A stretch of DNA of 64,000 nucleotides from Comamonas testosteroni (lineage in GTDB: Bacteria > Pseudomonadota > Gammaproteobacteria > Burkholderiales > Burkholderiaceae_C). The position numbers and the translations under genes are program-made. Location: the NCBI GenBank assembly GCA_008727115.1, contig CP044131.1, forward strand, positions 2,976,001 to 3,040,000. The letters run 5' to 3'. Below the pieces are notes generated by a model. The model had not been told where the DNA came from and did not search any database. It saw only the letters and a program-made list of their open reading frames with translations. Numbering within the stretch: the stretch's first letter is position 1; the number at the start of each line of letters is the position of its first letter. Shown here piece after piece: positions 1 to 64,000 of the stretch.

Positions 1-393
1 CAAGACTGGGCCAACCAGAAGCTGGGCATTCCCATGCCTCAGCCAGGTCAAGTGGTGCTGGGCGCGACGCCCGTGCTGCAGCCTGCGCTTGTGCCCACCG
101 GCAAGGCTGCACTGACCGCCGTGCAGCCAGCACCCGCAGCGCCGCCTCTGACCGTGGCACAGACCATGCAGCCGCAGTTGGCCAACCTTGCGGAAAAAGC
201 CAGCAGCCCCTGGTTTGCACAAATTCGCAAACTGGTGGATTCAGCGGCCAGCCTGGAAGAAATCCGTGATGGCTTGGAGCAGCTCATTCCCGACATGACG
301 CTGGAGCAGTTCGGCCAGGCCATGGGGGACGCCATGCTGGCCGCGAAGCTGGCTGGGCGCTATGAGGTGCTGCAGGAAGCTGGGGGCCACTGA
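1..393 (+). CDS. Mu gp29-like portal protein (DUF935), C-terminal 130 residues
   Basis: An open frame enters at base 1 (QDWANQKLGIP...) and ends at a TGA at 391-393, so only the C-terminal tail of a longer protein is seen. The lead-in resembles the C-terminal part of DUF935 portal proteins, which form the DNA entry vertex of Mu-like capsids. Position directly before a gpF-like gene, with a TGATG stop/start overlap, supports this. The tail is rich in Ala/Pro up to about residue 50, followed by a helical segment. An internal ATG at 34 is not a real start, because the frame is open upstream of it. Confidence 0.8.
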   Translation, partial: QDWANQKLGIPMPQPGQVVLGATPVLQPALVPTGKAALTAVQPAPAAPPLTVAQTMQPQLANLAEKASSPWFAQIRKLVDSAASLEEIRDGLEQLIPDMTLEQFGQAMGDAMLAAKLAGRYEVLQEAGGH

Positions 394-1640
394 TGGCCAG
401 CGCTGCATTCGGTGCCTTGCCCTTCAAGGAACAGATCGGCTTTTTTCAGCGCAAGCTGAATCTGCCCACCACAGCCTGGACGGACATCTACACCCAGGAG
501 CATGACTATGCGTTTGTGGTGGCCGGTGCCAACCGGGACGCCATCGTCTCGGACTTTCGCACTGCCGTCGAAAAAGCCATCACGAGCGGCACCACGCTGG
601 AAGAATTCCGACGCGATTTCGACAAGATCGTGGCAAAGCACGGCTGGGACTACAACGGCGGCCGCAACTGGCGCAGCCGCGTCATCTATGACACCAATCT
701 GGCCACCAGCTACGCGGCGGGCCGTTGGGAGCAGTTGCAGCACGCGCCGTACTGGCAGTACCAGCATGCGGACTGGGTAGAGCATCCTCGCCCTTTGCAT
801 TTGTCCTGGAACGGCCTGGTACTGGTCAAGGACGATCCGTTCTGGCAAACCCACTTCCCGCCCAATGGCTGGGGCTGCCAGTGCAGCGTCAAAGGACTGT
901 GGAGCCGCGACCTGGAAAAGCTGGGCAAAACTGGCCCCGACAAGGCCCCCGAGGTCAAATATGCCGATCACATCATTGGCTCGCGCAGCCCCAATGGCCC
1001 GCGCACTGTCAGCGTGCCCGAAGGCATAGACCCCGGTTTTGAGTACGCGCCAGGCAATGCCAGGCTGCGCAGCCACATCCCGCCTGAGCGACCAGACATG
1101 CCCACGCCAGGCAGCACTGGCGGCCACGGCCTGCCCAATCAGCGCCCAGACTGGCCCTTGCCGCCGCCGCGCCCGTTTCCTGCCTCTAAGCTGCTACCCA
1201 AAGGCCAGCCACCGCAGGACTACGCCAGCGCCTACCTGGCTGAGTTCGGGGCCACGTTGACCCAGCCTGCGGTTTTCAAGGATGTGATGGGCGAGCGCCT
1301 GGTGATGGGCGCCGAGCTGTTCACAGATGCCAAGGGCAACATCAAGGCCGACAAGCGCGGGCGTGAGGTCTTCATGCCCTTGCTGGCCCAGGCCGTGCAG
1401 GACCCCGACGAAATCTGGGTGCGCATTGAGTGGCTGTATGCCCAGCAAAAAGCCGTGGTGCGCCGCCGCTATATCGCCCGGTATCTGGTGGAGGGTGAAG
1501 AGACGCCTGCACTGGCGGTATTTGAGATTGGCAGCGATGGCTGGGTCGGTGTGACCACCTTCCCCGGAGTCAGCCAGCGCGAGGACGACTGGCGGCTGGG
1601 CGTGAACTTGTACCGCCGCCTGCAAGACGAGCAGGAATAA
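393..1640 (+). CDS. Mu gpF-like minor head (morphogenesis) protein with C-terminal PBECR2-type nuclease-like domain
   Basis: 415 residues. Residues about 1-175 are the SPP1 gp7/Mu F type head-morphogenesis domain, with the typical segment HFPPNGWGCQCSVKGL (residues 154-169). A Pro-rich linker (about 228-272) joins a second domain at about 275-412. That domain matches my memory of the phage Barnase-EndoU-ColicinE5/D-RelE-like nuclease 2 (PBECR2) family: DPDEIWVRIEW, AVVRRRYIARY, and GWVGVTTF near the end. In Mu-like phages F is a minor head protein needed for assembly. The role of the fused domain is unknown; an injected or anti-host RNase-like activity is only inference. The start overlaps the portal stop by one base. 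Confidence 0.85.
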   Translation: MASAAFGALPFKEQIGFFQRKLNLPTTAWTDIYTQEHDYAFVVAGANRDAIVSDFRTAVEKAITSGTTLEEFRRDFDKIVAKHGWDYNGGRNWRSRVIYDTNLATSYAAGRWEQLQHAPYWQYQHADWVEHPRPLHLSWNGLVLVKDDPFWQTHFPPNGWGCQCSVKGLWSRDLEKLGKTGPDKAPEVKYADHIIGSRSPNGPRTVSVPEGIDPGFEYAPGNARLRSHIPPERPDMPTPGSTGGHGLPNQRPDWPLPPPRPFPASKLLPKGQPPQDYASAYLAEFGATLTQPAVFKDVMGERLVMGAELFTDAKGNIKADKRGREVFMPLLAQAVQDPDEIWVRIEWLYAQQKAVVRRRYIARYLVEGEETPALAVFEIGSDGWVGVTTFPGVSQREDDWRLGVNLYRRLQDEQE

Positions 1641-1671
1641 AAAAGGCCAGCGGGGCGCTCCCCAGCTGGCC
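1639..1671. terminator. A-tract plus 11-bp hairpin between gpF-like and gpG-like genes
   Basis: Directly after the gpF stop are six A (1639-1644), then GGCCAGC-GGGG / CCCC-a-GCTGGCC arms (1645-1655 and 1660-1671) around a CGCT loop. On the minus strand the hairpin is followed by a T-run, so it would work as an intrinsic terminator for antisense transcription. On the plus strand no T-run follows, and it may instead stabilise or process mRNA. The rest of 1641-1749 holds no gene. Confidence 0.4.
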
Positions 1672-1749
1672 GTATCACGCAGGCTCGGTGGACAGAGGCG
1701 CTGCCTTCTACGTGACCAGCCCATTCTACGATGACAGCCAGGAAACACC

Positions 1750-2331
1750 ATGACCACCCAGACCGGCGCAAGCATTTCCATCACAGCTAGCGATGACCAG
1801 CTGCTGCGCAATCTGCAGGATCTGGCCGATGCCCCGGACACCACGCCGCTGATGTACCGCATGGGCGAGTACTTCCAGGACAGTACCCAGCAGCGCTTTG
1901 CTACCCAGACCGACCCGCAGGGCCAGGCCTGGAAGCCCTTGTCACCGGGCTACCTCAAGCGCAAAAAGCAGAACGCCAGTCTGATACTGACTCTCAACGC
2001 CTACCTGCGCCGGGACATCCACTACCAGGTGCTCGAATCAGACACGGTTGCCTGGGGCAGCAACCGCGTGTATGCGGCCATCCATCAAGAGGGCGGCACT
2101 ATCGACCAGGCAGCGCAATCGCGTCGGCAGCGCTTTCATCTCGTTGATGGAAAGACGCGCTTTGCGGGGAACCGGCATGAAAATGCCACAGAACGCTGGG
2201 TTGGGCGTAGTGCCTACCAGGTCGAAATTCCGGCCCGGCCATACCTCGGCGTTTCAGCTTCCGACAATGACGAAGTCCTGGCCATCGTGCAAGACTGGCT
2301 GCACCGCCGGCTGAACGGGTTGCCTGACTGA
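1750..2331 (+). CDS. Phage virion morphogenesis protein (Mu gpG-like)
   Basis: 193 residues. The family (Mu G, P2 S-type 'virion morphogenesis') is identified by the N-terminal helical part, FATQTDPQGQAWKPLSPGYL (residues 51-70), then an SLILTLNAYLRRDIHY segment, WGSNRVYAAIHQEGG and a C-terminal RPYLGVS motif. These proteins act in tail completion or head-tail joining. The start at 1750 follows a CAGGAAAC ribosome-binding site. It lies between gpF and the protease, as in Mu. Confidence 0.85.
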   Translation: MTTQTGASISITASDDQLLRNLQDLADAPDTTPLMYRMGEYFQDSTQQRFATQTDPQGQAWKPLSPGYLKRKKQNASLILTLNAYLRRDIHYQVLESDTVAWGSNRVYAAIHQEGGTIDQAAQSRRQRFHLVDGKTRFAGNRHENATERWVGRSAYQVEIPARPYLGVSASDNDEVLAIVQDWLHRRLNGLPD

Positions 2332-2395
2332 GCAACGCAGCTGAGGCGCATCTTGTGCCCTCGGCCAAAAGACCGCCCCCCGCCCGCCGCCGACC

Positions 2396-3544
2396 ATGGC
2401 GGGCATGCCTTCCAAAACCGCTCGCCTCGCTGTACTGACCGCTGCTGCACTCGCTGCCGCAGTGGCCGCTTGCAGCTATACGTTGGGTGACATCAACACC
2501 CAGCAGCCCAATGGCAATGGGCGCTACCTGCTGCAGCTCACGCCTGGCCAGGACTTCACGCCCAGCGACGGCCGCCCCATGGATGTGCCCGCCTGGCGCA
2601 TTAACACGGCCATTGCCAGCTCGGTCATCAACCGCTTCAACACGGCCCAGCCGCTCGTTATCGACTACGAGCACCAGACCCTGCACAAAGAAACCAACGG
2701 CCAGCCTGCACCCGCTGCGGGCTGGATTCATGGCCTGCGCTGGGTTGAAGGCTCGGGCTTGTTTGCAGAAGTCGAGCTGACGGCCCGTGCCCTGCAGGCC
2801 ATTGCCTCGGGCGAGTACCGCTATTTCAGCCCCGTGTTTCTGTATGCGCCCGAAACCGGCGAAGTGCTCAAAGTGACCATGGGCGCGCTCACCAACAACC
2901 CCGCAATCCACGGTATGCAGGCGCTCAACGCCATGCAGGCCGCTGCATCCGCGCAGTTTTCTGTCCCGCAAACCCATCCCACCGAGGTACCCATGAACCC
3001 AACGCTCAAAGCATTGCTGGCCACTCTCGGCCTGCCTGAAACCACGACCGAGCAAGCCGCGCTGTCGGCTGTGCAGACCCACAAGGACACCGCCGAGGCC
3101 GCCCGCACTGCGCTGGCCCTCAAGGCCGAAGACGGAGCCACGGCTGTCACTGCCGCCTGCAGCGCGCTGGTGAGCAAGGCTCCCGACCTGGCCAAGTTTG
3201 TGCCGATTGAAACCGTGACCGCCATGCAAGGCCAACTGGCAGCACTGACGGCGCAAGCCAACGCCGACCAGGTCGAAAAGCTGATTGCGCCTGCGCTGGC
3301 TGATGGCCGCTTGAACCCCGCTCTGGAGCCTTGGGCCCGTGACTTGGGCAAAGCCAACCTGGCGCAACTCACTGCCTTCCTGGACGCAGCCCAGCCCATT
3401 GCTGCGCTGTCTGGCACCCAGACCGGCGGCAAGCCGCCCACGGGTACAGCCAAGGGCGATGCGCAGCTCAGCGCTTCCGAGCAAGCCGTCTGCTCTGCCA
3501 TGGGCATGACGCCCGAGCAATACAAGACAGGCGCCGCAGCCTGA
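2396..3544 (+). CDS. Mu gpI-like capsid maturation protease with fused scaffold (gpZ-like)
   Basis: 382 residues. After a hydrophobic N-terminal stretch comes the protease domain (about 35-185), with landmarks YLLQLTPGQDF, PLVIDYEHQTLH, AAGWIHGLRW, YRYFSPVFLY and VTMGALTNNPAIHG. These are those of the Mu I / prohead protease family. The C-terminal 180 residues are Ala-rich and helical, as expected for a scaffold that is removed during capsid maturation. An in-frame ATG with its own ribosome-binding site at 2993 likely gives the free scaffold. No clear Shine-Dalgarno precedes 2396, and an ATG at 2405 is an alternative start. The lipobox-like AAC near residue 26 is probably not functional in a phage head protein. 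Confidence 0.85.
   Translation: MAGMPSKTARLAVLTAAALAAAVAACSYTLGDINTQQPNGNGRYLLQLTPGQDFTPSDGRPMDVPAWRINTAIASSVINRFNTAQPLVIDYEHQTLHKETNGQPAPAAGWIHGLRWVEGSGLFAEVELTARALQAIASGEYRYFSPVFLYAPETGEVLKVTMGALTNNPAIHGMQALNAMQAAASAQFSVPQTHPTEVPMNPTLKALLATLGLPETTTEQAALSAVQTHKDTAEAARTALALKAEDGATAVTAACSALVSKAPDLAKFVPIETVTAMQGQLAALTAQANADQVEKLIAPALADGRLNPALEPWARDLGKANLAQLTAFLDAAQPIAALSGTQTGGKPPTGTAKGDAQLSASEQAVCSAMGMTPEQYKTGAAA
2993..3544 (+). CDS. Internal start: free scaffolding protein (gpZ-like)
   Basis: An in-frame ATG at 2993, inside the protease gene, is preceded by GAGG at good spacing. It starts MNPTLKALLATLGLPETT, a typical beginning of phage scaffold proteins. In Mu, Z is made from an internal start of I in the same way. 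The product would be 183 residues, Ala-rich and helical, and would guide coat assembly before being cleaved by the protease. Confidence 0.65.
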   Translation: MNPTLKALLATLGLPETTTEQAALSAVQTHKDTAEAARTALALKAEDGATAVTAACSALVSKAPDLAKFVPIETVTAMQGQLAALTAQANADQVEKLIAPALADGRLNPALEPWARDLGKANLAQLTAFLDAAQPIAALSGTQTGGKPPTGTAKGDAQLSASEQAVCSAMGMTPEQYKTGAAA

Positions 3545-3579
3545 CCTAACCCAGTTCAACCCATTCAAGCGAGCAATTT

Positions 3580-3990
3580 ATGACCGCACTTACTCAAGAC
3601 CGCAACACGCTGGCCCGCAATGGCGATCAGAAGGAGCCGCCTGTCGCAGCCAATGCACGCATCTTTGGCGGTTCGCTTGTGGCCATCAATGCCACCGGTT
3701 TTGCCGTCCCTGGCTCCACAGCCCAGGGCCTGGTGGGCTGTGGCTGTGCCGAAGCCCGCGCTGACAACACAGGCGGCGCTGCTGGTGCCATTCACGTCCG
3801 TGTCAGCACCCGCCCCAGCCAGTTCGCCAACTCTGCGGCCGCTGATGCCATCACCTTGGCCGATATCGGCAAGGACTGCTTCATCGTGGACGACCAGACA
3901 GTGGCCAAGACCGATGGCACTGGCACCCGTAGCCGCGCTGGCCGTGTGTTTGACGTGGATGCCGATGGCGTCTGGGTCGACTTCCGCTGA
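3580..3990 (+). CDS. Putative capsid decoration (cement) protein
   Basis: 136 residues; small, Gly/Ala/Thr-rich and beta-type. The pattern ends ...FIVDDQTVAKTDGTGTRSRAG (about 103-123), then a short C-terminal FDVDADGVWVDF. It lies between protease/scaffold and major head protein, where B3/BcepMu-type phages carry a capsid decoration or cement protein. The assignment comes from this position and the overall pattern, so exact family membership is moderate. A CGAG-type weak ribosome-binding site precedes the ATG. Confidence 0.65.
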   Translation: MTALTQDRNTLARNGDQKEPPVAANARIFGGSLVAINATGFAVPGSTAQGLVGCGCAEARADNTGGAAGAIHVRVSTRPSQFANSAAADAITLADIGKDCFIVDDQTVAKTDGTGTRSRAGRVFDVDADGVWVDFR

Positions 3991-4020
3991 TCGCTCCATT
4001 TCAGGAAAGCACCACTCACC

Positions 4021-4911
4021 ATGATCATCAATCACGCAAACCTCTCCATCCTGAACCAGGCGTTCAGCGCCGCGTTCAAGAATGGCCTGGGCACAGCCGC
4101 CTCTCAGTGGAGCGGCATCGCCACCATGGTTCCCAGCAGCACCAGCGAGCAGAAGTACGGCTGGCTGGGCAAGATCACCAAGTTCCGCGAGTGGCTGGGC
4201 GAGCGCCAGGTGCAAAACCTGCTGGCGCATGACTACAGCATCAAGAACAAGACCTTCGAGAACACGGTTGGCGTCGACCGTGACGAGATTGAAGACGACC
4301 AGTACGGCGTCTACAAGCCGGTCTTTGAGCAACTGGGCCAGGATGCTGCAACGCACCCCGACGAGCTGGTTTTTGAACTGCTGAAAAACGGTTTCAGCCA
4401 GGCTTGCTACGACGGCCAGTACTTCTTCGACACCGACCACCCTGTGGGGCTGCCTGGCAAGCAAGCCAGCGTCAGCAACTTCCAGGGCGGCTCTGGCGAT
4501 GCTTGGTTCCTGATGGATACCACCAAGGTGATCAAGCCCCTGATCTACCAAAAGCGCCGCGATTACGCCTTTGTGTCCAAGACCAGTCTGACTGACGACA
4601 ACGTCTTCAGCCGCAATGAGTTCATCTGGGGCGCCGATGGCCGTAGCAATGTGGGCTTTGGACTGTGGCAGCTGGCCCATGCCTCCAAGAATCCGCTGGA
4701 CAAGCAGGCCTATGCAGACATGCGCTCTGCCATGCAAAGCCTCAAGGGAGACAACGGCAAGACGCTGAACGTGCGCCCCACTGAGCTGTGGGTCCCACCC
4801 AGCCTCGAACAGGCGGCGCTGGAAGTGGTCACCGCTGAGCGTCTGGCCAATGGCTCCACCAACGTCATGCGCAACACGGCCAAGGTCGTGGTCTGCCCTT
4901 GGCTGGCCTGA
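4021..4911 (+). CDS. Major head subunit (Mu gpT-like)
   Basis: 296 residues, the usual gpT length. The N-terminus MIINHANLSILNQAFSAAF and the blocks YGWLGKITKFREWLGER, AHDYSIKNKTFENTVGVDRD and GQYFFDTDHPVG (about 138-149) are characteristic of the Mu T / HI1505 coat protein family. It forms the icosahedral shell. The start follows CAGGAAAGC. A downstream ribosome-binding site for the next gene starts within 25 bases of its stop. Confidence 0.92.
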   Translation: MIINHANLSILNQAFSAAFKNGLGTAASQWSGIATMVPSSTSEQKYGWLGKITKFREWLGERQVQNLLAHDYSIKNKTFENTVGVDRDEIEDDQYGVYKPVFEQLGQDAATHPDELVFELLKNGFSQACYDGQYFFDTDHPVGLPGKQASVSNFQGGSGDAWFLMDTTKVIKPLIYQKRRDYAFVSKTSLTDDNVFSRNEFIWGADGRSNVGFGLWQLAHASKNPLDKQAYADMRSAMQSLKGDNGKTLNVRPTELWVPPSLEQAALEVVTAERLANGSTNVMRNTAKVVVCPWLA

Positions 4912-4949
4912 GCCGCCCAATTTCTGTTCACTCACAGGAGCACTTACAC

Positions 4950-5234
4950 ATGAGCAACCCAAAGAAGCCAGCGCAGCAAAAGCCCAAGCCTGCAGGCGCA
5001 TCCACTCAGGCCATCAAGGTCATTCCCAAGCGTGCGGGCTTTCGCCGCGCGGGCTACTCCTTCCCAGAAGAGGGACTGACCATTCGCCTGAGCGAACTGA
5101 CCGACAAGCAGCTGGATCAGCTGGAAAACGAGCCCATGCTGGTTCTCGTCCCTGTAGAGGTGGAAGCATCTGCCACGGTCGAAGCCGAGCAGACTGACTC
5201 CGCCAAACCCGCAGAAGAAGCCGCTGGCGAATGA
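4950..5234 (+). CDS. Mu gp35-like (FluMu HI1506-type) head protein
   Basis: 94 residues from the ATG at 4950, chosen because CAGGAG lies 9 bases upstream; longer upstream extensions lack a site. The segment KRAGFRRAGYSFPEEGLTI (about 28-46), followed by LTDKQLDQLENEPML, matches the HI1506-related family found directly behind gpT in Mu-like phages. The function is unproven, probably in head completion. The C-terminus is Glu/Ala-rich and acidic. Its stop overlaps the next start (ATGA). Confidence 0.7.
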   Translation: MSNPKKPAQQKPKPAGASTQAIKVIPKRAGFRRAGYSFPEEGLTIRLSELTDKQLDQLENEPMLVLVPVEVEASATVEAEQTDSAKPAEEAAGE

Positions 5235-5782
5235 GTCAGAGCACCATGCCCTACATCACCCATGCAGAGCTGGCCGAGCGCCCCGGCGCTCGTGATCTGG
5301 CCCAGGTGGCCACACCCGACGGCAAGCCTGTCGTGGCGGACGAGCTGATGGACGCCACGCTGCGCGGGCTGGACCGTGGGGCATGGAGCGCCGAGGACAC
5401 GGCCGACGCCGATGCGGCCCTGCGCCGCATTGACGATGCCGTGTCCGAGGCTGATGCCGTGATTGATGGCTACCTGGCCAAGCGCGGCTATGCCGTGCCC
5501 TTGGACCTCTCGGCCACATCCACCCGCAAGCTGGTCGCAGGCTGGTCGCGTGCCATTGCCCGCTACCTGCTGCAAAAAGACAGCATCAGCGACGAGAAGA
5601 CCTCGCCCATTGCCCGCGACTACCGTGACGCGCAGCGCCTGCTGCAGGCCACGGCCGAGGGCAAGTTCAGCCTGGGAGCTGAAGACCCGCAAGCCGGTGG
5701 TGGCACAGGTGCCAACACCGATGTGCGCTTCAGCTACCCGGAGCCCGTGTTCAGTCGCAGCCAGTTGAGGGGCTTTCGATGA
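5231..5782 (+). CDS. Mu gp36-like protein (DUF1320), probable head-tail connector
   Basis: 183 residues. The N-terminus (PYITHAELAERPG), the helical middle (DADAALRRIDDAVSEADAVI, about 58-77), DGYLAKRGYAVPL and IARYLLQKDS are typical of DUF1320/gp36. That family occupies the connector position in Mu-like phages and resembles adaptor proteins. Translation is coupled to both neighbours by ATGA overlaps (5231-5234 and 5779-5782). Confidence 0.8.
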   Translation: MSQSTMPYITHAELAERPGARDLAQVATPDGKPVVADELMDATLRGLDRGAWSAEDTADADAALRRIDDAVSEADAVIDGYLAKRGYAVPLDLSATSTRKLVAGWSRAIARYLLQKDSISDEKTSPIARDYRDAQRLLQATAEGKFSLGAEDPQAGGGTGANTDVRFSYPEPVFSRSQLRGFR

Positions 5783-6204
5783 GCCTGGTGGAAGCTGTCA
5801 AAACCCGCCTGAAGGCCCAGACCCCCTTGCGCATGGTGCAGGGAGCCCTGGAGCTTGCAGCAGCGCTGAAGGCCCCGTCCGTGGCAACGCCAGCGGCTTT
5901 TGTAGTGCCCATGGCTGACCGGCCTGGTGGAGATCAGGCATTCAGCGGCAGCACGCTGCAGGCCGTGAACACCACGCTGGCCATCGTTCTGGTGTTGGAC
6001 AACAAGCGCGACAGCACCGGCAACGCCGCCAACGACGAGCTGGAAAAACTGCGCGCAGAGGTGCGCCAGGCCCTGCTGGGCTGGGCACCCGATGGCTTTG
6101 ACAGCCCGCTGACCGCAGGCAAGGGCCAGCTCATCGACCTGGACAACGGCCGGGTCTGGTGGGGTGACCAATTCCACATCGACCACTTCTGGAGTAGCAA
6201 ATGA
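5779..6204 (+). CDS. gp37-like protein, probable tail terminator/completion
   Basis: 141 residues, beginning MSLVEAVKTRLKAQTP. The middle has NTTLAIVLVLDNKRD, then a helix NDELEKLRAEVRQALLGWAP and the C-terminal GRVWWGDQFHID. This pattern fits the Mu-type gp37 family, and small proteins in this slot usually close the tail tube at the head side. The function is inferred from position and family. ATGA overlaps link it to both neighbours. Confidence 0.6.
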   Translation: MSLVEAVKTRLKAQTPLRMVQGALELAAALKAPSVATPAAFVVPMADRPGGDQAFSGSTLQAVNTTLAIVLVLDNKRDSTGNAANDELEKLRAEVRQALLGWAPDGFDSPLTAGKGQLIDLDNGRVWWGDQFHIDHFWSSK

Positions 6205-6404
6205 GTACCACCCATGGCAAAGCCAAAGAAGGGCAAACGCCCGAAACCGCCGCAGGAACCCATGCCGCCCTGGCCGTGGTTCAGCCCGCGCAGACCGGCC
6301 CGAATGACGGCCAGGACGAGTTCCACGGCCAAGGCGGACTCTTCCAAGTCATCAACGGCAAACGCCAGCGCGTTGCCGAGCAGCCCGTAACCACCAAGGA
6401 GTAA
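6201..6404 (+). CDS. Small phage protein of unknown function
   Basis: 67 residues, ATGA-coupled to the gene before, with 6 bases to the tail-tube gene. It is hydrophilic and low in complexity at the N-terminus. The only feature is a C-terminal GQGGLFQVINGKRQRV stretch, which looks like the short Gly-Gly-Xaa-Phe cap of other small tail-module proteins. I do not recognise a family. Placement suggests a head-tail joining or tail accessory role. Confidence 0.55.
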   Translation: MSTTHGKAKEGQTPETAAGTHAALAVVQPAQTGPNDGQDEFHGQGGLFQVINGKRQRVAEQPVTTKE

Positions 6405-6410
6405 GTCAAC

Positions 6411-7349
6411 ATGGCGAAATTCATCAGCAAGCTGGCTATCTTGGCCATGATCGAAGCCGTCTCCGGCACTCTGGCCGCCCCCACGGCCGCACACGCTATC
6501 GAAGTCAGCGATGTGACGCTGACTCCGCTGGAAGGCGATGAAGCCAGCCAGGGCGTGATTCGCCCTTACTTCGGCGCTTCGGAAAAAGTCCTGGTCACCG
6601 TCTACCGCAAGGTGTCCTTCAGCGTGGGACTGGCCGGTGTGGCTGCTGCGGGCGATTTGCCCGGCTATGAAGCCCTGATGCGAGCTTGTGCCGCCAGTGC
6701 CACCAACACACCCGCGCCGGGTCCCAACGCAGCCACCGTATTTGCGCCGGTCACGGACAACCTGCAGAGCCTGACCATCATCGCCACGATGGACAAGCTG
6801 GTCTACAAAATGAGCGGCGCACGCGGCAACTGCAAGGCCGTGGTCGACGCCAAAGGCATCCCCAAGCTGCAGTTTGAGTTCACTGGCGCATTCATTCCTG
6901 TGGAAGACGCCGCGCAGATGCCCGCTGTGAACTACGCCAAGTTCATGCGCCCCCTTGGCGTCAACAAGCTCAACACCACGCTGACCCTGGCCGGCTACCA
7001 GGCTGAAGCCAGCAGCTTCAACCTGGACTTCGGCAACAAGGTGGTCAAGCAGGACTTGATGAACGTGGACAACACGGAAATCACAGGCCGCGAATCTACC
7101 GCCAGCGTGACCTTCCGCAATACAGACGTGGCCACCAAGGACTGGATCGAAATGGCCCGCACTGGCGAGAAAGTGCCTCTGATCCTCAAGCACGGCCAGG
7201 CGGAGACCAACACCGTCTCCATCGCCGCGCCGCTGGCCCAGATTGGCAAGCCCAGCTTCAGTGACCAGGACGGCATCCAGATGATCACCATCCCCCTGAC
7301 GCTGATCCCCAGCAACGCAGGCAATGACGAATGGACCATCACGGTCTGA
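6411..7349 (+). CDS. Major tail tube protein (siphophage type)
   Basis: 312 residues, start preceded by AAGGAG at 6395-6400. Beta-rich with many Thr/Val strands (QSLTIIATMDKLVYKMSG, GIPKLQFEFTGAF), a conserved-looking LKHGQAETNTVSIAAPLAQI segment and the end IPLTLIPSNAGNDEWTITV. This is the pattern of phage tail tube proteins made at this position, just before the chaperones. No sheath gene accompanies it, so the tail should be non-contractile, unlike Mu. Strand-rich proteins of this family polymerise around the tape measure. Confidence 0.75.
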   Translation: MAKFISKLAILAMIEAVSGTLAAPTAAHAIEVSDVTLTPLEGDEASQGVIRPYFGASEKVLVTVYRKVSFSVGLAGVAAAGDLPGYEALMRACAASATNTPAPGPNAATVFAPVTDNLQSLTIIATMDKLVYKMSGARGNCKAVVDAKGIPKLQFEFTGAFIPVEDAAQMPAVNYAKFMRPLGVNKLNTTLTLAGYQAEASSFNLDFGNKVVKQDLMNVDNTEITGRESTASVTFRNTDVATKDWIEMARTGEKVPLILKHGQAETNTVSIAAPLAQIGKPSFSDQDGIQMITIPLTLIPSNAGNDEWTITV

Positions 7350-7403
7350 CCGCAGCGCCTAGCCCCATTTCCTGAAAACCTGTTTCAAAAAAAGAGAGTC
7401 ACC

Positions 7404-7889
7404 ATGGCCGTCATCCTTGCATCCGTCGCCTTCTGGACTGCCGTTTCCTTCGCCCGCGTGGGCGATGACGGCGAGCCTGAAATGCTCAATTTCCGCGCCC
7501 GATTCAAGCGGCTGAAGAAGTCGGAGCGCATTGCTTTAGACCACCGCATGGCCGCATCCGGCCTGCTGCCCGAGACCCGCAAGCTGCTGCAGGAAAAGAT
7601 TGACAGTCCGGACACAGAGGTCAGTGTTCGGGACTTTCTGCGTGCCCGCCTGGCAGCCAAGCCGACGAATGACGCTGAGGTTCTCAATGAAGTGCTGGTG
7701 GATTGGGATCTGCGCAACCACCGCGACGAGTTTGTTCCTTACACGCACGTGACCCGCACCGAGCTGGAGGAAGAACTGGACGGCATTGAAGGCTGCCTGG
7801 TCAAAGCATGGCTCAAAGCTATCACCACACCCGTCACCACCGAGGACGTGGAAAAAAACTCCGAAGCGCAGTCCGCCACCACCTCCTGA
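7404..7889 (+). CDS. Tail assembly chaperone (lambda gpG-like), 0-frame product
   Basis: 161 residues between tail tube and tape measure, the constant position of the gpG chaperone. It is mostly helical and charged (FRARFKRLKKSERIALDHRM about residues 30-49; RTELEEELDGIEGCLVKAWL). Its 3' end carries a slippery heptamer A-AAA-AAC at 7853-7859 in the correct reading frame, ten codons before the stop. Part of the ribosomes should therefore slip by -1 and make the longer GT fusion. It has no enzymatic motif. Confidence 0.8.
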   Translation: MAVILASVAFWTAVSFARVGDDGEPEMLNFRARFKRLKKSERIALDHRMAASGLLPETRKLLQEKIDSPDTEVSVRDFLRARLAAKPTNDAEVLNEVLVDWDLRNHRDEFVPYTHVTRTELEEELDGIEGCLVKAWLKAITTPVTTEDVEKNSEAQSATTS

Positions 7890-8248
7890 GCGGACTTGCG
7901 CCACGTAACACCGAAGAGGAAGACGCCGAGCTGCGGGGGCAGTGGAAAAAGCTCGGCGTGGACCCTGACCTTGTGAAGCAGGCCATGCCCCCGGAGGACG
8001 AGGATGCCCAGGACGAAGACCTGGAGCTGTCCGAAGACCTCTGGCCTGCCTGGGAATGCTTTCTGGCGACATGGACGCAATGGCGCGTGATCACTGGGCT
8101 GGCCCAGCTGTTCTACGAAGGGATTGACTACACATCTCTTCTGGCCGTGATGGACATGCACGGCATCAAGCCCAAAAAGCGGCGCACCGTGCTCATGCAT
8201 GTGCGCATTCTGGAAGACGAAGCGCGCAAGCTGCGCAACAAGCAATAG
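7404..8248 (+). CDS. Tail assembly chaperone GT fusion by -1 ribosomal frameshift
   Basis: Reading 7404-7859 then 7859-8248 gives a product of about 281 residues. The second frame alone would start with a poor ATG at 7808 without a ribosome-binding site, so it is best read as a T-domain reached by slippage. The T part is acidic and then Trp-rich (PPEDEDAQDEDLELSEDLWP; FLATWTQWRVITGLAQLFYEG), and ends in a basic helix. GT recruits tail tube subunits onto the tape measure in lambda. The ratio G:GT is set by the slip site. Confidence 0.75.
7853..7896 (+). promoter_or_regulatory. Programmed -1 frameshift signal (slippery A AAA AAC plus stem-loop)
   Basis: The slippery heptamer at 7853-7859 sits as A|AAA|AAC in the gpG frame. 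Ten bases downstream, AGTCCGC (7870-7876) can pair with GCGGACT (7890-7896), giving a 7-bp stem with a 13-base loop that contains the gpG stop codon. The destination frame is exactly -1 and stays open to 8246. Both halves of a classical bacterial -1 signal are present. Confidence 0.75.
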
Positions 8249-8252
8249 CACC

Positions 8253-11200
8253 ATGGCAGGCAGCAACAACACCGTCGAATACCGCGCAAAACTGGACGTC
8301 AGCGACCTCAAGGCAAACGCTGCTGAGGCCGCCAAAGCTATTGCGAGTATCAACGGTGCACCTGCCGAGAAAAGTCTGCAAGACGTGGGGGCGGAAGCTG
8401 CTCGCATGGGCTCAGAGGTCAAGACGGCCTCTGAGTCCGCCAGCAAAGGCTTGAACCAGGTTGCCAAAGAAACCCAGCAGGTCGGCGACAGCCAAAAGGG
8501 AGCCAGCCAGGCTGGGCAGCAGTTCCTAGCCACGCTGCGCGAGCAGATTGCGGTGTCCGGTAAGTCAGCAGATGAGCTGCTGCGGTACCGGGCCGCCCAG
8601 TTGGGCGTTGCCTCCGAAGCTTCCCACCTCATCCTGCAGTTCCAGAACCAGAAAGCGTCACAGATCGCAGCGGCTGAAGCCGCACGCCAGGAAGAAGCGG
8701 CCCTGCGTGAGTCAGTGGCCGCCAAGCAGCGCGCAACGGCGGCGCAGGAAAGCTTTATGGCCAGCCTGCGCGAGCAGGCAGCTTTGCAAGGCAAATCCGC
8801 CACCGAAGTGCTGCAGTACCGTGCAGCGCAGCTGGGTGTCTCTGACTCGGCGGCGCAGTACATCCAGGCTCTGGACAGCGCCAATAACGCGAACAAGCGC
8901 GGCACTCTGAGCGCTGCTCAGTACGCCCAGGCCATGCGCATGCTGCCCATGCAAATGACCGACGTGGTCACCAGCATTGCATCAGGCATGCCGATCTGGA
9001 TGGTGGCTATTCAGCAAGGCGGGCAGATCAAGGATAGCTTTGGCGGTATGAGCGCCGCTGCCCGCGCCATGGTGGGCGCACTCAATCCGGTGACGGTGGC
9101 CATTGGTGCCCTGGTGGGCGTGGGCGGTTTGATGGCTGCTGCGTATTACCAGGGCAGCGCCGAGCAGGACAAGTTCCGGCAAATCACCGTGCTCAACGGC
9201 AATGCGGCAGGCGTCACAGCCGAGGCGCTGAGTCGCATGTCCCGTGAGGTCGACGGCATCTATGGCACCCAGTCCAAGGCGGCTGAAGGCCTGGCCATTC
9301 TGGCCGGCAGCGGCAAGATCGCCCGCGACAGCCTGGTCGAATTTACGACCATGGCCGTGCGCATGGAGGACTTGGCTGGCCGTTCTATTGAGCAAACGGC
9401 CAAAGAGCTTGAGCAGCTCGGCACTAAGCCTGCTGAAGCGTCGGCCAAACTCAATGAGTCCTATAACTACCTGACACCAGCCGTTTACCGCCAGATCAGG
9501 GCGCTGGAGGATCAAGGCAAGGCGGAGGAAGCTGCGGCGCTGGCCCAGAAGACCTATAGCGACGCTATGACTGCACGCGCCAAGCAATTGGAAGGCGAGT
9601 TGGGCTATATCGAACGCGGCTGGCGCGGAGCGCGAGACTTGGCCAAAGAAGCCTGGGACGCCTTCCTAAACATCGGCCGTCCCACCACAGTGCAAAGCCA
9701 GGCGGAAGGCCAGATCAAAGCCCTGGAAGAAGCAATTCGCCGTCGCAAGCAGCAGAACGCAGATCTCGGAATCAAGGATGGTAAGGCCACTACCGAAATG
9801 GAGGCGCAGCTCGAAAACGCCAAAGGCATCCTGCAGCTGACCACATCGGTAGACCAGGCCACAGCAGACGCCATCGACCGCGAGAACAAGCGCCGTCAAG
9901 ATGGCATCGATCTGCAACGCGAAGCGGCGCGCAATGCCAGTGATGCCGTCAAAAAGCAGATCGAGCTGAATCAGGCCGCGGCCAAATACAAGCCCCTGAC
10001 CATTGTTCCCAAAGATGCAACCGCCGAGGAAATCAAGGAAGCCGCGAAGGCAGCTAAAGATTACGCAGCCGTAATTGCAGGCATTGAAGAGAAATTCAGC
10101 AAGAAAGGCGGCAGCAAAGGTGCTGGTGGCATTCGTGCCACAGACACCGAAATGGCCAGTATGCGCGGCCAGCTTGCGGCCGCTCAGCAGTATCACCAGC
10201 AGCTCATCACCATGGGCAGCGGTGCCACTGAGCTGAATACCGCAGAGCGCGAAAGCCTCAAGATTGGCGAGCAGATCAAGCTGGCCACCGACGCCAAGAC
10301 CATTGCACGCCTTAAAGAAAAGCAGGCCATTGCAGACACCTTGGCCGCGCAGCTGCGCAGCAATGAAGGCCTGGAGCAGTCGTACAAGGCGCACCAGCAG
10401 GCCATCGAAGCCAACTACAAGGACGCGCAATCCTTAGAGCAGCGTGCGCGCGACCAGGAGGCCGCCAATGCCGTGTTTGGCAAAGGCCGCACTGCCATAG
10501 AGCAGATGACGCTGGCCACGCTGCAGCACCAGCTAACCGAGGCTGAGAGCCGCGACAACTTTGACCCCAAGTACATCGCAAGCCTGGAACTCAAGATTGC
10601 TGCCCAAAAGCGGTTCGTGGCAGCGCTTGGCCAGGCCGACTACAAGGTCGCGCAAAAGCAGGCAGATGAACTGCTGCGCAATGCCAACGAGCTGGGAAAG
10701 TCCTACCAGGCGGAATTCGCTCTATCCGGGGCCAGCGCCCAGCAGCGCCAGATCATTGCCGCCCAGCGTCAGGTGGAGCTTAAATATGCCAAGGAAATCG
10801 CAGCAGTAGACAAGCTCAACCTGGGCGATGCCGAGAAGAAAGCAGCCCTGGCCACGCTGGAGCAAGCCCGCCTGCAGGAGCTGGCCAACGCCGGAGCCAA
10901 GGTCAATCTGCAGGTCTGGTCTGAGTCGGTGCAGCAGTATGACGATGTCTTCCGCAAAGGCTTTGCGGACATGCTCAATCGCGGCGAGGGTAAGTGGAAG
11001 TCTTTCACCACCAGCCTGGGTACGACCTTTAGAACCTCTGTTGCGGACCAGCTTTATAAGGCCTTTGCACAGCCTTTTGTGGTGCGCATCGTGGGCCAGA
11101 TGCTGGGCTTGACTGGCGGCAGTGCTGCTGGCGTAGCAGGAACGGCCGCCAGCCTGGCGGGCAATTCGGGCATCCTGAACGGCGGCAGCAACTTGATGAA

Positions 11201-14200
11201 TGGAGGCTTTGCCGACTGGTCCACCTGGGGCGCGAAGGGCAGCACCTGGATGATGGACCAGGGCATGAGCCTGGTCACCAAGGGCTGGGAAACGGCAGGC
11301 TCGTCCCTCATGTCGCTGGGCCAGACTGTGCAGTCTGCGGACGCATGGCTTAAAACGGTGCCTGGCTTTGACGGCGGCTTGGGCTCGGCCTTTGGCTACC
11401 TGGGCAGCGTGGTCAGCCTGACACAAGGCAAATACGGTTCTGCCATTGGCTCGGCCATCGGCACCTATATCGCACCTGGTCTCGGCACCATGGTGGGCTC
11501 TGTCCTGGGCGGCCTGGTCGATGGCCTGGGCATTTTCGGAGGCAAGACCAAGCAGACCGGCTCTGGCATTACAGGCAGCCTGGGCGGTTCGCTCAGCTCC
11601 TATGCGGAGTTTGAGAAGGACGGCGGCTGGTTTGGCTCTGATCGCAGCTGGAGCAAGATCGGCAAGCTGGAGGCCAATGCAGCCCTGCAGGAGACCTTTA
11701 AGGGTCTGCAGACCAATGTTGCTGACCAGGCAAAGGCCTTGGGCCTGTCCTCTGACGCGGTCAAGAAGTACACGCGGGACATCCGTTTCAGCACTGAGGG
11801 CCTGACTGGCGACCAGATCACGGCGCGGCTGCAGGAAGAGATGGCGGCCGCAGGCAACACCATGGCTGAGCTGGTGCTGGGCACCACCAAATACACCAGG
11901 GCCGGTGAAAACCAGTCTGCCACCCTGACACGCCTGTCTACCAGCCTGGCTGCTACCAATGCCACGTTTGAGACGCTGAACCTCAAGCTCTACAGCGTGG
12001 GCCTGAGCGGTGCTGACATGGCTAGCAAGCTCGTGTCCAACTTCGGCACAGTAGATTCCTACATCTCGGCGTCCGAGGCTTACTACAAGACTTACTACAC
12101 CCAGGCTGAGCGGGCCAATGGCAGCACGGCTGCGATGACCAAGCAGCTGGCCACACTGGGGCTGGCCCTGCCTAGCACGCAGTCCGAGTTCCGCGCGCTG
12201 GTCTCCAGCCTGGACTTGACGACTGACCACGGCCGCCAAGCCTACGCAATGCTGCTGCAGATGGCGCCGCAGTTTGATGAGACCGCCAAGCAGCTCGATG
12301 AGCTGGCCAGGGCCGCCGCTGCAGACCTGATCTCGACATACACCCGCGCGGCCGCAGTCGCTCCAGGCATGCAGATTGCGCGCGATGCCATGAGCGGCGC
12401 GAACAGCCAGGCCCAGACGCTGGGCGGCTCGATGTCGAGCATCAATAAGATTCTGGGCAATAGCGCAAGCGGCGTGCTGACCTGGTCCAACCAAGTGCAG
12501 TCCAGCACTGCAGTGCTCAACCCGGCGCAGGCCGCTGTCAGTATGCTGCGCGGTGAAATTTTCGATCTGCAGGCCTCGGCCAGTGGCACGGTCATCAACA
12601 TCGACGGGCTGTCCAAAGCCCTAGCGAACGTCGATACAAAGACCTTTGCAGCCACCGTCTCCAGCGCTTTTGAGCTGATTGCCCAGCGGGTGCGGGATGA
12701 CTTGAGCAGCATTGCATCTGAGCGCCAGGCCGTGCGCGAAGCCGCCATCAGCATCATTGGCCCCACGACAATGACGCCCGCGCAGATCCGTGCGCAGATC
12801 AAGCAGCAGACCGTAGCGCTGCCTGGCCAGACTGGCATTGCCAATGCCCAGACGTCCCTGGCCCGCGCCGATGCCTTGGTCGCGCAGCGTCAGCGCGAGT
12901 ACGCCACCGCCTACTCGAACAACGCCAACAAGTCCCCCAGCCTGCAAGCCAGCGCGGCCGCACTGGATGCCAAGCGAGGTGATGCTGCCCGCTCGCTGGT
13001 TGCCACATATCTGCGCTACGGCAACGTGCAAAACGGAGTCAAGGGCGAGTATGTGCCGGGCAGCTTGCAGGGGCTGGTCACGTATGAAGACACTCAAGCC
13101 AACATGCTTGCAAAGCTCAAGAATCTGCCTACATCGGAGATTCAAGCCTTTGCCGACCAGCTCACAAAGCTGGGCTCTGCAGGTCTGCGCGGCGGGCTGA
13201 GCAGCACCAACACCTACGTCAACGCCCTGGCCGCGTACCAGAAGGCCATGAACGAAGAGGCCGCCAACCGCGCCAAGGCTCAGTCCTTGCGTGACCAGGC
13301 AGCCACGTTGGCCAGCAAGGTGACCAGTGCCGAGCAAGCCCTGGCCGCAGCGCGTGCAGCCCAAGGCAATGCCACCAGCAATGCCCAGAAAGCCCAGCTC
13401 GACTACGTCGCGGCGCTCCAGAAGTACAGCCTCGACAGCGGCAAAGCCGTGTCGAACCTGAGCAAGCTGCGCGAAGAGACCGTCGCCTACTACCAGTCGC
13501 AAGCCCAGTTGGCCCAAGCCATGAATGCCTCGGCAAGTGGCCTGCGCTCCACGGTGGCAGACATCCGCTTCAGCCAGATGAGCACTGCGGGCCAGTTCGC
13601 CAACCTGCAAGAGCGCTACAACGTCGCATATTCGATGGCCATGTCCACTACGGGTGAGACCTTGGCTGGCTATGGCTCCGAAATGAACTCCCTGCTGCAG
13701 CCGCTGCTGCAGAAAGCCCAGGAAGCGGGCCTGGGCGGTGCCGAGTACTCAAGCCTGGTCAACACGCTGCTGGCCCGCGCCGAGGCCATTGCCGGGCGCA
13801 TCGAAAAGGACGCACCCAAGAACTACCAGGAAGAGTCTCTGGGCTTGCTAGGCCAGATCGACAGCACCCTGGCCGCCCTGGAAGCCGGAGCCAAGTCCAG
13901 CGACCAGATCATGACCGAAGCCATCAAAGCGGGTACGGACACGACCCGCGACGGTCTGCGCGCTGTGATCGCTGCCCTGCAAGGGCGACCTGTGCCGGCA
14001 TTCGCGGCCGGTGGTCTGCACGCGGGCGGTCTGCGCCTGGTGGGTGAGCGCGGGCCTGAGCTGGAAGTGACTGGCCCTGCACGGTATTTCAGCGCAGACA
14101 TGACGCGCAGCATGCTGGCCGCGCCCAGCCAGAGCCTGGACCTTGCGCCATTGCTGGCGGAGCTGGTGCGCCTGCGCCGGGTTATTGAGGTCATGAGCGC

Positions 14201-14339
14201 TAACAACAGTGCCGAAGCGGGAGCTATCGCAACAAACACAAGCAAGACCGCGCGAATCCTGGACCGGTTGTCCGAAGAAGGCTTCCCTGTGCGAAATGCC
14301 CAGGGCCAGCGCTTTGTCATGTATTTGGAGGCCGTTTAA
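8253..14339 (+). CDS. Tail length tape measure protein (TMP_2 family), 2,028 residues
   Basis: The start was put at the ATG at 8253, five bases after the T-frame stop, since upstream residues overlap the T gene and look random. N-terminal coiled-coil/Ala-rich region; the signature RMLPMQMTDVVTSI...GGQIKDSFGG (residues about 229-265) marks the lambda gpH-like TMP_2 domain. Residues about 91-130 and 168-207 are an internal duplication (LREQ...GKSA.E.L.YRAAQLGV). A Gly-rich hydrophobic part lies near 970-1,100. The C-terminus ends in a small domain with FAAGGLHAGGLRLVGERGPE. The protein sets tail length and helps DNA entry; at this size the tail should be clearly longer than lambda's. Confidence 0.92.
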   Translation: MAGSNNTVEYRAKLDVSDLKANAAEAAKAIASINGAPAEKSLQDVGAEAARMGSEVKTASESASKGLNQVAKETQQVGDSQKGASQAGQQFLATLREQIAVSGKSADELLRYRAAQLGVASEASHLILQFQNQKASQIAAAEAARQEEAALRESVAAKQRATAAQESFMASLREQAALQGKSATEVLQYRAAQLGVSDSAAQYIQALDSANNANKRGTLSAAQYAQAMRMLPMQMTDVVTSIASGMPIWMVAIQQGGQIKDSFGGMSAAARAMVGALNPVTVAIGALVGVGGLMAAAYYQGSAEQDKFRQITVLNGNAAGVTAEALSRMSREVDGIYGTQSKAAEGLAILAGSGKIARDSLVEFTTMAVRMEDLAGRSIEQTAKELEQLGTKPAEASAKLNESYNYLTPAVYRQIRALEDQGKAEEAAALAQKTYSDAMTARAKQLEGELGYIERGWRGARDLAKEAWDAFLNIGRPTTVQSQAEGQIKALEEAIRRRKQQNADLGIKDGKATTEMEAQLENAKGILQLTTSVDQATADAIDRENKRRQDGIDLQREAARNASDAVKKQIELNQAAAKYKPLTIVPKDATAEEIKEAAKAAKDYAAVIAGIEEKFSKKGGSKGAGGIRATDTEMASMRGQLAAAQQYHQQLITMGSGATELNTAERESLKIGEQIKLATDAKTIARLKEKQAIADTLAAQLRSNEGLEQSYKAHQQAIEANYKDAQSLEQRARDQEAANAVFGKGRTAIEQMTLATLQHQLTEAESRDNFDPKYIASLELKIAAQKRFVAALGQADYKVAQKQADELLRNANELGKSYQAEFALSGASAQQRQIIAAQRQVELKYAKEIAAVDKLNLGDAEKKAALATLEQARLQELANAGAKVNLQVWSESVQQYDDVFRKGFADMLNRGEGKWKSFTTSLGTTFRTSVADQLYKAFAQPFVVRIVGQMLGLTGGSAAGVAGTAASLAGNSGILNGGSNLMNGGFADWSTWGAKGSTWMMDQGMSLVTKGWETAGSSLMSLGQTVQSADAWLKTVPGFDGGLGSAFGYLGSVVSLTQGKYGSAIGSAIGTYIAPGLGTMVGSVLGGLVDGLGIFGGKTKQTGSGITGSLGGSLSSYAEFEKDGGWFGSDRSWSKIGKLEANAALQETFKGLQTNVADQAKALGLSSDAVKKYTRDIRFSTEGLTGDQITARLQEEMAAAGNTMAELVLGTTKYTRAGENQSATLTRLSTSLAATNATFETLNLKLYSVGLSGADMASKLVSNFGTVDSYISASEAYYKTYYTQAERANGSTAAMTKQLATLGLALPSTQSEFRALVSSLDLTTDHGRQAYAMLLQMAPQFDETAKQLDELARAAAADLISTYTRAAAVAPGMQIARDAMSGANSQAQTLGGSMSSINKILGNSASGVLTWSNQVQSSTAVLNPAQAAVSMLRGEIFDLQASASGTVINIDGLSKALANVDTKTFAATVSSAFELIAQRVRDDLSSIASERQAVREAAISIIGPTTMTPAQIRAQIKQQTVALPGQTGIANAQTSLARADALVAQRQREYATAYSNNANKSPSLQASAAALDAKRGDAARSLVATYLRYGNVQNGVKGEYVPGSLQGLVTYEDTQANMLAKLKNLPTSEIQAFADQLTKLGSAGLRGGLSSTNTYVNALAAYQKAMNEEAANRAKAQSLRDQAATLASKVTSAEQALAAARAAQGNATSNAQKAQLDYVAALQKYSLDSGKAVSNLSKLREETVAYYQSQAQLAQAMNASASGLRSTVADIRFSQMSTAGQFANLQERYNVAYSMAMSTTGETLAGYGSEMNSLLQPLLQKAQEAGLGGAEYSSLVNTLLARAEAIAGRIEKDAPKNYQEESLGLLGQIDSTLAALEAGAKSSDQIMTEAIKAGTDTTRDGLRAVIAALQGRPVPAFAAGGLHAGGLRLVGERGPELEVTGPARYFSADMTRSMLAAPSQSLDLAPLLAELVRLRRVIEVMSANNSAEAGAIATNTSKTARILDRLSEEGFPVRNAQGQRFVMYLEAV

Positions 14340-15224
14340 ATGCTGTTAATTCGGCCCATCAAGGTCACCCCGCTGATGGTCACAGCCAGCAATGCTGGCG
14401 CGGCCGATGCCGAGTGGATGGCCAGCACGAGCTATGCACTAGGCGCACGGGTGTTTTTGTCTGCCACAGGCAAGACCTACGAGTGCGTGCAGGGACCTGC
14501 GCAAGGCAAGAACCCGGCATCAGAGCCGCTTTACTGGATGACGGCCGCGCCATCCAACCGGTGGTCCATGTTTGACACCGAGATCAGCACGGCCACAACC
14601 ACTGCCGGTGACTTGACCACCACGGTCACGGTGGCGGGGCGTATCAATGCCGTGGCGCTCTTTGGCCTGCTCGGCTCTAAGGTGACTGTCGTTCAGCGCA
14701 GCTCCACCAATGTGGTGCTGGCCCAGTTCAACAAGACCCTGCGCACCCAGCCCTCGGACTGGTATGAGTATTTCTTTGTGGAACCCGAGCAAATCGCCGA
14801 GGCCATATTTACCGGCCTAGTGCCCTCCAGCGGCAGTCGCCTAGAAATCACCATCACCGGCCCGGCCCGCTGCGCAGCCGTGGTGGTGGGCAACACGTTT
14901 GACCTGGGCGACGCCCAGTGGGGTGCCACCACTTCCATCATCGACTACAGCCGCAAAAACACCACCACCGAGGGTGCGCAATCGTTTGAGCCTGGCCGGT
15001 TCTCGCGCCGCATGTCTGTGCGCTTGGAACAGCCTCGAGAGCGTTACCCCGCCGTGCAGCGCGTGCTGGAGTCCGTCCGGGCCACGCCCTGCGTATGGAT
15101 TGGCGTACCAGGCCGTGAGGTTTACAGCCCGATGACGATCTACGGCTACTACAAAGATTTTTCTCTTGAAGTGCCGTACCCAACCAAGCACCTGTGCTCA
15201 TTGGAGATTGAGAGCCTGACATGA
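14340..15224 (+). CDS. Minor tail protein with CBM5/12-like module
   Basis: 294 residues; its ATG follows the tape-measure TAA with no gap. Residues about 25-66 show the spacing of a chitin-binding-type CBM5/12 module (SYALGARVFLSATGKTYECV, later NPASEPLYW). Such modules are common in tail proteins and may bind cell-surface glycans. The rest is beta-rich, with a C-terminal part typical of tail-tip proteins placed after tape measures. No enzymatic motif is seen. The stop overlaps the next ATG (ATGA at 15221). Confidence 0.65.
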   Translation: MLLIRPIKVTPLMVTASNAGAADAEWMASTSYALGARVFLSATGKTYECVQGPAQGKNPASEPLYWMTAAPSNRWSMFDTEISTATTTAGDLTTTVTVAGRINAVALFGLLGSKVTVVQRSSTNVVLAQFNKTLRTQPSDWYEYFFVEPEQIAEAIFTGLVPSSGSRLEITITGPARCAAVVVGNTFDLGDAQWGATTSIIDYSRKNTTTEGAQSFEPGRFSRRMSVRLEQPRERYPAVQRVLESVRATPCVWIGVPGREVYSPMTIYGYYKDFSLEVPYPTKHLCSLEIESLT

Positions 15225-15820
15225 CAATTTTTATTCCAGACCTGCCCACGCCGGTGCCTCAGAGCACTGACTCGGTAAATTTTGCCCCTCGGGCCGATGC
15301 ACTGCTGGGGGCCTTTCCGGGCTTCGTGGCTGCGGCAAATAACCAGGCCAGGGAAAACAACCAGCTCAACATATCGACTGTTGCAGCAGCAGCCGCGGCC
15401 GCAGCATCGTCCAGCTCTGCCAAAAATGCATCCGACCTGGCCGTGTCCAGTGCATCCGCAGGTCCGTTTGATCCCGCGACGACATACCCGAAAGGCGGGC
15501 TGGCATGGAGCCTCATCGACGGTCTGATTTATCGCCGCCAGGCTGCTGGCAAGTCCGCAGCAGACCCCAGCACAGACAAGGCCAACTGGGGCGAGGTGCG
15601 CAATCTGCCGGTGGGCGCTGAACCGCATCAGGTGCCCGCTGTCCAGCACCTGGGCGCTTTGGCTTTTGCGGACGCCATCAGCACGCTGCCTGTGTCTCGT
15701 CATGCACGCACCAGCCAGCCTGGTGATGTCTGGCGCGAGTGGACTAGCGACACATCGACGACGATCAAATTTCATGGCTTTGACGGAGTGATCCGCAGCC
15801 GTGTGGAGGCTTGGACATGA
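15221..15820 (+). CDS. Tail tip/fibre-associated protein with second CBM5/12-like motif
   Basis: 199 residues. The N-terminal half has a run of Ala/Ser (about 54-69) as in shaft or collagen-like linkers of tail proteins. Residues about 82-122 (ATTYPKGGLAWSLIDGLIYR then NW) again follow the CBM5/12 spacing. The gene lies between a tail protein and the fibre gene and is coupled to both by ATGA overlaps. A role in host recognition is inferred; no catalytic residues can be named. Confidence 0.6.
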   Translation: MTIFIPDLPTPVPQSTDSVNFAPRADALLGAFPGFVAAANNQARENNQLNISTVAAAAAAAASSSSAKNASDLAVSSASAGPFDPATTYPKGGLAWSLIDGLIYRRQAAGKSAADPSTDKANWGEVRNLPVGAEPHQVPAVQHLGALAFADAISTLPVSRHARTSQPGDVWREWTSDTSTTIKFHGFDGVIRSRVEAWT

Positions 15821-17020
15821 GCAGCAATCTCGAAAACTACCCCAACCTGCGGCCTAGCTTGCTGCTGGACTTCGCCAATTCGCAGCGCGTGCACCCAATG
15901 ATGCAATGCGCGCGGGCAAGTACTGCCACATGCTTTGGCCCTGATGGACGCCTGCGCACGATTGCGGCAAACGTGCCCCGTATCAACTACGACCCGGCCA
16001 CTGGCAAATGTAGGGGTCTGCTGGCAGAAGAAGGCCGCACCAACCTGCTGCTGCAGTCAGCGGATATCAATGCATTGCCCTGGAGCGGATCCGCGATTGA
16101 CAGCGGCGACCTTGAGGCAGGCCTTGACGGGGTCCTCGTGCGTGGTTGGAGAAAAGAGTCCACCTACGGCAATCGGCAGCAATTGTTGGCCAGTGCGCCA
16201 GTGGGGCCTTTGACGGTGTCGTTTATCGCTTGGTGCAAGAACCGCACAGGTTCCGTATCCATCGAAATCGTAGATTCGACAAGCACCTCAACGTACCTGC
16301 GGGCCTACATCGACACCGTGACGGGCGCAGTCACAAAGGTCTCTGACACAGCTGCTGCAGTCGTCACTGCAACGCCGGTGGGCACTGGCATGGTCGCCGT
16401 CAGTGCCACGATCACGAACCCGGCCGTCGGCGCGCGCGTGTATCTGTACCCTGGTCGCAATGACGTGACAGACTCGACAGTGAGTTTTTTTAGCATGCTC
16501 CAGGCAGAGACCGGGACCTTTGCGACAAGCTATATCCCAACGACCACGGCTCAGGCCACGCGATCTGCAGACCGCATCTGGATGACGGGCCTGCAACTGC
16601 CTGCCACAGGCTACACCCTGGCTGGTGACGCGATGTCTAAATGGGGCGGTGAGTACGTCGCGATCATGAGCGACAACGCTACGGCAACGGGCGCATGTTG
16701 GGATGCGCCATGCTTCATACGGCAGCTATATCAACAGCTTGGAGGGCGCCCGCACCCTAGCTGTCGGACCCAGGCCCACAGAGAGTACATCCTTCAAATT
16801 CGCCGCCGCAATGAACAACGCTGGTGCCCGCAGCTTTGGCGCAGTCGACGGTGCGCTGTCTCAGACCGCCTGGCTGGATTCGTCGGTGGATCTTTCAGCC
16901 CGCAACATTCTCAAGATCGGCGCAACTTCCAGCAGCGTGCTTGGTGCACTGTGGGTCAAGCGCCTGGCGTTTTACCCCGCAGTACTCACCGCCGCGCAAC
17001 TGCAAAGGCTCACAGCATGA
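15817..17020 (+). pseudogene. Tail fibre/receptor-binding-type protein, frameshifted near 16,690-16,705
   Basis: The start is the ATG at 15817, overlapping the previous stop. The first about 290 residues read as a fibre-type beta protein (GRTNLLLQSADI, FSMLQAETGTFATSYIPTT). After about 16,690 this frame turns into Cys/Arg/Gln-rich nonsense. The next frame (+1) continues with a typical C-terminus: HASYGSYINSLEGART, SFKFAAAMNNAGARSFG, LGALWVKRLAFYPAVLT, stopping at 17018-17020. That stop overlaps the ATG of the next gene (ATGA), exactly as at all other joints here. Either a one-base indel (mutation or assembly error) or, less likely, a programmed shift separates the halves. Confidence 0.7.
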
Positions 17021-17562
17021 CCATTTATCTCAAGTTTGAAGACGAAGCTGCTGGCCGCACTGCGCTGGGCAATTGGTTGGTGGATGGCGCATGGCCCACC
17101 TATATAGATAGTGCTGCGGTCGATGTCCTGGGCATCGTCCAGCGGCCTACTGGCGAAATCCTGCAGACGCCCGCTGGCGAAGTGCCGGTCTATGCCGCAA
17201 TTCCAGGCTGGCACGTCAATCTGTCTGAGCGCGTGCCTGCGCTGCAGGCGCATGAGATCGACCCGCCCGCCACGCCTGACCGCGTCTTTGCGGGTGGAGA
17301 GCAGATCGACGTGCCCCGAGTCCCGGTCAAGGTCACACGCCGCCAAGCCCGCCAGGCATTGCTACTGGCCGGATTGCTGGACAAGGTCCAACCGGCAATC
17401 AACGCCATCCCAGACCAGTTGCAGCGCAGCCTGGCGCAGATTGAGTGGGATGACTCTCTGGAGTTTGAGCGCAGCAGGCCGCTGCTGGTCCAGCTGGGCT
17501 ATGCCCTGGGCCTGAATGACTCGGGCCTGGACGCCATCTTCATCCAGGCGGGAGGTCTCTGA
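17017..17562 (+). CDS. Phage protein downstream of fibre, possible fibre-assembly/tail accessory
   Basis: 181 residues from the ATG at 17017, which overlaps the fibre stop. It must not be joined to the upstream open frame, even though no stop separates them. The N-terminal half (MTIYLKFEDEAAGRTALGNW) and the C-terminal half (RRQARQALLLAGLLDKVQPA, then IEWDDSLEFERSRPL) recur together behind fibre genes in related prophages as far as I recall. The helical C-terminal part could be a chaperone or trimerisation factor. The family has no named function that I know. Confidence 0.6.
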   Translation: MTIYLKFEDEAAGRTALGNWLVDGAWPTYIDSAAVDVLGIVQRPTGEILQTPAGEVPVYAAIPGWHVNLSERVPALQAHEIDPPATPDRVFAGGEQIDVPRVPVKVTRRQARQALLLAGLLDKVQPAINAIPDQLQRSLAQIEWDDSLEFERSRPLLVQLGYALGLNDSGLDAIFIQAGGL

Positions 17563-18086
17563 TGCTTCTGGCAAGCTATAAGTCCACCCGCCCAGGCCTG
17601 CAGGGCGTCTTCAATCGCATCATCCGGCTGCGCCTGCGCGGGCAGTACAGCCACACAGAGGTGGTTTTTGAGCCGGGTGACGGCGTTGGCTACCTCATGC
17701 CAGACGGCTCTGCAGCTCGTGGCCAGGACGGCTCGCTGTGGTGTGGCTCCAGCGTGGCGGCCGAGGCCTTGCCAGAGTTTTCTCAACGCAGAGCAGGCAA
17801 GGCAGGCGGTGTGCGCCTCAAGCGCGTGGTGCTTGACCCGGCCCGCTGGGACGTCGTCAAAGTCGCATTTGACCCCGTGGCCACGGCTCAGTGGTTCAAA
17901 GCGCATGAGGGCGAGATGTACGACTGGCAACTGATCCTGGGCTTCCTGAGCTGGGTGATCCCGCAAAAGGATCAGCGCTGGACCTGCAGCGAGGCCTGCG
18001 CGGCCGCGCTGGGCATGAGCGAGTCGGAGGCCTGGCGCCTGGACCCTTGCGACATGGCCATGGCCGCTACCTGGGCGGCCAGATAG
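17562..18086 (+). CDS. Predicted permuted NlpC/P60-like (papain-fold) protein
   Basis: 174 residues, start overlapping the preceding stop (TGATG). An early His (YSHTEVVFE, about residue 30) followed far downstream by a Cys in RWTCSEACAAALG (about residue 146) is the order seen in circularly permuted NlpC/P60 (YiiX-type) hydrolases. GDGVGYLMPDGSAARG and YDWQLILGFLS also fit that fold. Such phage proteins are often misnamed enoyl-CoA hydratase. Likely roles are peptidoglycan cleavage at infection or attack on an acyl/amide bond. The substrate is unknown; no signal peptide is seen. Confidence 0.55.
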   Translation: MLLASYKSTRPGLQGVFNRIIRLRLRGQYSHTEVVFEPGDGVGYLMPDGSAARGQDGSLWCGSSVAAEALPEFSQRRAGKAGGVRLKRVVLDPARWDVVKVAFDPVATAQWFKAHEGEMYDWQLILGFLSWVIPQKDQRWTCSEACAAALGMSESEAWRLDPCDMAMAATWAAR

Positions 18087-18090
18087 CAAA

Positions 18091-18210
18091 AAAAGACGGG
18101 CGACCTGGTCGGGTGCTGTAACACCTGGCCAAGACCCCAACCTGCAGAGTGAGCTGCAAGCAAGGCTAAGACCCGCCGCTCTCGAGAGCCCGGCAAGTCT
18201 ATCGTCTTTC
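18091..18210 (+). ncRNA. Candidate structured RNA leader upstream of com-dam
   Basis: This lies in the 145-base gap between two phage genes. AAAGACG (18092-18098) can pair with CGTCTTT (18203-18209), closing a domain with three hairpins. First is a 9-bp stem, 18107-18115 with 18122-18130, loop CTGTAA. Second is a 5-bp stem TGCAG/CTGCA, 18143-18147 with 18154-18158, loop AGTGAG. Third is a bulged stem, 18175-18181 with 18186-18194, loop TCGA. Similar GGTGCTG-AACACC hairpins precede small genes in other prophages, as I remember. No GATC site lies in the gap, so Mu-type Dam control of the promoter is not indicated. Confidence 0.5.
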
Positions 18211-18231
18211 AACAGTTGAAACTGGCTTGCA

Positions 18232-18465
18232 ATGACTGAAATTAGGTGCGGCAGTTGCCGCAAGAAACTGGCCGAAGGTGAATACATCCGCCTGGCCATC
18301 AAGTGCCCCCGCTGCGGGGCCTTCAATCAGCTGAGCGCCCAGAGCGCCCCAAGAGAGCCCCAGCGCGGGCCAGAAGCTGAGATAAATGACAAACCCCATC
18401 ATTCCTTGGATCGGCGGCAAACGCCGCTTGGTCGACATGCTGCTCAAGCGCTTTCCGGCGCATGA
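18232..18465 (+). CDS. com: Com-family zinc-finger translational regulator
   Basis: 77 residues. The N-terminal IRCGSCRKKLAEG and IKCPRCGAFNQLS give the CxxC-x(~19)-CxxC zinc finger of phage Mu Com. In Mu, Com binds the mom mRNA, opens a hairpin over the mom start and allows synthesis of the DNA modification enzyme. Here the C-terminal 27 codons overlap the start of a Dam-type methylase in another frame, just as com overlaps mom. The C-terminal tail past residue about 45 is polar and may be constrained by that overlap. No ribosome-binding site is obvious before 18232. Confidence 0.85.
   Translation: MTEIRCGSCRKKLAEGEYIRLAIKCPRCGAFNQLSAQSAPREPQRGPEAEINDKPHHSLDRRQTPLGRHAAQALSGA
18327..18388 (+). 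promoter_or_regulatory. Possible Com-responsive hairpin occluding the dam translation start
   Basis: TCAGCT (18327-18332) pairs with AGCTGA (18375-18380), and GCCC (18337-18340) with GGGC (18367-18370), around a 4x4 internal loop and a 26-base apical loop. The 3' arm ends on the weak GAGA ribosome-binding site (18379-18382), four bases before the dam ATG at 18386. This resembles the Mu mom translation inhibition structure. The pairing is read by eye only. Confidence 0.35.
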
Positions 18466-19177
18466 CTGCTACGTGGAGGTCTTTGCGGGCGGCGCGGCCG
18501 TCTACTTTGCCCGCCACCCAGCCGACGTCGAGGTGCTCAACGACGTCAATGGCGACCTGGTCAATCTATATAGAGTGGTGACGCACCACCTAGAGGAGTT
18601 CGTGCGCCAGTTCAAATGGGCGCTGACCTCCCGCCAGGTCTTCAAATGGCTGCAGGACACCCGGCCCGAGACCCTGACCGACATTCAACGGGCGGCGCGG
18701 TTCTTCTATCTGCAGCAACAGAGCTTCGGCGGCAAGGTCTCAGGCCAGACCTTCGGTACCGCGACCACGGCCCCGGCCATCAACCTGCTGCGGATTGAGG
18801 AAAATCTCTCGGCCGCTCACCTACGCATGGCTGGCGGTACATATATAGAGCAGCTCGACTGGGCCTCCTGTATGGACCGCTACGACCGCGCCCATACTCT
18901 CTTCTATATGGATCCACCGTACTGGGAGACCGAGGGCTATGGCGTGCCGTTCCCCTGGGAGCAGTACGAGCTGATGGCCCAAAAGCTCAAGACCATCAAG
19001 GGCAAGGCCGTCATCAGCATCAACGACCACCCTGCGATCAGGGAGTGCTTCAAGGACTTTGAGATGGAGGCGCTCAAGCTCGACTACACCGTTGGCGGCG
19101 GCGCAAACCGCGTCGAGCGCGGGGAGCTGGTCATCTATAGTTGGAACAGAGAGGCGGAGCCTGCGGGCTTGTTCTAA
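18386..19177 (+). CDS. DNA adenine-N6 methyltransferase (D12 class, Dam-like)
   Basis: 263 residues. The AdoMet-binding motif IIPWIGGKRRL (residues 5-15), FAGGAAVYF (33-41) and catalytic DPPYW (176-180) place it in the D12/Dam class of adenine methylases. It has no restriction partner nearby, so it is an orphan phage methylase that likely protects the genome from host restriction, as Mom does chemically in Mu. The start lies inside com (80-base overlap in a different frame), and translation probably depends on Com. The target sequence cannot be read from the protein. The length is normal for the family. Confidence 0.88.
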   Translation: MTNPIIPWIGGKRRLVDMLLKRFPAHDCYVEVFAGGAAVYFARHPADVEVLNDVNGDLVNLYRVVTHHLEEFVRQFKWALTSRQVFKWLQDTRPETLTDIQRAARFFYLQQQSFGGKVSGQTFGTATTAPAINLLRIEENLSAAHLRMAGGTYIEQLDWASCMDRYDRAHTLFYMDPPYWETEGYGVPFPWEQYELMAQKLKTIKGKAVISINDHPAIRECFKDFEMEALKLDYTVGGGANRVERGELVIYSWNREAEPAGLF

Positions 19178-19189
19178 TAAGGAGAGGGA

Positions 19190-19753
19190 ATGTTTGAATA
19201 TGTGCAGTCAGGTGGTGGCTGGATAGCGAGCTGGCCATGGCAGGCGATTGGTTATGGAGTGAAGACTTTTGCCCTGCCAGTTGCAGCGCCCTTGGCGGCC
19301 TTCTATGTGGCCAATAAGTTTGGTCACATCCAAGCGGAGATCGGCCGCCGCCAGGCTGAAACAGCCGCCATGGCCATGAACACTGCACGCAACAAGCTGC
19401 GCCTTGATCTGTTTGAGAAGCGCTTCGCCGTGTACGACGCCGCTGCTTTGGTGATTGACGCCACACTTGGCAATAAGGTGACCTACGATCAAAGATTCGA
19501 CTTCATGGAGGCCATCAAGCCGGCTCGGTGGCTTTTTGATGCAGAGGTCGTCGAACACCTGGACCGGATTTTTTCCAAGGTGTTCGATGTGATTGAGCTG
19601 AACGACAACATCAACGAAGAGCCCGATGCAGACCAACGTAAAAGTATGGTTCTGCGAAAAAAGAAATACGTCAAAGACCTTCTAGACCATCGAGAGACGC
19701 TCCGCTCGTTGATGACACCTTACTTACGGTTCACCGAGGATGTGAAAGCGTAA
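19190..19753 (+). CDS. Small membrane-anchored protein of unknown function at prophage right end
   Basis: 187 residues. AAGGAGAGGGA sits directly before the ATG at 19190. One hydrophobic segment (ALPVAAPLAAFYVAN, about 28-42) is followed by a helical, charged cytoplasmic-type domain (RRQAETAAMAMNTARNKLRL, about 53-72). There are no enzyme motifs. Placement outside the structural genes, right behind com-dam and last before the phage end, is typical for accessory genes ('morons') expressed from the lysogen, often for superinfection exclusion. That role is inference from context only. Confidence 0.65.
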   Translation: MFEYVQSGGGWIASWPWQAIGYGVKTFALPVAAPLAAFYVANKFGHIQAEIGRRQAETAAMAMNTARNKLRLDLFEKRFAVYDAAALVIDATLGNKVTYDQRFDFMEAIKPARWLFDAEVVEHLDRIFSKVFDVIELNDNINEEPDADQRKSMVLRKKKYVKDLLDHRETLRSLMTPYLRFTEDVKA

Positions 19754-19762
19754 TTCTTTTTC

Positions 19763-19781
19763 AACCTATGAAATAGGTTCA
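19763..19781. other. Candidate prophage right terminus (dyad ending in CA)
   Basis: AACCTAT-GAA-ATAGGTT (19763-19779) is a perfect 7-bp inverted repeat followed by CA at 19780-19781. Read from the outside it is TGAACCTATTTCATAGGTTG, starting with TG as Mu-type ends do. It lies 28 bases after the last phage gene and 26 before the TonB receptor start. Two TTATCGCG copies follow (about 19,790 and 19,813). The left end is not in the window, so a 5-bp target duplication cannot be checked. Confidence 0.35.
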
Positions 19782-19806
19782 GGCCCGACTTATCGCGCAA
19801 CGATGC

Positions 19807-21846
19807 ATGCAGTTATCGCGCCGCGCTTCAAAAGGGGCACTTGCCCTGGCCCTGCCACTGGCAGCCACACTGGCCCATGGCCAGACGAGCGAAAGCATCC
19901 GTGAGGTCGAGCTTGGCGCCGTCACGGTGACCGCGTCCGGTTATGAGCAAGAGGTCAAGACCGCCCCGGCCAGCATTACCATCCTCACGCGCGAAGAGTT
20001 GCAGAGCAAGCAGTTCCGCTCGCTGACCGATGCCCTGCGCAATGTCCCGGGCGTGGGCGTGATGGGCGGCGACAAGGGCGACATCTCCATTCGCGGCATG
20101 GAATCCAGTCATGTCCTCATCATGGTGGACGGTCGTCGCCAGAACACGGGCGGCGTCACGCTCAAGGGCGGTGTCTCCGAAGGCCTGAGCAGCAACTGGA
20201 TCCCCCCCATCGAAGCCATCGAGCGCATCGAAGTGGTGCGCGGCCCCATGTCCACGCTCTACGGCTCCGAGGCCATGGGCGGCGTGATCAACATCGTCAC
20301 GCGCAAAGTCGCCACCAACTGGTCTGGTTCCATCTCTGCCGAACATACTTTCCAGGATGCGGGACATGCGGGCGACACCAACCAGGCCGACCTGTATCTG
20401 TCGGGCCCGCTGATTGCCGACACCCTGGGCCTGCAGTTCTGGGGCTCGGACAAGCGCCGCCAGGAAGACGACGTGCTGGACGGCTTTGCCAAGTCCAAGC
20501 GCCAGACGGGCAATCTGCGCCTGTGGTTCACGCCCCACAAGAATCACGAGTTCATGCTGGAAGCCGGCCGCTCCAGGCAGGAGTTCTGGACAACCCCGGG
20601 CCGCACACTGGCCCCTTCTGCCTCGCGCAATCAGAACGAATACATCCGTGAGAACTATGCGCTGAGCCACAAGGGCCGCTGGGGCTTTGGCATCAGCGAC
20701 CTGAGCCTGTCGCAAGAAACCGCCGTGCGCGAGGGTGAGCTGCAGACTGCCAAACCCAAGACCCACAACACCGTTCTGGATGGCAAGCTGACCATGCCAC
20801 TGGGCAATCACATACTGCTGACCGGCTTTCAGGTGCGCCGCAACGAGCTCAAGAGCGATGGCTACTACTCCAACCCGCAAGGCCTGGGCCAGGGCATTGA
20901 TGCATCGTTCACCGAAAAATCGCTGTTCGTCGAAGACGAATGGGCCATCACCGACCAGTTCAGCCTGACGGGCGGCCTGCGTCTGGATGACAACGAATAC
21001 TTCGGCCGCCACTGGACGCCGCGCCTGCACGGCGTGTGGAGCCCGAGCAGCGCCTGGACGCTCAAGGGTGGTGTGGCCAAGGGCTTCCAGTCGCCGACGA
21101 TTGCCCAGATCAACCCCAACATCGGCCTGCCCCAGCGCGGCGGCGCGCAGACCTGGGGCAACCCCGACCTCAAGCCCGAAGAAAGCGTGAACCGGGAAAT
21201 CGGTGCCTACTACGATGCAGGCGGCGCCTTCCGTGGCAATGCCACGATCTTCGACACCGACTACACCAACAAGATCGTCAACACCGGCTCGCGCCAGCTG
21301 GTCAGGCCCGATGGCACACCTGTGCCCAACGACCCCTACACAGGCCGCGTCTTCAGCACCTACTTCAACATCACCAAGGCCAAGATTCGCGGCCTGGAGC
21401 TGTCGGGCAGCTACCAGTTCAGCCCCTCGCTCACCTTGTCGGGCAATTACACGCTGACGAACTCCAAGGTCAAAAGTGCGGGTGTGACCATTCTGGGCTT
21501 TGGCTATCCGCTGGCCGATGGCCAACCGCTGGTCGCCGTGCCCAAGCACGCCGCCAGCGCCACGCTGAACTGGAAGGCCCGCCCAGACCTCTCGGCCTTT
21601 GCCACCGTCACCTACCGCGGCAAGGAAGCCCTGATTGCCTGGGGTCAGGGCGGCGCGGTGACCGAGTCCGTGGGCTCTGTGGCTACGCTGGACCTTGGCA
21701 CGGCCTGGTCGCCACGCAAGGACCTGACCGTCAATGTCGTGGCCTACAACCTCACCAACAATGTGCGTCCGCGCAACACCAGCTCGACCTACTCCTATGC
21801 CGAAGACGGCCGTCGCCTGTGGGTGAAGTTGGGCTATCGCTTCTAA
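19807..21846 (+). CDS. TonB-dependent outer-membrane siderophore receptor (FepA/CirA type)
   Basis: 679 residues. Signal peptide about 1-25 (RRASKG then ALALALPLAATLAHG). A TonB-box-like ELGAVTVTAS lies at 36-44, and the plug domain at about 50-165 with TDALRNVPGVGV, ISIRGMESSHVLIMVDGRR and VVRGPMSTLYGSEAMGGVIN. The remainder is the beta-barrel, closing with aromatic YRF. It imports ferric siderophores; the ligand cannot be told. It is the first gene of an iron-uptake operon with DUF3649, PepSY and DUF3325 partners. No Shine-Dalgarno is visible before the ATG. The prophage end is only about 25 bases upstream, so the native promoter is probably displaced. Confidence 0.9.
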   Translation: MQLSRRASKGALALALPLAATLAHGQTSESIREVELGAVTVTASGYEQEVKTAPASITILTREELQSKQFRSLTDALRNVPGVGVMGGDKGDISIRGMESSHVLIMVDGRRQNTGGVTLKGGVSEGLSSNWIPPIEAIERIEVVRGPMSTLYGSEAMGGVINIVTRKVATNWSGSISAEHTFQDAGHAGDTNQADLYLSGPLIADTLGLQFWGSDKRRQEDDVLDGFAKSKRQTGNLRLWFTPHKNHEFMLEAGRSRQEFWTTPGRTLAPSASRNQNEYIRENYALSHKGRWGFGISDLSLSQETAVREGELQTAKPKTHNTVLDGKLTMPLGNHILLTGFQVRRNELKSDGYYSNPQGLGQGIDASFTEKSLFVEDEWAITDQFSLTGGLRLDDNEYFGRHWTPRLHGVWSPSSAWTLKGGVAKGFQSPTIAQINPNIGLPQRGGAQTWGNPDLKPEESVNREIGAYYDAGGAFRGNATIFDTDYTNKIVNTGSRQLVRPDGTPVPNDPYTGRVFSTYFNITKAKIRGLELSGSYQFSPSLTLSGNYTLTNSKVKSAGVTILGFGYPLADGQPLVAVPKHAASATLNWKARPDLSAFATVTYRGKEALIAWGQGGAVTESVGSVATLDLGTAWSPRKDLTVNVVAYNLTNNVRPRNTSSTYSYAEDGRRLWVKLGYRF

Positions 21847-21859
21847 GGTGAATATCGCC

Positions 21860-22234
21860 ATGCCCACCCCTACCCACCATTCACTGGATCTGGCGCCTGG
21901 TCAGGTGCCCGCCAGCCCACGCCCAGCATCAGCTTCCAGCGCCTCTTCCATGTCACGCTACCGCTGGGCCATTGCATCGCGTGCGCTGGCCGCCACTGCT
22001 GGCGGCTATGCGCTGTCTGCCCTGTTTTGCGCCAGCGCCGGGCTGGCACTGGTGCATGCCGGAGCCAGTCGTCTGGATGCCGTCATGACCGCCACCATGC
22101 TGGCCTTTGTGCTGCAACCCATCGCAGCCATCTGGGCATTTCGTGCCCGCAGCGCCAGCCGGGTCTGGGTGGGCATGGCGATACTGGCCGCCCTGCTGGG
22201 TGTGCTGGCCTTGGCTCTGGGGTGGAAGTCATGA
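21860..22234 (+). CDS. DUF3649 membrane protein of iron-uptake operon
   Basis: 124 residues from the ATG at 21860, preferred over GTG 21848 because AAGGTG (21845-21850) is then well spaced. Three hydrophobic segments (ALFCASAGLALVHAG, TATMLAFVLQPIAAIWAF, AILAALLGVLALALGW) give a small inner-membrane protein. DUF3649 proteins regularly sit between a TonB receptor and a PepSY protein. Their biochemical role is not established. Stop overlaps the next ATG (ATGA). Confidence 0.75.
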   Translation: MPTPTHHSLDLAPGQVPASPRPASASSASSMSRYRWAIASRALAATAGGYALSALFCASAGLALVHAGASRLDAVMTATMLAFVLQPIAAIWAFRARSASRVWVGMAILAALLGVLALALGWKS

Positions 22235-23901
22235 GAGTCGATGGCAAACCCGAAGGGCTGCGCCAGTCCATGTCCTGGCTGCACACCTGGTCCGGCCTGC
22301 TGCTGGGCTGGCTGCTGTATGCCGTTTTTTTCACCGGCACGCTGAGCTACTTTGTCGATGAGATCACCGTCTGGATGAAGCCCGAGCTGCACCAGTCCAT
22401 GCCATCGCCCCACACTGCAGAAAAAGCGATAGCAGGCATGCAGCAACTGGCCCCAGATGCAGCCACCTGGACACTGAACCTGCCCGGCGAGCGCCACCCT
22501 TCCGTACAGGCGAGCTGGCGCGCCAAGGATGCAGCCCCCGGTCGCGCAGGCACCCAGCGCGCCGAGCTCAATGCCGCCACCGGTGAGGCCATCCCCGTGC
22601 GCGAGACGCGTGGCGGCAGCTTTCTCTACCGCTTTCACTTCGAGCTGTACGCCCTGCCGCGCATCTGGGCTCGCTGGGTGGTGGGCATTGCCACCATGTT
22701 CATGTTCGTGGCCATCATCAGCGGGGTGATCACACACAAGAAAATCTTTACCGACTTCTTTACCTTCCGCTCGGGCAAGCAACAACGCTCCTGGCTCGAT
22801 GCCCACAATATGACGGCCATTCTGGCCCTGCCCTTTCACCTCATGATCACCTTCAGCGGCTTGCTGCTGCTCATGGTCATGCTCATGCCCTGGGGTGCCA
22901 GTGCCGTCTATGAGGGCGATACCCGCGCCTACTTCAGCGAAGTGCGCGCGGGCAACCGCCCTGCCGCCATCGAGCAACCGCGTCGCAAGCGCAGCGAACA
23001 CACGGCCTCACAGGATGCCGCCACCATGACGCCCATCGCCCCGCTGATGGCCCTGGCCCAGCAGCGCTGGCCCGAGCGCGGCGTGGGCGCCATCGTGGTG
23101 AGCCAGCCCAACACACCGGGCGCGCGCATCGAGCTGCGCTCTCAGGGCGGCAGCAGCCTCATCAACCGCGGCGGCAGCGAGCGCATGGTGTTTGACGGCA
23201 TCACGGGTGCCGAAATTGATGCGCCCGTGGCCCCGTCGGTCTCGACACCCACGGCCATCTACAACGTGCTGACCGCCGCCCACCTAGGCCGCTTTGCCGA
23301 TCCGCTGCTGCGCTGGCTGTTGTTTCTGTCGGGCGTGGTGGGCACGCTGATGGCCGCCACCGGCATGGTGCTGTGGGTGGTCAAGCGCCTGCCCGAGCGG
23401 CGCAAGCTGGGCCGCACACCGCGCCTGCATCGGCTGGTGGAGGTACTCAACGTGGGCTCCATCGCGGGCCTGTCGATTGCCACTGCGGCCTACTTTGTTG
23501 CCAACCGGCTGATCCCTGCAGATACCTTGCAACGCTCCGACTGGGAGATTCGCAGCTTCTTCATTGTCTGGCTGCTTTGCGCCGTGCATGGCCTGCTGCG
23601 CAGCCACCGCCGCGCCTGGGTGGAGCAGCTGGCCCTGGCTGCCCTGCTGTTTGGCAGCCTGCCGCTGCTGAACGCCGCCACGGGCGGCCTGCCCCTGCCC
23701 GCCGCCATGGGAGCGGGCCTGTGGAGCGTGGCGGGCTTTGATCTGGTGGCACTGGTGCTGGCGGCCATTCATGGCTTTGCCGCCTTCAAGCTGCTGCGCT
23801 CGCCCCAGCCCAAACCTTTGCCAGCCAACAAGGTCTCGTCAGCGCAAGCCAATGGCGCGGCTGCCACGCTGGCTCCGCAAGCACAGGAAAGGCCACTCTG
23901 A
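22231..23901 (+). CDS. PepSY-associated transmembrane protein (PiuB-like, iron uptake)
   Basis: 556 residues from the ATG at 22231, ATGA-coupled to the gene before. The opening LRQSMSWLHTWSGLLLGWLL is the hallmark of the PepSY-TM family. Further membrane helices are around RWVVGIATMFMFVAIISGVI, PFHLMITFSGLLLLMVML, and four or more in the C-terminal third. A periplasmic region of about 170 residues lies between helices 3 and 4. Family members co-occur with siderophore receptors and may reduce iron or the siderophore at the inner membrane; that step is not proven. An open frame extends upstream but overlaps the previous gene. Confidence 0.85.
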   Translation: MRVDGKPEGLRQSMSWLHTWSGLLLGWLLYAVFFTGTLSYFVDEITVWMKPELHQSMPSPHTAEKAIAGMQQLAPDAATWTLNLPGERHPSVQASWRAKDAAPGRAGTQRAELNAATGEAIPVRETRGGSFLYRFHFELYALPRIWARWVVGIATMFMFVAIISGVITHKKIFTDFFTFRSGKQQRSWLDAHNMTAILALPFHLMITFSGLLLLMVMLMPWGASAVYEGDTRAYFSEVRAGNRPAAIEQPRRKRSEHTASQDAATMTPIAPLMALAQQRWPERGVGAIVVSQPNTPGARIELRSQGGSSLINRGGSERMVFDGITGAEIDAPVAPSVSTPTAIYNVLTAAHLGRFADPLLRWLLFLSGVVGTLMAATGMVLWVVKRLPERRKLGRTPRLHRLVEVLNVGSIAGLSIATAAYFVANRLIPADTLQRSDWEIRSFFIVWLLCAVHGLLRSHRRAWVEQLALAALLFGSLPLLNAATGGLPLPAAMGAGLWSVAGFDLVALVLAAIHGFAAFKLLRSPQPKPLPANKVSSAQANGAAATLAPQAQERPL

Positions 23902-24248
23902 TGCCCTCCACTCATTTGATGGCACTCTGCGCGCTGCTGCTGAGCTTTGGCGGCTTTGCCGCTCTGAGCCTGGCCATGGACAGGCACCAGGAAGAGGTAC
24001 TGGGCCGCGCTCTCGCTGGCCTGCACAACCATGCACTGCAGGCCGCCGGCACGGGCTTGCTGGTGCTGGCGCTGCTGGCCTGCATGATCGGTAAAACCGC
24101 CTCGGTGGCGGCGACGGACTGGCTGGGCCTGCTGACGTTGGCAGCGCTGGCCGTCGCGGCCCTGCTCAGCTACGCCCCACGCGCCCTGCCGCCCGCAGCA
24201 GGGCTGGCCTTGCTGGCCGCAGCGACAACGGGTCTGCTTGCCTTGTGA
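23901..24248 (+). CDS. DUF3325 membrane protein of iron-uptake operon
   Basis: 115 residues, start overlapping the PepSY stop. Contains LMALCALLLSFGGFAALSLA, then AMDRHQEEVLG, the conserved part of DUF3325, and three further hydrophobic helices. This is the usual last gene of receptor/DUF3649/PepSY/DUF3325 operons. The function is unknown. A repeat element and a strong terminator follow. Confidence 0.75.
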   Translation: MPSTHLMALCALLLSFGGFAALSLAMDRHQEEVLGRALAGLHNHALQAAGTGLLVLALLACMIGKTASVAATDWLGLLTLAALAVAALLSYAPRALPPAAGLALLAAATTGLLAL

Positions 24249-24310
24249 TCTTCATGCATGAAACAAGCGCGCTCTTTTCATGCATAAAGACAGAACGCTC
24301 TTAATCAAGT

Positions 24311-24390
24311 TGATAGCTGCTTGCGCTTGATTTCAAAGGACTTCAGATAAGTAAGAAGCTGAAAACCTTGATTGATAAGCGCAAGGCGCT
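24311..24390. repeat. Nested inverted-repeat element, family 2 (copy 1)
   Basis: The outer arms GATAGCTGCTTGCGC (24312-24326) and GCGCAAGGCGCT enclose an imperfect inner hairpin. Same architecture as copies at 31,862, 37,026 and 59,494: conserved outer arms, variable inner palindrome. It lies between convergent transcription units. Confidence 0.6.
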
Positions 24391-24398
24391 CACAAAAT

Positions 24399-24430
24399 AA
24401 AAAAGCCGCAGGTATAACTGCGGCTTTTTT
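24399..24430. terminator. Bidirectional intrinsic terminator
   Basis: GCCGCAG (24405-24411) and CTGCGGC (24418-24424) form a stem with a GTATAA loop. It is flanked by an A-run on the left and a T-run on the right, so it can end both the iron operon (plus) and the TRAP gene (minus). Confidence 0.9.
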
Positions 24431-24468
24431 GTGGCCGGATGCAGCCGCTGGCTACACCCTGCTCTGCA

Positions 24469-25551
24469 TCAGATCTTGGCCGTGGCCATGTACTGGTTGA
24501 AGGGGTACTCGGAGAAGCGGTTCCACAGGATCTGGTCACGCTGGAAGGCGCGCATGTCCTGGTGGATCTTCTTGAAGTCAGCCGACTTGGCTTCGTGCTC
24601 GGCAAACACGTCCATGGAGGCCTTGAAGCCTGCATCCATCAGTGCCTTGGGGAACATCTTGAGCTGGGTCTTGTTGGCCACCAGCTTCTTGATAGCGATG
24701 GGGTTGAGCACCTGGTACTTGCTGGTCATGTCCATGGCTGCCACGCGGGTCGCTGCATCCAGGATGGCCTTGTTCTCGGGCGACAGGGCGTTGTACTTCT
24801 TCAGGTTGATGAAGAATTCCAGCTCGGCAGAACCTTCCCACCAGCCGGGGTAGTAGTAGTAAGGCGCAACCTTGTTGAAGCCCAGCTTTTCGTCGTCGTA
24901 GGGACCCACGAATTCCACAGCATCCAGCGTACCCTTTTCCAGAGCCTGGTACACATCGCCGGCGGGCATGTTCTGCGCCACCACGCCCAGCTTGGCCATG
25001 GCCTCGCCGAAGACGCCGCCGCCCAGACGCATCTTCAGACCCTTGAGGTCGTCCACGGTCTTGATTTCCTTGCGGTACCAGCCGCCCATCTGGGTCGTGG
25101 TGTTACCGGCAGACGCGGTCTTGAAGTTGTACTTGGCAAAGAAGGCGTCCAGCAGCTTGCGGCCGTTGCCGTGATCCTTCCAGCCGTTCATCTGCAGCGC
25201 GGTCAGGCCAAAGGGCACGGCGCAGCTGAAAGCGAAGATGGGGTCCTTGCCCGTGAAGTAGTAGGCCGCCGTCTGAGCCATGTCGATGGTGTCGCCCTGC
25301 AGTGCATCGACCACACCAAAAGCGGGCATCAGCTCGCCAGCGGGGTGCACCGAGATTTCGAACTTGCCGCCAGACATGGCCTTGACCACTTGCGACAGCT
25401 TCTCGGCGCTGCCGAAGATGGTGTCCAGTGACTTGGGGAAGCTGGAAGCCAGGCGCCAGCGCACTGCGGCCTGGGCGTGCACTGCGGGGGCTGCGCCAGC
25501 AGCCAGCACACCGGCAATACCGGCATTTTTCAGAATGGAACGACGATCCAC
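24469..25551 (-). CDS. TRAP transporter solute-binding protein (DctP/TakP-like), paralogue 1
   Basis: 360 residues. Starts MDRRSILKN, a twin-arginine-like motif, with signal peptide to about residue 26 (AVHAQ). Blocks typical for TakP-type 2-oxoacid or related carboxylate receptors are NTTTQMGGWYRKEIKTV, the solute-contact region LDAVEFVGPYDDEKLGF and APYYYYPGWWEG. It binds a carboxylate in the periplasm and passes it to DctQ/DctM. No such membrane genes are adjacent, so it must use partners encoded elsewhere. A close paralogue of equal length follows upstream (25,739-26,821). Confidence 0.9.
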   Translation of the reverse strand: MDRRSILKNAGIAGVLAAGAAPAVHAQAAVRWRLASSFPKSLDTIFGSAEKLSQVVKAMSGGKFEISVHPAGELMPAFGVVDALQGDTIDMAQTAAYYFTGKDPIFAFSCAVPFGLTALQMNGWKDHGNGRKLLDAFFAKYNFKTASAGNTTTQMGGWYRKEIKTVDDLKGLKMRLGGGVFGEAMAKLGVVAQNMPAGDVYQALEKGTLDAVEFVGPYDDEKLGFNKVAPYYYYPGWWEGSAELEFFINLKKYNALSPENKAILDAATRVAAMDMTSKYQVLNPIAIKKLVANKTQLKMFPKALMDAGFKASMDVFAEHEAKSADFKKIHQDMRAFQRDQILWNRFSEYPFNQYMATAKI

Positions 25552-25738
25552 TTTAGTCTCCTTAAGGAAAGAACGAAGCTGACACAGACCACTGATCTAT
25601 GCCAGCTTGACTCATGTAACAGGCACAAAATGTACACGAGCCCACACGCTCACGCCCTCTAAAAAGTGATCGTTCGCTTAAGAAGTTCTACCTAGTGAGC
25701 TGCATCAAATGGGCATTGCCACAGAAAGCAAACATTCA

Positions 25739-26821
25739 CTACAGCCGCACTGCGCTCATATAGCTGGCATAGCGAAATTCAGAGAAGCGATCCCACAGCA
25801 ACTGGTCGTGCTGGAACCCGCGCATGCTTCTGTGAATTTTCTTGAATTGTGTGGATTTGGCCTCATGCTCGGCCATGGTTGCCATGACGGCCTTGAAGCC
25901 CGCATCCATCAGCTCGCGCGGAAAAGCCCTTGGTTGCACGCGCTCGCTGAGCAGCTTTTTGAGCGCCGCCGGGTTGGATGCCAGGTACTTGGCCGTCAGG
26001 TCTTTGGCTGCCAGCGCAGCGGCTGCCTCCACCATGGCGCGCAGCTCGGGAGTGAGTGCTGCAAATGCCTTGGCGTTGATGAAATAGGCCAGCTCGGCCC
26101 CGCCCTCCCACCAGCCTGGGTAGTAGTAGTAAGGCGCAAGCTTGCCAAAGCCCAGCTTCTGATCGTCATAGGGGCCGATGAACTCCACCGCATCCAGGCG
26201 TCCTTTTTCCAGCGCCTGATGGGCATCTCCGATCGGCATGTTGATGGCCTGGACTCCGAGCTTCTGCAGGGCATCGCCCAGCAAGCCACCGCCAGCGCGC
26301 ATGCGCAAGCCCTTGAGGTCGGCCACGGTCTTGATTTCCTTGCGATACCAGCCCCCCATCTGGGTTCCGGTATTGCCTGCGCTCAGGCTTTTGATGTTGT
26401 ACTGCGCATAGAAGTCGTCCATGAGCTTGCGCCCACCGCCATATTCCATCCAGGCATCCATCTGCCGCGCCGTCAGTCCGAAAGGCACGGCGCAGCCCAG
26501 CGCGAAGCAGTAGTCCTGGTCGGTGAAGTAATACGGTGCCGTCAGCGCCATCTCGACCACACCGTCCTGCACACCCTCCATCACGCCAAAGGCGGGCATC
26601 AGCTCGCCTGCAGAGTGCACGCTGACCTCGATCTGGCCACCTGACATCAGGCGCAGCGATTGGGCAAATTTCTCAGCCCCTCCATAGATGGCATCGAGGA
26701 CTTTGGGAAAGCTCGTCACCAGACGCCAGCGCTGTACCTCCTGGCTTTGCACGGCCGGTGCTATGCCAGCAGCCAGTACACCAGCCATGCCCACATGTTT
26801 GACGAGTGAGCGACGATCCAT
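25739..26821 (-). CDS. TRAP transporter solute-binding protein (DctP/TakP-like), paralogue 2
   Basis: 360 residues from the ATG at 26821 (MDRRSLVKHVG). This start was chosen because it aligns with paralogue 1, begins the signal peptide (to about VQSQ) and carries a twin-arginine-like motif; upstream codons do not look like a signal sequence. Shares NTGTQMGGWYRKEIKTV, LDAVEFIGPYDDQKLGF and the APYYYYPGWWEG block with paralogue 1. Differences are spread over the C-terminal third (AAALAAKDLTAKY). This is a tandem duplication with divergence, perhaps for related ligands. It also has no DctQM neighbour. Confidence 0.88.
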   Translation of the reverse strand: MDRRSLVKHVGMAGVLAAGIAPAVQSQEVQRWRLVTSFPKVLDAIYGGAEKFAQSLRLMSGGQIEVSVHSAGELMPAFGVMEGVQDGVVEMALTAPYYFTDQDYCFALGCAVPFGLTARQMDAWMEYGGGRKLMDDFYAQYNIKSLSAGNTGTQMGGWYRKEIKTVADLKGLRMRAGGGLLGDALQKLGVQAINMPIGDAHQALEKGRLDAVEFIGPYDDQKLGFGKLAPYYYYPGWWEGGAELAYFINAKAFAALTPELRAMVEAAAALAAKDLTAKYLASNPAALKKLLSERVQPRAFPRELMDAGFKAVMATMAEHEAKSTQFKKIHRSMRGFQHDQLLWDRFSEFRYASYMSAVRL

Positions 26822-26957
26822 GAATATTTCTCCGCAACAAAATGCCTGTAACCAGAGCGTTATAGCAGCCTGAGCCCAGGCCACAGGCATTCTAAGAATG
26901 CGTGTCAGGCATGTGTGGTGATTCACGGCCGCCGTCAGCTTTCTTTACGCAGCGGCC

Positions 26958-26986
26958 AGAAAAAAGGCCCTTCACTGAAGGGCCTT
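26958..26986 (-). terminator. Intrinsic terminator of dxs
   Basis: Perfect 10-bp stem AAGGCCCTTC (26964-26973) / GAAGGGCCTT (26977-26986), loop ACT, followed on the minus strand by a T-run. It lies 15 bases after the dxs stop. Confidence 0.9.
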
Positions 26987-27000
26987 GATGGAAGCGAATC

Positions 27001-28875
27001 TCAAGCAGCGTTCTGGGCAAGCCGCTTGCGAATAGAAGCCTCAATGCCCGCAGCATCCAGCCCTTGCAATGCCAGCAGCTTGGCAGGGTCGCCATGCTCG
27101 ATGAATTGATCGGGCAAGCCCAGTTGCAGCACCGGATTTTTCAGTCCCTGCGCGGCCAGCGACTCCAGCACCGCACTGCCCGCACCGCCCATGATGCAGC
27201 CCTCTTCCAGCGTGACGATCAGCTCGTGATCAGCGGCAATCTGCAGCAGCAGCTCTTCGTCCAGCGGCTTGGCCCAGCGCATATTGACCACCGTGGCATC
27301 CAGCGCCTCGCCCGCTGTCAAGGCCGGATAGAGCAAGGAGCCAAAAGCCAGAATCGCCACCTTCTTGCTTGCCGATTCACGGCGGATTTCACCCTTGCCG
27401 AAAGGCAGGCCTTCCAGGCCTTCCAGCGGAGCGACACCGACGCCAGCGCCACGCGGGTAGCGCACGCAGACAGGGTGGTTTTGCTCATAAGCCGTGCTCA
27501 GCAACTGGCGCGTTTCGCGCTCGTCTGCCGGGCAGGCCATGCTCATGTTCGGAATGCAGCGCACAAAGGCGATGTCGTAGGCACCTGCATGGGTTGCCCC
27601 GTCGGCACCGACCAGTCCGGCGCGGTCCAATGCAAACACCACGGGCAGGTTCTGCAGCGCCACGTCGTGAATCAGCTGGTCATAGGCGCGCTGCAGGAAG
27701 GTGGAATAAATCGCCACCACGGGCTTGACGCCTTCACAGGCCATGCCGCCCGCAAAAGTCACCGCATGCTGCTCGGCAATGCCCACGTCGTAGTAGCGAC
27801 CGGGAAAGCGCTTGTGGAACTCCACCATGCCCGAGCCTTCGCGCATGGCGGGCGTGATGCCAACTAGGCGCTGGTCCTTGGCCGCCATATCGCACAGCCA
27901 GTTGCCGAACACCTGGGTAAAGGTCTGCTTGGGCGGCGTAGCGGGCTTGACCAGGCCCACGGCGGGGTCGAACTTGCCGGGGCCGTGATAGGCAATGGGG
28001 TCCGCCTCGGCCAGCTTGTAACCCTGGCCCTTCTTGGTGACCACATGCAGAAATTGCGGGCCTTTGAGGCCCTTGATGTTTTCTAGCGTGGGGATCAGCG
28101 AATCCAGGTCATGACCGTCGATGGGGCCGATGTAGTTGAAGCCGAACTGCTCGAACATGGTGGCGGGCACGACCATGCCCTTGGCCTGCTGCTCCAGTCG
28201 CTTGGCCAGCTCCAGCAGCGGCGGCACCTGCTTCAAGACGCTCTTGCCCACATCGCGGGCCTTGGCATAGAACTGGCCGCTCATCAACTGGGCCAGATAG
28301 CGGTTCAGCGCGCCCACGGGCGGGCTGATGCTCATGTCGTTGTCGTTGAGGATGACCAGCAGATTCGCGTCATGGACGCCGCCATTGTTCAGCGCCTCGA
28401 AAGCCATGCCAGCCGTCATCGCGCCGTCTCCGATCACGGCAATGGCGCGGCGGTCTTCGCCTTTTTGCTTGGCCGCCAGGGCCATGCCCAAGGCTGCCGA
28501 GATACTGGTCGACGAGTGGGCCGTGCCAAAGGTGTCGTACTCACTTTCCACGCGCTGCGGGAAACCCGACAGCCCGCCCAGCTGGCGCAGCGAGGACATG
28601 CGCTCGCGCCGCCCCGTCAGAATCTTGTGCGGATAGGTCTGATGGCCCACGTCCCAGACAATGCGGTCATAAGGCGTGTTGAACACTGTGTGCAGTGCTA
28701 CCGTCAATTCCACCGTTCCCAGATTGGAGCTGAGGTGACCACCGGTCATGGAGACGCTGTCGATCACATAGGCTCGCAGCTCTGCCGCCAGGGTCTTGAG
28801 CTGGGCACGCGACAGGCTTCGCATGGCTTGCGGATCGTCAATGTTCTGCAGCAAAGAGTAAGTGTTCGTTGACAT
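27001..28875 (-). CDS. dxs: 1-deoxy-D-xylulose-5-phosphate synthase
   Basis: 624 residues, normal length. Condenses pyruvate and glyceraldehyde-3-phosphate with thiamine diphosphate, the first step of the MEP isoprenoid pathway in the cytoplasm. Landmarks: [18 protein letters not shown] (N-terminal, with catalytic His), the ThDP motif [16 protein letters not shown], the transketolase pyrimidine domain [31 protein letters not shown] and the C-terminal [12 protein letters not shown]. It is the last gene of xseB-ispA-dxs, with a strong terminator behind it. Confidence 0.97.
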
Positions 28876-28940
28876 GATCTATATTTTTAGTAGCTGCTCG
28901 CACTTGCCAGCATTGGGTTTGAGGGCGTTTTGACTGATAT

Positions 28941-29882
28941 TCAGTGCGTACGCTGCACCACCATGTCGGCCAATGCCGCCAGAGCCTGTGTATCAGGCAA
29001 GCCACTGCACGCCAGCGCTGCATGGGCTTGTTGACGCAGCTCCTCGGCATGTGCGCGGGCGGCCTCCAGCCCCAGCAGAGAAACATAGGTCGGCTTGTCG
29101 TTGGCAGCGTCCTTGCCGGCCGTTTTGCCCAGAGTCGCCGAATCGGCCACCACATCCAAAATATCGTCTACGACCTGAAAAGCCACGCCCAGTGCCTGGC
29201 CGTAGTCCTTGAGCGCAGCCAGCGCCTTGGCATCCGTGTTCGCATTGCAGGCTGCCCCCATGAGCACGCTACCCAGCAACAAAGCGCCCGTCTTGAGGCG
29301 GTGCATCTCGCGCAGCTGGGTCTCATCGAGCTGCTTGCCCACGCTGGCCAGGTCAATCGCCTGACCGCCAGCCATGCCCTGGCTACCGGCGGCTGCGCCC
29401 AGCAGGCGGCACAGCTTGGCCTGCATGGAGCATGGAATGTCTTCATCCTCCGGCAGCAGCAGCTCAAAGGCCAGCGCCTGCAGCGCGTCGCCCGCCAGCA
29501 AGGCCGAGGCCTCACCAAACTGCACATGCACGGTGGGCTTGCCACGACGCAGAATGTCGTTGTCCATGCAAGGCATGTCGTCATGCACCAGCGAGTAGGC
29601 ATGAATCAACTCCACTGAGCAGCCCGCACGCAAGGTCGCCGCAGCATGACCGCCCACCGCCTCGGCCGCAGCCCAGACCAGCAAGGGGCGCAGTCGCTTG
29701 CCGCCGTCAAGAACGGCATAACGCATGGACTCTCCCAGCCCTGCAGGCGCATTGACACCCACCCAGCGCGAAAGCGCGGCTTCGGTGCGCGCCAGGCGGT
29801 CCGTCATCCAGGCAGAGAAATCCAGGGCAGACTTGCCCCCGTTCAAAAGAGTCGCAGGTTCGGCAATCATTGATTCATTCAT
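28941..29882 (-). CDS. ispA: Farnesyl diphosphate synthase (geranyltranstransferase)
   Basis: 313 residues from ATG 29882 (MNESMIAEP). Makes geranyl/farnesyl diphosphate from IPP and DMAPP for ubiquinone, undecaprenyl phosphate and hopanoids. The first Asp-rich motif is HDDMPCMDND, the second DDILD in VVDDILDVVADSATLG. YAVLDGGKRLRPLLVWAAAE is the Gly-Lys-Arg substrate site. It lies 46 bases after xseB and before dxs, a well-known gene order. An open frame runs further upstream, but it overlaps xseB and is not real. Confidence 0.96.
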   Translation of the reverse strand: MNESMIAEPATLLNGGKSALDFSAWMTDRLARTEAALSRWVGVNAPAGLGESMRYAVLDGGKRLRPLLVWAAAEAVGGHAAATLRAGCSVELIHAYSLVHDDMPCMDNDILRRGKPTVHVQFGEASALLAGDALQALAFELLLPEDEDIPCSMQAKLCRLLGAAAGSQGMAGGQAIDLASVGKQLDETQLREMHRLKTGALLLGSVLMGAACNANTDAKALAALKDYGQALGVAFQVVDDILDVVADSATLGKTAGKDAANDKPTYVSLLGLEAARAHAEELRQQAHAALACSGLPDTQALAALADMVVQRTH

Positions 29883-29928
29883 GGGCTGGGTATTCAACAC
29901 AAGGCAAAAGCAAGAGCGCAGGCGTCCG

Positions 29929-30168
29929 TCAGTCCTGAGTCCAGGCAGACAGCTTGCCTTCGTCCAGCACCTTGACCTGCTCTTGCACGGCTTCCAGCTG
30001 TGCGCGGCAAAAACCCAGCAGTTCGGCCGCACGCTGATAGCCACTGAGCATTTGCTGCAGCGGCAACTGGCCCGACTCGATCTGTGCAGTCAGTTGTTCC
30101 AGCTCCTGCAATGCAGCTTCATAGCTGGCAGGCTGTTCAGATTTTTTCGCGGCAGCGGCCTTGGGCAT
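29929..30168 (-). CDS. xseB: Exodeoxyribonuclease VII small subunit
   Basis: 79 residues. The conserved core is [20 protein letters not shown] (residues 15-34), then [17 protein letters not shown]. It forms a helical hairpin that binds XseA to make exonuclease VII, which degrades single-stranded DNA. First gene of the ispA-dxs operon; xseA is elsewhere. The Ala/Lys-rich N-terminus is typical. Confidence 0.95.
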
Positions 30169-30426
30169 GGATGGTGTTGGCTATGTTGGATGGAAGCGAC
30201 GATTTTAGGCGTCCCTGCACCAGCAGCGTGCAATGCCCGCAAAGCCCTGTCACGCTTTGCGCCGTGTGGCGGACTGACTCGCCCGGGCACATGCACCAAG
30301 CTGCTGGCAAAGCATTGCCCTCGCTGGCTTTGGGCTCGATGACAGCTTGCTGACAGGGCTCACCGCCTTGCCTCAAGCCTGGCAAATCAATACACGTACC
30401 AGAAAAACGGAAATAACCCCACAGCC

Positions 30427-30558
30427 TATAATCCCATTCCCGTCAAGCCGGCCCAGTGCCTGGTCATTCTGGTCGGGCAAGCGAGTCGGTCTGCCATCCT
30501 GCAACCGCTGCATTGCCTGAAGCCTGTGTCCAGACAAGGCCGGTTTCGTTTTTTACCG
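30427..30558 (+). ncRNA. Possible small RNA or leader between xseB and the Rieske gene
   Basis: The 439-base gap 30169-30607 holds a TATAAT box at 30427-30432 without a clear -35. About 90 bases on there is a hairpin GCCT...AGGC (30522-30540) followed by CGGTTTCGTTTTTT (30541-30554), a terminator-like end. A transcript of about 115 bases would stop before the Rieske start at 30608, either a small RNA or an attenuated leader. I do not recognise an RNA family. The rest of the gap shows nothing else. Confidence 0.3.
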
Positions 30559-30607
30559 TGTGCGCACGTGCACCCTCCCTGTGGGGAGTCTTTAGGTCAG
30601 GTCATCC

Positions 30608-31732
30608 ATGACTGATTTAAGTCTTCAACTGCAGCAGGCCGCAAGCCAACTACCAGTTTCAAGTTATTTCGACGAAGCGCTGTTCCAGCGCGAGTTGGAA
30701 ACAATTTTCCAGCGCGGACCGCGCTACGTGGGCCACCAGCTGGCTGTCCCTGAAATAGGCGACTACTACGCCCTGCCTCAAGAGAAAGAGGGGCGCGCAC
30801 TGGTTCGCAATGCCAAGGGCGAAATCGAGCTGATCTCCAACGTCTGTCGCCACCGCCAGGCCATCATGCTCAAAGGCAGGGGCAATCTGCTGGCCGACGG
30901 CAAGGGCCATGCAGGCGGCAATATCGTCTGCCCCTTGCACCGCTGGACCTACAGCACCAGCGGCGAGTTGCTGGGAGCACCGCACTTCAGCCACGATCCT
31001 TGCCTGAACCTCAACAACTACAAGCTGCGCGAATGGAACGGCTTGCTGTTCGAGGACAACGGCCGCGATATCGAAGCGGATCTGGCGGGCATGAAGCTGC
31101 GCGAGCAGCTCAAGTTTGATGGCTTTGTGCTCGACCACGTCGAGATGCACGAGTGCAACTACAACTGGAAGACCTTTATCGAGGTCTATCTCGAGGACTA
31201 CCACGTCGGCCCCTTCCACCCCGGTCTGGGCAACTTCGTCACCTGTGACGACCTGAAGTGGGAGTTCTCCAGCGAGTACTCGGTGCAGACTGTGGGCGTT
31301 GCCCCCACTTTTGCCAGCCCAGGGTCGGACATCTACAAAAAGTGGCATGACGTTTTGCTGGCCTACCGCAATGGCGAGCTGCCCGAGCGCGGAGCCATCT
31401 GGCTGACCTACTACCCGCACATCATGGTGGAGTGGTATCCGCATGTGCTCACGGTCTCGACCCTGCACCCCCTGGCCGTAGACAAGACGCTGAACGTGGT
31501 GGAATTTTTCTACCCCGAAGAGATTGCGGCATTTGAGCCCGAGTTCGTACAGGCGCAGAAAGCGGCCTATATGGAGACCTGTATCGAGGACGACGAGATC
31601 GCCGAGCGCATGGACGGCGGCCGCAAAGCCCTGTATGAGCGTGGCGACAACGAGGTCGGCCCCTACCAGAGCCCCATGGAAGACGGCATGCAGCATTTCC
31701 ATGAGTGGTATAGAAACGTAATGACCCCCTGA
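30608..31732 (+). CDS. Rieske non-haem iron aromatic-ring-hydroxylating oxygenase, alpha subunit type
   Basis: 374 residues. The Rieske [2Fe-2S] ligands are Cys80-X-His82 (NVCRHR) and Cys108-X2-His111 (VCPLHRW). The mononuclear iron motif lies in EVYLEDYHVGPFHPGL (His199, His204), and the catalytic domain runs to about residue 350. It needs an electron-donating reductase not encoded nearby, and no beta subunit is present. Substrate unknown. Its head-to-head position to xseB-ispA-dxs could hint at an isoprenoid or membrane-lipid substrate, but this is only context. The last codons, Thr-Pro-stop, are supplied by a dispersed repeat beginning at 31,725. Confidence 0.88.
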   Translation: MTDLSLQLQQAASQLPVSSYFDEALFQRELETIFQRGPRYVGHQLAVPEIGDYYALPQEKEGRALVRNAKGEIELISNVCRHRQAIMLKGRGNLLADGKGHAGGNIVCPLHRWTYSTSGELLGAPHFSHDPCLNLNNYKLREWNGLLFEDNGRDIEADLAGMKLREQLKFDGFVLDHVEMHECNYNWKTFIEVYLEDYHVGPFHPGLGNFVTCDDLKWEFSSEYSVQTVGVAPTFASPGSDIYKKWHDVLLAYRNGELPERGAIWLTYYPHIMVEWYPHVLTVSTLHPLAVDKTLNVVEFFYPEEIAAFEPEFVQAQKAAYMETCIEDDEIAERMDGGRKALYERGDNEVGPYQSPMEDGMQHFHEWYRNVMTP

Positions 31733-31804
31733 GGCGCTTCGCGCCTTCCCCCCCCAAGGGGGACGACGCCATCGCCGCGAGGCGGCTCTTGCTCGGCGTC
31801 CCTG
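31725..31804. repeat. Dispersed GC-rich intergenic repeat, family 1 (copy 1)
   Basis: Starts CCCCCTGAGGCGCTTCGCG and ends near TGCTCGGCGTCCC. Contains small hairpins (GGCGCTTCGCGCC; CCCCC...GGGGG) and the core GGGGACGACGCCATCGCCGC. The TGA in CCCCCTGAG is the stop codon of the Rieske gene. Confidence 0.75.
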
Positions 31805-31861
31805 AGTTGGTGCACGCCAGTATTTATGTGTTGTTGACCATGTGTAGAAAATATTAAAACT

Positions 31862-31906
31862 GATAGCTGCTAGCGCATACCCAGTAAGCGCAGCAGCTAT
31901 TTTTTA
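31862..31906. repeat. Inverted-repeat element, family 2 (copy 2), terminator-like
   Basis: ATAGCTGCTaGCGC and GCGCAGCAGCTAT form a 13-bp stem with one bulged A around an 11-base loop, followed by six T. In this position it can end transcription from the Rieske gene. The outer arms match the other family 2 copies. Confidence 0.7.
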
Positions 31907-31924
31907 TGCTGAATTGAGTGAGAT

Positions 31925-32839
31925 ATGCAAGCCCTGTGGATGGTGTTGGCCGCGCTGATTTTTGCGGCCATGAGTGTGTGTGTGAAGTTTGCCTCCCAGG
32001 ACTTCAATGCAGCAGAAATCATTTTTTACCGTGGTCTGGTCAGCATGGCTTTGCTGGCCTGGCTGGCCAAACGCAGCGGCGTGACACTGGCCACCCAATA
32101 CCCGCGTGAGCATGCCTGGCGCAGCCTGGTCGGCGTCACCTCCATGGGAGCCTGGTTCTATGCCATCGGCCATCTGCCACTGGCGACAGCCACCACCCTC
32201 AACTCCATGAGCAGCATCTGGATGGCGGTCCTGCTGATCGCTCAAGGTCTGTGGATGCGCCACCGCCTGCGCCGAAGCTATGCGGCGGCGCCCGACACTC
32301 GCAAAGCCATTCCGCCCTTCCCATGGACTTTGGTCGGCACCGTCTTGCTCGGCTTCATCGGCGTGCTGCTGGTACTGAGGCCGACCAGCGCCCCCGCCAG
32401 CGAATGGGTTGCCGCCCTGGGCGGGTTGTTTGGCGGCATGTTTGCCGCCATGGCCTATATGCAAGTCACCACGCTATCCCGCCTGGGAGAGCCGGAAACC
32501 CGCGTGGTGTTCTATTTTTCACTGGGCTCAGCCGTTGCAGGCGGCGCCACCATGCTGCTCACGGGCCTGTCACCCTTCCCCGGCTGGAGCGCCTTATGGC
32601 TGCTACCCGTGGGTGTGCTGGCCGCCATGGCACAGGTCTGCATGACCAAGGCCTATGCCTCCGCAGGCAGCAAGCGCAACACCCTGGTTGTCGCCAACCT
32701 CCAATATTCAGGCATTGTGTTTGCCGCTCTGTTCAGCCTGGTGCTGTTTGGCGAAAGCATTCCGCTGATCGGCTGGGTGGGCATTGCCCTCATCGTGCTC
32801 AGCGGCGCAGCGGCCACAGCCTTGCGCTCACGCAGCTGA
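31925..32839 (+). CDS. EamA/DMT-family transporter
   Basis: 304 residues with ten hydrophobic segments in two five-helix halves, the EamA duplication. The first helix is ALWMVLAALIFAAMSVCVKF. AAEIIFYRGLVSMALLAWLA, SMGAWFYAIGHLPLATATTL and the corresponding second-half AYASAGSKRNTLVVANLQYS are family blocks. An exporter or permease of small metabolites in the inner membrane; substrate not predictable. The 3' end overlaps the convergent hydrolase gene by 12 bases. Confidence 0.9.
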   Translation: MQALWMVLAALIFAAMSVCVKFASQDFNAAEIIFYRGLVSMALLAWLAKRSGVTLATQYPREHAWRSLVGVTSMGAWFYAIGHLPLATATTLNSMSSIWMAVLLIAQGLWMRHRLRRSYAAAPDTRKAIPPFPWTLVGTVLLGFIGVLLVLRPTSAPASEWVAALGGLFGGMFAAMAYMQVTTLSRLGEPETRVVFYFSLGSAVAGGATMLLTGLSPFPGWSALWLLPVGVLAAMAQVCMTKAYASAGSKRNTLVVANLQYSGIVFAALFSLVLFGESIPLIGWVGIALIVLSGAAATALRSRS

Positions 32840-33409
32840 TTCCGGCAACGCCCTTTCGGCCAGAACATCTGCCAAAAACTGGCGAAACAATGGTTTTATG
32901 CTCGGTAAAGCACTGTTCAATCGGTGATCCCCATCCAGCAAATGCAGCGCCGCCCTGTGCCGACAGGCAAAGGCCACGCTGTGCGCTGCCGGCACAACGT
33001 CATCGCGCCAGCCATGCACCAGCAAGGTATGTGCTGCGCAGGCAACCGGCTGCTGCTGGGCATAGCCTGTGAGATAAAACGCAGGCGCCAGCAAGAACAG
33101 CCCTGCAGGCCACAGCTGTTCACTGGCCACCGCTGATACATAACCGCCCATGCTGGAGCCCACCAGCACCAGCTTTTCATGCGCAGGCAATTCGCTTGAC
33201 AACAACTGCTGCACGCGCCGCTCCGGCTCACCGCAGCCATCCTGGTCAAACAACTGGCCATCAGCCCCCTGGCGATAGTTGATGGAGAGCACCTGCGCTC
33301 CCATCTCTTTGGCAATGTCTGCCAGCGCCTGAATCTTGCTGCCCCAAGGCCCCGATTCTTTGCCGTGCGAGAAAACGACCAGCAGCCCGTTGGATTTTGT
33401 CTGTTCCAT
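32828..33409 (-). CDS. Small alpha/beta hydrolase
   Basis: 193 residues. VVFSHGKESGPWGSK carries the oxyanion region. The nucleophile elbow is GSSMGG (Ser in VLVGSSMGGYVSAVA), followed by the acid Asp in HGWRDDVVPA and the His in DGDHRLN. Complete catalytic triad, cytoplasmic, no signal peptide. Resembles YqiA-type or dienelactone-hydrolase-like small esterases; the substrate is unknown. Tail-to-tail overlap of 12 bases with the EamA gene. Confidence 0.85.
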   Translation of the reverse strand: MEQTKSNGLLVVFSHGKESGPWGSKIQALADIAKEMGAQVLSINYRQGADGQLFDQDGCGEPERRVQQLLSSELPAHEKLVLVGSSMGGYVSAVASEQLWPAGLFLLAPAFYLTGYAQQQPVACAAHTLLVHGWRDDVVPAAHSVAFACRHRAALHLLDGDHRLNSALPSIKPLFRQFLADVLAERALPESAA

Positions 33410-33505
33410 TGCTTTTCTTTCTTTTCAGTTCACCTGGGTCCCATGCTGCCAGGCAGCACTGTCAGGGCGTGACACCGTCGCATAATCTCAGGCAAAGGAG
33501 CCTCC

Positions 33506-34405
33506 ATGACCACCTCATTGAACACGCTGATCTCTGCTGAAGATCTGGCCCGTCTCAAAGCCAGCGGCAAGCCCCTGATGGTGTTTGACTGCAGCTTTGA
33601 CCTCATGAAGCCTTCATCCGGACACGCGCAGTATCTTGAGGCCCATATTCCCGGCGCGGTGTTTGCCGATCTGGACAAGAACCTCAGTGCCCCACACGGC
33701 ACTCCTGGCGAAACCGGACAGGTTGCCACCAGCGTGCAAGCCGCCTCAGGCGGCCGCCACCCTTTGCCCACGCGGGAGCGCTTTGCCGCATGGCTGTCCT
33801 CCGTCGGCTTCTCCAACGAGATGCAGGCCGTCATCTATGACCGCAACCAGGCCAACTATTGCGGCCGCCTGTGGTGGATGCTGCGTTGGGCCGGGCACGA
33901 TGCCGTGGCCGTGCTCGATGGTGGCTTGCAAGCCTGGCAGACGGCCGGGCACAGCATCAGCAGCGGCGAAGAGCCCCGCCATTTCCAGTCCAACTTCGAG
34001 CTGAGCGAACCACTGGAAACCCTCAAGACCGCGGCTCAGGTCGAGGCCGAGCTGGGTCAGCCCACCCAGACCTTGATCGATGCTCGCGCACCTGCCCGCT
34101 ACCGCGGAGAGGTCGAGCCCATGGACCCTGTGGCGGGCCATATTCCTGGAGCCCTCAACCGCCCCTTTAGCAGCAATATTGCAGCCGATGGCCGGTTCAA
34201 GCCTGCCGCCCTGCTCAAGGCCGAGTTTGAGGAGTTGCTGGCCGGGCGCGATCCTGCCACCGTGGTTCATCAATGCGGCAGCGGCGTCAGCGCCACCCCC
34301 AATGTGCTGGCCATGCGCATTGCGGGCTTTGCTCCTACAGCTCTGTTTGCAGGTAGCTGGAGCGAGTGGTGCAGTCAGCCCTCTCGGCCGGTGGAGCGGG
34401 GCTGA
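33506..34405 (+). CDS. sseA: 3-mercaptopyruvate/thiosulfate sulfurtransferase
   Basis: 299 residues with two rhodanese domains. N-terminal inactive domain about 10-140 (LMVFDCSFDL, AHIPGAVFADLD). C-terminal catalytic domain about 165-295 with Cys257 in HQCGSGVSATPN, the CGSG(V/T)-type loop of 3-mercaptopyruvate sulfurtransferases. Transfers sulfane sulfur to thiol acceptors or cyanide, cytoplasmic. AAAGGAG lies just before the ATG. Its 3' end overlaps the convergent diguanylate cyclase gene by about 70 bases. Confidence 0.93.
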   Translation: MTTSLNTLISAEDLARLKASGKPLMVFDCSFDLMKPSSGHAQYLEAHIPGAVFADLDKNLSAPHGTPGETGQVATSVQAASGGRHPLPTRERFAAWLSSVGFSNEMQAVIYDRNQANYCGRLWWMLRWAGHDAVAVLDGGLQAWQTAGHSISSGEEPRHFQSNFELSEPLETLKTAAQVEAELGQPTQTLIDARAPARYRGEVEPMDPVAGHIPGALNRPFSSNIAADGRFKPAALLKAEFEELLAGRDPATVVHQCGSGVSATPNVLAMRIAGFAPTALFAGSWSEWCSQPSRPVERG

Positions 34406-35582
34406 CCCTGCCGCGAGCAGGCGCCAGAGACGGAGGCAGCCTGCCCTCTGCCCAAACCACACGGTTGCGTCCTTCACTCTTGGCCCGGTACAAAGCAGCG
34501 TCGGTACGCTCCAGCAAGGCCTCGGTACTCTCTGCGCTCTGCAGCAAAGCCGCCCCGATGGAGACGGTGTAGGCGACCCGAAGGCCGGATGCCAATACCG
34601 CAGGGTGCTCAGCCACCCTGGCTCTGACATGCTCCAGTCGCTTGGCGCCATCTGCCCGGCTGGTGTTGCTCATCAGCAGCACAAACTCCTCGCCGCCCCA
34701 GCGGGCCCAGATGTCCGTGGCACGAATGCAGCTTTGCACTTTGCGGGCAAAGTCCTGCAACACCTGATCGCCTGCCGCGTGGCCATAGCTGTCATTCACC
34801 TTCTTGAAAAAATCCAGATCCAGCTGTGCCACCAGCAAAGGCTGCCCGCTGCGTCTAGCACGCAACTCTTCCAGCCTCAGCATGTCCTGCATGTAGCGCC
34901 GATTGGGAAGGCCGGTCAGCTCATCTCTGGTGGCCACCTCATGAATCTGTGCCACCGCCTCAGCCAACTCCTGCTTTTGCACCTGAAGCCGCTCTCGCAT
35001 GGAGTTGGCATGCAGACTCAAGGCCGCCGTCATGATCAAAACGATGCTCACCACTGCCAGGTAAATCGCCGCAAAAAAACCCTGCATGGTGTCATTGGGA
35101 AGCCCCCAGTACACCACGGCGCCCGCAACGGCATAGGCCACAAAGCCATACAGCGTCACCGCCATGAGCCTGGAAGGCCGCAACCCGAACACCGCAAACA
35201 TCATGATGATGCTCAGCACCAGCGGCGGAACGCCGCGCGCAGGGCCCGCTATCACATAGGCCACCACATTGCTGGTAATGGCCAAAAGCATTTGCACTGC
35301 GGTGAAGGCCGGATCCTCCCAGTGCCGCGTCACGCCGCTGCGAATCAAGGCAAAGCTCAGCAGCACGCCCGCGCCACTGGCCAAGGACCACCAGCGCACC
35401 CATTGAGGATTCGCCACTCCCGCGCGCCCCAGCCACTCCATGACCAGAATGCAAAACGCCATGAGCAAACAGGCAAAGCCGGTGGTGGTCAAGGACATGC
35501 GCAGCCGGGGATCGGTCGTCAGCAGCACATCCCGCCAGCGGCTGCGCCTGGCGTCTGGAGGACTGAAGAACTTGCGACTCAT
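34335..35582 (-). CDS. Membrane-bound diguanylate cyclase (GGDEF)
   Basis: 415 residues from ATG 35582, which has AGGAG at ideal spacing; a longer frame upstream lacks one. About six hydrophobic segments (TTTGFACLLMAFCILVMEWL to AIYLAVVSIVLIMTAALSL) form an N-terminal membrane sensor, then a coiled coil (ERLQVQKQELAEAVAQIHEV) and a GGDEF domain. The domain has DELTGLPNRRYM, the active site GGEEF and an allosteric RxxD site (RATD) five residues before it. It should make cyclic-di-GMP and be feedback inhibited. It lies divergent to flhDC, which fits control of motility versus attachment. The C-terminal 23 codons overlap the sulfurtransferase gene. Confidence 0.9.
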   Translation of the reverse strand: MSRKFFSPPDARRSRWRDVLLTTDPRLRMSLTTTGFACLLMAFCILVMEWLGRAGVANPQWVRWWSLASGAGVLLSFALIRSGVTRHWEDPAFTAVQMLLAITSNVVAYVIAGPARGVPPLVLSIIMMFAVFGLRPSRLMAVTLYGFVAYAVAGAVVYWGLPNDTMQGFFAAIYLAVVSIVLIMTAALSLHANSMRERLQVQKQELAEAVAQIHEVATRDELTGLPNRRYMQDMLRLEELRARRSGQPLLVAQLDLDFFKKVNDSYGHAAGDQVLQDFARKVQSCIRATDIWARWGGEEFVLLMSNTSRADGAKRLEHVRARVAEHPAVLASGLRVAYTVSIGAALLQSAESTEALLERTDAALYRAKSEGRNRVVWAEGRLPPSLAPARGRVSPAPPAERADCTTRSSYLQTEL

Positions 35583-35979
35583 ACACGCTCCTGAAAACCT
35601 TGATGCCATGCATCGACCTGATTCACGCAACTATCACCAGCACTGGCCCACCGCTGTATGTCAGATACGTCCAGATGGCGCGCAAAAGCCGTTTATTTCT
35701 CCGTTTGTCGTTTTTCAGACAGTCTCACAATACCCAGGCCAGCAGTCCATGACCTGAATCAATGGCACCCACACTCCGGCGGCCACCTTCTGCCGCCACG
35801 CCGTCTGCCGGGTAAGGGAAATCCGACACAGCCCCTTGCGCAACCAGACTTGCGGCACCGTCCTGCCCCGACTTCAGTTCGATTTGGGCTTGAAACACAA
35901 TTCATTTCAACAGATCGAAACACTTCTGAAGCCTGATGTGTAAGCCGTTGCGGTCTGTAGCGATTGAAAGGACTGACCC
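35583..35979. promoter_or_regulatory. Divergent intergenic region, diguanylate cyclase / flhDC
   Basis: 397 bases without a convincing gene. It must hold the promoters for the cyclase (leftward) and flhD (rightward). The part from about 35,880 is AT-richer (TTGAAACACAATTCATTTCAA at 35,890-35,910) and could hold a promoter, but I see no consensus -35/-10 pair or recognisable operator. Confidence 0.4.
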
Positions 35980-36306
35980 ATGACGAACGAACAACTGCTT
36001 GCCGAGATCCGCGAAGCCAACCTCACTTATCTGATGCTGGCCCAGACCCTGATCCGCCAGGACAAGGCCGAGGCCGTGTTCCGACTGGGTCTGAATGAAG
36101 AGTCCTGCGATCTGCTGGGCTCGCTGTCTTCGGCCCAGGTGCTCAAGCTGGCATCGCGCAATACCCTGCTGGCCAGCTTCCGCGCCGATGACGAGATGGT
36201 CTGGGGCCTGCTGACCAACCACAGCGGCAACAAAATCGCCAACGCCGCCACCAATACGCTGCACGCCAACATCCTGATGGCCAGCCGTGTCTCCGAAGTG
36301 CTCTGA
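35980..36306 (+). CDS. flhD: Flagellar transcriptional activator FlhD
   Basis: 108 residues, starting MTNEQLLAEIREANLTYL. The blocks LAQTLIRQDKAEAVFRLGL and LAQVLKLASRNTLLASFRAD-type residues (about 48-68) are those of FlhD. With FlhC it forms the heterohexamer that activates class II flagellar promoters. It is followed 38 bases later by flhC. Neighbouring motAB/che genes usual in other genomes are absent here. It is divergent from a diguanylate cyclase. Confidence 0.95.
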   Translation: MTNEQLLAEIREANLTYLMLAQTLIRQDKAEAVFRLGLNEESCDLLGSLSSAQVLKLASRNTLLASFRADDEMVWGLLTNHSGNKIANAATNTLHANILMASRVSEVL

Positions 36307-36344
36307 GCACCCGTTAGCAACGACCTGGTTTGAAGGAGAGACTG

Positions 36345-36896
36345 ATGCCCGCCGCCAAGACTGCCACCAAAAGCGTTCTCAACGAATCCAAGCAAATCGA
36401 GCGCGCCGCCATGCTCATCGAGATGGGCGCCCGCATGCAGGTGCTGGAGTCCGAGACCACGCTGTCCTATGAGCGCCTGATCCGGCTGTACAAGGAAATC
36501 TCGGGCAAGTCTCCCTCCAAGGGCCAGCTGCCGTTTTCCACGGACTGGTTTCTGACCTGGCAGGAAAACATTCACAGCTCGCTGTTTCTCAACATCTACG
36601 AATACCTGTCCAAGGGCGTGGAGCTGGACACGGCCGAGCAGCTGACCAAGGCCTACCGCCTCTATACCGAACAGATTCAGGCCGCCGAGCTGGATGTGCT
36701 GCTGTCCTTTACCCGCGCTTGGCGCCTGGTGAAGTTTGTCGATGCGCAGATGCTGACGCGCACACAGTGCTCGACCTGCAAGGGCCAGTTTGTGACCGAG
36801 CCTTATGAGAACGCACGCCACTACCAGTGTGGCCTGTGCAATCCTCCGGCACGCGCTGGCAAGAGCAAGGCTGCTGGGTCCCTCATGTTGCACTGA
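36345..36896 (+). CDS. flhC: Flagellar transcriptional activator FlhC
   Basis: 183 residues from ATG 36345, preceded by AAGGAGAG; a TTG start 15 bases upstream is less likely. SKQIERAAMLIEMGARMQVL, LPFSTDWFLTWQENIHSSLF and a C-terminal four-Cys zinc site (CSTCKGQF ... YQCGLCNPP) define FlhC, the main DNA-binding partner in FlhD4C2. A family 1 repeat starts ten bases after the stop. Confidence 0.95.
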   Translation: MPAAKTATKSVLNESKQIERAAMLIEMGARMQVLESETTLSYERLIRLYKEISGKSPSKGQLPFSTDWFLTWQENIHSSLFLNIYEYLSKGVELDTAEQLTKAYRLYTEQIQAAELDVLLSFTRAWRLVKFVDAQMLTRTQCSTCKGQFVTEPYENARHYQCGLCNPPARAGKSKAAGSLMLH

Positions 36897-36905
36897 GGGG
36901 ATGAC

Positions 36906-36983
36906 TCCCCCCTGAGCCGCTACGCGGCTTCCCCCCAAGGGGACGACAGCATCGCTGCGGGGCGGCCCTTGCTTGCTGTCCCT
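36906..36983. repeat. Dispersed GC-rich intergenic repeat, family 1 (copy 2)
   Basis: Contains CCCCCTGAGCCGCTACGCGG, then CCCCCC...GGGG, GACGACAGCATCGCTGCGG and GGCGGCCCTTGCTTGCTGTC. This is the fullest copy and a good reference for the family. Confidence 0.75.
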
Positions 36984-37025
36984 TGCCTTGAAGGTGCGCC
37001 AGTTTTCACCTTCGCAATCATTTTC

Positions 37026-37112
37026 ATAGCTGGTAGCGCCATATATAAAAGGGTTTCAGATATTTTTATCTCTGAAACCCTTTATTCGTTAGCGCAAGCA
37101 GCTACTGTTTTT
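37026..37112. repeat. Nested inverted-repeat element, family 2 (copy 3); likely ppc terminator
   Basis: The outer arms ATAGCTGGTAGCGC and GCGCAAGCAGCTACTG enclose a perfect 13-bp inner stem, AAAGGGTTTCAGA (37048-37060) / TCTGAAACCCTTT (37071-37083). A run of T follows the right arm. It lies 17 bases beyond the ppc stop and may serve as its terminator. Confidence 0.7.
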
Positions 37113-37128
37113 AAACATTCTCTTTGCC

Positions 37129-39978
37129 TCAACCCGTATTGCGCACGCCCGCGGCAATGCCGTTGATGGACAGGTGGATGCCGTTCTTGACCTTGTCGTC
37201 GGTCTGGCCGGCACGCCAGCGGCGCACCAGTTCGACCTGCAGGTGATGCAGCGGGTCGATATATGGAAAGCGGTGGCGGATGGAGCGTGCCAGCGCGGAG
37301 TTGTGTGCCAGCCGCTCCTGATCGCCCGTGATCTGGTTCAGCGCCTCGACCGTCTTCTGCCACTCGGCCTCAATCGCACCAAAGATGCGGCGGCGCATGC
37401 GCGTGTCCGTCACCAGCTCGCTATAGCGCGAGGCCAGATTCAAATCGCTCTTGGCCAGCACCATGTCCATGTTCGACAGCAGCGCCCGAAAGAACGGCCA
37501 CTGGCGGTACATCTTCTGCAGCAGCGCCAGTTGCGCTTTGGCATCCTTGCCGGGTCGCTGAATGAAATTCTCGATGGCCGAACCAAAGCCATACCAGCCC
37601 GGCAGGGTCAAGCGGCACTGGCCCCAGCTAAAGCCCCAGGGAATGGCGCGCAAATCTTCGATGGCCTGCGTGGCCTTGCGCGATGCGGGGCGCGAGCCAA
37701 TGTTCAGCTCGGCGATTTCGCGAATCGGCGTGCTGCTGAAAAAGTAATTGGTAAAGCCCGGAGTCTCATAGACCAGCGCACGATAGGCCTTCATGCTGGC
37801 CTCGGACAAAAAGGCAGCGGCCTCCAGGTAGGCCTTGGTCGCGGGCTTGGTCGGCTGCAGCAGCGTGGCTTCCAGCGTGGCAGCGACCAGGGTTTCCAGG
37901 TTGCGGCGACCAATTTCGGGGTTGGCGTATTTGGAGGCAATGACCTCGCCTTGCTCGGTCAGGCGAATCTGGCCGCGCACCGTACCTGGGGGCTGGGCCA
38001 GAATGGCCTGGTAGCTGGGGCCACCGCCACGCCCCACGGTGCCGCCGCGGCCATGGAACATGCGCAGGCGAATGCCGAAGTGATCTCCCAGATCATCAAA
38101 CAGCTCGACCAGCGCGATTTCCGCACGGTACAGCTCCCAGTTGCTGGTGAAGATGCCGCCGTCCTTGTTGCTGTCGCTATAGCCCAGCATGATGTCCTGC
38201 TCACCACCGCTTTTCTTGACCAGCTCGGTAATGCCGGGCAACTGGTAGTAGCGGCGCATGATGGGCTCGGCGTTGCGCAGATCCTCAATGGTCTCGAACA
38301 GTGGCACCACGATCAGATCGCACTGCGCGCCATCTTGCAGCGTGCCACGCATCAGGCCCACCTCTTTTTGCAGCAGCAGCACTTCCAGCAAGTCGCTGAC
38401 GGTCTCGGTGTGGCTGATGATGCAGTGGCGTATGGCCTCGGCCCCCTGGCGCTCACGCAGGCGCTTGGCAGTCTCGAAAATCGCCAGCTCACTGCGTGTG
38501 TGTTCGCTATAGTCCGCCCCCATCACCCGCAAGGGACGAGCATCTTCGAGCAGCCTCACCAGCAGCGCACACTTGGCATCTTCTTGCAGGTGGCTGTAGT
38601 CCAGCTCCACCTTGGCCGCGGCCATCAGCTCGCACACCACCTCTTCGTATTTGTCCGAGCTCTGGCGCAGATCCACGGTGGCCAGATAAAAGCCGAACAC
38701 CTGCACCGCCCGTATCAAGGGCCGCAGACGCTGAGGTGCCAGCGCATCACCGTGGTAGCGCGAGAGCGAATCGTCAATGATTTGCAGGTCGGCCAGAAAC
38801 TCCTGGGCCGAAGCGTAGGCATTTTGCGGCACCACCGCATGGCGTGCGGCCTCCCCTCCCGTCAGTTGCTTGAGCGTGGCGGCCAGCCGGGCATAGACAC
38901 CGGTCAGGGCACGTCGATAAGGCTCGTCGCTACGGTGCACATTGTGGTCTGGGGATGCATCGGCCAGCGCCTGCATCTCAGGCGTGATGTTCACCAGATT
39001 GGCGGACAGCGACAGCTCGCCCCCCAGATAGTGCACCTCGCGCAGATAGTGGCGCAGCGCCATATCGGCCTGGCGCGAAAGGGCCAGCTCCAGGCTTTCG
39101 GCGGTCACAAAGGGGTTGCCGTCGCGGTCGCCGCCAATCCATTGGCCCATGCGCAAAAAGCTCTGCTCGGGCAGCTTCTCACCCAGCTCCTGCTCGAGCT
39201 GCTCGTAGATCTTGGGAATCTCCTGCAGGAACGTGGCCTCGTAATAAGACAGGGCGTTTTCGATCTCGTCGGCCACCGTCAGCTTGGAGTGGCGCAGCAG
39301 CCGGGTCTGCCACAGCTGGGCCACGCAGGCGCGCAGCTGGGCTTCCACGCGCGCCAGCTCACGGGGTGTCAGCGCATCCTTGGCGCTGTTGTAGAGCTGG
39401 GCACGCATCAAGATGTCATCGCGCTCGGCCAGCAGCTGCGCAATGCGGCGCTCTGCCGTCAAAATGCTCTGGCGCTGCACCTCGGTCGGGTGCGCCGTGA
39501 GCACGGGCGAGATGAAGCTGTTGGCCAGGGTCTTGGCCACGGTGGCCGACGAAATACCGGCCCAGCGCAAGCGCGCCAGTGCCACCTCGATGCTGCCTTC
39601 CTGCGTATTGCCGGCACGTTCGTGCACGGCACGGCGGCGGATGTGGTGACGGTCTTCGGCCAGATTGGCCAGATGCGAGAAATAGGTAAAGGCGCGAATC
39701 ACGCTCACCGTCTGGTCGCTGGACAGCCCCTTGAGCAGCTTCTTGAGCGCCTTGTCCGCCGCCTCGTCGGCGTCGCGGCGAAAGGCTACCGAGAGCTGGC
39801 GCACCTGCTCCACCAGCTCGTAGGCTGCCCCACCCTCCTGCTCACGGATCACATCTCCCAGAATGCGCCCCAGCAGTCTGATGTCCTCAATCAGCGGCAA
39901 ATCCTTGTCGGTCTTGCGTACCGACTTCTCCGCATTCTTGTCTGCATGTGCGGCACTCTTGGGGCTGGCGGAAGGCAT
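37129..39978 (-). CDS. ppc: Phosphoenolpyruvate carboxylase
   Basis: 949 residues, slightly longer than E. coli Ppc through an N-terminal Ala/Lys-rich extension. Catalyses PEP + bicarbonate to oxaloacetate, refilling the TCA cycle. Seen: [17 protein letters not shown] (catalytic His), [19 protein letters not shown]-type block ([16 protein letters not shown]), [40 protein letters not shown] (PEP and Gly-rich loop), and the C-terminal Asn-Thr-Gly end. Divergent from hemC, with 79 bases between starts. Confidence 0.97.
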
Positions 39979-40057
39979 CGACTATTCTCCTTGGGCACTG
40001 TGTAAGGCAACTCGCCATGCTAGCATTCCCCGTTACCCGTCAGATACAGCGCCAGCC

Positions 40058-41002
40058 ATGAATTTCCCGTCAACCACTCCCGCCTCCATCACCATTGCCA
40101 CACGCGAAAGCCAATTGGCCATGTGGCAGGCCGAGCATGTGCAGGCCATTCTGCGCAGCCGTGGTCATGCGGTGCAGCTGCTGGGCATGACCACCAAGGG
40201 CGACCAGATTCTGGACCGCGCCTTGTCCAAGGTCGGTGGCAAGGGCCTGTTCGTCAAGGAGCTGGAAGTCGCTCTGGAAGAAGGCCGCGCCGATCTGGCC
40301 GTGCACTCCCTGAAGGACGTTCCCATGGAGCTGCCCGAAGGCTTTGTGCTGGCCTGCGTGATGACCCGCGAAGACCCGCGCGACGCCTTTGTCTCCAACA
40401 AATACGCATCGCTTGACGAGCTGCCCCAGGGCGCCGTGGTCGGCACCTCCAGCCTGCGCCGCCAGGCCCTGCTGCAGGCCCTGCGCCCCGACCTCAAGAT
40501 CGAAGCGCTGCGCGGCAACGTCAACACCCGCTTGCGCAAGCTCGATGAAGGCCAGTACGACGCTATCGTGCTGGCAGCGGCCGGACTGATGCGCCTGGAG
40601 ATGAGCGAGCGCATCCGCGCCAAGTTTGATCCTGCCAAGATGCTGCCCGCCGCTGGCCAGGGCGCTCTGGGCATAGAGGTGCGAGCCGACCGTCAGGACA
40701 TCATTGATGCCCTGGCACCGCTGGCCCACATGCCCACCTGGCTGACCGTAACGGCCGAGCGTGCCGTCAGCCGCTGCATGGGCGGCAGCTGCTCCATGCC
40801 GCTGGCAGCATTCGGCCGTTTCGAAGGTGACACCCTGCACATGGATGCTGCCTGGGGCGATCTGGAAGGCGACAAGGGTCTTGTGCGAGTGCAGGCCAGC
40901 GCCACCGTCACCGACTTTGCCAGCGCCAATGCCCTGGGCGAAAGGCTGGCTGCCCAGCTGCAAGCTGCAGGAGCCATTCCAGCCGCCCCCAAGCAAGCCT
41001 GA
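40058..41002 (+). CDS. hemC: Hydroxymethylbilane synthase (porphobilinogen deaminase)
   Basis: 314 residues from the ATG at 40058; an open frame runs upstream into ppc's leader but [19 protein letters not shown] aligns with the family start. Joins four porphobilinogens into hydroxymethylbilane. [52 protein letters not shown] and the dipyrromethane-cofactor Cys245 in GGSCSMPLA are all present. First gene of hemC-hemD-hemX-hemY. Confidence 0.97.
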
Positions 41003-41014
41003 GCCTCTCTAGCC

Positions 41015-41857
41015 ATGCGCCGCATTCTGGTCACCCGCCCTTTGCATGATGCAAAGACGTGGGTAGAGGCTTTTCGCGCCCATGGCCTGCAGGCCGAGGC
41101 TCTGCCGCTCATGGCCATAGGGCCCTGCACTGATGCTGCGGCGCAAGCCGCGCTGGCAAGCGCTCGCCAGCGCGCACTGCAGCCCGGCCACTATCGGGCC
41201 GTGATGTTTGTCAGCGGTAATGCCGTACAGCATTTTTTTGCATCAAATAGCCCTGAAACACTTGATAGAAAAGCGCTTTTAGCTACTGATATCAGAGCAT
41301 GGACTCCCGGCCCCGGCACGGAGAGCGCCTTGCTGCAAGCGGGTCTGCCATCGGCGCAAATCGACGGCCCTTCGCCAGATGCTTCGCAGTTCGAGTCCGA
41401 ATCCCTGTGGCAGAACGTGCATGACCAGATTCGAGCCGGTGACCGTGTGCTCATAGTACGTGGAGCTAGCCCCGCTGGCAGCCCCGCTTACTCCGGCAGC
41501 GCCAGCGCCACAGCCCTTCAGGGCGCGGGGCGCGACTGGTTGGCCGCCAAGCTGCGCGAAGCCGGCGCCGAAGTAGAGCTGCTGGCGGTGTATGAGCGCC
41601 AGCTTCCTGCCTGGACGCCGCAGCAGCACGATCTGGCACAGCAGGCGGCCAGCGACGGCAGTCTCTGGCTGTTCAGCAGCTCAGAAGCTGTTGCCAACCT
41701 GCAACAACTTCTCCCCCGGCAGCAATGGTCGCAAGGGTTTGCGCTCACTACCCATGAACGCATTGCAAACAAAGCACTTTCTGCCGGGTTCGGTCGGATT
41801 CTTCACAGTCGCCCAAGTCTGAAAGACGTGGTGGCGTCTATAGAATCAGCGCTATGA
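41015..41857 (+). CDS. hemD: Uroporphyrinogen-III synthase
   Basis: 280 residues, 12 bases after hemC. Closes hydroxymethylbilane to uroporphyrinogen III with ring D inversion. The family is weakly conserved: ILVTRPLHDAKTWVEAFRAH at the start, FVSGNAVQHFF, ASDGSLWLFSSSEAVANLQ and the C-terminal HERIANKALSAGFG are recognisable. Bases 41,244-41,294 are AT-richer and match a dispersed repeat (family 2) in frame, adding a segment of about 17 residues (ASNSPETLDRKALLATDI). The stop overlaps hemX (ATGA). Confidence 0.9.
   Translation: MRRILVTRPLHDAKTWVEAFRAHGLQAEALPLMAIGPCTDAAAQAALASARQRALQPGHYRAVMFVSGNAVQHFFASNSPETLDRKALLATDIRAWTPGPGTESALLQAGLPSAQIDGPSPDASQFESESLWQNVHDQIRAGDRVLIVRGASPAGSPAYSGSASATALQGAGRDWLAAKLREAGAEVELLAVYERQLPAWTPQQHDLAQQAASDGSLWLFSSSEAVANLQQLLPRQQWSQGFALTTHERIANKALSAGFGRILHSRPSLKDVVASIESAL
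41244..41294. repeat. Family 2 repeat copy inside hemD
   Basis: Contains ATAGCCCTGAAACACTTGAT, then AGAAAAGCGC and TTTTAGCTACTGAT. The core (C)TTGATAGA-AAGCGC plus AGCTA matches the intergenic copies at 45,741, 47,346 and 52,417. It stays open in the hemD frame. Confidence 0.5.
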
Positions 41858-42969
41858 GCTCTGATGCCATTCCCCACGCAGAAATCCCTTCCGCCGCCAC
41901 ACCTCCCAGCCCGGAGCAATCCACCGCAGCACGCCCCAGCAAGGGAGCACCGGCAGCGCTGGTTCTGACGCTGGGTGCTGTGGCTGTTGCCGCCCTTGTG
42001 GCCTGCGGCATGCTGTGGCAGCGCGTGGGCAATATGCAAGAGCAGCTGGCACGCCAGTCAGCCCAGTCCGGTGCTCAGGCCGTAGAAGCTCGCACCTTGG
42101 CCAAGGATGCACAGGATCTGGCCCGCGACAGCGCTGCCCGGGTCTCCGTGATGGAGGCGCGTGTCAGCGAGCTGAACCTGCAGCGCAATCAGCTTGAAGA
42201 GCTGATGCAGAGCATGTCGCGCTCGCGCGATGAAAACCTGGTCGCCGATATCGAGTCCGCGGTGCGCATGGCTCAGCAGCAAGCCGAATTCTCGGGCAGC
42301 CTGCAGCCCCTGGTCGCCACGCTCAAGTCCGCCCAGAAGCGGGTGGAGAGCACGGCCCAGCCACGTCTGGCTCCAGTGGTCCGAGCCATTGAAATGGATC
42401 TGGATCGGCTCTCGCGCATGAGCGTGACCGACACCAAAGGGGTTCTCAGCCGCATCGAAGACTTGATTCGCCAAGTCGATGATCTGGCCCTCATCAACGA
42501 AGTGGGCAGGCCGCGCTCACGAGATGCACAGCCGCTCAAGACGGCTTCCCCCTCTTCTGCCGACGCGCCTGCAGAGACCTCGCCAATGCAATGGGCCTGG
42601 TGGCAAGGCCATGGCCTGCGCGCCTGGGAAGCCTTCAAGGACGGCGCATCCGATCTGGTGCGCGTGCGCCGCATAGACCACCCCGAAGTGGCGCTGCTGG
42701 CGCCCGAGCAAGGCTATTTCCTGCGTGAAAACCTCAAGCTGCAGCTGCTCAACGCCCGCCTTGCCTTGCTGTCGCGCCAATGGAGCTCTGCACGAGCCGA
42801 CCTCAGCGCTGCCGGGGCACTGCTCAACAAGTACTTTGACGGGCGCTCGCGCCGCACCCAGATTGCCCAAGCCCAGCTGCAGCAGATCCAGGCCAACCTG
42901 CACTCGGGTGAGCGCGTGCAACTGGATGACACCTTGAACGCGCTGAGTACTGCGGCGGCTGGCCGCTGA
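41854..42969 (+). CDS. hemX: HemX-like membrane protein (uroporphyrinogen-III C-methyltransferase-like, DUF513)
   Basis: 371 residues. Low-complexity N-terminus (to about 30), one membrane helix (ALVLTLGAVAVAALVACGML, about 34-53), a long coiled coil (to about 150) and a C-terminal helical domain with YFLRENLKLQLLNARLALLS (about 289-308), the HemX signature. Although named after a methyltransferase, it has no SAM-binding motif. It probably has a scaffold or regulatory role in haem synthesis. Coupled to hemD by overlap. Confidence 0.9.
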   Translation: MSSDAIPHAEIPSAATPPSPEQSTAARPSKGAPAALVLTLGAVAVAALVACGMLWQRVGNMQEQLARQSAQSGAQAVEARTLAKDAQDLARDSAARVSVMEARVSELNLQRNQLEELMQSMSRSRDENLVADIESAVRMAQQQAEFSGSLQPLVATLKSAQKRVESTAQPRLAPVVRAIEMDLDRLSRMSVTDTKGVLSRIEDLIRQVDDLALINEVGRPRSRDAQPLKTASPSSADAPAETSPMQWAWWQGHGLRAWEAFKDGASDLVRVRRIDHPEVALLAPEQGYFLRENLKLQLLNARLALLSRQWSSARADLSAAGALLNKYFDGRSRRTQIAQAQLQQIQANLHSGERVQLDDTLNALSTAAAGR

Positions 42970-42988
42970 ATCGGGGAGGACACATCAA

Positions 42989-44299
42989 ATGCGTGCAGCC
43001 CTGTGGCTCATTGGCTTGTTTGCCGTGGCGGTGGCCACGGCTTTGTTTGCGGGCAACAACCAAAGCACCGTGACCTGGTTCTGGTCCCCCTACCGGGTGG
43101 ACATGTCGCTCAACCTGGCGCTGGTTCTGCTCTTCTTGCTGTTTGCCCTGATTTATTTCGCGCTGCGCGCGCTCAGTGCGCTGCTGCAGATGCCGCACCA
43201 GGCACGCCGCTGGCGCATTCAGCAGCGCGAGCGCGGCATGAACCAGTGCCTGCTCGAAGCGCTCTCCCATCTGCAGGCAGGTCGCTTTCTGCGTGCCCGC
43301 AAGGCTGCGCTCACGGCGCTCTCTTCCGAGCAGGCCCTGCGCGAAGCCAAGGCTGGCCTGCCTTACGGTGAACGTCTGAGCGCCACGGCCCACCTCATTG
43401 CCGCAGATGCCTCTCACGCACTGCAGGACACCGCCCTGCGCGACAAGCATTGGCAAAAGGCACTGGATGCATTGCCTGAGCCAGGCAGCACGCAGGATGC
43501 CGAGATCCGCGAAGGCGCGCAAATGCGTGCCGCCCGCTGGGCACTGGATGACCGTGATGCCGCAGAATCCATTCGCCGCCTGGGCGAGCTGCCTCAGGGC
43601 GCGGCTCGCCGCACCATTGCCTTGCGCATCAAGCTCAAGGCGGCCCGTCTGGCCGGAGAGACGCAGGTTGCACTCGACACCGCGCGGCTACTCGCCAAGC
43701 ACCGTGCGTTTTCTCCAGCGGCCTCGGCGAGCGTGGTGCGCGGCCTGCTGCTGGCCAGCATTCGTGACGCCCGCGACACTTCTTCGCTGCAGCAATTCTG
43801 GCTGTCCCTGGAAGAGGAAGAACGGGCCATGCCCGAAGTCGCCATCCCGGCAACAGAGCGCCTTATCGGGCTGGGCGGCGATGCCGGTCAGGCCCGCGCC
43901 TGGCTGCTGCCGGTCTGGGAGCACTTGCTGACTCAGCCCAGCCCCCGCACCGAAATCCATTTACCCAAGCTGGTGCAGGTGCTCCAGTCCTGCCTGGGCA
44001 AGCTCGATGGTGCCTGGCTGGCCCGCATGGAAGCCGCCGCCAACGCCAACCCACGCGAGCCACGCCTGCAGTACCTGGCTGGCATGGCTTGCGTGCAGCG
44101 TGAGCTGTGGGGCAAGGCACAGCAATTGCTGACCCGCGCTGCCCCCTTGCTGCAAGACCCGCAACTGCGCACCCGTGCCTGGCAACGCCTGGCGCTGATG
44201 GCCGAGCATCGCGGCGACATGGAAGCCTCGGCCATCGCCTGGAAGCTGGCCGCCCAATCCATGGTGGTACTGCAGGACAATCCGGCACGCGAGGAATAG
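42989..44299 (+). CDS. hemY: HemY-like TPR membrane protein (haem operon)
   Basis: 436 residues. Two N-terminal membrane helices (LWLIGLFAVAVATALFAGNN; LNLALVLLFLLFALIYFALR) are followed by the HemY_N domain and TPR-like helical repeats. This is the proteobacterial HemY (not the protoporphyrinogen oxidase), with proposed function in late haem synthesis or envelope protein assembly. It lies 19 bases after hemX and is the end of the operon, with a strong terminator behind. Confidence 0.9.
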   Translation: MRAALWLIGLFAVAVATALFAGNNQSTVTWFWSPYRVDMSLNLALVLLFLLFALIYFALRALSALLQMPHQARRWRIQQRERGMNQCLLEALSHLQAGRFLRARKAALTALSSEQALREAKAGLPYGERLSATAHLIAADASHALQDTALRDKHWQKALDALPEPGSTQDAEIREGAQMRAARWALDDRDAAESIRRLGELPQGAARRTIALRIKLKAARLAGETQVALDTARLLAKHRAFSPAASASVVRGLLLASIRDARDTSSLQQFWLSLEEEERAMPEVAIPATERLIGLGGDAGQARAWLLPVWEHLLTQPSPRTEIHLPKLVQVLQSCLGKLDGAWLARMEAAANANPREPRLQYLAGMACVQRELWGKAQQLLTRAAPLLQDPQLRTRAWQRLALMAEHRGDMEASAIAWKLAAQSMVVLQDNPAREE

Positions 44300-44319
44300 C
44301 AACTCCCCCTCTCGCATAC

Positions 44320-44355
44320 AGCCCCGCCCTTCGCAGAGAGGCCGGGGCTTTTTTT
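44320..44355 (+). terminator. Intrinsic terminator of hemCDXY
   Basis: AGCCCCG (44320-44326) / CGGGGCT (44343-44349) stem followed by seven T. Confidence 0.9.
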
Positions 44356-44495
44356 GCGCCGCCGCCGTTTATCCATTCAGCTTTTTTGAACTGAGACCTC
44401 AATCCCGCTGAACCTTTTTGCATTTGCCGCTTCATACACTGCATGGCAGTTTCAACGAGCCAGGGCTCGTGCCACATTTTCTGATTGCAGTTTCC

Positions 44496-45038
44496 ATGAC
44501 CCCCAGCTCCCGCTACACCGGTACCGCCATCGCCCTGCACTGGGTTCTGGCCGCAGCACTGATCGGCATTTTTGGCTTTGGTCTGTATATGACAGGCCTG
44601 CCCTTTTCACCCGCTCGCCTCAAGTACTTCAACTGGCATAAATGGGCAGGGATGGCGATTTTGCTGCTGTCGGTGCTGCGACTGATCTGGCGCATCACAC
44701 ACCGCCCACCCGCGCTACCCGAGGCCGTTACCCGCACCATGCCCGGCTGGCAGCGCGCCGCCCATCACGGCGTGCACCACCTGATGTATGTGCTGTTCTT
44801 CGCCATTCCGCTCGTGGGCTGGATGTACAGCTCGGCGGCAGGCTTCCCTATCGTTCTGTTTGGTCAGATTCCGCTGCCCGATCTGGTGAGCAAAAGCCCT
44901 GAGCTAGCCGAAACCCTCAAGCCCTGGCATGGCTATCTGGCCTATGCACTGGCCGCACTGGTGATGATGCATGTTGCAGCCGTCATCAAGCACCAGTTCA
45001 TTGACCGCGATGGTTTGTTGAAAAGAATCACCCCCTGA
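44496..45038 (+). CDS. Cytochrome b561-family membrane protein
   Basis: 180 residues from ATG 44496 (MTPSSRYTGTAIALHWVLAA); an upstream ATG at 44418 would give an unlikely N-terminal extension. Four hydrophobic helices with His in IALHW, FNWHKWAG, HHGVHHLMYVLFF and MMHVAAVIKHQF, the b-haem ligand pattern of CybB-type b561. It shuttles electrons from quinol or a similar donor in the inner membrane. The following YceI genes are a regular partner. The last residues, Thr-Pro-stop, lie in a family 1 repeat. Confidence 0.88.
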   Translation: MTPSSRYTGTAIALHWVLAAALIGIFGFGLYMTGLPFSPARLKYFNWHKWAGMAILLLSVLRLIWRITHRPPALPEAVTRTMPGWQRAAHHGVHHLMYVLFFAIPLVGWMYSSAAGFPIVLFGQIPLPDLVSKSPELAETLKPWHGYLAYALAALVMMHVAAVIKHQFIDRDGLLKRITP

Positions 45039-45105
45039 GCGGCTTTGCCGCCTCCCTTTCCTCAGGGAGGGGGACGACAGCTTTGTTGTTGGGCTTGCTA
45101 CCCCT
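45031..45105. repeat. Dispersed GC-rich intergenic repeat, family 1 (copy 3)
   Basis: CCCCCTGAGCGGCTTTGCCG start, CTCAGGGAGGGGGACGACAG core and GGGCTTGCTACCCC end. Its TGA is the stop codon of the cytochrome b561 gene, the second such case in the window. Confidence 0.7.
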
Positions 45106-45160
45106 CGCTTCAGAGTTCGCCAGCTTTTGAATTTTCCCCAATGTTTACAGGATGTTTTGT

Positions 45161-45724
45161 ATGAAAGCCTTTTTCACTACCGCCCTGATTGCCAGCTCCT
45201 TCATCGGCACGGCCGCACAGGCCGCACAGGCTCTGGTGCCTGCACAAAGCGCCGTCAACTTTGAAGCCAAGCAGATGGGTGTGCCGCTCAAGGGCCACTT
45301 CAAGAAGTTTGACGCCAAGATTGCCTTCGACACCGCCAAGCCCGAAGCCAGCAAGATCCACTTCACGGTAGATACCGGCAGCGCCACCATGGGCGCCAAG
45401 GAAACCGATGCCGAGCTGCCCAAGGCAGACTGGTTCAACGTGGCCAAGTTTCCCCAGGCCACGTTTGACTCCAGCGCCGTCAAGGCCCTGGGTGGCGGCA
45501 AGTACCAGGTGGATGGCACGCTGACCATCAAGGGCAATGTCCAGAAAGTCAGTCTGCCCGTGACGCTGACTCAGTCCGGTGCGACCACTACGGCGACCGG
45601 CACCCTTCCCCTCAAGCGCCTGAACTTCAAGATCGGCGACGGCGACTGGAAAGACACCTCCATGGTGGCCGACGAGGTCAATGTGCAGTTCAAGCTGGCT
45701 TTGACCGGCGTGGACAAGATTTAA
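45161..45724 (+). CDS. YceI-family periplasmic lipid-binding protein 1
   Basis: 187 residues from ATG 45161, chosen because AGGA is then nine bases upstream and the signal peptide MKAFFTTALIASSFIGTAAQ starts there. LVPAQSAVNFEAKQMGVPLKG and FDAKIAFDTAKPEASKI are YceI lipocalin-like beta-barrel strands, which bind isoprenoid lipids. It is the middle gene of cytochrome b561-YceI-YceI. No haem motif. Confidence 0.9.
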   Translation: MKAFFTTALIASSFIGTAAQAAQALVPAQSAVNFEAKQMGVPLKGHFKKFDAKIAFDTAKPEASKIHFTVDTGSATMGAKETDAELPKADWFNVAKFPQATFDSSAVKALGGGKYQVDGTLTIKGNVQKVSLPVTLTQSGATTTATGTLPLKRLNFKIGDGDWKDTSMVADEVNVQFKLALTGVDKI

Positions 45725-45740
45725 GTGTTTTCAGCCTCTA

Positions 45741-45767
45741 TTGCTTGATGGATAAGCGCTGATAGCT
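45741..45767. repeat. Family 2 repeat core (partial copy)
   Basis: TTGCTTGATGGATAAGCGCT followed by GATAGCT, lying between the two yceI genes. It is the short core shared with copies at 47,346, 52,417 and in hemD. Confidence 0.5.
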
Positions 45768-45806
45768 CACATTTTGATAGTTTCAATCCCTAAAGGAGTT
45801 TTCACC

Positions 45807-46382
45807 ATGCGTTCCACTCTGTTCGCCCTGGCCGCTGCTTCCCTGCTTGCCACTGCTGCCCAGGCAGCTCCTGCCACTTACGCCATCGACCCCACGCACA
45901 CCTTTGCGACGTTCGAGATCGACCACTTCGGCGCGTCGACCAACCGCGTGCGTTTTGACAAGAAGAGCGGCACCGTCGAGTTCGACAAGGCAGCCAAGAC
46001 TGGCAAGGTGGAAGTGAGCCTGGACATGACTTCGGTGAACTCCGGCACACCGTCCTTCAACAAGCACCTGCAAAGCGCCGACATCTTCAATGTCGAAAAA
46101 TTCCCAGAAGCCAAATTTGTTTCCGACAAGTTTGTGTTTGATGGCGACAAGCTCAAGGAAGTCACCGGCCAGCTGACCATGATGGGCAAGACCGCCCCCA
46201 TGACCATCAAGGCTCACAAGTTCACCTGCTACGAAAGCCCCATGCTGCAAAAGCGTGAAGTCTGCGGCGGCGACTTCGAAGCCACCATCGACCGTACCCA
46301 GTGGGGCGTGAACTACGGCATTCCCTACGGCTTCCCCAAGGAAGTGCGCCTGGTGATGTCGATCGAAGCTGTGAAGCAGTAA
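45807..46382 (+). CDS. YceI-family periplasmic lipid-binding protein 2
   Basis: 191 residues from ATG 45807, with AAGGAG at 45793-45797. Signal peptide MRSTLFALAAASLLATAAQA, then YAIDPTHTFATFEIDHFGAS, the typical YceI opening (His conserved), and HLQSADIFNVEKFPEAKF. The C-terminal part has two Cys (FTCYESP, REVCGGDF) that may form a disulphide. It diverges clearly from the preceding paralogue. Confidence 0.93.
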   Translation: MRSTLFALAAASLLATAAQAAPATYAIDPTHTFATFEIDHFGASTNRVRFDKKSGTVEFDKAAKTGKVEVSLDMTSVNSGTPSFNKHLQSADIFNVEKFPEAKFVSDKFVFDGDKLKEVTGQLTMMGKTAPMTIKAHKFTCYESPMLQKREVCGGDFEATIDRTQWGVNYGIPYGFPKEVRLVMSIEAVKQ

Positions 46383-46432
46383 TCTAGGTCGGCAACAACT
46401 CTCGAGCGGAACCCTTGCGGGCTCTCTCTTTG

Positions 46433-46464
46433 GCCCAGTTCGCGCAAGCGGCCTGGGCTTTTTT
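46433..46464 (+). terminator. Intrinsic terminator after yceI
   Basis: GCCCAG (46433-46438) pairs with CTGGGC (46453-46458), followed by six T (46459-46464). The AT-rich stretch 46,500-46,550 behind it probably holds the promoter of the VOC gene. Confidence 0.8.
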
Positions 46465-46572
46465 GCGGGCCGTCGCTTTTGAGGCACAAACCCCTCTACG
46501 CAAAATTTCTTATAGGTTAATAAATTACGAATAGTAGAATCACAACACTGAACCCATTACAGGAGACATCAC

Positions 46573-47223
46573 ATGAGCCAAGCCGCCCCCACTCCGGTCT
46601 ACTCCCAGCCTCAGCGCGTTGACATGAGCGGCCTGCCCCAGCCCGCTGCCGTGCAGCAGCTGCATCACTACGCCTACAAGGCCAAGGATGCGGAGGAGAC
46701 GCGCCACTTCTACGAAGACATCCTGGGCCTGCCGCTCTACCACATCATCCAGAGCGACTACGTGCCCTCCACGGGCGAGTACTGCCCCTACACCCACTTC
46801 TTCTTTCGCCTGAAGGATGGCTCGTTCATCGCTTTCTTCGACATTGGCGACGACGAGGCGGCTCTGCCATCGCCCAACACGCCGATCTGGATCAACCACA
46901 TCTCGTTTCGCGTCGATACCGTCGAAGAGCTGGAAAACACCAAAGCCCGCCTGCAGGCCTGCGGTGTGGAAGTGCTGGGCGTGACCGATCACCACATCTT
47001 CAAGAGCATCTACTTCTTCGACCCCAACGGCATCCGTCTGGAGCTGACGGCCCAGCTGGCCGATGCGGTTCAGATGCAAAAGGAAAGCACCACGGCTCAT
47101 GCACGCCTGCAGGAATGGACGGCGCGCAAGGAGCAATGGCTCAAGGAGCGCGCCGAGGGCAAGACCGACGCCAACCTCAAGCCCCAGTCCAATGACCGGC
47201 CGGAATTTGTGCCTAGCAAATAA
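46573..47223 (+). CDS. VOC-family (glyoxalase/dioxygenase-fold) protein
   Basis: 216 residues with two beta-alpha-beta-beta-beta modules. LHHYAYKAKDAEETRHFYED (about 33-52), INHISFRVDTVEELENTKAR (about 115-134) and the closing YFFDPNGIRLELTAQL (about 155-170) give the metal-site His and Glu of the vicinal-oxygen-chelate fold. C-terminal charged helix to residue 216. Could be a ring-cleaving dioxygenase, lyase or resistance protein; context does not decide. AGGAGA precedes the ATG. Confidence 0.85.
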   Translation: MSQAAPTPVYSQPQRVDMSGLPQPAAVQQLHHYAYKAKDAEETRHFYEDILGLPLYHIIQSDYVPSTGEYCPYTHFFFRLKDGSFIAFFDIGDDEAALPSPNTPIWINHISFRVDTVEELENTKARLQACGVEVLGVTDHHIFKSIYFFDPNGIRLELTAQLADAVQMQKESTTAHARLQEWTARKEQWLKERAEGKTDANLKPQSNDRPEFVPSK

Positions 47224-47225
47224 CA

Positions 47226-47292
47226 CCCCCTGAGCGGCTACGCCGCTTCCCCCTCTCTGCTTCGCTGCGGGGCGGCCCTTGCTCGCTGTCCC
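47226..47292. repeat. Dispersed GC-rich intergenic repeat, family 1 (copy 4)
   Basis: CCCCCTGAGCGGCTACGCCG start, shortened centre, GGGGCGGCCCTTGCTCGCTG end. It begins three bases after the VOC stop. Confidence 0.75.
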
Positions 47293-47345
47293 TTTGCTGG
47301 GACATGCTTATTCAAAGTACCGTTAGCTCAATCAGTATCTGTTTT

Positions 47346-47385
47346 ATAGCTACTTTCGCTTGATAGATAAGCGCCAGAAGGCTAA
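47346..47385. repeat. Family 2 repeat (partial copy)
   Basis: ATAGCTACTTTCGCTTGATA then GATAAGCGCCAGAAGGCTA, in the valS upstream region. Confidence 0.5.
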
Positions 47386-47457
47386 ATAAGGCCTACCGCG
47401 CTCATCAGCGCACCGGATCGCTAAAATCATTGGCAATCCGTCCTAATTTCTATGCAG

Positions 47458-47492
47458 ACGGCATCCCTTCTTCTGGATGCCGTTTTCATTTT
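47458..47492 (+). promoter_or_regulatory. Terminator-like hairpin in the valS leader (possible attenuator)
   Basis: ACGGCATCC (47458-47466) and GGATGCCGT (47475-47483) form a perfect 9-bp stem with a CTTCTTCT loop, followed by TTTCATTTT. It lies 32 bases before the valS ATG. Since no other gene ends here on the plus strand, it may regulate valS by early termination. It could also be the end of a small upstream transcript. Confidence 0.45.
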
Positions 47493-47514
47493 CAGAATTC
47501 CTAGCCACGCAGCC

Positions 47515-50418
<2,904 letters not shown>

Positions 50419-50440
50419 TCACCGGTAAACTTCGACGAAT

Positions 50441-50466
50441 AAAAGGCGCAGGCAACTGCGCCTTTT
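50441..50466. terminator. Intrinsic terminator between valS and galU
   Basis: AAAAGGCGCAG (50441-50451) / CTGCGCCTTTT (50456-50466), loop GCAA: 11-bp perfect stem with A/T flanks. Confidence 0.9.
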
Positions 50467-50498
50467 CTCCATCCAGAAACGATAAGCACGATCAACAC

Positions 50499-51386
50499 AT
50501 GAGCAATCAAACCCGCGTCCGCAAGGCAGTGTTCCCTGTGGCAGGTCTGGGCACCCGCTTTCTGCCAGCCACCAAAGCCTCTCCCAAGGAAATGCTGCCC
50601 GTGGTGGATAAGCCACTGATCCAGTACGCCGTAGAAGAGGCCTACGAGGCAGGCATCCGTGACATGGTGTTTGTGACCGGCCGCAGCAAGCGTGCCATCG
50701 AAGACCATTTCGACACATCCTACGAACTGGAAAACGAACTGGAAAACGCCGGCAAGCACGCCATGCTGGATCTGGTACGCAGCGTCAGCCCTGCAGATAT
50801 GAACTGCCTGTTCGTGCGCCAGCCCCGCTCCCTGGGTCTGGGCCATGCTGTGCTGTGCGCCGAGCCTCTAGTTGGCAATGAACCATTTGCCGTGATCTTG
50901 GCCGACGACTTGATGACGGGTGAAGATGGCGGCCCCGGCGTGATGGCGCAGATGACTGCCGCCTTCCAAAAGCAAGGCCGCTCTCTGCTGGCCGTGCAGG
51001 AAGTGCCACTGGAGCACACCAAGCGCTACGGCATCGTCAAGGGCGAAGCCGCAGGTGGCCCTCTGATGCGCATTGACGAGATCGTCGAAAAGCCCGCACC
51101 CGAAGTCGCACCTTCGCGCATGGGCGTGGCCGGCCGCTATGTGCTGACACCCGCCATCTTTGACGAAATTCGCAACCAGCCCAAGGGCGTGGGCGGAGAG
51201 ATACAGCTGACCGATGCCATCGAGCGCCTGATGGCCCATGAAGCCGTTTATGCCTTCCAGTACGCAGGCAAACGCTATGACTGCGGCAGCAAGGAAGGCT
51301 TTTTGCAAGCGACCGTGGAGCTGGCACTGCAGCACCCCGATGTGGGCAGCAGCTTCCGCGAATACCTCAAAACTCTGAGCATCTGA
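50499..51386 (+). CDS. galU: UTP-glucose-1-phosphate uridylyltransferase
   Basis: 295 residues. Makes UDP-glucose for LPS, capsule and trehalose. [20 protein letters not shown] (nucleotide-binding, residues 11-30), [26 protein letters not shown] and [11 protein letters not shown] are GalU signatures. Cytoplasmic. A separate unit between two strong terminators; the promoter must lie in the 32 bases after the valS terminator or further upstream. Confidence 0.97.
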
Positions 51387-51411
51387 CGCAAGTCACTGCT
51401 TGATTTCAACG

Positions 51412-51441
51412 ATAAAAGGCCTGCAATTGCAGGCCTTTTAT
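51412..51441. terminator. Bidirectional terminator, 30-bp perfect palindrome
   Basis: The 30 bases read identically on both strands (arms ATAAAAGGCCTGC and GCAGGCCTTTTAT, centre AATT). It ends galU (plus) and the convergent TusA-like gene (minus). Confidence 0.9.
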
Positions 51442-51476
51442 GCGCTATCAGCTCTCAATTCAAGAGCATTTCAGTA

Positions 51477-51704
51477 TCAGCGACGTTTGAGAATGTGTAT
51501 GAACTCCTCACCCACCGTTTGCTGCTCGACCAGCTCATTACCCGTCTGCTTGGCAAAGGCCTGAAAGTCACGAATGGAGCCGGTATCGGTGGCCACCACC
51601 TTGAGCAGCTGACCGCTTTGCATGGCAGCCAGGGCCTTCTTGGCCTTGAGAATAGGCAGCGGACAGTTCAGGCCGCGGGTATCGACTTCTTGATCTACTT
51701 GCAT
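51477..51704 (-). CDS. TusA/SirA-family sulfur carrier protein
   Basis: 75 residues. DTRGLNCPLPILKAKKALAA (about 8-27) carries the sulfur-accepting Cys-Pro of TusA-like proteins. The C-terminal region FAKQTGNELVEQQTVGEEF fits too. Relays sulfur for tRNA thiolation or sulfur oxidation/cofactor synthesis. Which of these applies is not clear from context; a sulfurtransferase and cysM are elsewhere in the window. Confidence 0.9.
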   Translation of the reverse strand: MQVDQEVDTRGLNCPLPILKAKKALAAMQSGQLLKVVATDTGSIRDFQAFAKQTGNELVEQQTVGEEFIHILKRR

Positions 51705-51768
51705 GGGAATCCTCTTTTGCAGGGATTGTAGGAAAGCCCGGCTTTGTCAGTGGCAGCGCGGTCTTTGC

Positions 51769-52392
51769 TCAATCGAGCTTGGGCGCCACGGTGAAGCGCG
51801 GATCTTCACTCCAATAACGCACAGGCCATTTGGCGGGGTCCGGCTCCGGATTCTGTCCGGGACGAAAAGCACCAAAACGCGGCTCAAAGCCCTTTTGTCT
51901 GACCCACTCGGCCAAGGCATAGCCCGTGCCAGAAGGCCAGCACAGCGACTCTTCTACCGTCTGCCAACGGTATTCCAGCAGCTCGGGGGACAGCCAAACA
52001 TCCTCTGACTTGCCTTCCACTCGTACGTGATAGGCAATCAAGACCTGATTCATGCGCAGAAACTCCGAGCAGCACAACAGCCGCAAGGCTTTTACCCTCA
52101 GCCCGGTTTCTTCCATCACCTCGCGGCAAATACCGGCCTCGGGCGACTCACCCGCCTCCATAAAGCCGGTAATCAGGCCAAACACACCTTCTTGCCACAG
52201 CGCATTGCGTGCCAGCAGCACCCTGCCGTCATCGCCCTCAACTACTGCGGCCAGCACCGGCGTCGGATTTCCCCAATGCGTAAAGCCGCAGCTCGGGCAA
52301 CGCAGACGCTGCACCTCCCCACTGTCCTCCTGAGCGGCAATCCACTGCAACTCGGTTGCGCAATGGGAACAAAAGCGCACCTCATAAGCCAT
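51769..52392 (-). CDS. Nudix hydrolase with N-terminal zinc ribbon (NADH pyrophosphatase-like)
   Basis: 207 residues. N-terminal CSHCATEL and LRCPSCGFTHW form a four-Cys zinc ribbon. The Nudix box lies at about 75-97: GFMEAGESPEAG then REVMEETGL, with all Glu ligands. It hydrolyses a nucleoside diphosphate linked to X, perhaps NADH or a related dinucleotide, though it is shorter than NudC. It ends 64 bases before the TusA-like start. Confidence 0.9.
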   Translation of the reverse strand: MAYEVRFCSHCATELQWIAAQEDSGEVQRLRCPSCGFTHWGNPTPVLAAVVEGDDGRVLLARNALWQEGVFGLITGFMEAGESPEAGICREVMEETGLRVKALRLLCCSEFLRMNQVLIAYHVRVEGKSEDVWLSPELLEYRWQTVEESLCWPSGTGYALAEWVRQKGFEPRFGAFRPGQNPEPDPAKWPVRYWSEDPRFTVAPKLD

Positions 52393-52416
52393 GAGATTCT
52401 CCGTATTCTTGATATT

Positions 52417-52455
52417 GATAGCAGGCAGTGCTTGATAGATAAGCCCTGCCTGTCA
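52417..52455. repeat. Family 2 repeat (partial copy)
   Basis: GATAGCAGGCAGTGCTTGAT, then AGATAAGCCCTGCCTGTCA. CAGGCAG and CTGCCTG arms form a hairpin around the TTGATAGATAAGC core, between cysM and the Nudix gene. Confidence 0.5.
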
Positions 52456-52483
52456 TTTGGAGCATTGTCTCTCTGAGACGTGC

Positions 52484-53389
52484 TTATGCGGGGAACACGC
52501 CCGTGGAAAGATAGCGATCGCCACGATCGCACACCACAAACACAATGGTCGCATTCTGCTCACGCTTGGCAATTTCCTGGGCCACCCACAGCGCTCCGGC
52601 AGCAGAAATACCCGCGAAGATGCCTTCTTCACGCGCCATGCGGCGGGCCATGTCTTCTGCATCATCCTGCGTCACATAGACCAGCTCATCGACCAAAGAC
52701 GCGTCATAGATCTTGGGCAGGTATTCCTCGGGCCACTTGCGAATGCCGGGAATGCGCGAGCCTTCGGATGGCTGGGCACCGATGATCTTGATATTGGGGT
52801 TCTTTTCCTTGAGGAACTTGGCAACACCGGTGATCGTGCCTGTCGTTCCCATGGCGCTCACAAAGTGCGTGATCTCACCGCCGGTCTGCTCCCACAGCTC
52901 GGGGCCTGTAGTCTCGTAGTGAGCACGTGGATTGTCGGCATTGGCAAACTGGTCCAGCAGCACCCCCTTGCCCTGTGACACCATCTGATCAGCCAGATCG
53001 CGCGCATATTCCATGCCACCACTCTTGGGCGTCAGGATCAGCTCGGCACCATAGGCTTTCATGGTCTGAGCGCGTTCAATGGACAAGTCCTCGGGCATGA
53101 TCAAAATCATGCGGTAGCCCTTGATGGCAGCAGCCATGGCCAAGGCAATGCCGGTATTGCCCGACGTAGCCTCAATCAGTGCATCGCCCGGCTTGATCTC
53201 TCCTCGCTCTTCAGCACGCTGGATCATGGACAGTGCAGGCCGATCCTTGACGGAGCCGGCCGGGTTGTTGCCTTCGAGCTTGCCCAGCACCACATTTCCG
53301 CGCTCACGATTCGCATCCGCGCCAATGCGTTGCAATGCCACCAGCGGCGTGTGACCGATAGCATGTTCGATGGTCAAATAATTTTTCAT
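52484..53389 (-). CDS. cysM: O-acetylserine (or S-sulfo) cysteine synthase B
   Basis: 301 residues from ATG 53389 (MKNYLTIEHAIGHTPLVAL). The open frame continues through the tRNA gene upstream, which cannot be coding. PLP Lys in NNPAGSVKDRPAL, the phosphate/substrate loop EATSGNTGIALA, and SAMGTTGTITGV (Gly-rich cofactor loop) are present. GTTGTI rather than GTGGT fits the CysM subclass. Makes cysteine from O-acetylserine with sulfide or thiosulfate. Divergent from tRNA-Leu with only 40 bases between. Confidence 0.95.
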   Translation of the reverse strand: MKNYLTIEHAIGHTPLVALQRIGADANRERGNVVLGKLEGNNPAGSVKDRPALSMIQRAEERGEIKPGDALIEATSGNTGIALAMAAAIKGYRMILIMPEDLSIERAQTMKAYGAELILTPKSGGMEYARDLADQMVSQGKGVLLDQFANADNPRAHYETTGPELWEQTGGEITHFVSAMGTTGTITGVAKFLKEKNPNIKIIGAQPSEGSRIPGIRKWPEEYLPKIYDASLVDELVYVTQDDAEDMARRMAREEGIFAGISAAGALWVAQEIAKREQNATIVFVVCDRGDRYLSTGVFPA

Positions 53390-53429
53390 GTCCAATACTG
53401 TGCCATAATTCACGTCTGCGCTAAGCGAA

Positions 53430-53514
53430 GCCCGGGTGGTGAAATTGGTAGACGCAGGGGACTCAAAATCCCCCGCCGCAAGGCGTGCCGGTTCGATTCC
53501 GGCCCCGGGCACCA
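53430..53514 (+). tRNA. tRNA-Leu(CAA)
   Basis: 85 bases including an encoded CCA. Acceptor arms GCCCGGG (53430-53436) and CCCGGGC (53504-53510), then ACCA. D-arm TGGTGAAATTGGTAGACGCA, anticodon stem GGGGA/TCCCC with loop CTCAAAA (anticodon CAA, reads UUG), long variable arm, and T-loop GGTTCGATTCC. A CATAAT -10-like box at 53404-53409 may be its promoter; the corresponding -35 would overlap the cysM start. Confidence 0.97.
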
Positions 53515-53523
53515 CATATCCAA

Positions 53524-53555
53524 GCCGAGAAAGTATTCTCACTTTCTCGGCTTTT
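53524..53555 (+). terminator. Intrinsic terminator of tRNA-Leu
   Basis: GCCGAGAAAGT (53524-53534) / ACTTTCTCGGC (53541-53551), loop ATTCTC, followed by TTTTC. It starts 10 bases after the tRNA. Confidence 0.9.
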
Positions 53556-54095
53556 CTATTCTCTGCGCTCATTGCTTGAGCAACTGGCAAACTGCGTACG
53601 TCATGCCAGCTTTCAGAGTCTTCCCTTGCCCGGGCAAGGAAAGTCAGCTCTTAGCCACCCATTTCTCCGGGATTGCACAGAATCTGTGCATAACTTTCCC
53701 TCAACCACCTTCATGCTTCAGACACTGAAGGCTGCGTTTCTCAAGTCAAATTACATATCACTGAGCATTTGCAGACAGTGCTCTCACGCGCTCACCCTCG
53801 TTTAGTTGGGCAAGCATCGAGGCATTCCCCTCTGGAAAATAGCTTTTCAGCGTCAGCGCATGTCTACTGCAAACTAGGCACTTGCATTGTCAATGCAGAG
53901 CACCCCTCTTCCCTCAATACACAAAAAAGCGCTGACCGATGCAGCGCCTTTTCTCCACAGTTCATGTGGATAAGATTGTTATCATCCTGTGAATTCAAAG
54001 TGACAAAACTTCGTTCCTCCTTGTAATCAAGATGGGTAAAGGTTGATTGCCTTCAAATCAGGCAACTGCATACCAAGGGAAAACCCTTGGTCGCC
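53556..54095. other. Non-coding, AT-richer region downstream of tRNA-Leu
   Basis: No frame here has a start with a ribosome-binding site or protein-like composition. It contains a hairpin (GCGCTG 53929-53934 / CAGCGC 53942-53947, A-run before, TTTT after) and one TGTGGATAA (53965-53973), a DnaA-box match on the minus strand. Base composition differs from the flanks. It could be a relic of an element once inserted at the tRNA, but no integrase or att repeat is visible. Confidence 0.4.
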
Positions 54096-54314
54096 TCAGA
54101 ACTGACGCCGGATCAGCATCCGCCCCGACTCAGTAATATGCCAATGCTTTTGTACATCCTGCTCCACTAGGCCTCGCTCAAGCAAACGACGAGACAGGTA
54201 TTCCCTGGCAGCAGACCAAAGCGATACATCCTCACCCAGCTCCAGCTTCTTGAGCGTCTCCAATTCATCGACCGTAGGTTCATACACAGGTGCGCGGTAG
54301 AGTGCGGTTAGCAT
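54096..54314 (-). CDS. Small winged-helix-like protein of unknown function
   Basis: 72 residues. TAGGAG precedes the ATG (complement of 54312-54314), supporting a real gene. AAREYLSRRLLERGLVEQDV followed by WHITESGRMLIRRQF has the look of a winged-helix wing (a C-terminal 'ITESGR' turn as in MarR/ArsR-type small regulators), but the recognition helix is not clear. No partner is nearby. It is isolated in a poorly coding region after tRNA-Leu. Confidence 0.6.
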   Translation of the reverse strand: MLTALYRAPVYEPTVDELETLKKLELGEDVSLWSAAREYLSRRLLERGLVEQDVQKHWHITESGRMLIRRQF

Positions 54315-54511
54315 GATGATTTCTCCTAAGCTCGTTCAGTGACACTAGGACTCCGAATTCGGAGCACCTGACAAGCAAGATATGCCTGTCATTCGCATCA
54401 AGCAATAGTCGGCGGCCTGCTTTACCTTAATTCACGCGACGCTCTTTCATCCCACTTCACTGGCTGCATGAGATTTGGCAGCCACTCTTTTTTCAGGAGC
54501 TTGCTGCCCTT

Positions 54512-54901
54512 ATGCTGTATGCGCTTGCAGTACTTTTTGCCTTTCAACTACTTGGGGAACTGGTAGTTCGCACGACCGACCTTCCTCTTCCCGGAGCACT
54601 TCTAGGCACCCTACTCCTGCTACTCGGTCTGCTTTTTTACAAGCGCTTGCCCAAGGCCCTGGAAGACACCGCACAGCTACTGCTCCAGAACATGATGCTA
54701 CTTTTCATTCCCGTCATCGCGGGTGTGATGCTGGAGTTTGATCATCTGCGCCGCGAATGGCTGCCGTTTGTCCTTGCCTGCATTGCCGGTGCTGCGGTTA
54801 CCTTTACAGCCACTGCCCTCACCTTCCGGTTCTTTTTGCAGCGCCAGGCGTCTCTGCAATCCCAGTCCAAAGGCGACTCTGAACTGGAGCAAAGCACATG
54901 A
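54512..54901 (+). CDS. LrgA/CidA-family holin-like membrane protein
   Basis: 129 residues, four helices (ALAVLFAFQLLGELVVRTTD; PGALLGTLLLLLGLLFY; LLFIPVIAGVMLEF; FVLACIAGAAVTFTATAL). DLPLPGALLGTLLLL and LLLQNMMLLFIPVIAGVM are LrgA/CidA signatures. Pore-forming holin-like protein linked to murein hydrolase control or, in other bacteria, to pyruvate/glycolate transport with LrgB. CAGGAG lies ten bases before the start. ATGA-type overlap with the next gene. Confidence 0.9.
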   Translation: MLYALAVLFAFQLLGELVVRTTDLPLPGALLGTLLLLLGLLFYKRLPKALEDTAQLLLQNMMLLFIPVIAGVMLEFDHLRREWLPFVLACIAGAAVTFTATALTFRFFLQRQASLQSQSKGDSELEQST

Positions 54902-55638
54902 GCACCTCATTGCTTGACCGCCTGCACTCGGCTTGGCTGAGCCTTGCTCAAGGCTCCCCTCTTCCATGGCTGGTATTGACTTTGCTGGTCTATCTAGCGG
55001 CCATGGCCGTCTACAAGAAAAGCGGCAGCCGCCCCATCTTGATTCCCGTATTCACCGGCGTAGTGGTCATCGTCAGCATTTTGATGTTGACTGGCACTCC
55101 CTATGAGACCTACCGCAGCGGCGTCTCTTTGCTGGGGCTGATGATTGGCCCCGCCACCGTTGCCTTGGCCATCCCTCTTTATGCGCAGCGAGAGCGCATC
55201 AAGCAGCTCTGGCTGCCTGTCAGTGTCGCCTTGCTGGTGGGCTGCCTGGTCGCACTGTTTTCCGCGTTGGGGATTGCATGGATCTTTGGCGGCTCGGAGG
55301 CCACACTCATCGCCGTAGCTCCAAAGTCTGCCACCATCCCCATTGCACTTCCCATGGCAGAGCGCTTTGGCGGCAAACCATCGCTGGCTGCTGTAGCCGT
55401 GGCTATCACCGGCATCAGCGGCACCATGATGGCTCCGCTTCTGTGCCGCTTTCTAAACCTCAAGGACCCTGCCGTACAAGGCTTTGCGCTAGGACTGACC
55501 GCCCACGCTATCGGCACTGCACGGGCCATTCAAGTCAACCCAACAACTGCTGCCTTTTCGGCCTTGGCCATGGGCCTGAACGGCATAGCCACCGCAGTGA
55601 TGATGCCACTGGTATTGAGCATCACGCCCTGGCTCTGA
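54898..55638 (+). CDS. LrgB/CidB-family membrane protein
   Basis: 246 residues with about seven hydrophobic helices. GVSLLGLMIGPATVALAIPL, VAPKSATIPIALPMAE and GLTAHAIGTARAIQ are typical of LrgB. Forms a unit with the overlapping LrgA gene, acting as anti-holin or metabolite channel in the inner membrane. No LytSR-like regulator is nearby. Confidence 0.92.
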   Translation: MSTSLLDRLHSAWLSLAQGSPLPWLVLTLLVYLAAMAVYKKSGSRPILIPVFTGVVVIVSILMLTGTPYETYRSGVSLLGLMIGPATVALAIPLYAQRERIKQLWLPVSVALLVGCLVALFSALGIAWIFGGSEATLIAVAPKSATIPIALPMAERFGGKPSLAAVAVAITGISGTMMAPLLCRFLNLKDPAVQGFALGLTAHAIGTARAIQVNPTTAAFSALAMGLNGIATAVMMPLVLSITPWL

Positions 55639-55811
55639 GGCTGCCCCAAGCCGCTAAAGCCAATGCGGCACAGCCACACCCGGAGCTTGGACCAGTTTAA
55701 GAACACTGGCGCATGCACTTGGCCATGCCTTGGCCTGGCGATCAACGGGCCAAGGCCGGCAAATACCGATCAATGCCGGCCACTCAAAGTGGAGCTCCCA
55801 GCACCAAGCCA

Positions 55812-55891
55812 AGTTCTCCCCACTCAAGACCTACAAGCTTGTGGACAAAGTTGACTGGCCAACTGGATAAGCAACTCAAGCCTTTGTTCTT
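55812..55891. repeat. Imperfect direct repeat, copy A
   Basis: Starts AGTTCTCCCCACTCAAGACC, then TACAAGCTTGTGGACAA, and a less similar AAGC-rich tail. The second copy is 195 bases downstream. Together they fill much of the 513-base gap 55,639-56,151, which otherwise shows no gene. Confidence 0.65.
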
Positions 55892-56006
55892 AAACGATTT
55901 TTCAGAACCCGCTTAATTTTTAAGCAAATTACAGTCTGTCATGCTCAAGTCCTGCAGAACATGTGCCTCATGGCAGCTCATAGTCGTCCCGACAGAGCTG
56001 TCTGTC

Positions 56007-56087
56007 AGTTCTCCCCATTAAACAGCTACAAGCTTGTGGACAAGCTCTAGCAACCGCTTGAATAAGCGACTTAACTCCTTGTCACAT
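56007..56087. repeat. Imperfect direct repeat, copy B
   Basis: AGTTCTCCCCATTAAACAGC followed by TACAAGCTTGTGGACAA, the same order as copy A. Both copies carry TGTGGACAA (55840-55848 and 56035-56043), one base off a DnaA box. Confidence 0.65.
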
Positions 56088-56090
56088 CAG

Positions 56091-56132
56091 AAAAAACGGG
56101 GTGCTGATTATTTTTTAATCAGCACCCCGTTT
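56091..56132 (-). terminator. Strong intrinsic terminator of tenA
   Basis: Perfect 17-bp stem (56094-56110 / 56116-56132), loop of five T, with a T-run following on the minus strand. It lies 19 bases past the tenA stop. Confidence 0.92.
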
Positions 56133-56151
56133 CAGCTAAGCCATCAGAAGC

Positions 56152-56823
56152 TCAACGCAGCGGCTGCAGCCAGTCTCCCAGTTGGTAGGCGCTGTCCCAG
56201 AACATCCACTCCAGGCGCGCCGCATCCTTGTATGCGGCATGCATGGCGGCACGCGTGGCTTCATTGGCATCAGCCGCCAAGCGGTTCACCGTGGCGCAGA
56301 CACCGCGCACTGCTGCATGGAATTCCTCGCTGGCATAGGTGTCCACCCAGACCTGATACGGGTTGTCCTTGGCCGATCGTGCATGAATGTCGCGCCCCAC
56401 TTCGGCGTAAATCCAAAAGCATGGCAGCAGCGCCGCCACCGCCACGGGGTAAGGCGCGCTCCATGCGGTGGCGACCAGAAAGTTCGTGTAGTGGTGGCAG
56501 GCAGGCGTCAGCGGTGTGGCGGCAAACTGATCGGGAGTGATGCCAAAGTCGCGCATAAAACCGTCGTGCAGACTGCGCTCCACCACCACAGCTTCGTTGG
56601 CCGCATTGGCAAACTGCACCACGCCTTCGGCGTTGTCGGACTTGGCAGCCGTCACCGCCAGCGCGCGGCCGTAGGCAACCAGGTAATGTGCATCCTGAAT
56701 CATGTAGTGGCGAAAGCGCTCTTGGCTCAGCGTGCCAGCGGCCAGCTCCTGGTTGAAGGGCAACTCCAGCGTGCTTTGAAACAGCGCCTGGTTGGCATCC
56801 CACAGGCTTTGGCTGAAAGACAT
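56152..56823 (-). CDS. tenA: TenA-family thiaminase II (thiamin salvage)
   Basis: 223 residues. Hydrolyses aminopyrimidine breakdown products of thiamin so that HMP can be reused. Asp44 (MIQDAHYL), catalytic Cys135 (ALLPCFWIYAEVG) and Glu205 (RLEWMFWDSAY) fall at the same numbers as in the well-studied Bacillus enzyme. All-helical, cytoplasmic. Single gene with its own terminator; no thi genes or TPP riboswitch are seen nearby. Confidence 0.95.
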   Translation of the reverse strand: MSFSQSLWDANQALFQSTLELPFNQELAAGTLSQERFRHYMIQDAHYLVAYGRALAVTAAKSDNAEGVVQFANAANEAVVVERSLHDGFMRDFGITPDQFAATPLTPACHHYTNFLVATAWSAPYPVAVAALLPCFWIYAEVGRDIHARSAKDNPYQVWVDTYASEEFHAAVRGVCATVNRLAADANEATRAAMHAAYKDAARLEWMFWDSAYQLGDWLQPLR

Positions 56824-56948
56824 GACGAATCTCCACTATAAAAATTCATAGCAGTCAGCGCTTTTACTGACTGGGGAAGCGGCCATTCTTGCCCAGATAC
56901 CTGCTCTTACCGCCCAAAGCCCGCCCGATATCAGGTCAAAGCTGTATT

Positions 56949-57923
56949 TCAGCGAGCAGTCCCCGGTTTTCCGCTTGCTGCCTTTTGTGCCTTGTCTTGC
57001 AGCCATTGACTGAACACCTTGAGCGCCGGCGAGGGCTGAGCCTCGGCCGCCAGCTCGGGCGTGACCAGGTAATAGGCGCGGTTGCCGCGCAGCGGCTGAG
57101 GGCAGGCAATGATGAGGTCGCCGCGCGCAATTTCCTGCTCGATCAGCATGGGCGGAATCAGCGCCACACCCAGCCCTTGGCTAGCAGCAACGGCCAGCAT
57201 GGAAAACAGCTCCAGCCGCATGCCGTCGAGCGCGCGGGGTGCATCGACATTCATGGCGTCAAACCATTGCCGCCAGCCCTGGGGGCGCGTACTTTGCTGC
57301 AGCAGCGGCAGACGTGCGATCACATCCGGCCCCACCGGCAGCCAGGCACGGCCCGGGTCGCGCTGCTGGGCCGTGGCCAGCAACTGTGGGCTGCAGACGG
57401 GAACGACCTCTTCGTCCATCAGCCACTGGGCCTGCACGCCGGGCCAGCGTGCGACCTGCTCGGGGGTGCCAGCGTAGAGGGCTGCATCAAACACCGTGTC
57501 GGCAAACAGAAAAGGCCGGGTCTGCACATCGATATGCACGGTAATGTCGGGGTGCTGCTGGGCCAGCTGCGGCAGGCGCGGCAGCAGCCAGCGCGTGGCA
57601 AAGGTGGGCACGGCAGCCAGATTGATGGGGCCACCCTCGCCCTGGTGGCTCATCAAATCCAGCGTGTCGCGCTCCAGCCCCTGCAACCAGCGTCCGACCT
57701 GGGTGGCGTAATGCCGGCCCGCATCGGTGAGCAGCACGCCGTGGCGGGTACGCTTGAACAGCGCCACGCCCACAAACTCCTCCAGCGCAATGATCTGGCG
57801 CGAGACGGCGCTTTGCGTCAGCGACAGCTCCTGTGCCGCCTTGGTGTAGCTGATATGGCGGGCAGCAGATTCAAAACAGGCCAAAGCCTGCGTGGAGGGG
57901 AGAACTCTTCGCATACTTTTCAT
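56949..57923 (-). CDS. LysR-type regulator, probably of glutaryl-CoA degradation (GcdR-like)
   Basis: 324 residues. N-terminal winged helix (about 12-70: LACFESAARHISYTKAAQEL, LTQSAVSRQIIALEEFVGV) and effector-binding domain (about 95-300; INLAAVPTFATRWLLPRLPQ, as in GcvA-type LysR). Divergent from glutaryl-CoA dehydrogenase, which it likely controls; glutarate/glutaryl-CoA as effector is inference. Dyads in the 188-base gap are candidate binding sites. Confidence 0.88.
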   Translation of the reverse strand: MKSMRRVLPSTQALACFESAARHISYTKAAQELSLTQSAVSRQIIALEEFVGVALFKRTRHGVLLTDAGRHYATQVGRWLQGLERDTLDLMSHQGEGGPINLAAVPTFATRWLLPRLPQLAQQHPDITVHIDVQTRPFLFADTVFDAALYAGTPEQVARWPGVQAQWLMDEEVVPVCSPQLLATAQQRDPGRAWLPVGPDVIARLPLLQQSTRPQGWRQWFDAMNVDAPRALDGMRLELFSMLAVAASQGLGVALIPPMLIEQEIARGDLIIACPQPLRGNRAYYLVTPELAAEAQPSPALKVFSQWLQDKAQKAASGKPGTAR

Positions 57924-57994
57924 GCAATCAATGCATCAATAAAATCAAAAACAAAGTAGAAACCCTAATAAATTCATTTATACATGCGTTTTAC

Positions 57995-58008
57995 TCATCC
58001 ATAGATGA
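57995..58008. promoter_or_regulatory. Candidate LysR operator dyad
   Basis: TCATC-CATA-GATGA, a T-N11-A-compatible inverted repeat in the divergent region between the LysR gene and gcdH. Further ATGCATCAATAAA-type AT-rich sequence lies at about 57,930-57,945. Confidence 0.4.
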
Positions 58009-58111
58009 TTATTCATCGTTTGCCCAGAGGAGTTTCGGAGTCCTAATATGTGTGCATGCACTCAGGCGACAACCCGCCTGAAGACCAACACTTTGTATTC
58101 AGGAGAAGAAC

Positions 58112-59302
58112 ATGGCAAATGGCTACCAGTGGGATGACTGCTTCCAACTCGACCAGCAATTGACCGAGGACGAGCGCATGATCCGCGACGCCGCTCGCGA
58201 CTACTGCCAGGACAAGCTCAAGCCCCGCGTGCAAGCCATGTTCCGCAATGAATCGGTCGATTTGTCCATCTTCCGTGAGATGGGCGAGCTGGGCCTGCTG
58301 GGCCCCACCATCCCCACACAATACGGCGGTGCAGGCCTGAACTATGTGAGCTACGGCCTGGTGGCGCGCGAAATTGAGCGCGTGGACTCCGGCTACCGCT
58401 CCATGGCGTCCGTGCAGTCTTCTCTGGTGATGGTGCCCATCAACGAATTCGGCACCGAAGCGCAGAAGATGAAGTACCTGCCCAAGCTGGCAACGGGCGA
58501 ATTCATCGGCTGCTTTGGCCTGACCGAGCCCGACCACGGCTCCGACCCCGGCTCCATGGCCACGCGTGCCTACAAGGTGGACGGCGGCTACAAGCTCAAG
58601 GGCAACAAGATGTGGATCACGAACAGCCCCGTGGCCGACGTGTTCGTGGTCTGGGCCAAGGAAGTGGCCGAAGACGGCACCGTGGGCCAGATTCGCGGCT
58701 TCATTCTGGACAAGGGCATGAAGGGCCTGAGCGCCCCCGCCATCCACGGCAAGGTGGGCCTGCGCGCCTCCATCACCGGTGAAATCGTGATGGACGATGT
58801 GTTCTGCCCCGAAGAAAACGCCTTCCCCGATGTGCGCGGCCTCAAGGGTCCGTTCACCTGCCTGAACAGCGCCCGCTACGGCATCGCCTGGGGCGCGTTG
58901 GGCGCGGCAGAAGACTGCTGGCACACCGCCCGCCAGTACACGCTGGACCGCAAGCAGTTCGGCCGCCCTCTGGCCGCCAACCAGCTGATTCAGAAGAAGC
59001 TGGCCGATATGCAGACCGAAATCACGCTGGGCCTGCAAGCCGTGCTGCGCGTGGGCCGCATGAAGGACGAAGGCCAGAACGTGATCGAAGTGACCTCGCT
59101 GGTCAAGCGCAACAACTGCGGCAAGTCGCTGGACATTGCCCGCATGGCGCGCGACATGCTGGGCGGCAACGGCATCTCCGACGAGTTCGGTGTGGCCCGC
59201 CACCTGGTGAACCTGGAAGTGGTCAACACCTATGAAGGCACGCACGATGTGCATGCACTCATCCTTGGCCGTGCACAGACTGGCATCGCGGCGTTTAACT
59301 GA
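58112..59302 (+). CDS. gcdH: Glutaryl-CoA dehydrogenase
   Basis: 396 residues; AGGAGAAG precedes the ATG. Oxidatively decarboxylates glutaryl-CoA to crotonyl-CoA with FAD (lysine, tryptophan, benzoate-type pathways). [59 protein letters not shown] and the catalytic Glu near 375 in [17 protein letters not shown] are those of GCDH rather than other acyl-CoA dehydrogenases. Works with the downstream CoA-transferase, which would activate glutarate. Confidence 0.96.
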
Positions 59303-59304
59303 CA

Positions 59305-59401
59305 CCCCCTGAGGCGCTTTGCGCCTCCCCCTCTCTCTACGCGCTGCGCGCTATGGGAGGGGGACGGGAACTTCGCTGTGGGGCGGCCCTTGCTTGTTCC
59401 C
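59305..59401. repeat. Dispersed GC-rich intergenic repeat, family 1 (copy 5)
   Basis: CCCCCTGAGGCGCTTTGCGC start, an inserted TACGCGCTGCGCGCTA palindrome in the centre, GGGAGGGGGACGGGAACTTC and GGGGCGGCCCTTGCTTGTTC end. It begins two bases after the gcdH stop. Confidence 0.75.
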
Positions 59402-59493
59402 ACTCACCTCTGGGCGATGGCAACGTTGGATCGCGTTCCCTGCAAAAGGGCGATGCCAACTTTCCGCAATAAAAATTATCTCGCTACTGATTT

Positions 59494-59583
59494 GTTAGCT
59501 GGTACCGCTTTATTGGCATGGGTTTTAGGTAATTTTTTATCCAAAACCCATACCAATACAGCGCAAGCAGCTTCTGTTTTCAT
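59494..59583. repeat. Nested inverted-repeat element, family 2 (copy 4)
   Basis: Outer arms TTAGCTGGTACCGC and GCGCAAGCAGCTTCTG. Inner stem TGGCATGGGTTTT / AAAACCCATACCA with one mismatch, then a T-run. With the family 1 copy it fills the 323-base gap between gcdH and the CoA-transferase. Confidence 0.65.
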
Positions 59584-59625
59584 AGTTTCCGCAGTTCCCC
59601 GACTCGGCTTCTGGATTGATCTGAC

Positions 59626-60876
59626 ATGAACGCATCGACAACCACTCCCACAGGCGCACTGACTGGCATCAAGGTGCTGGATCTGTCGCGCGTGCTGGCG
59701 GGGCCCTGGGCCACGCAGATGCTGGCTGACCTGGGCGCCGATGTGATCAAGGTCGAGCGCCCTGTGGCCGGTGACGATACGCGCCACTGGGGGCCTCCGT
59801 TCCTCAAGGACGATGCGGGCAACGACACGCGCGAGGCCAGCTACTTCACGTCCTGCAACCGCAACAAGCGCAGCATCACCGTAGACATGTCCCACCCCGA
59901 AGGCCGCGCCCTGCTGCAGCGCATGGCGGCCGAGGCCGATGTGTTGGTGGAGAACTTCAAGACCGGGGGGCTCGCCCAGTACGGGCTGGACTACGAGAGC
60001 CTGAAGAGCGCCAACCCGCGCCTGATTTACTGCTCCATCACCGGCTTTGGCCAGGACGGCCCTTATGCCGAGCGCGCTGGCTACGACCTGATGGTGCAAG
60101 CCATGTGCGGGCTGATGAGCATTACCGGCCAGGCCGATGACCAGCCCGGCGGAGGCCCGCTGAAGGTAGGTGTGGCGGTCATCGATGTGTTCACGGGCCT
60201 CTATGCCAGCAATGCAATTTTGGCGGCGCTGAACGCTCGTCACACAACGGGCGAAGGCCAGTACATCGACATGGCCTTGCTGGACGTGGGCATGGCCGTG
60301 CTGGCCAATCAGGCTGCAGGCTTTCTGGCCACCGACAAGGCCCCAGGCCGCGCCGGCAATATTCACCCCAGCCTGGCGCCCTATCAGGACTTTCCCACGC
60401 TGGACGGCAATGTGCTGCTGGCCATTGGCAACGACGGCCAGTTCGCACGTTTCTGCGCGGCCATCGGCCAGAACGGCTGGGCGCAGGATGAGCGCTTTGC
60501 CACCAACACCGCCCGCGTACAGAACCGCACTGCGTTGCTGGATCTGATGGGGCCTGTGATGCTGCAGCGCACTACCGCCGACTGGATTGCACTGCTGGAA
60601 GACAAGGCCGTGCCCTGCGGCCCCATCAACACCATTGCCCAGGCATTTGAAGACCCCCAGGTCAAGGCACGCGGCATTCACAAAACCCTGCCACGTCAGA
60701 CGGGCGACGGCATCAGCCAGGTGGCCACCGTGGCCAACCCCATGCGCCTGTCCGCCACACCGGTCAGCTATCGCAGCGCACCACCCGCGCTGGGCCAGCA
60801 CACCGACGAGGTATTGCACGAATTCGGGCTTGAGGACAGTGCGATTGAAGCACTGCGCAAGCAGGGAGTGCTTTGA
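59626..60876 (+). CDS. CaiB/BaiF (class III) CoA-transferase, probably glutarate CoA-transferase
   Basis: 416 residues. [20 protein letters not shown] (about 14-33), [32 protein letters not shown] with the catalytic Asp of class III enzymes, and the C-terminal [13 protein letters not shown] are family landmarks. Position behind gcdH matches the common gcdH/SUGCT pairing, so glutarate activation with succinyl-CoA is the likely reaction. The substrate is inferred from context. Confidence 0.9.
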
Positions 60877-61618
60877 AATTTTTCAAACCAAGGCAGCTTC
60901 CCGAAAAAGAGGGCTCAAGCCCCAGGACGCAGGCAGTTCCACGAGTTCTGTACTGCAAATTACACATTCCAAGGAGACAGAAATGTTCAAACTCACAGCC
61001 ACTGTTCTGGCAGCCATGGCCTTTTGCGGTGCCGCACAGGCACAAAGCAATTACCCCAACAAGCCTATCCGCCTGCTGGTGCCCTTTGCCGCCGGCGGCA
61101 CAACCGACCTGATTGCCCGTGTCCTGTCCGAGCCCCTGAGCAAGGAACTGGGTCAGTCCGTCGTGGTGGAAAACAAGGGCGGCGGCGGCGGCAGCATCGG
61201 CGCAGCAGAAACCGCTCGCGCCAAGCCCGATGGCTACAACCTTGGCATTGCCACCGTGTCCACCACGGCCACCAACCCCGCCATCAACCCCAAGCTGCCC
61301 TACAACGCCTTCACCGACTTCACGCCCATCGTGAACATTGCGGCCACGCCCAACATCATTGCGGCCAACCCCAAGTTTGTCGGCAAGGACTACAAGAGCT
61401 TTCTGGCTGAAGTCAAGAAGAACCCCGGCAAGTACTCCTACGGCTCGCCCGGCACCGGCTCCATCGGTCACCTGATGATGGAAATGTTCATGCTGGCCAC
61501 CGGCACCGAGATGATCCACGTGCCCTACCGCGGCTCCGGCCCGGCCATCAATGATGCGGTTGCCGGTCAGATTCCTCTGTTGTTCGACAACTTTCCCTCC
61601 ACCCTGCCCTTCCTGAAG

Positions 61619-62651
61619 GGCTTTGTTGCATAAATCGGCCATAGGCCAAGGCATCCCCAATCCCAAATAGATTTACGCAGCAGCGACTGTCTGGGGCGTG
61701 CCCAGAGCGGTAAATTGATTGAGGATTGAAGCTCGGATGTGCAGCTCGGTCACCTGGCGCTCAAACGTCCTGGCCATGACCTTCTCGCCGAGTCGCTTGA
61801 AGCAATTCATCTTGGTCTCCACCAGTGACCTTCGGTGGTAGCCGCTCCAGCGTTTCCAGATAGCCCGCCCCAACTGCCTACACGCCTTGACCGCTTCATT
61901 GCGGTGAGCAAATGCCAGCCCTTTGCGCAGCTTCGCTCCTTTGCGCGGCGGGATGATTGGAATGGCTCCCCGCAGGTAGCACGCCTTATGTACATCCTGC
62001 GTGTCGTACGCCCCATCACCGGTAAAGCTAGCTATCTCTTCATTGCTTGGAATTTGACCTAGCAGGTCTGCTGCCATGGGCGAGTCGCCCACTTCATTGG
62101 TTGTTACTGCGATGGCCCGAATCTGCAGTGTCTGGGCATCAATACCCAGATGCACCTTGCGCCACTGGCGGCGGCTCTCGGCACCGTGCTTTTTGGTTTT
62201 CCACTCACCTTCGCCCAAGAACTTGATGCCCGTGGAGTCGGCCAGCATGTGCAAGCCTTTGTCACTTGCACGGTAGCGCACCTGCACATCCAAGCTCTTT
62301 TGCCTGCGACACACCGTGCTGTAGTCGGGCACTGGCCAATGCAGGCCTGCCATACCCAATAGCGACTCAACCAGGCCCAGTGTCTGGCGCAAGGGCTGGC
62401 CAAACAAGCACTTGATGGTCAGGCAAAACTGGATGGCCGCATCTGAGAACTTCTGGCAACGACCACGCTTGCCCGTGGGCCGAGCTAGCCACTGCATATC
62501 CCTATCGAGCCAAATGGTCAGCTCACCTCGCGCCTTCAACGCTGCGTTGTAAGCCTTCCAGTTCGTTGTGCGGTACTTAACCCGACCCCAGCTCGTCTCT
62601 CTCATCTCCCGAGCCTACCTCAGCTGCGACCGGCATTTGTGCAACAACGCC
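61619..62651 (-). mobile_element. IS5-family (IS903-group) insertion sequence, 1,033 bp
   Basis: The left end is GGCTTTGTTGCATAAATC (61619-61636). The right end on the other strand is GGCGTTGTTGCACAAATG, 15 of 18 positions identical. It is flanked by a perfect 9-bp direct repeat TTCCTGAAG (61610-61618 and 62652-62660), the duplication length expected for the IS903 group. One intact transposase gene on the minus strand. Confidence 0.96.
61673..62605 (-). CDS. IS903-group DDE transposase
   Basis: 310 residues, full length and without stops. TTNWKAYNAALKARGELTIW at the start, DDE residues in LADSTGIKFLGEGEW (Asp), FTGDGAYDTQDVHKA (Asp) and RRSLVETKMNCFKRLG (Glu). ESRRQWRKVHLGID and AIPIIPPRKGAKLRKG also match IS903 transposase. 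The element should therefore still be able to move. Confidence 0.95.
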   Translation of the reverse strand: MRETSWGRVKYRTTNWKAYNAALKARGELTIWLDRDMQWLARPTGKRGRCQKFSDAAIQFCLTIKCLFGQPLRQTLGLVESLLGMAGLHWPVPDYSTVCRRQKSLDVQVRYRASDKGLHMLADSTGIKFLGEGEWKTKKHGAESRRQWRKVHLGIDAQTLQIRAIAVTTNEVGDSPMAADLLGQIPSNEEIASFTGDGAYDTQDVHKACYLRGAIPIIPPRKGAKLRKGLAFAHRNEAVKACRQLGRAIWKRWSGYHRRSLVETKMNCFKRLGEKVMARTFERQVTELHIRASILNQFTALGTPQTVAAA

Positions 62652-63015
62652 TTCCTGAAGGACAAGCGCCTGACGCCCCTGGTGATCGCTGCTCCTCAGC
62701 GTCTGGCCGTGCTGCCCGATGTTCCTACACTGGCAGAAGTCGGAGCCCCTGGCGTGAACCGCATGGCCTACTACGGCATCGTCGGCCCCAAGAACATGCC
62801 CAAGGAAATCGTCAACAAGATCAATGCCGCCACGCTGAAGGTTCTGCAGGACCCTGCAGTGCGCAAGCGCATTGAAGATACCGGCTCGCTGATCGTTGCA
62901 GGCACACCCGAGAAGTTTGCCCAGGAAATCAAGGCCGAATACGCTGCTTACAAGGAAGTGGTGGACAAGCAAAAGCTGACCATGGAATAAGCGCCAGCCG
63001 CTTTCTGCTCATCTC

Positions 63016-63039
63016 ATCCCCGCCTAGCGGGGATTTTTT
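63016..63039. terminator. Intrinsic terminator between the Bug receptor and MFS genes
   Basis: ATCCCCGC (63016-63023) / GCGGGGAT (63027-63034), loop CTA, then a T-run on the plus strand. Mainly ends the Bug receptor transcript. Confidence 0.85.
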
Positions 63040-63067
63040 ATGTCCGCACCAAACGGTACGGCACTGG

Positions 63068-64000
63068 TCAAAGCGAAGGCTTGAGTCTGAAGCTACCCGC
63101 CAGCTTCACCATCATGAAGAGCCACAGCACACCGCCCATGGCAATCAGGCAGCCCCCGACATAGCCAATCTGGCCCATACCCCATTGCTGGCTGACGATG
63201 CTGCCCAGCAACGCACCGCCACCAATGCCGATGTTGAAAATGCCCGAGAACATGGACATGGCCACATCGGTCGCATCGGGCGCCAAGTTCAGCACCTTGG
63301 ACTGCATGGACAGCGCAAAGCAGATCATGGCAATGCCCCAGATGGAGCTTTGCAGATACAGGCTCCAGACATGCGCACTGCTCATGACCAGCAGCAGCAA
63401 GCTCAGCGCCAGCACCGCAATGGCCGACAGCAAGAAGCCGCGCGGAAAGCGCATGCCAAACCAGCCAAACAGCACGCTGCCCACAATACCCATGCCGCCG
63501 TACAGCAGCAGCACAGCCGTGGTCACATTGCCCACATGGCCGGCAATGTCCTGCACAAACGGCTCGATATAGCTGTATGCGGTGAACTGGCCGGTGATCA
63601 CCACCACCAGCAGCGCATAAATACCCACCAGCGCCGGGCGCTTGAACAGTACGGGCACGCTGGACAGCGAGCCTGCGTTCTCGCTGGGCAGCAACGGCAG
63701 CAGCTTGCCCAGCACCAGCATCACCACGGCTGCCACTCCGCCGATGGCCAGAAACGTCATGCGCCAGCCCAGCCACTCACCCACGATGCGCCCCAGCGGA
63801 ATACCCAGCACCATCGCAATCGACGTGCCCGTAGCCAGCAAGCTCAGTGCCAGGGCCTTCTTGCCAGGCGGTGCGACGCGCACGGCCAGCGATGCTGTAA
63901 TCGACCAAAAAATGGCATGCGACAGCGCAATGCCGATGCGGCTCACGAGCAGCGAGGCATAGCTCCAGGCCACGCCCGAGAGCACATGACTGAGCACAAA
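63068..64000 (-). CDS. MFS transporter, DHA1/sugar-efflux type, N-terminus beyond window
   Basis: The frame is open to the window edge (the codon at 63997 is GTG and more residues precede it), so the start is missing; about 310 residues are seen. Helical blocks of the MFS include the motif-like [40 protein letters not shown] and [14 protein letters not shown], then a second half starting near [20 protein letters not shown]. The sequence resembles SotB/SetB-type sugar or arabinose efflux proteins. Substrate not predictable. Confidence 0.85.

Follow-up and report, generated by a model that had tools for sequence, protein, structure and literature searches.

The window analysed here, i.e., the whole 64,000-nt stretch of the Comamonas testosteroni genome, carries on its plus strand a com gene (18232..18465; Zn_ribbon_Com, PF10122, 47.1 bits in Pfam, E 1.6e-12) and the gene of a D12-class adenine DNA methylase (18386..19177; Pfam MethyltransfD12, 79.6 bits). 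The locus raises the question of what the hairpin-rich gap directly upstream of com encodes, on which strand, and whether it controls the genes that follow. A preliminary description of this DNA had noted three hairpins inside a closing 7-bp stem and regarded these four complementarities as unlikely to be chance. Hairpins and stem are indeed where they had been placed (with AAAGACG at 18092-18098 and CGTCTTT at 18203-18209, their starts 111 nt apart), and the plus strand of 18091-18210 folds at -46.8 kcal/mol compared with a shuffle mean of -37.2 (z -2.5; 4 of 200 shuffles equal it). The inner helices proved to be conserved, but the outer stem is incidental and was rejected as a conserved helix, with its 3' partner present in 4 of 98 elements and in 4 of 29 close relatives (window counted). 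The inner helices are instead conserved under a different closing stem, P1, in which 18095-18101 pair with 18171-18177. An alternative helix of AGGC with GCCU was dropped on inspection by eye only. Within its source genome (4.1 Mb, one contig), the 201-bp stretch 18060-18260 has a single match.

The preliminary description had proposed a covariance search for this element among prophages carrying com, and such a search does find it there. Our search for Com yielded 41 viral loci, and the element precedes com in 34 of these, the exceptions being L033 and L037-L042; its homology ends sharply at an A-run before which the sequences of different loci diverge. A plus-strand model trained on 19 sequences, R1, gave matches in 19 of 24 chosen sources (the misses being L165, i.e., phage Carl1, as well as L033, L037, L041, and L042) and in all 45 sources of another set that includes its 19 training sequences. 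In draws of bacterial genomes that overlap and each contain the window's own genome, R1 matched 34 of 299 at the level of family, 9 of 369 at class (E 0.01; one match weak), and 13 of 398 at phylum, where one matching genome lies outside the window's class; the minus-strand model R2 matched 25 of 300 at order. Two matches, L182 (E 0.004) and L236, were treated as likely false, and loci L044-L163, which came from a pattern scan of viral contigs, are left out of all counts. Named phages bearing the element are Bise, AP3, Mana, KS5, Komp_PAO1_1, TJ1, UMP151, B3, PAN70, and Phipami28, the last with the same stretch as UMP151. The module therefore moves between different phages, since AP3, Mana, and KS5 are Peduoviridae while B3 is a Beetrevirus.

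Two of these loci deserve mention for their surroundings. In Pseudomonas phage Bise, a set resembling a diversity-generating retroelement (a variable lectin-like gene, a four-helix-bundle gene, a template-like repeat, and a reverse transcriptase; L043 29-2953) lies directly upstream of the element. Contig 1 of genome G918 holds five equally scoring copies (one of them L213), as a multi-copy transposable prophage would give.

That a structured RNA lies upstream of com is borne out by this conservation and by many compensatory changes, which are found on both strands: a MAFFT alignment of 27 minus-strand sequences holds 117 double-change cells compared with 31.5 after shuffling, and the plus-strand alignment holds 305 compared with 87.2 (including one stray antisense row, L172 minus, that was removed from the strand counts). 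Pairing in the same 27 sequences and pairs is more complete on the minus strand (92.4% of cells versus 77.6% on plus), though this comparison is not neutral because the extended pairs were picked by a minus-strand rule. We therefore turn to a choice of helices by Watson-Crick pairs only (at least 50%), which recovers the same four helices, P1, P2, P3, and P5. Read on the plus strand, these hold 97 A-C and 17 G-U cells, with A-C exceeding G-U in every helix; at a cut-off of 70% the count is 62 to 4, and P3 alone is reversed (0 to 2). The pairs of the plus-strand model itself give a similar picture across 54 sequences, i.e., 1202 Watson-Crick, 117 A-C (34 of them from one column pair), and 18 G-U cells. 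As A-C mismatches of the plus strand become G-U pairs on the minus strand, this pattern favours the minus strand, and it does so in alignments that were fitted to the plus-strand model and should favour plus. The minus strand also has the lower fold energy in 53 of 54 sequences, which is partly a matter of composition, and lies lower relative to its own shuffles (60 each) in 47 of 54 (mean z -3.85 versus -2.70 for plus).

Model scores are less telling. Higher scores of R2 than R1 on phages B3 and TJ1 were discarded as strand evidence because the training set of R2 is more diverse than that of R1, and a plus-strand model trained on the 27 sequences of R2, R3, removes most of the gap. With such equal training (27 sequences, same pairs), the minus model scores higher in 17 and the plus model in 8 of 25 untrained members, with a mean difference of 1.8 bits. 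In these alignments it is thus the mismatch pattern that decides the strand, while model scores do not separate the two. The structure seen in the preliminary description is real, but it was read on the wrong strand; the other idea offered there, an independent phage small RNA, is the one favoured by mismatch pattern and fold energies. Strand asymmetry and a covarying minus-strand structure opposite the leader of the regulated gene are what a cis-encoded antisense RNA should display. Both strands seem to be under selection, the minus strand for its fold and the plus strand for masking of a translation start.

The predicted antisense small RNA of ca. 100 nt occupies 18088..18190 on the minus strand, with its 5' end placed from a -10-like box, and R2 matches 18089-18204 with 96.2 bits (E 9.6e-22; the window is among the 27 training sequences). 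Read 5' to 3' on the minus strand, the parts are the -10-like box, a palindromic hairpin, a three-way junction closed by P1, and a U-run; the minimum free energy fold of 18088-18190 accordingly shows hairpin, closed junction, and U tail (-44.2 kcal/mol, z -2.6). The box, TAGACT at 18196..18201 (minus strand), was recognized by the enrichment of TAnnnT at the expected place, where 48 of 53 representatives (defined by less than 80% identity) have it compared with 83 of 1537 background windows. In 40 of these 48, a spacing of 6-10 nt separates the end of the box from the palindrome, most commonly 7 nt, and the longer form TGnTAnnnT was found in 67 of 127 elements. No -35 box was seen for the small RNA. 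A consensus scan of 17900-18420 found no sigma-70 promoter and no simple terminator, under a rule for hairpin terminators that admits only loops of 3-8 nt and to which a multibranched terminator is invisible.

The 5' hairpin, P5 (18178..18189, minus strand), is a perfect palindrome, GCTCTCGAGAGC. Perfect palindromes of at least 8 nt are present in 49 of 53 representatives, while shuffled segments reach that length in 20%, and they have nine different centres (central tetramers). Since the loop of a hairpin need not be palindromic, this feature suggests possible dimerization, a loop-loop contact, or a role at the DNA level. The three-way junction (18095..18177, minus strand) rests on the covariation of P1, P2 (about 18102-18115 with 18122-18136), and P3 (about 18141-18147 with 18154-18160), all recovered from column pairs under the Watson-Crick-only rule. 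Directly after P1 follows the U-run at 18088..18094, which on the plus strand is the A-run and is separated by 1 nt from the upstream gene's stop codon. It is 7 nt long in the window, at least 4 nt in 77 of 127 elements, and shorter in 50, and together with P1 it is likely an intrinsic terminator. From these parts we infer that the small RNA is transcribed from the minus strand, and its structure, strand, and conservation are established by comparison of sequences.

On the plus strand, the same DNA would form the leader of the com message. In it, UGCAAGC (18155..18161) is the reverse complement of GCUUGCA (18225..18231), the initiation-region partner directly before the com start codon, whose sequence recurs in the P3 arm of the small RNA. 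This is a general property of the element: the 3' arm of P3, together with the bases after it, shows complementarity to the next gene's initiation region lineage by lineage, as in the pairs GCAAGCC/GGCTTGC, GTGAGCC/GGCTCAC, GTGAGAC/GTCTCAC, GCAAATC/GATTTGC, GGCATTG/CGATGCC, and GGCAACACC/GGTGTTGCC. Starts were assigned, in part by hand, for 90 of 99 elements, and swap tests show this lineage-specific complementarity to exceed chance, as expected of a cis-acting leader. The mean of the leader-initiation duplex is -17.75 compared with -14.40 when permuted (53 representatives), and the longest Watson-Crick helix averages 6.14 compared with 4.65 (50 representatives in which the start must lie at least 9 nt beyond the element), neither value being reached in 20000 swaps (0/20000 each). 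On the leader side, the signal comes from positions 46-81 with a peak at nt 64-81 (z -8.4) and a smaller one at 100-117 (z -3.6); on the downstream side, it comes from the start region (z -8.0) and not from the next five windows downstream (-2.2 to 1.6).

The predicted folds agree with masking of the translation start by the leader. In the window's own sequence, 7.8 pairs are expected to form between initiation region and P3 region, and across 51 sequences the predicted unpaired fraction of the initiation region is 0.36 with the own leader, 0.43 for a foreign downstream part, and 0.47 with the leader masked. This effect is modest, with accessibility under the own leader lower in 36 of 51 cases than for the foreign downstream part and in 44 of 51 than with the leader barred. 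Complementarity is also seen where a methylase rather than com comes next (e.g., L176, L179, L206, L208), and it is weak or absent in some lineages (e.g., L036, L175, L220). The earlier suggestion of a leader controlling com thus survives in part: the plus strand does provide a leader with complementarity to the initiation region that follows, but this is not specific to com, as 40 of 128 instances of the element precede a D12 methylase where com was not found.

Which genes follow the element was classified by profile and sequence search over up to 1.5 kb. The 128 instances include three places fetched twice (L242=L189, L250=L192, L255=L194), and still contain close relatives. Of the 125 distinct places, 119 have com and/or a DNA-modification gene downstream in the plus direction. 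Besides the com-less D12 class, 56 of 128 instances have com with D12 and 23 have com with another modification enzyme, i.e., ATPase-GNAT in 9, N4/N6 types in 12 (one of which also has a D12 match), Mom in 1, and a formyltransferase in 1. Single instances have an N4/N6 type without com, ATPase-GNAT with a formyltransferase but without com, and com alone. No com or modification gene was found within the 1.5 kb searched in 6 of 128 (L195, L196, L200, L267, L198, and L236), with only 70 nt between element and contig end in L198. Pfam backs the assignments of ABC-type ATPase plus GNAT (some domains just below cut-offs), N6_N4_Mtase, Mom (259.9 bits), and Formyl_trans_N. Since Mom, ATPase-GNAT, and formyltransferase operons have the RNA in common with methylase operons, the idea of a methylase-related SAM-type riboswitch was dropped on gene content.

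In four loci a methylase follows the element directly without com, and PF10122 is absent at E 0.01 from ten tested genomes with com-less copies, so the element appears not to need Com, unless Com is too divergent there for the profile. Autoregulation by Com as a general mechanism was rejected on the basis of the same genomes; a Com-dependent translational switch of the Mu type would suit the window, where Com accompanies the element, but not the RNA overall. Com nonetheless has candidate targets of its own. The motifs CC(N)2-3GAG and GAG(N)2CC, taken from PMC6483171, form a Com-target-like cluster before the methylase start in the window (18333..18362, plus strand; a motif match for which no background was computed). 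Of 26 com operons tried, 24 had an assigned start of the modification gene, and in 21 of these such motifs lie before it (again no background computed), the three operons without them (L043, L169, L229) having doubtful starts. Layered control by RNA and Com is thus likely where com is present. As a conserved feature of the leader, the Com SELEX motif was rejected: among com-first representatives, 2 of 28 carry CC(N)2-3GAG in the P3 region, compared with 10 of 26 of the others. In the genome of the window, one PF10122 match exceeds the cut-off, and a second, weak Com-family match (17.9 bits, below cut-off) lies in a longer open frame at 63255-63347 of the window, minus strand.

Its position at the head of modification operons makes the RNA a guide to new DNA-modifying enzymes, and it has already led to an ATPase-GNAT fusion and to formyltransferases. 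The fusion, an ABC-type ATPase with GNAT of ca. 400 aa, follows the element in L029, L032, L168, L205, L211, L235, L240, L245, L248, and L259, with com present in all of these loci except L211, and is possibly an undescribed DNA-modification system. A formyltransferase lies near L211, and one is annotated next in phage Komp_PAO1_1 (L168). A 471-aa open frame that follows a com-less copy on the minus strand of L178 matches N4/N6 methylases weakly, and its N-terminal part looks ParB-like by eye.

We consider it reasonably probable that a counter-transcribed RNA and a self-masking leader together gate phage DNA modification, and the pair would then probably set the time at which the phage begins to camouflage its DNA against the defences of bacteria. 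The small RNA gene on the minus strand would start between the element and com and end at the U-run against the upstream stop codon, and in the com/dam/mom message read through on the plus strand, the P3 arm of the leader would pair with the ribosome-binding region of the next gene. Being antisense to the leader and having the same sequence as the masked ribosome-binding region, the small RNA would compete for the leader, and the module would work like plasmid counter-transcribed RNAs. The sequence fits relief or silencing and does not fix the sign of this regulation. We tentatively lean towards relief, short of calling it probable, in which the message by itself masks its own start and is opened when the small RNA pairs with it, because the small RNA carries the sequence of the masked start and could displace the start from the leader. 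RNAs that open a self-masked leader are known.

The next candidate, possible but more doubtful than relief, involves the same two RNAs with the opposite sign. In a lysogen, the small RNA would bind messages from leaky read-through and block their translation or bring RNase III, and in the lytic cycle late messages would outnumber it so that modification starts. Cis-antisense RNAs typically work by such logic, those of restriction-modification systems included (PMC3874152), and in a few lineages the small RNA is a better match to the initiation region than the leader is (L222, -21.3 versus -16.9; L228, -24.0 versus -16.3). Overall, though, the initiation region tracks the leader (z -8.5, 0/20000 swaps) more than the small RNA (z -3.0, 46/20000), and the leader alone is already predicted to be closed, as 45 of 54 sequences exceed 3 expected pairs.

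It is unlikely that the plus strand acts solely as a cis leader in the com mRNA while the minus strand is untranscribed. Such a leader would account for the leader-initiation complementarity, for plus-strand folds that are also below chance, and for the nearly equal scores of plus and minus models from the same sequences on untrained members. It leaves unexplained why A-C outnumbers G-U on the plus strand and why a -10-like box and a U-run stand at the right ends of the minus-strand RNA. We regard as very unlikely an autonomous small RNA that acts in trans on unrelated targets of the host or a rival phage and merely travels as cargo of modification modules. The loci L195, L196, L200, and L267, whose elements may be remnants or independent uses, would suit this idea as they have no recognized modification gene in the 1.5 kb searched, but the 119 of 125 places with com or a modification gene downstream in one fixed orientation and the co-evolution of the next gene's initiation region with the element speak against it. 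Finally, a DNA-level element (a recombination border or a protein-binding dyad) would explain perfect palindromes of varied sequence and a homology that ends at the A-run with differing sequences upstream, but is barely credible given the excess of A-C over G-U in all four helices and the covarying helices outside the palindrome, both of which indicate RNA.

Returning to the gate formed by counter-transcribed RNA and self-masking leader, a bolder version that we think quite improbable would make it portable and independent of protein: a self-masking leader opened by an antisense RNA that mimics the ribosome-binding region, dimerizes with concentration via its palindrome, and is reused across unrelated phages. 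If true, expression of the modifying enzyme would need both late transcription and many copies of the phage genome, and enzymes as different as methylases, Mom, and ATPase-GNAT modifiers would have adopted one RNA module. Even in its general form, the gate, if real, would mean that one RNA family connects the regulation of phage DNA modifications that differ in their chemistry, and that modules related to Com-mom have an RNA layer that also occurs without Com.

The element would represent a widespread RNA family without a match above threshold in Rfam 15. Across the window and 43 loci (3 of them without the element), none of 4227 Rfam families reached its gathering score within the element, and tRNAs outside it were the only families to do so. 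Sub-threshold matches to RF00236 (ctRNA_pGA1; gathering score 45) were found on the strand of the small RNA in L222, L217, and L180 (best 36.7, then 36.4 and 24.3 bits), with none in the window or the remaining scanned element-bearing loci; these agree with a counter-transcribed RNA but give no membership. A motif named D12-methyl has reportedly been published and may or may not overlap with this RNA; our literature search found no paper under that name, nor any description of this RNA in the literature searched, which covered few subscription papers.

Among known systems, plasmid ctRNAs are similar as short antisense RNAs whose hairpins end in a GC-rich stem and a U-run, but the element differs from them by its three-way junction and palindromic 5' hairpin and by adjoining DNA-modification rather than replication genes. 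Phage antisense RNAs such as sar of P22 and c4 of P1/P7 act on the initiation region of a neighbouring gene and thereby control its translation. The element resembles these as a predicted small phage RNA that would act through the initiation region of the gene beside it; neither sar nor c4 had an Rfam match to the element, and the only line for sar (21.8 bits at 1800-1843 of L178) lies outside it. Among restriction-modification systems, Rna0/PREV0 presumably belongs to that of EcoRI. Antisense transcription affecting a DNA-modification locus, by way of antisense RNAs and reverse promoters, is described for Rna0/PREV0 and Eco29kI (PMC3874152). These descriptions each concern one system, whereas the element is a conserved structured RNA common to different enzymes and phages. 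In phage Mu, a divergent promoter next to com-mom has already been described, namely momP2 (PMC4287176). The Mu com-mom control region (momP1/momP2, Com; PMC4287176, PMC6483171) thus has a divergent promoter next to com and a modification gene as well as a masked start codon, both of which are predicted for our loci, and the Com-target-like motifs before the modification-gene start are a further likeness. None of R1, R2, and R3 matched the com-mom end of Mu (34000-36717), and, unlike Mu com-mom, the element described here also serves operons without com.
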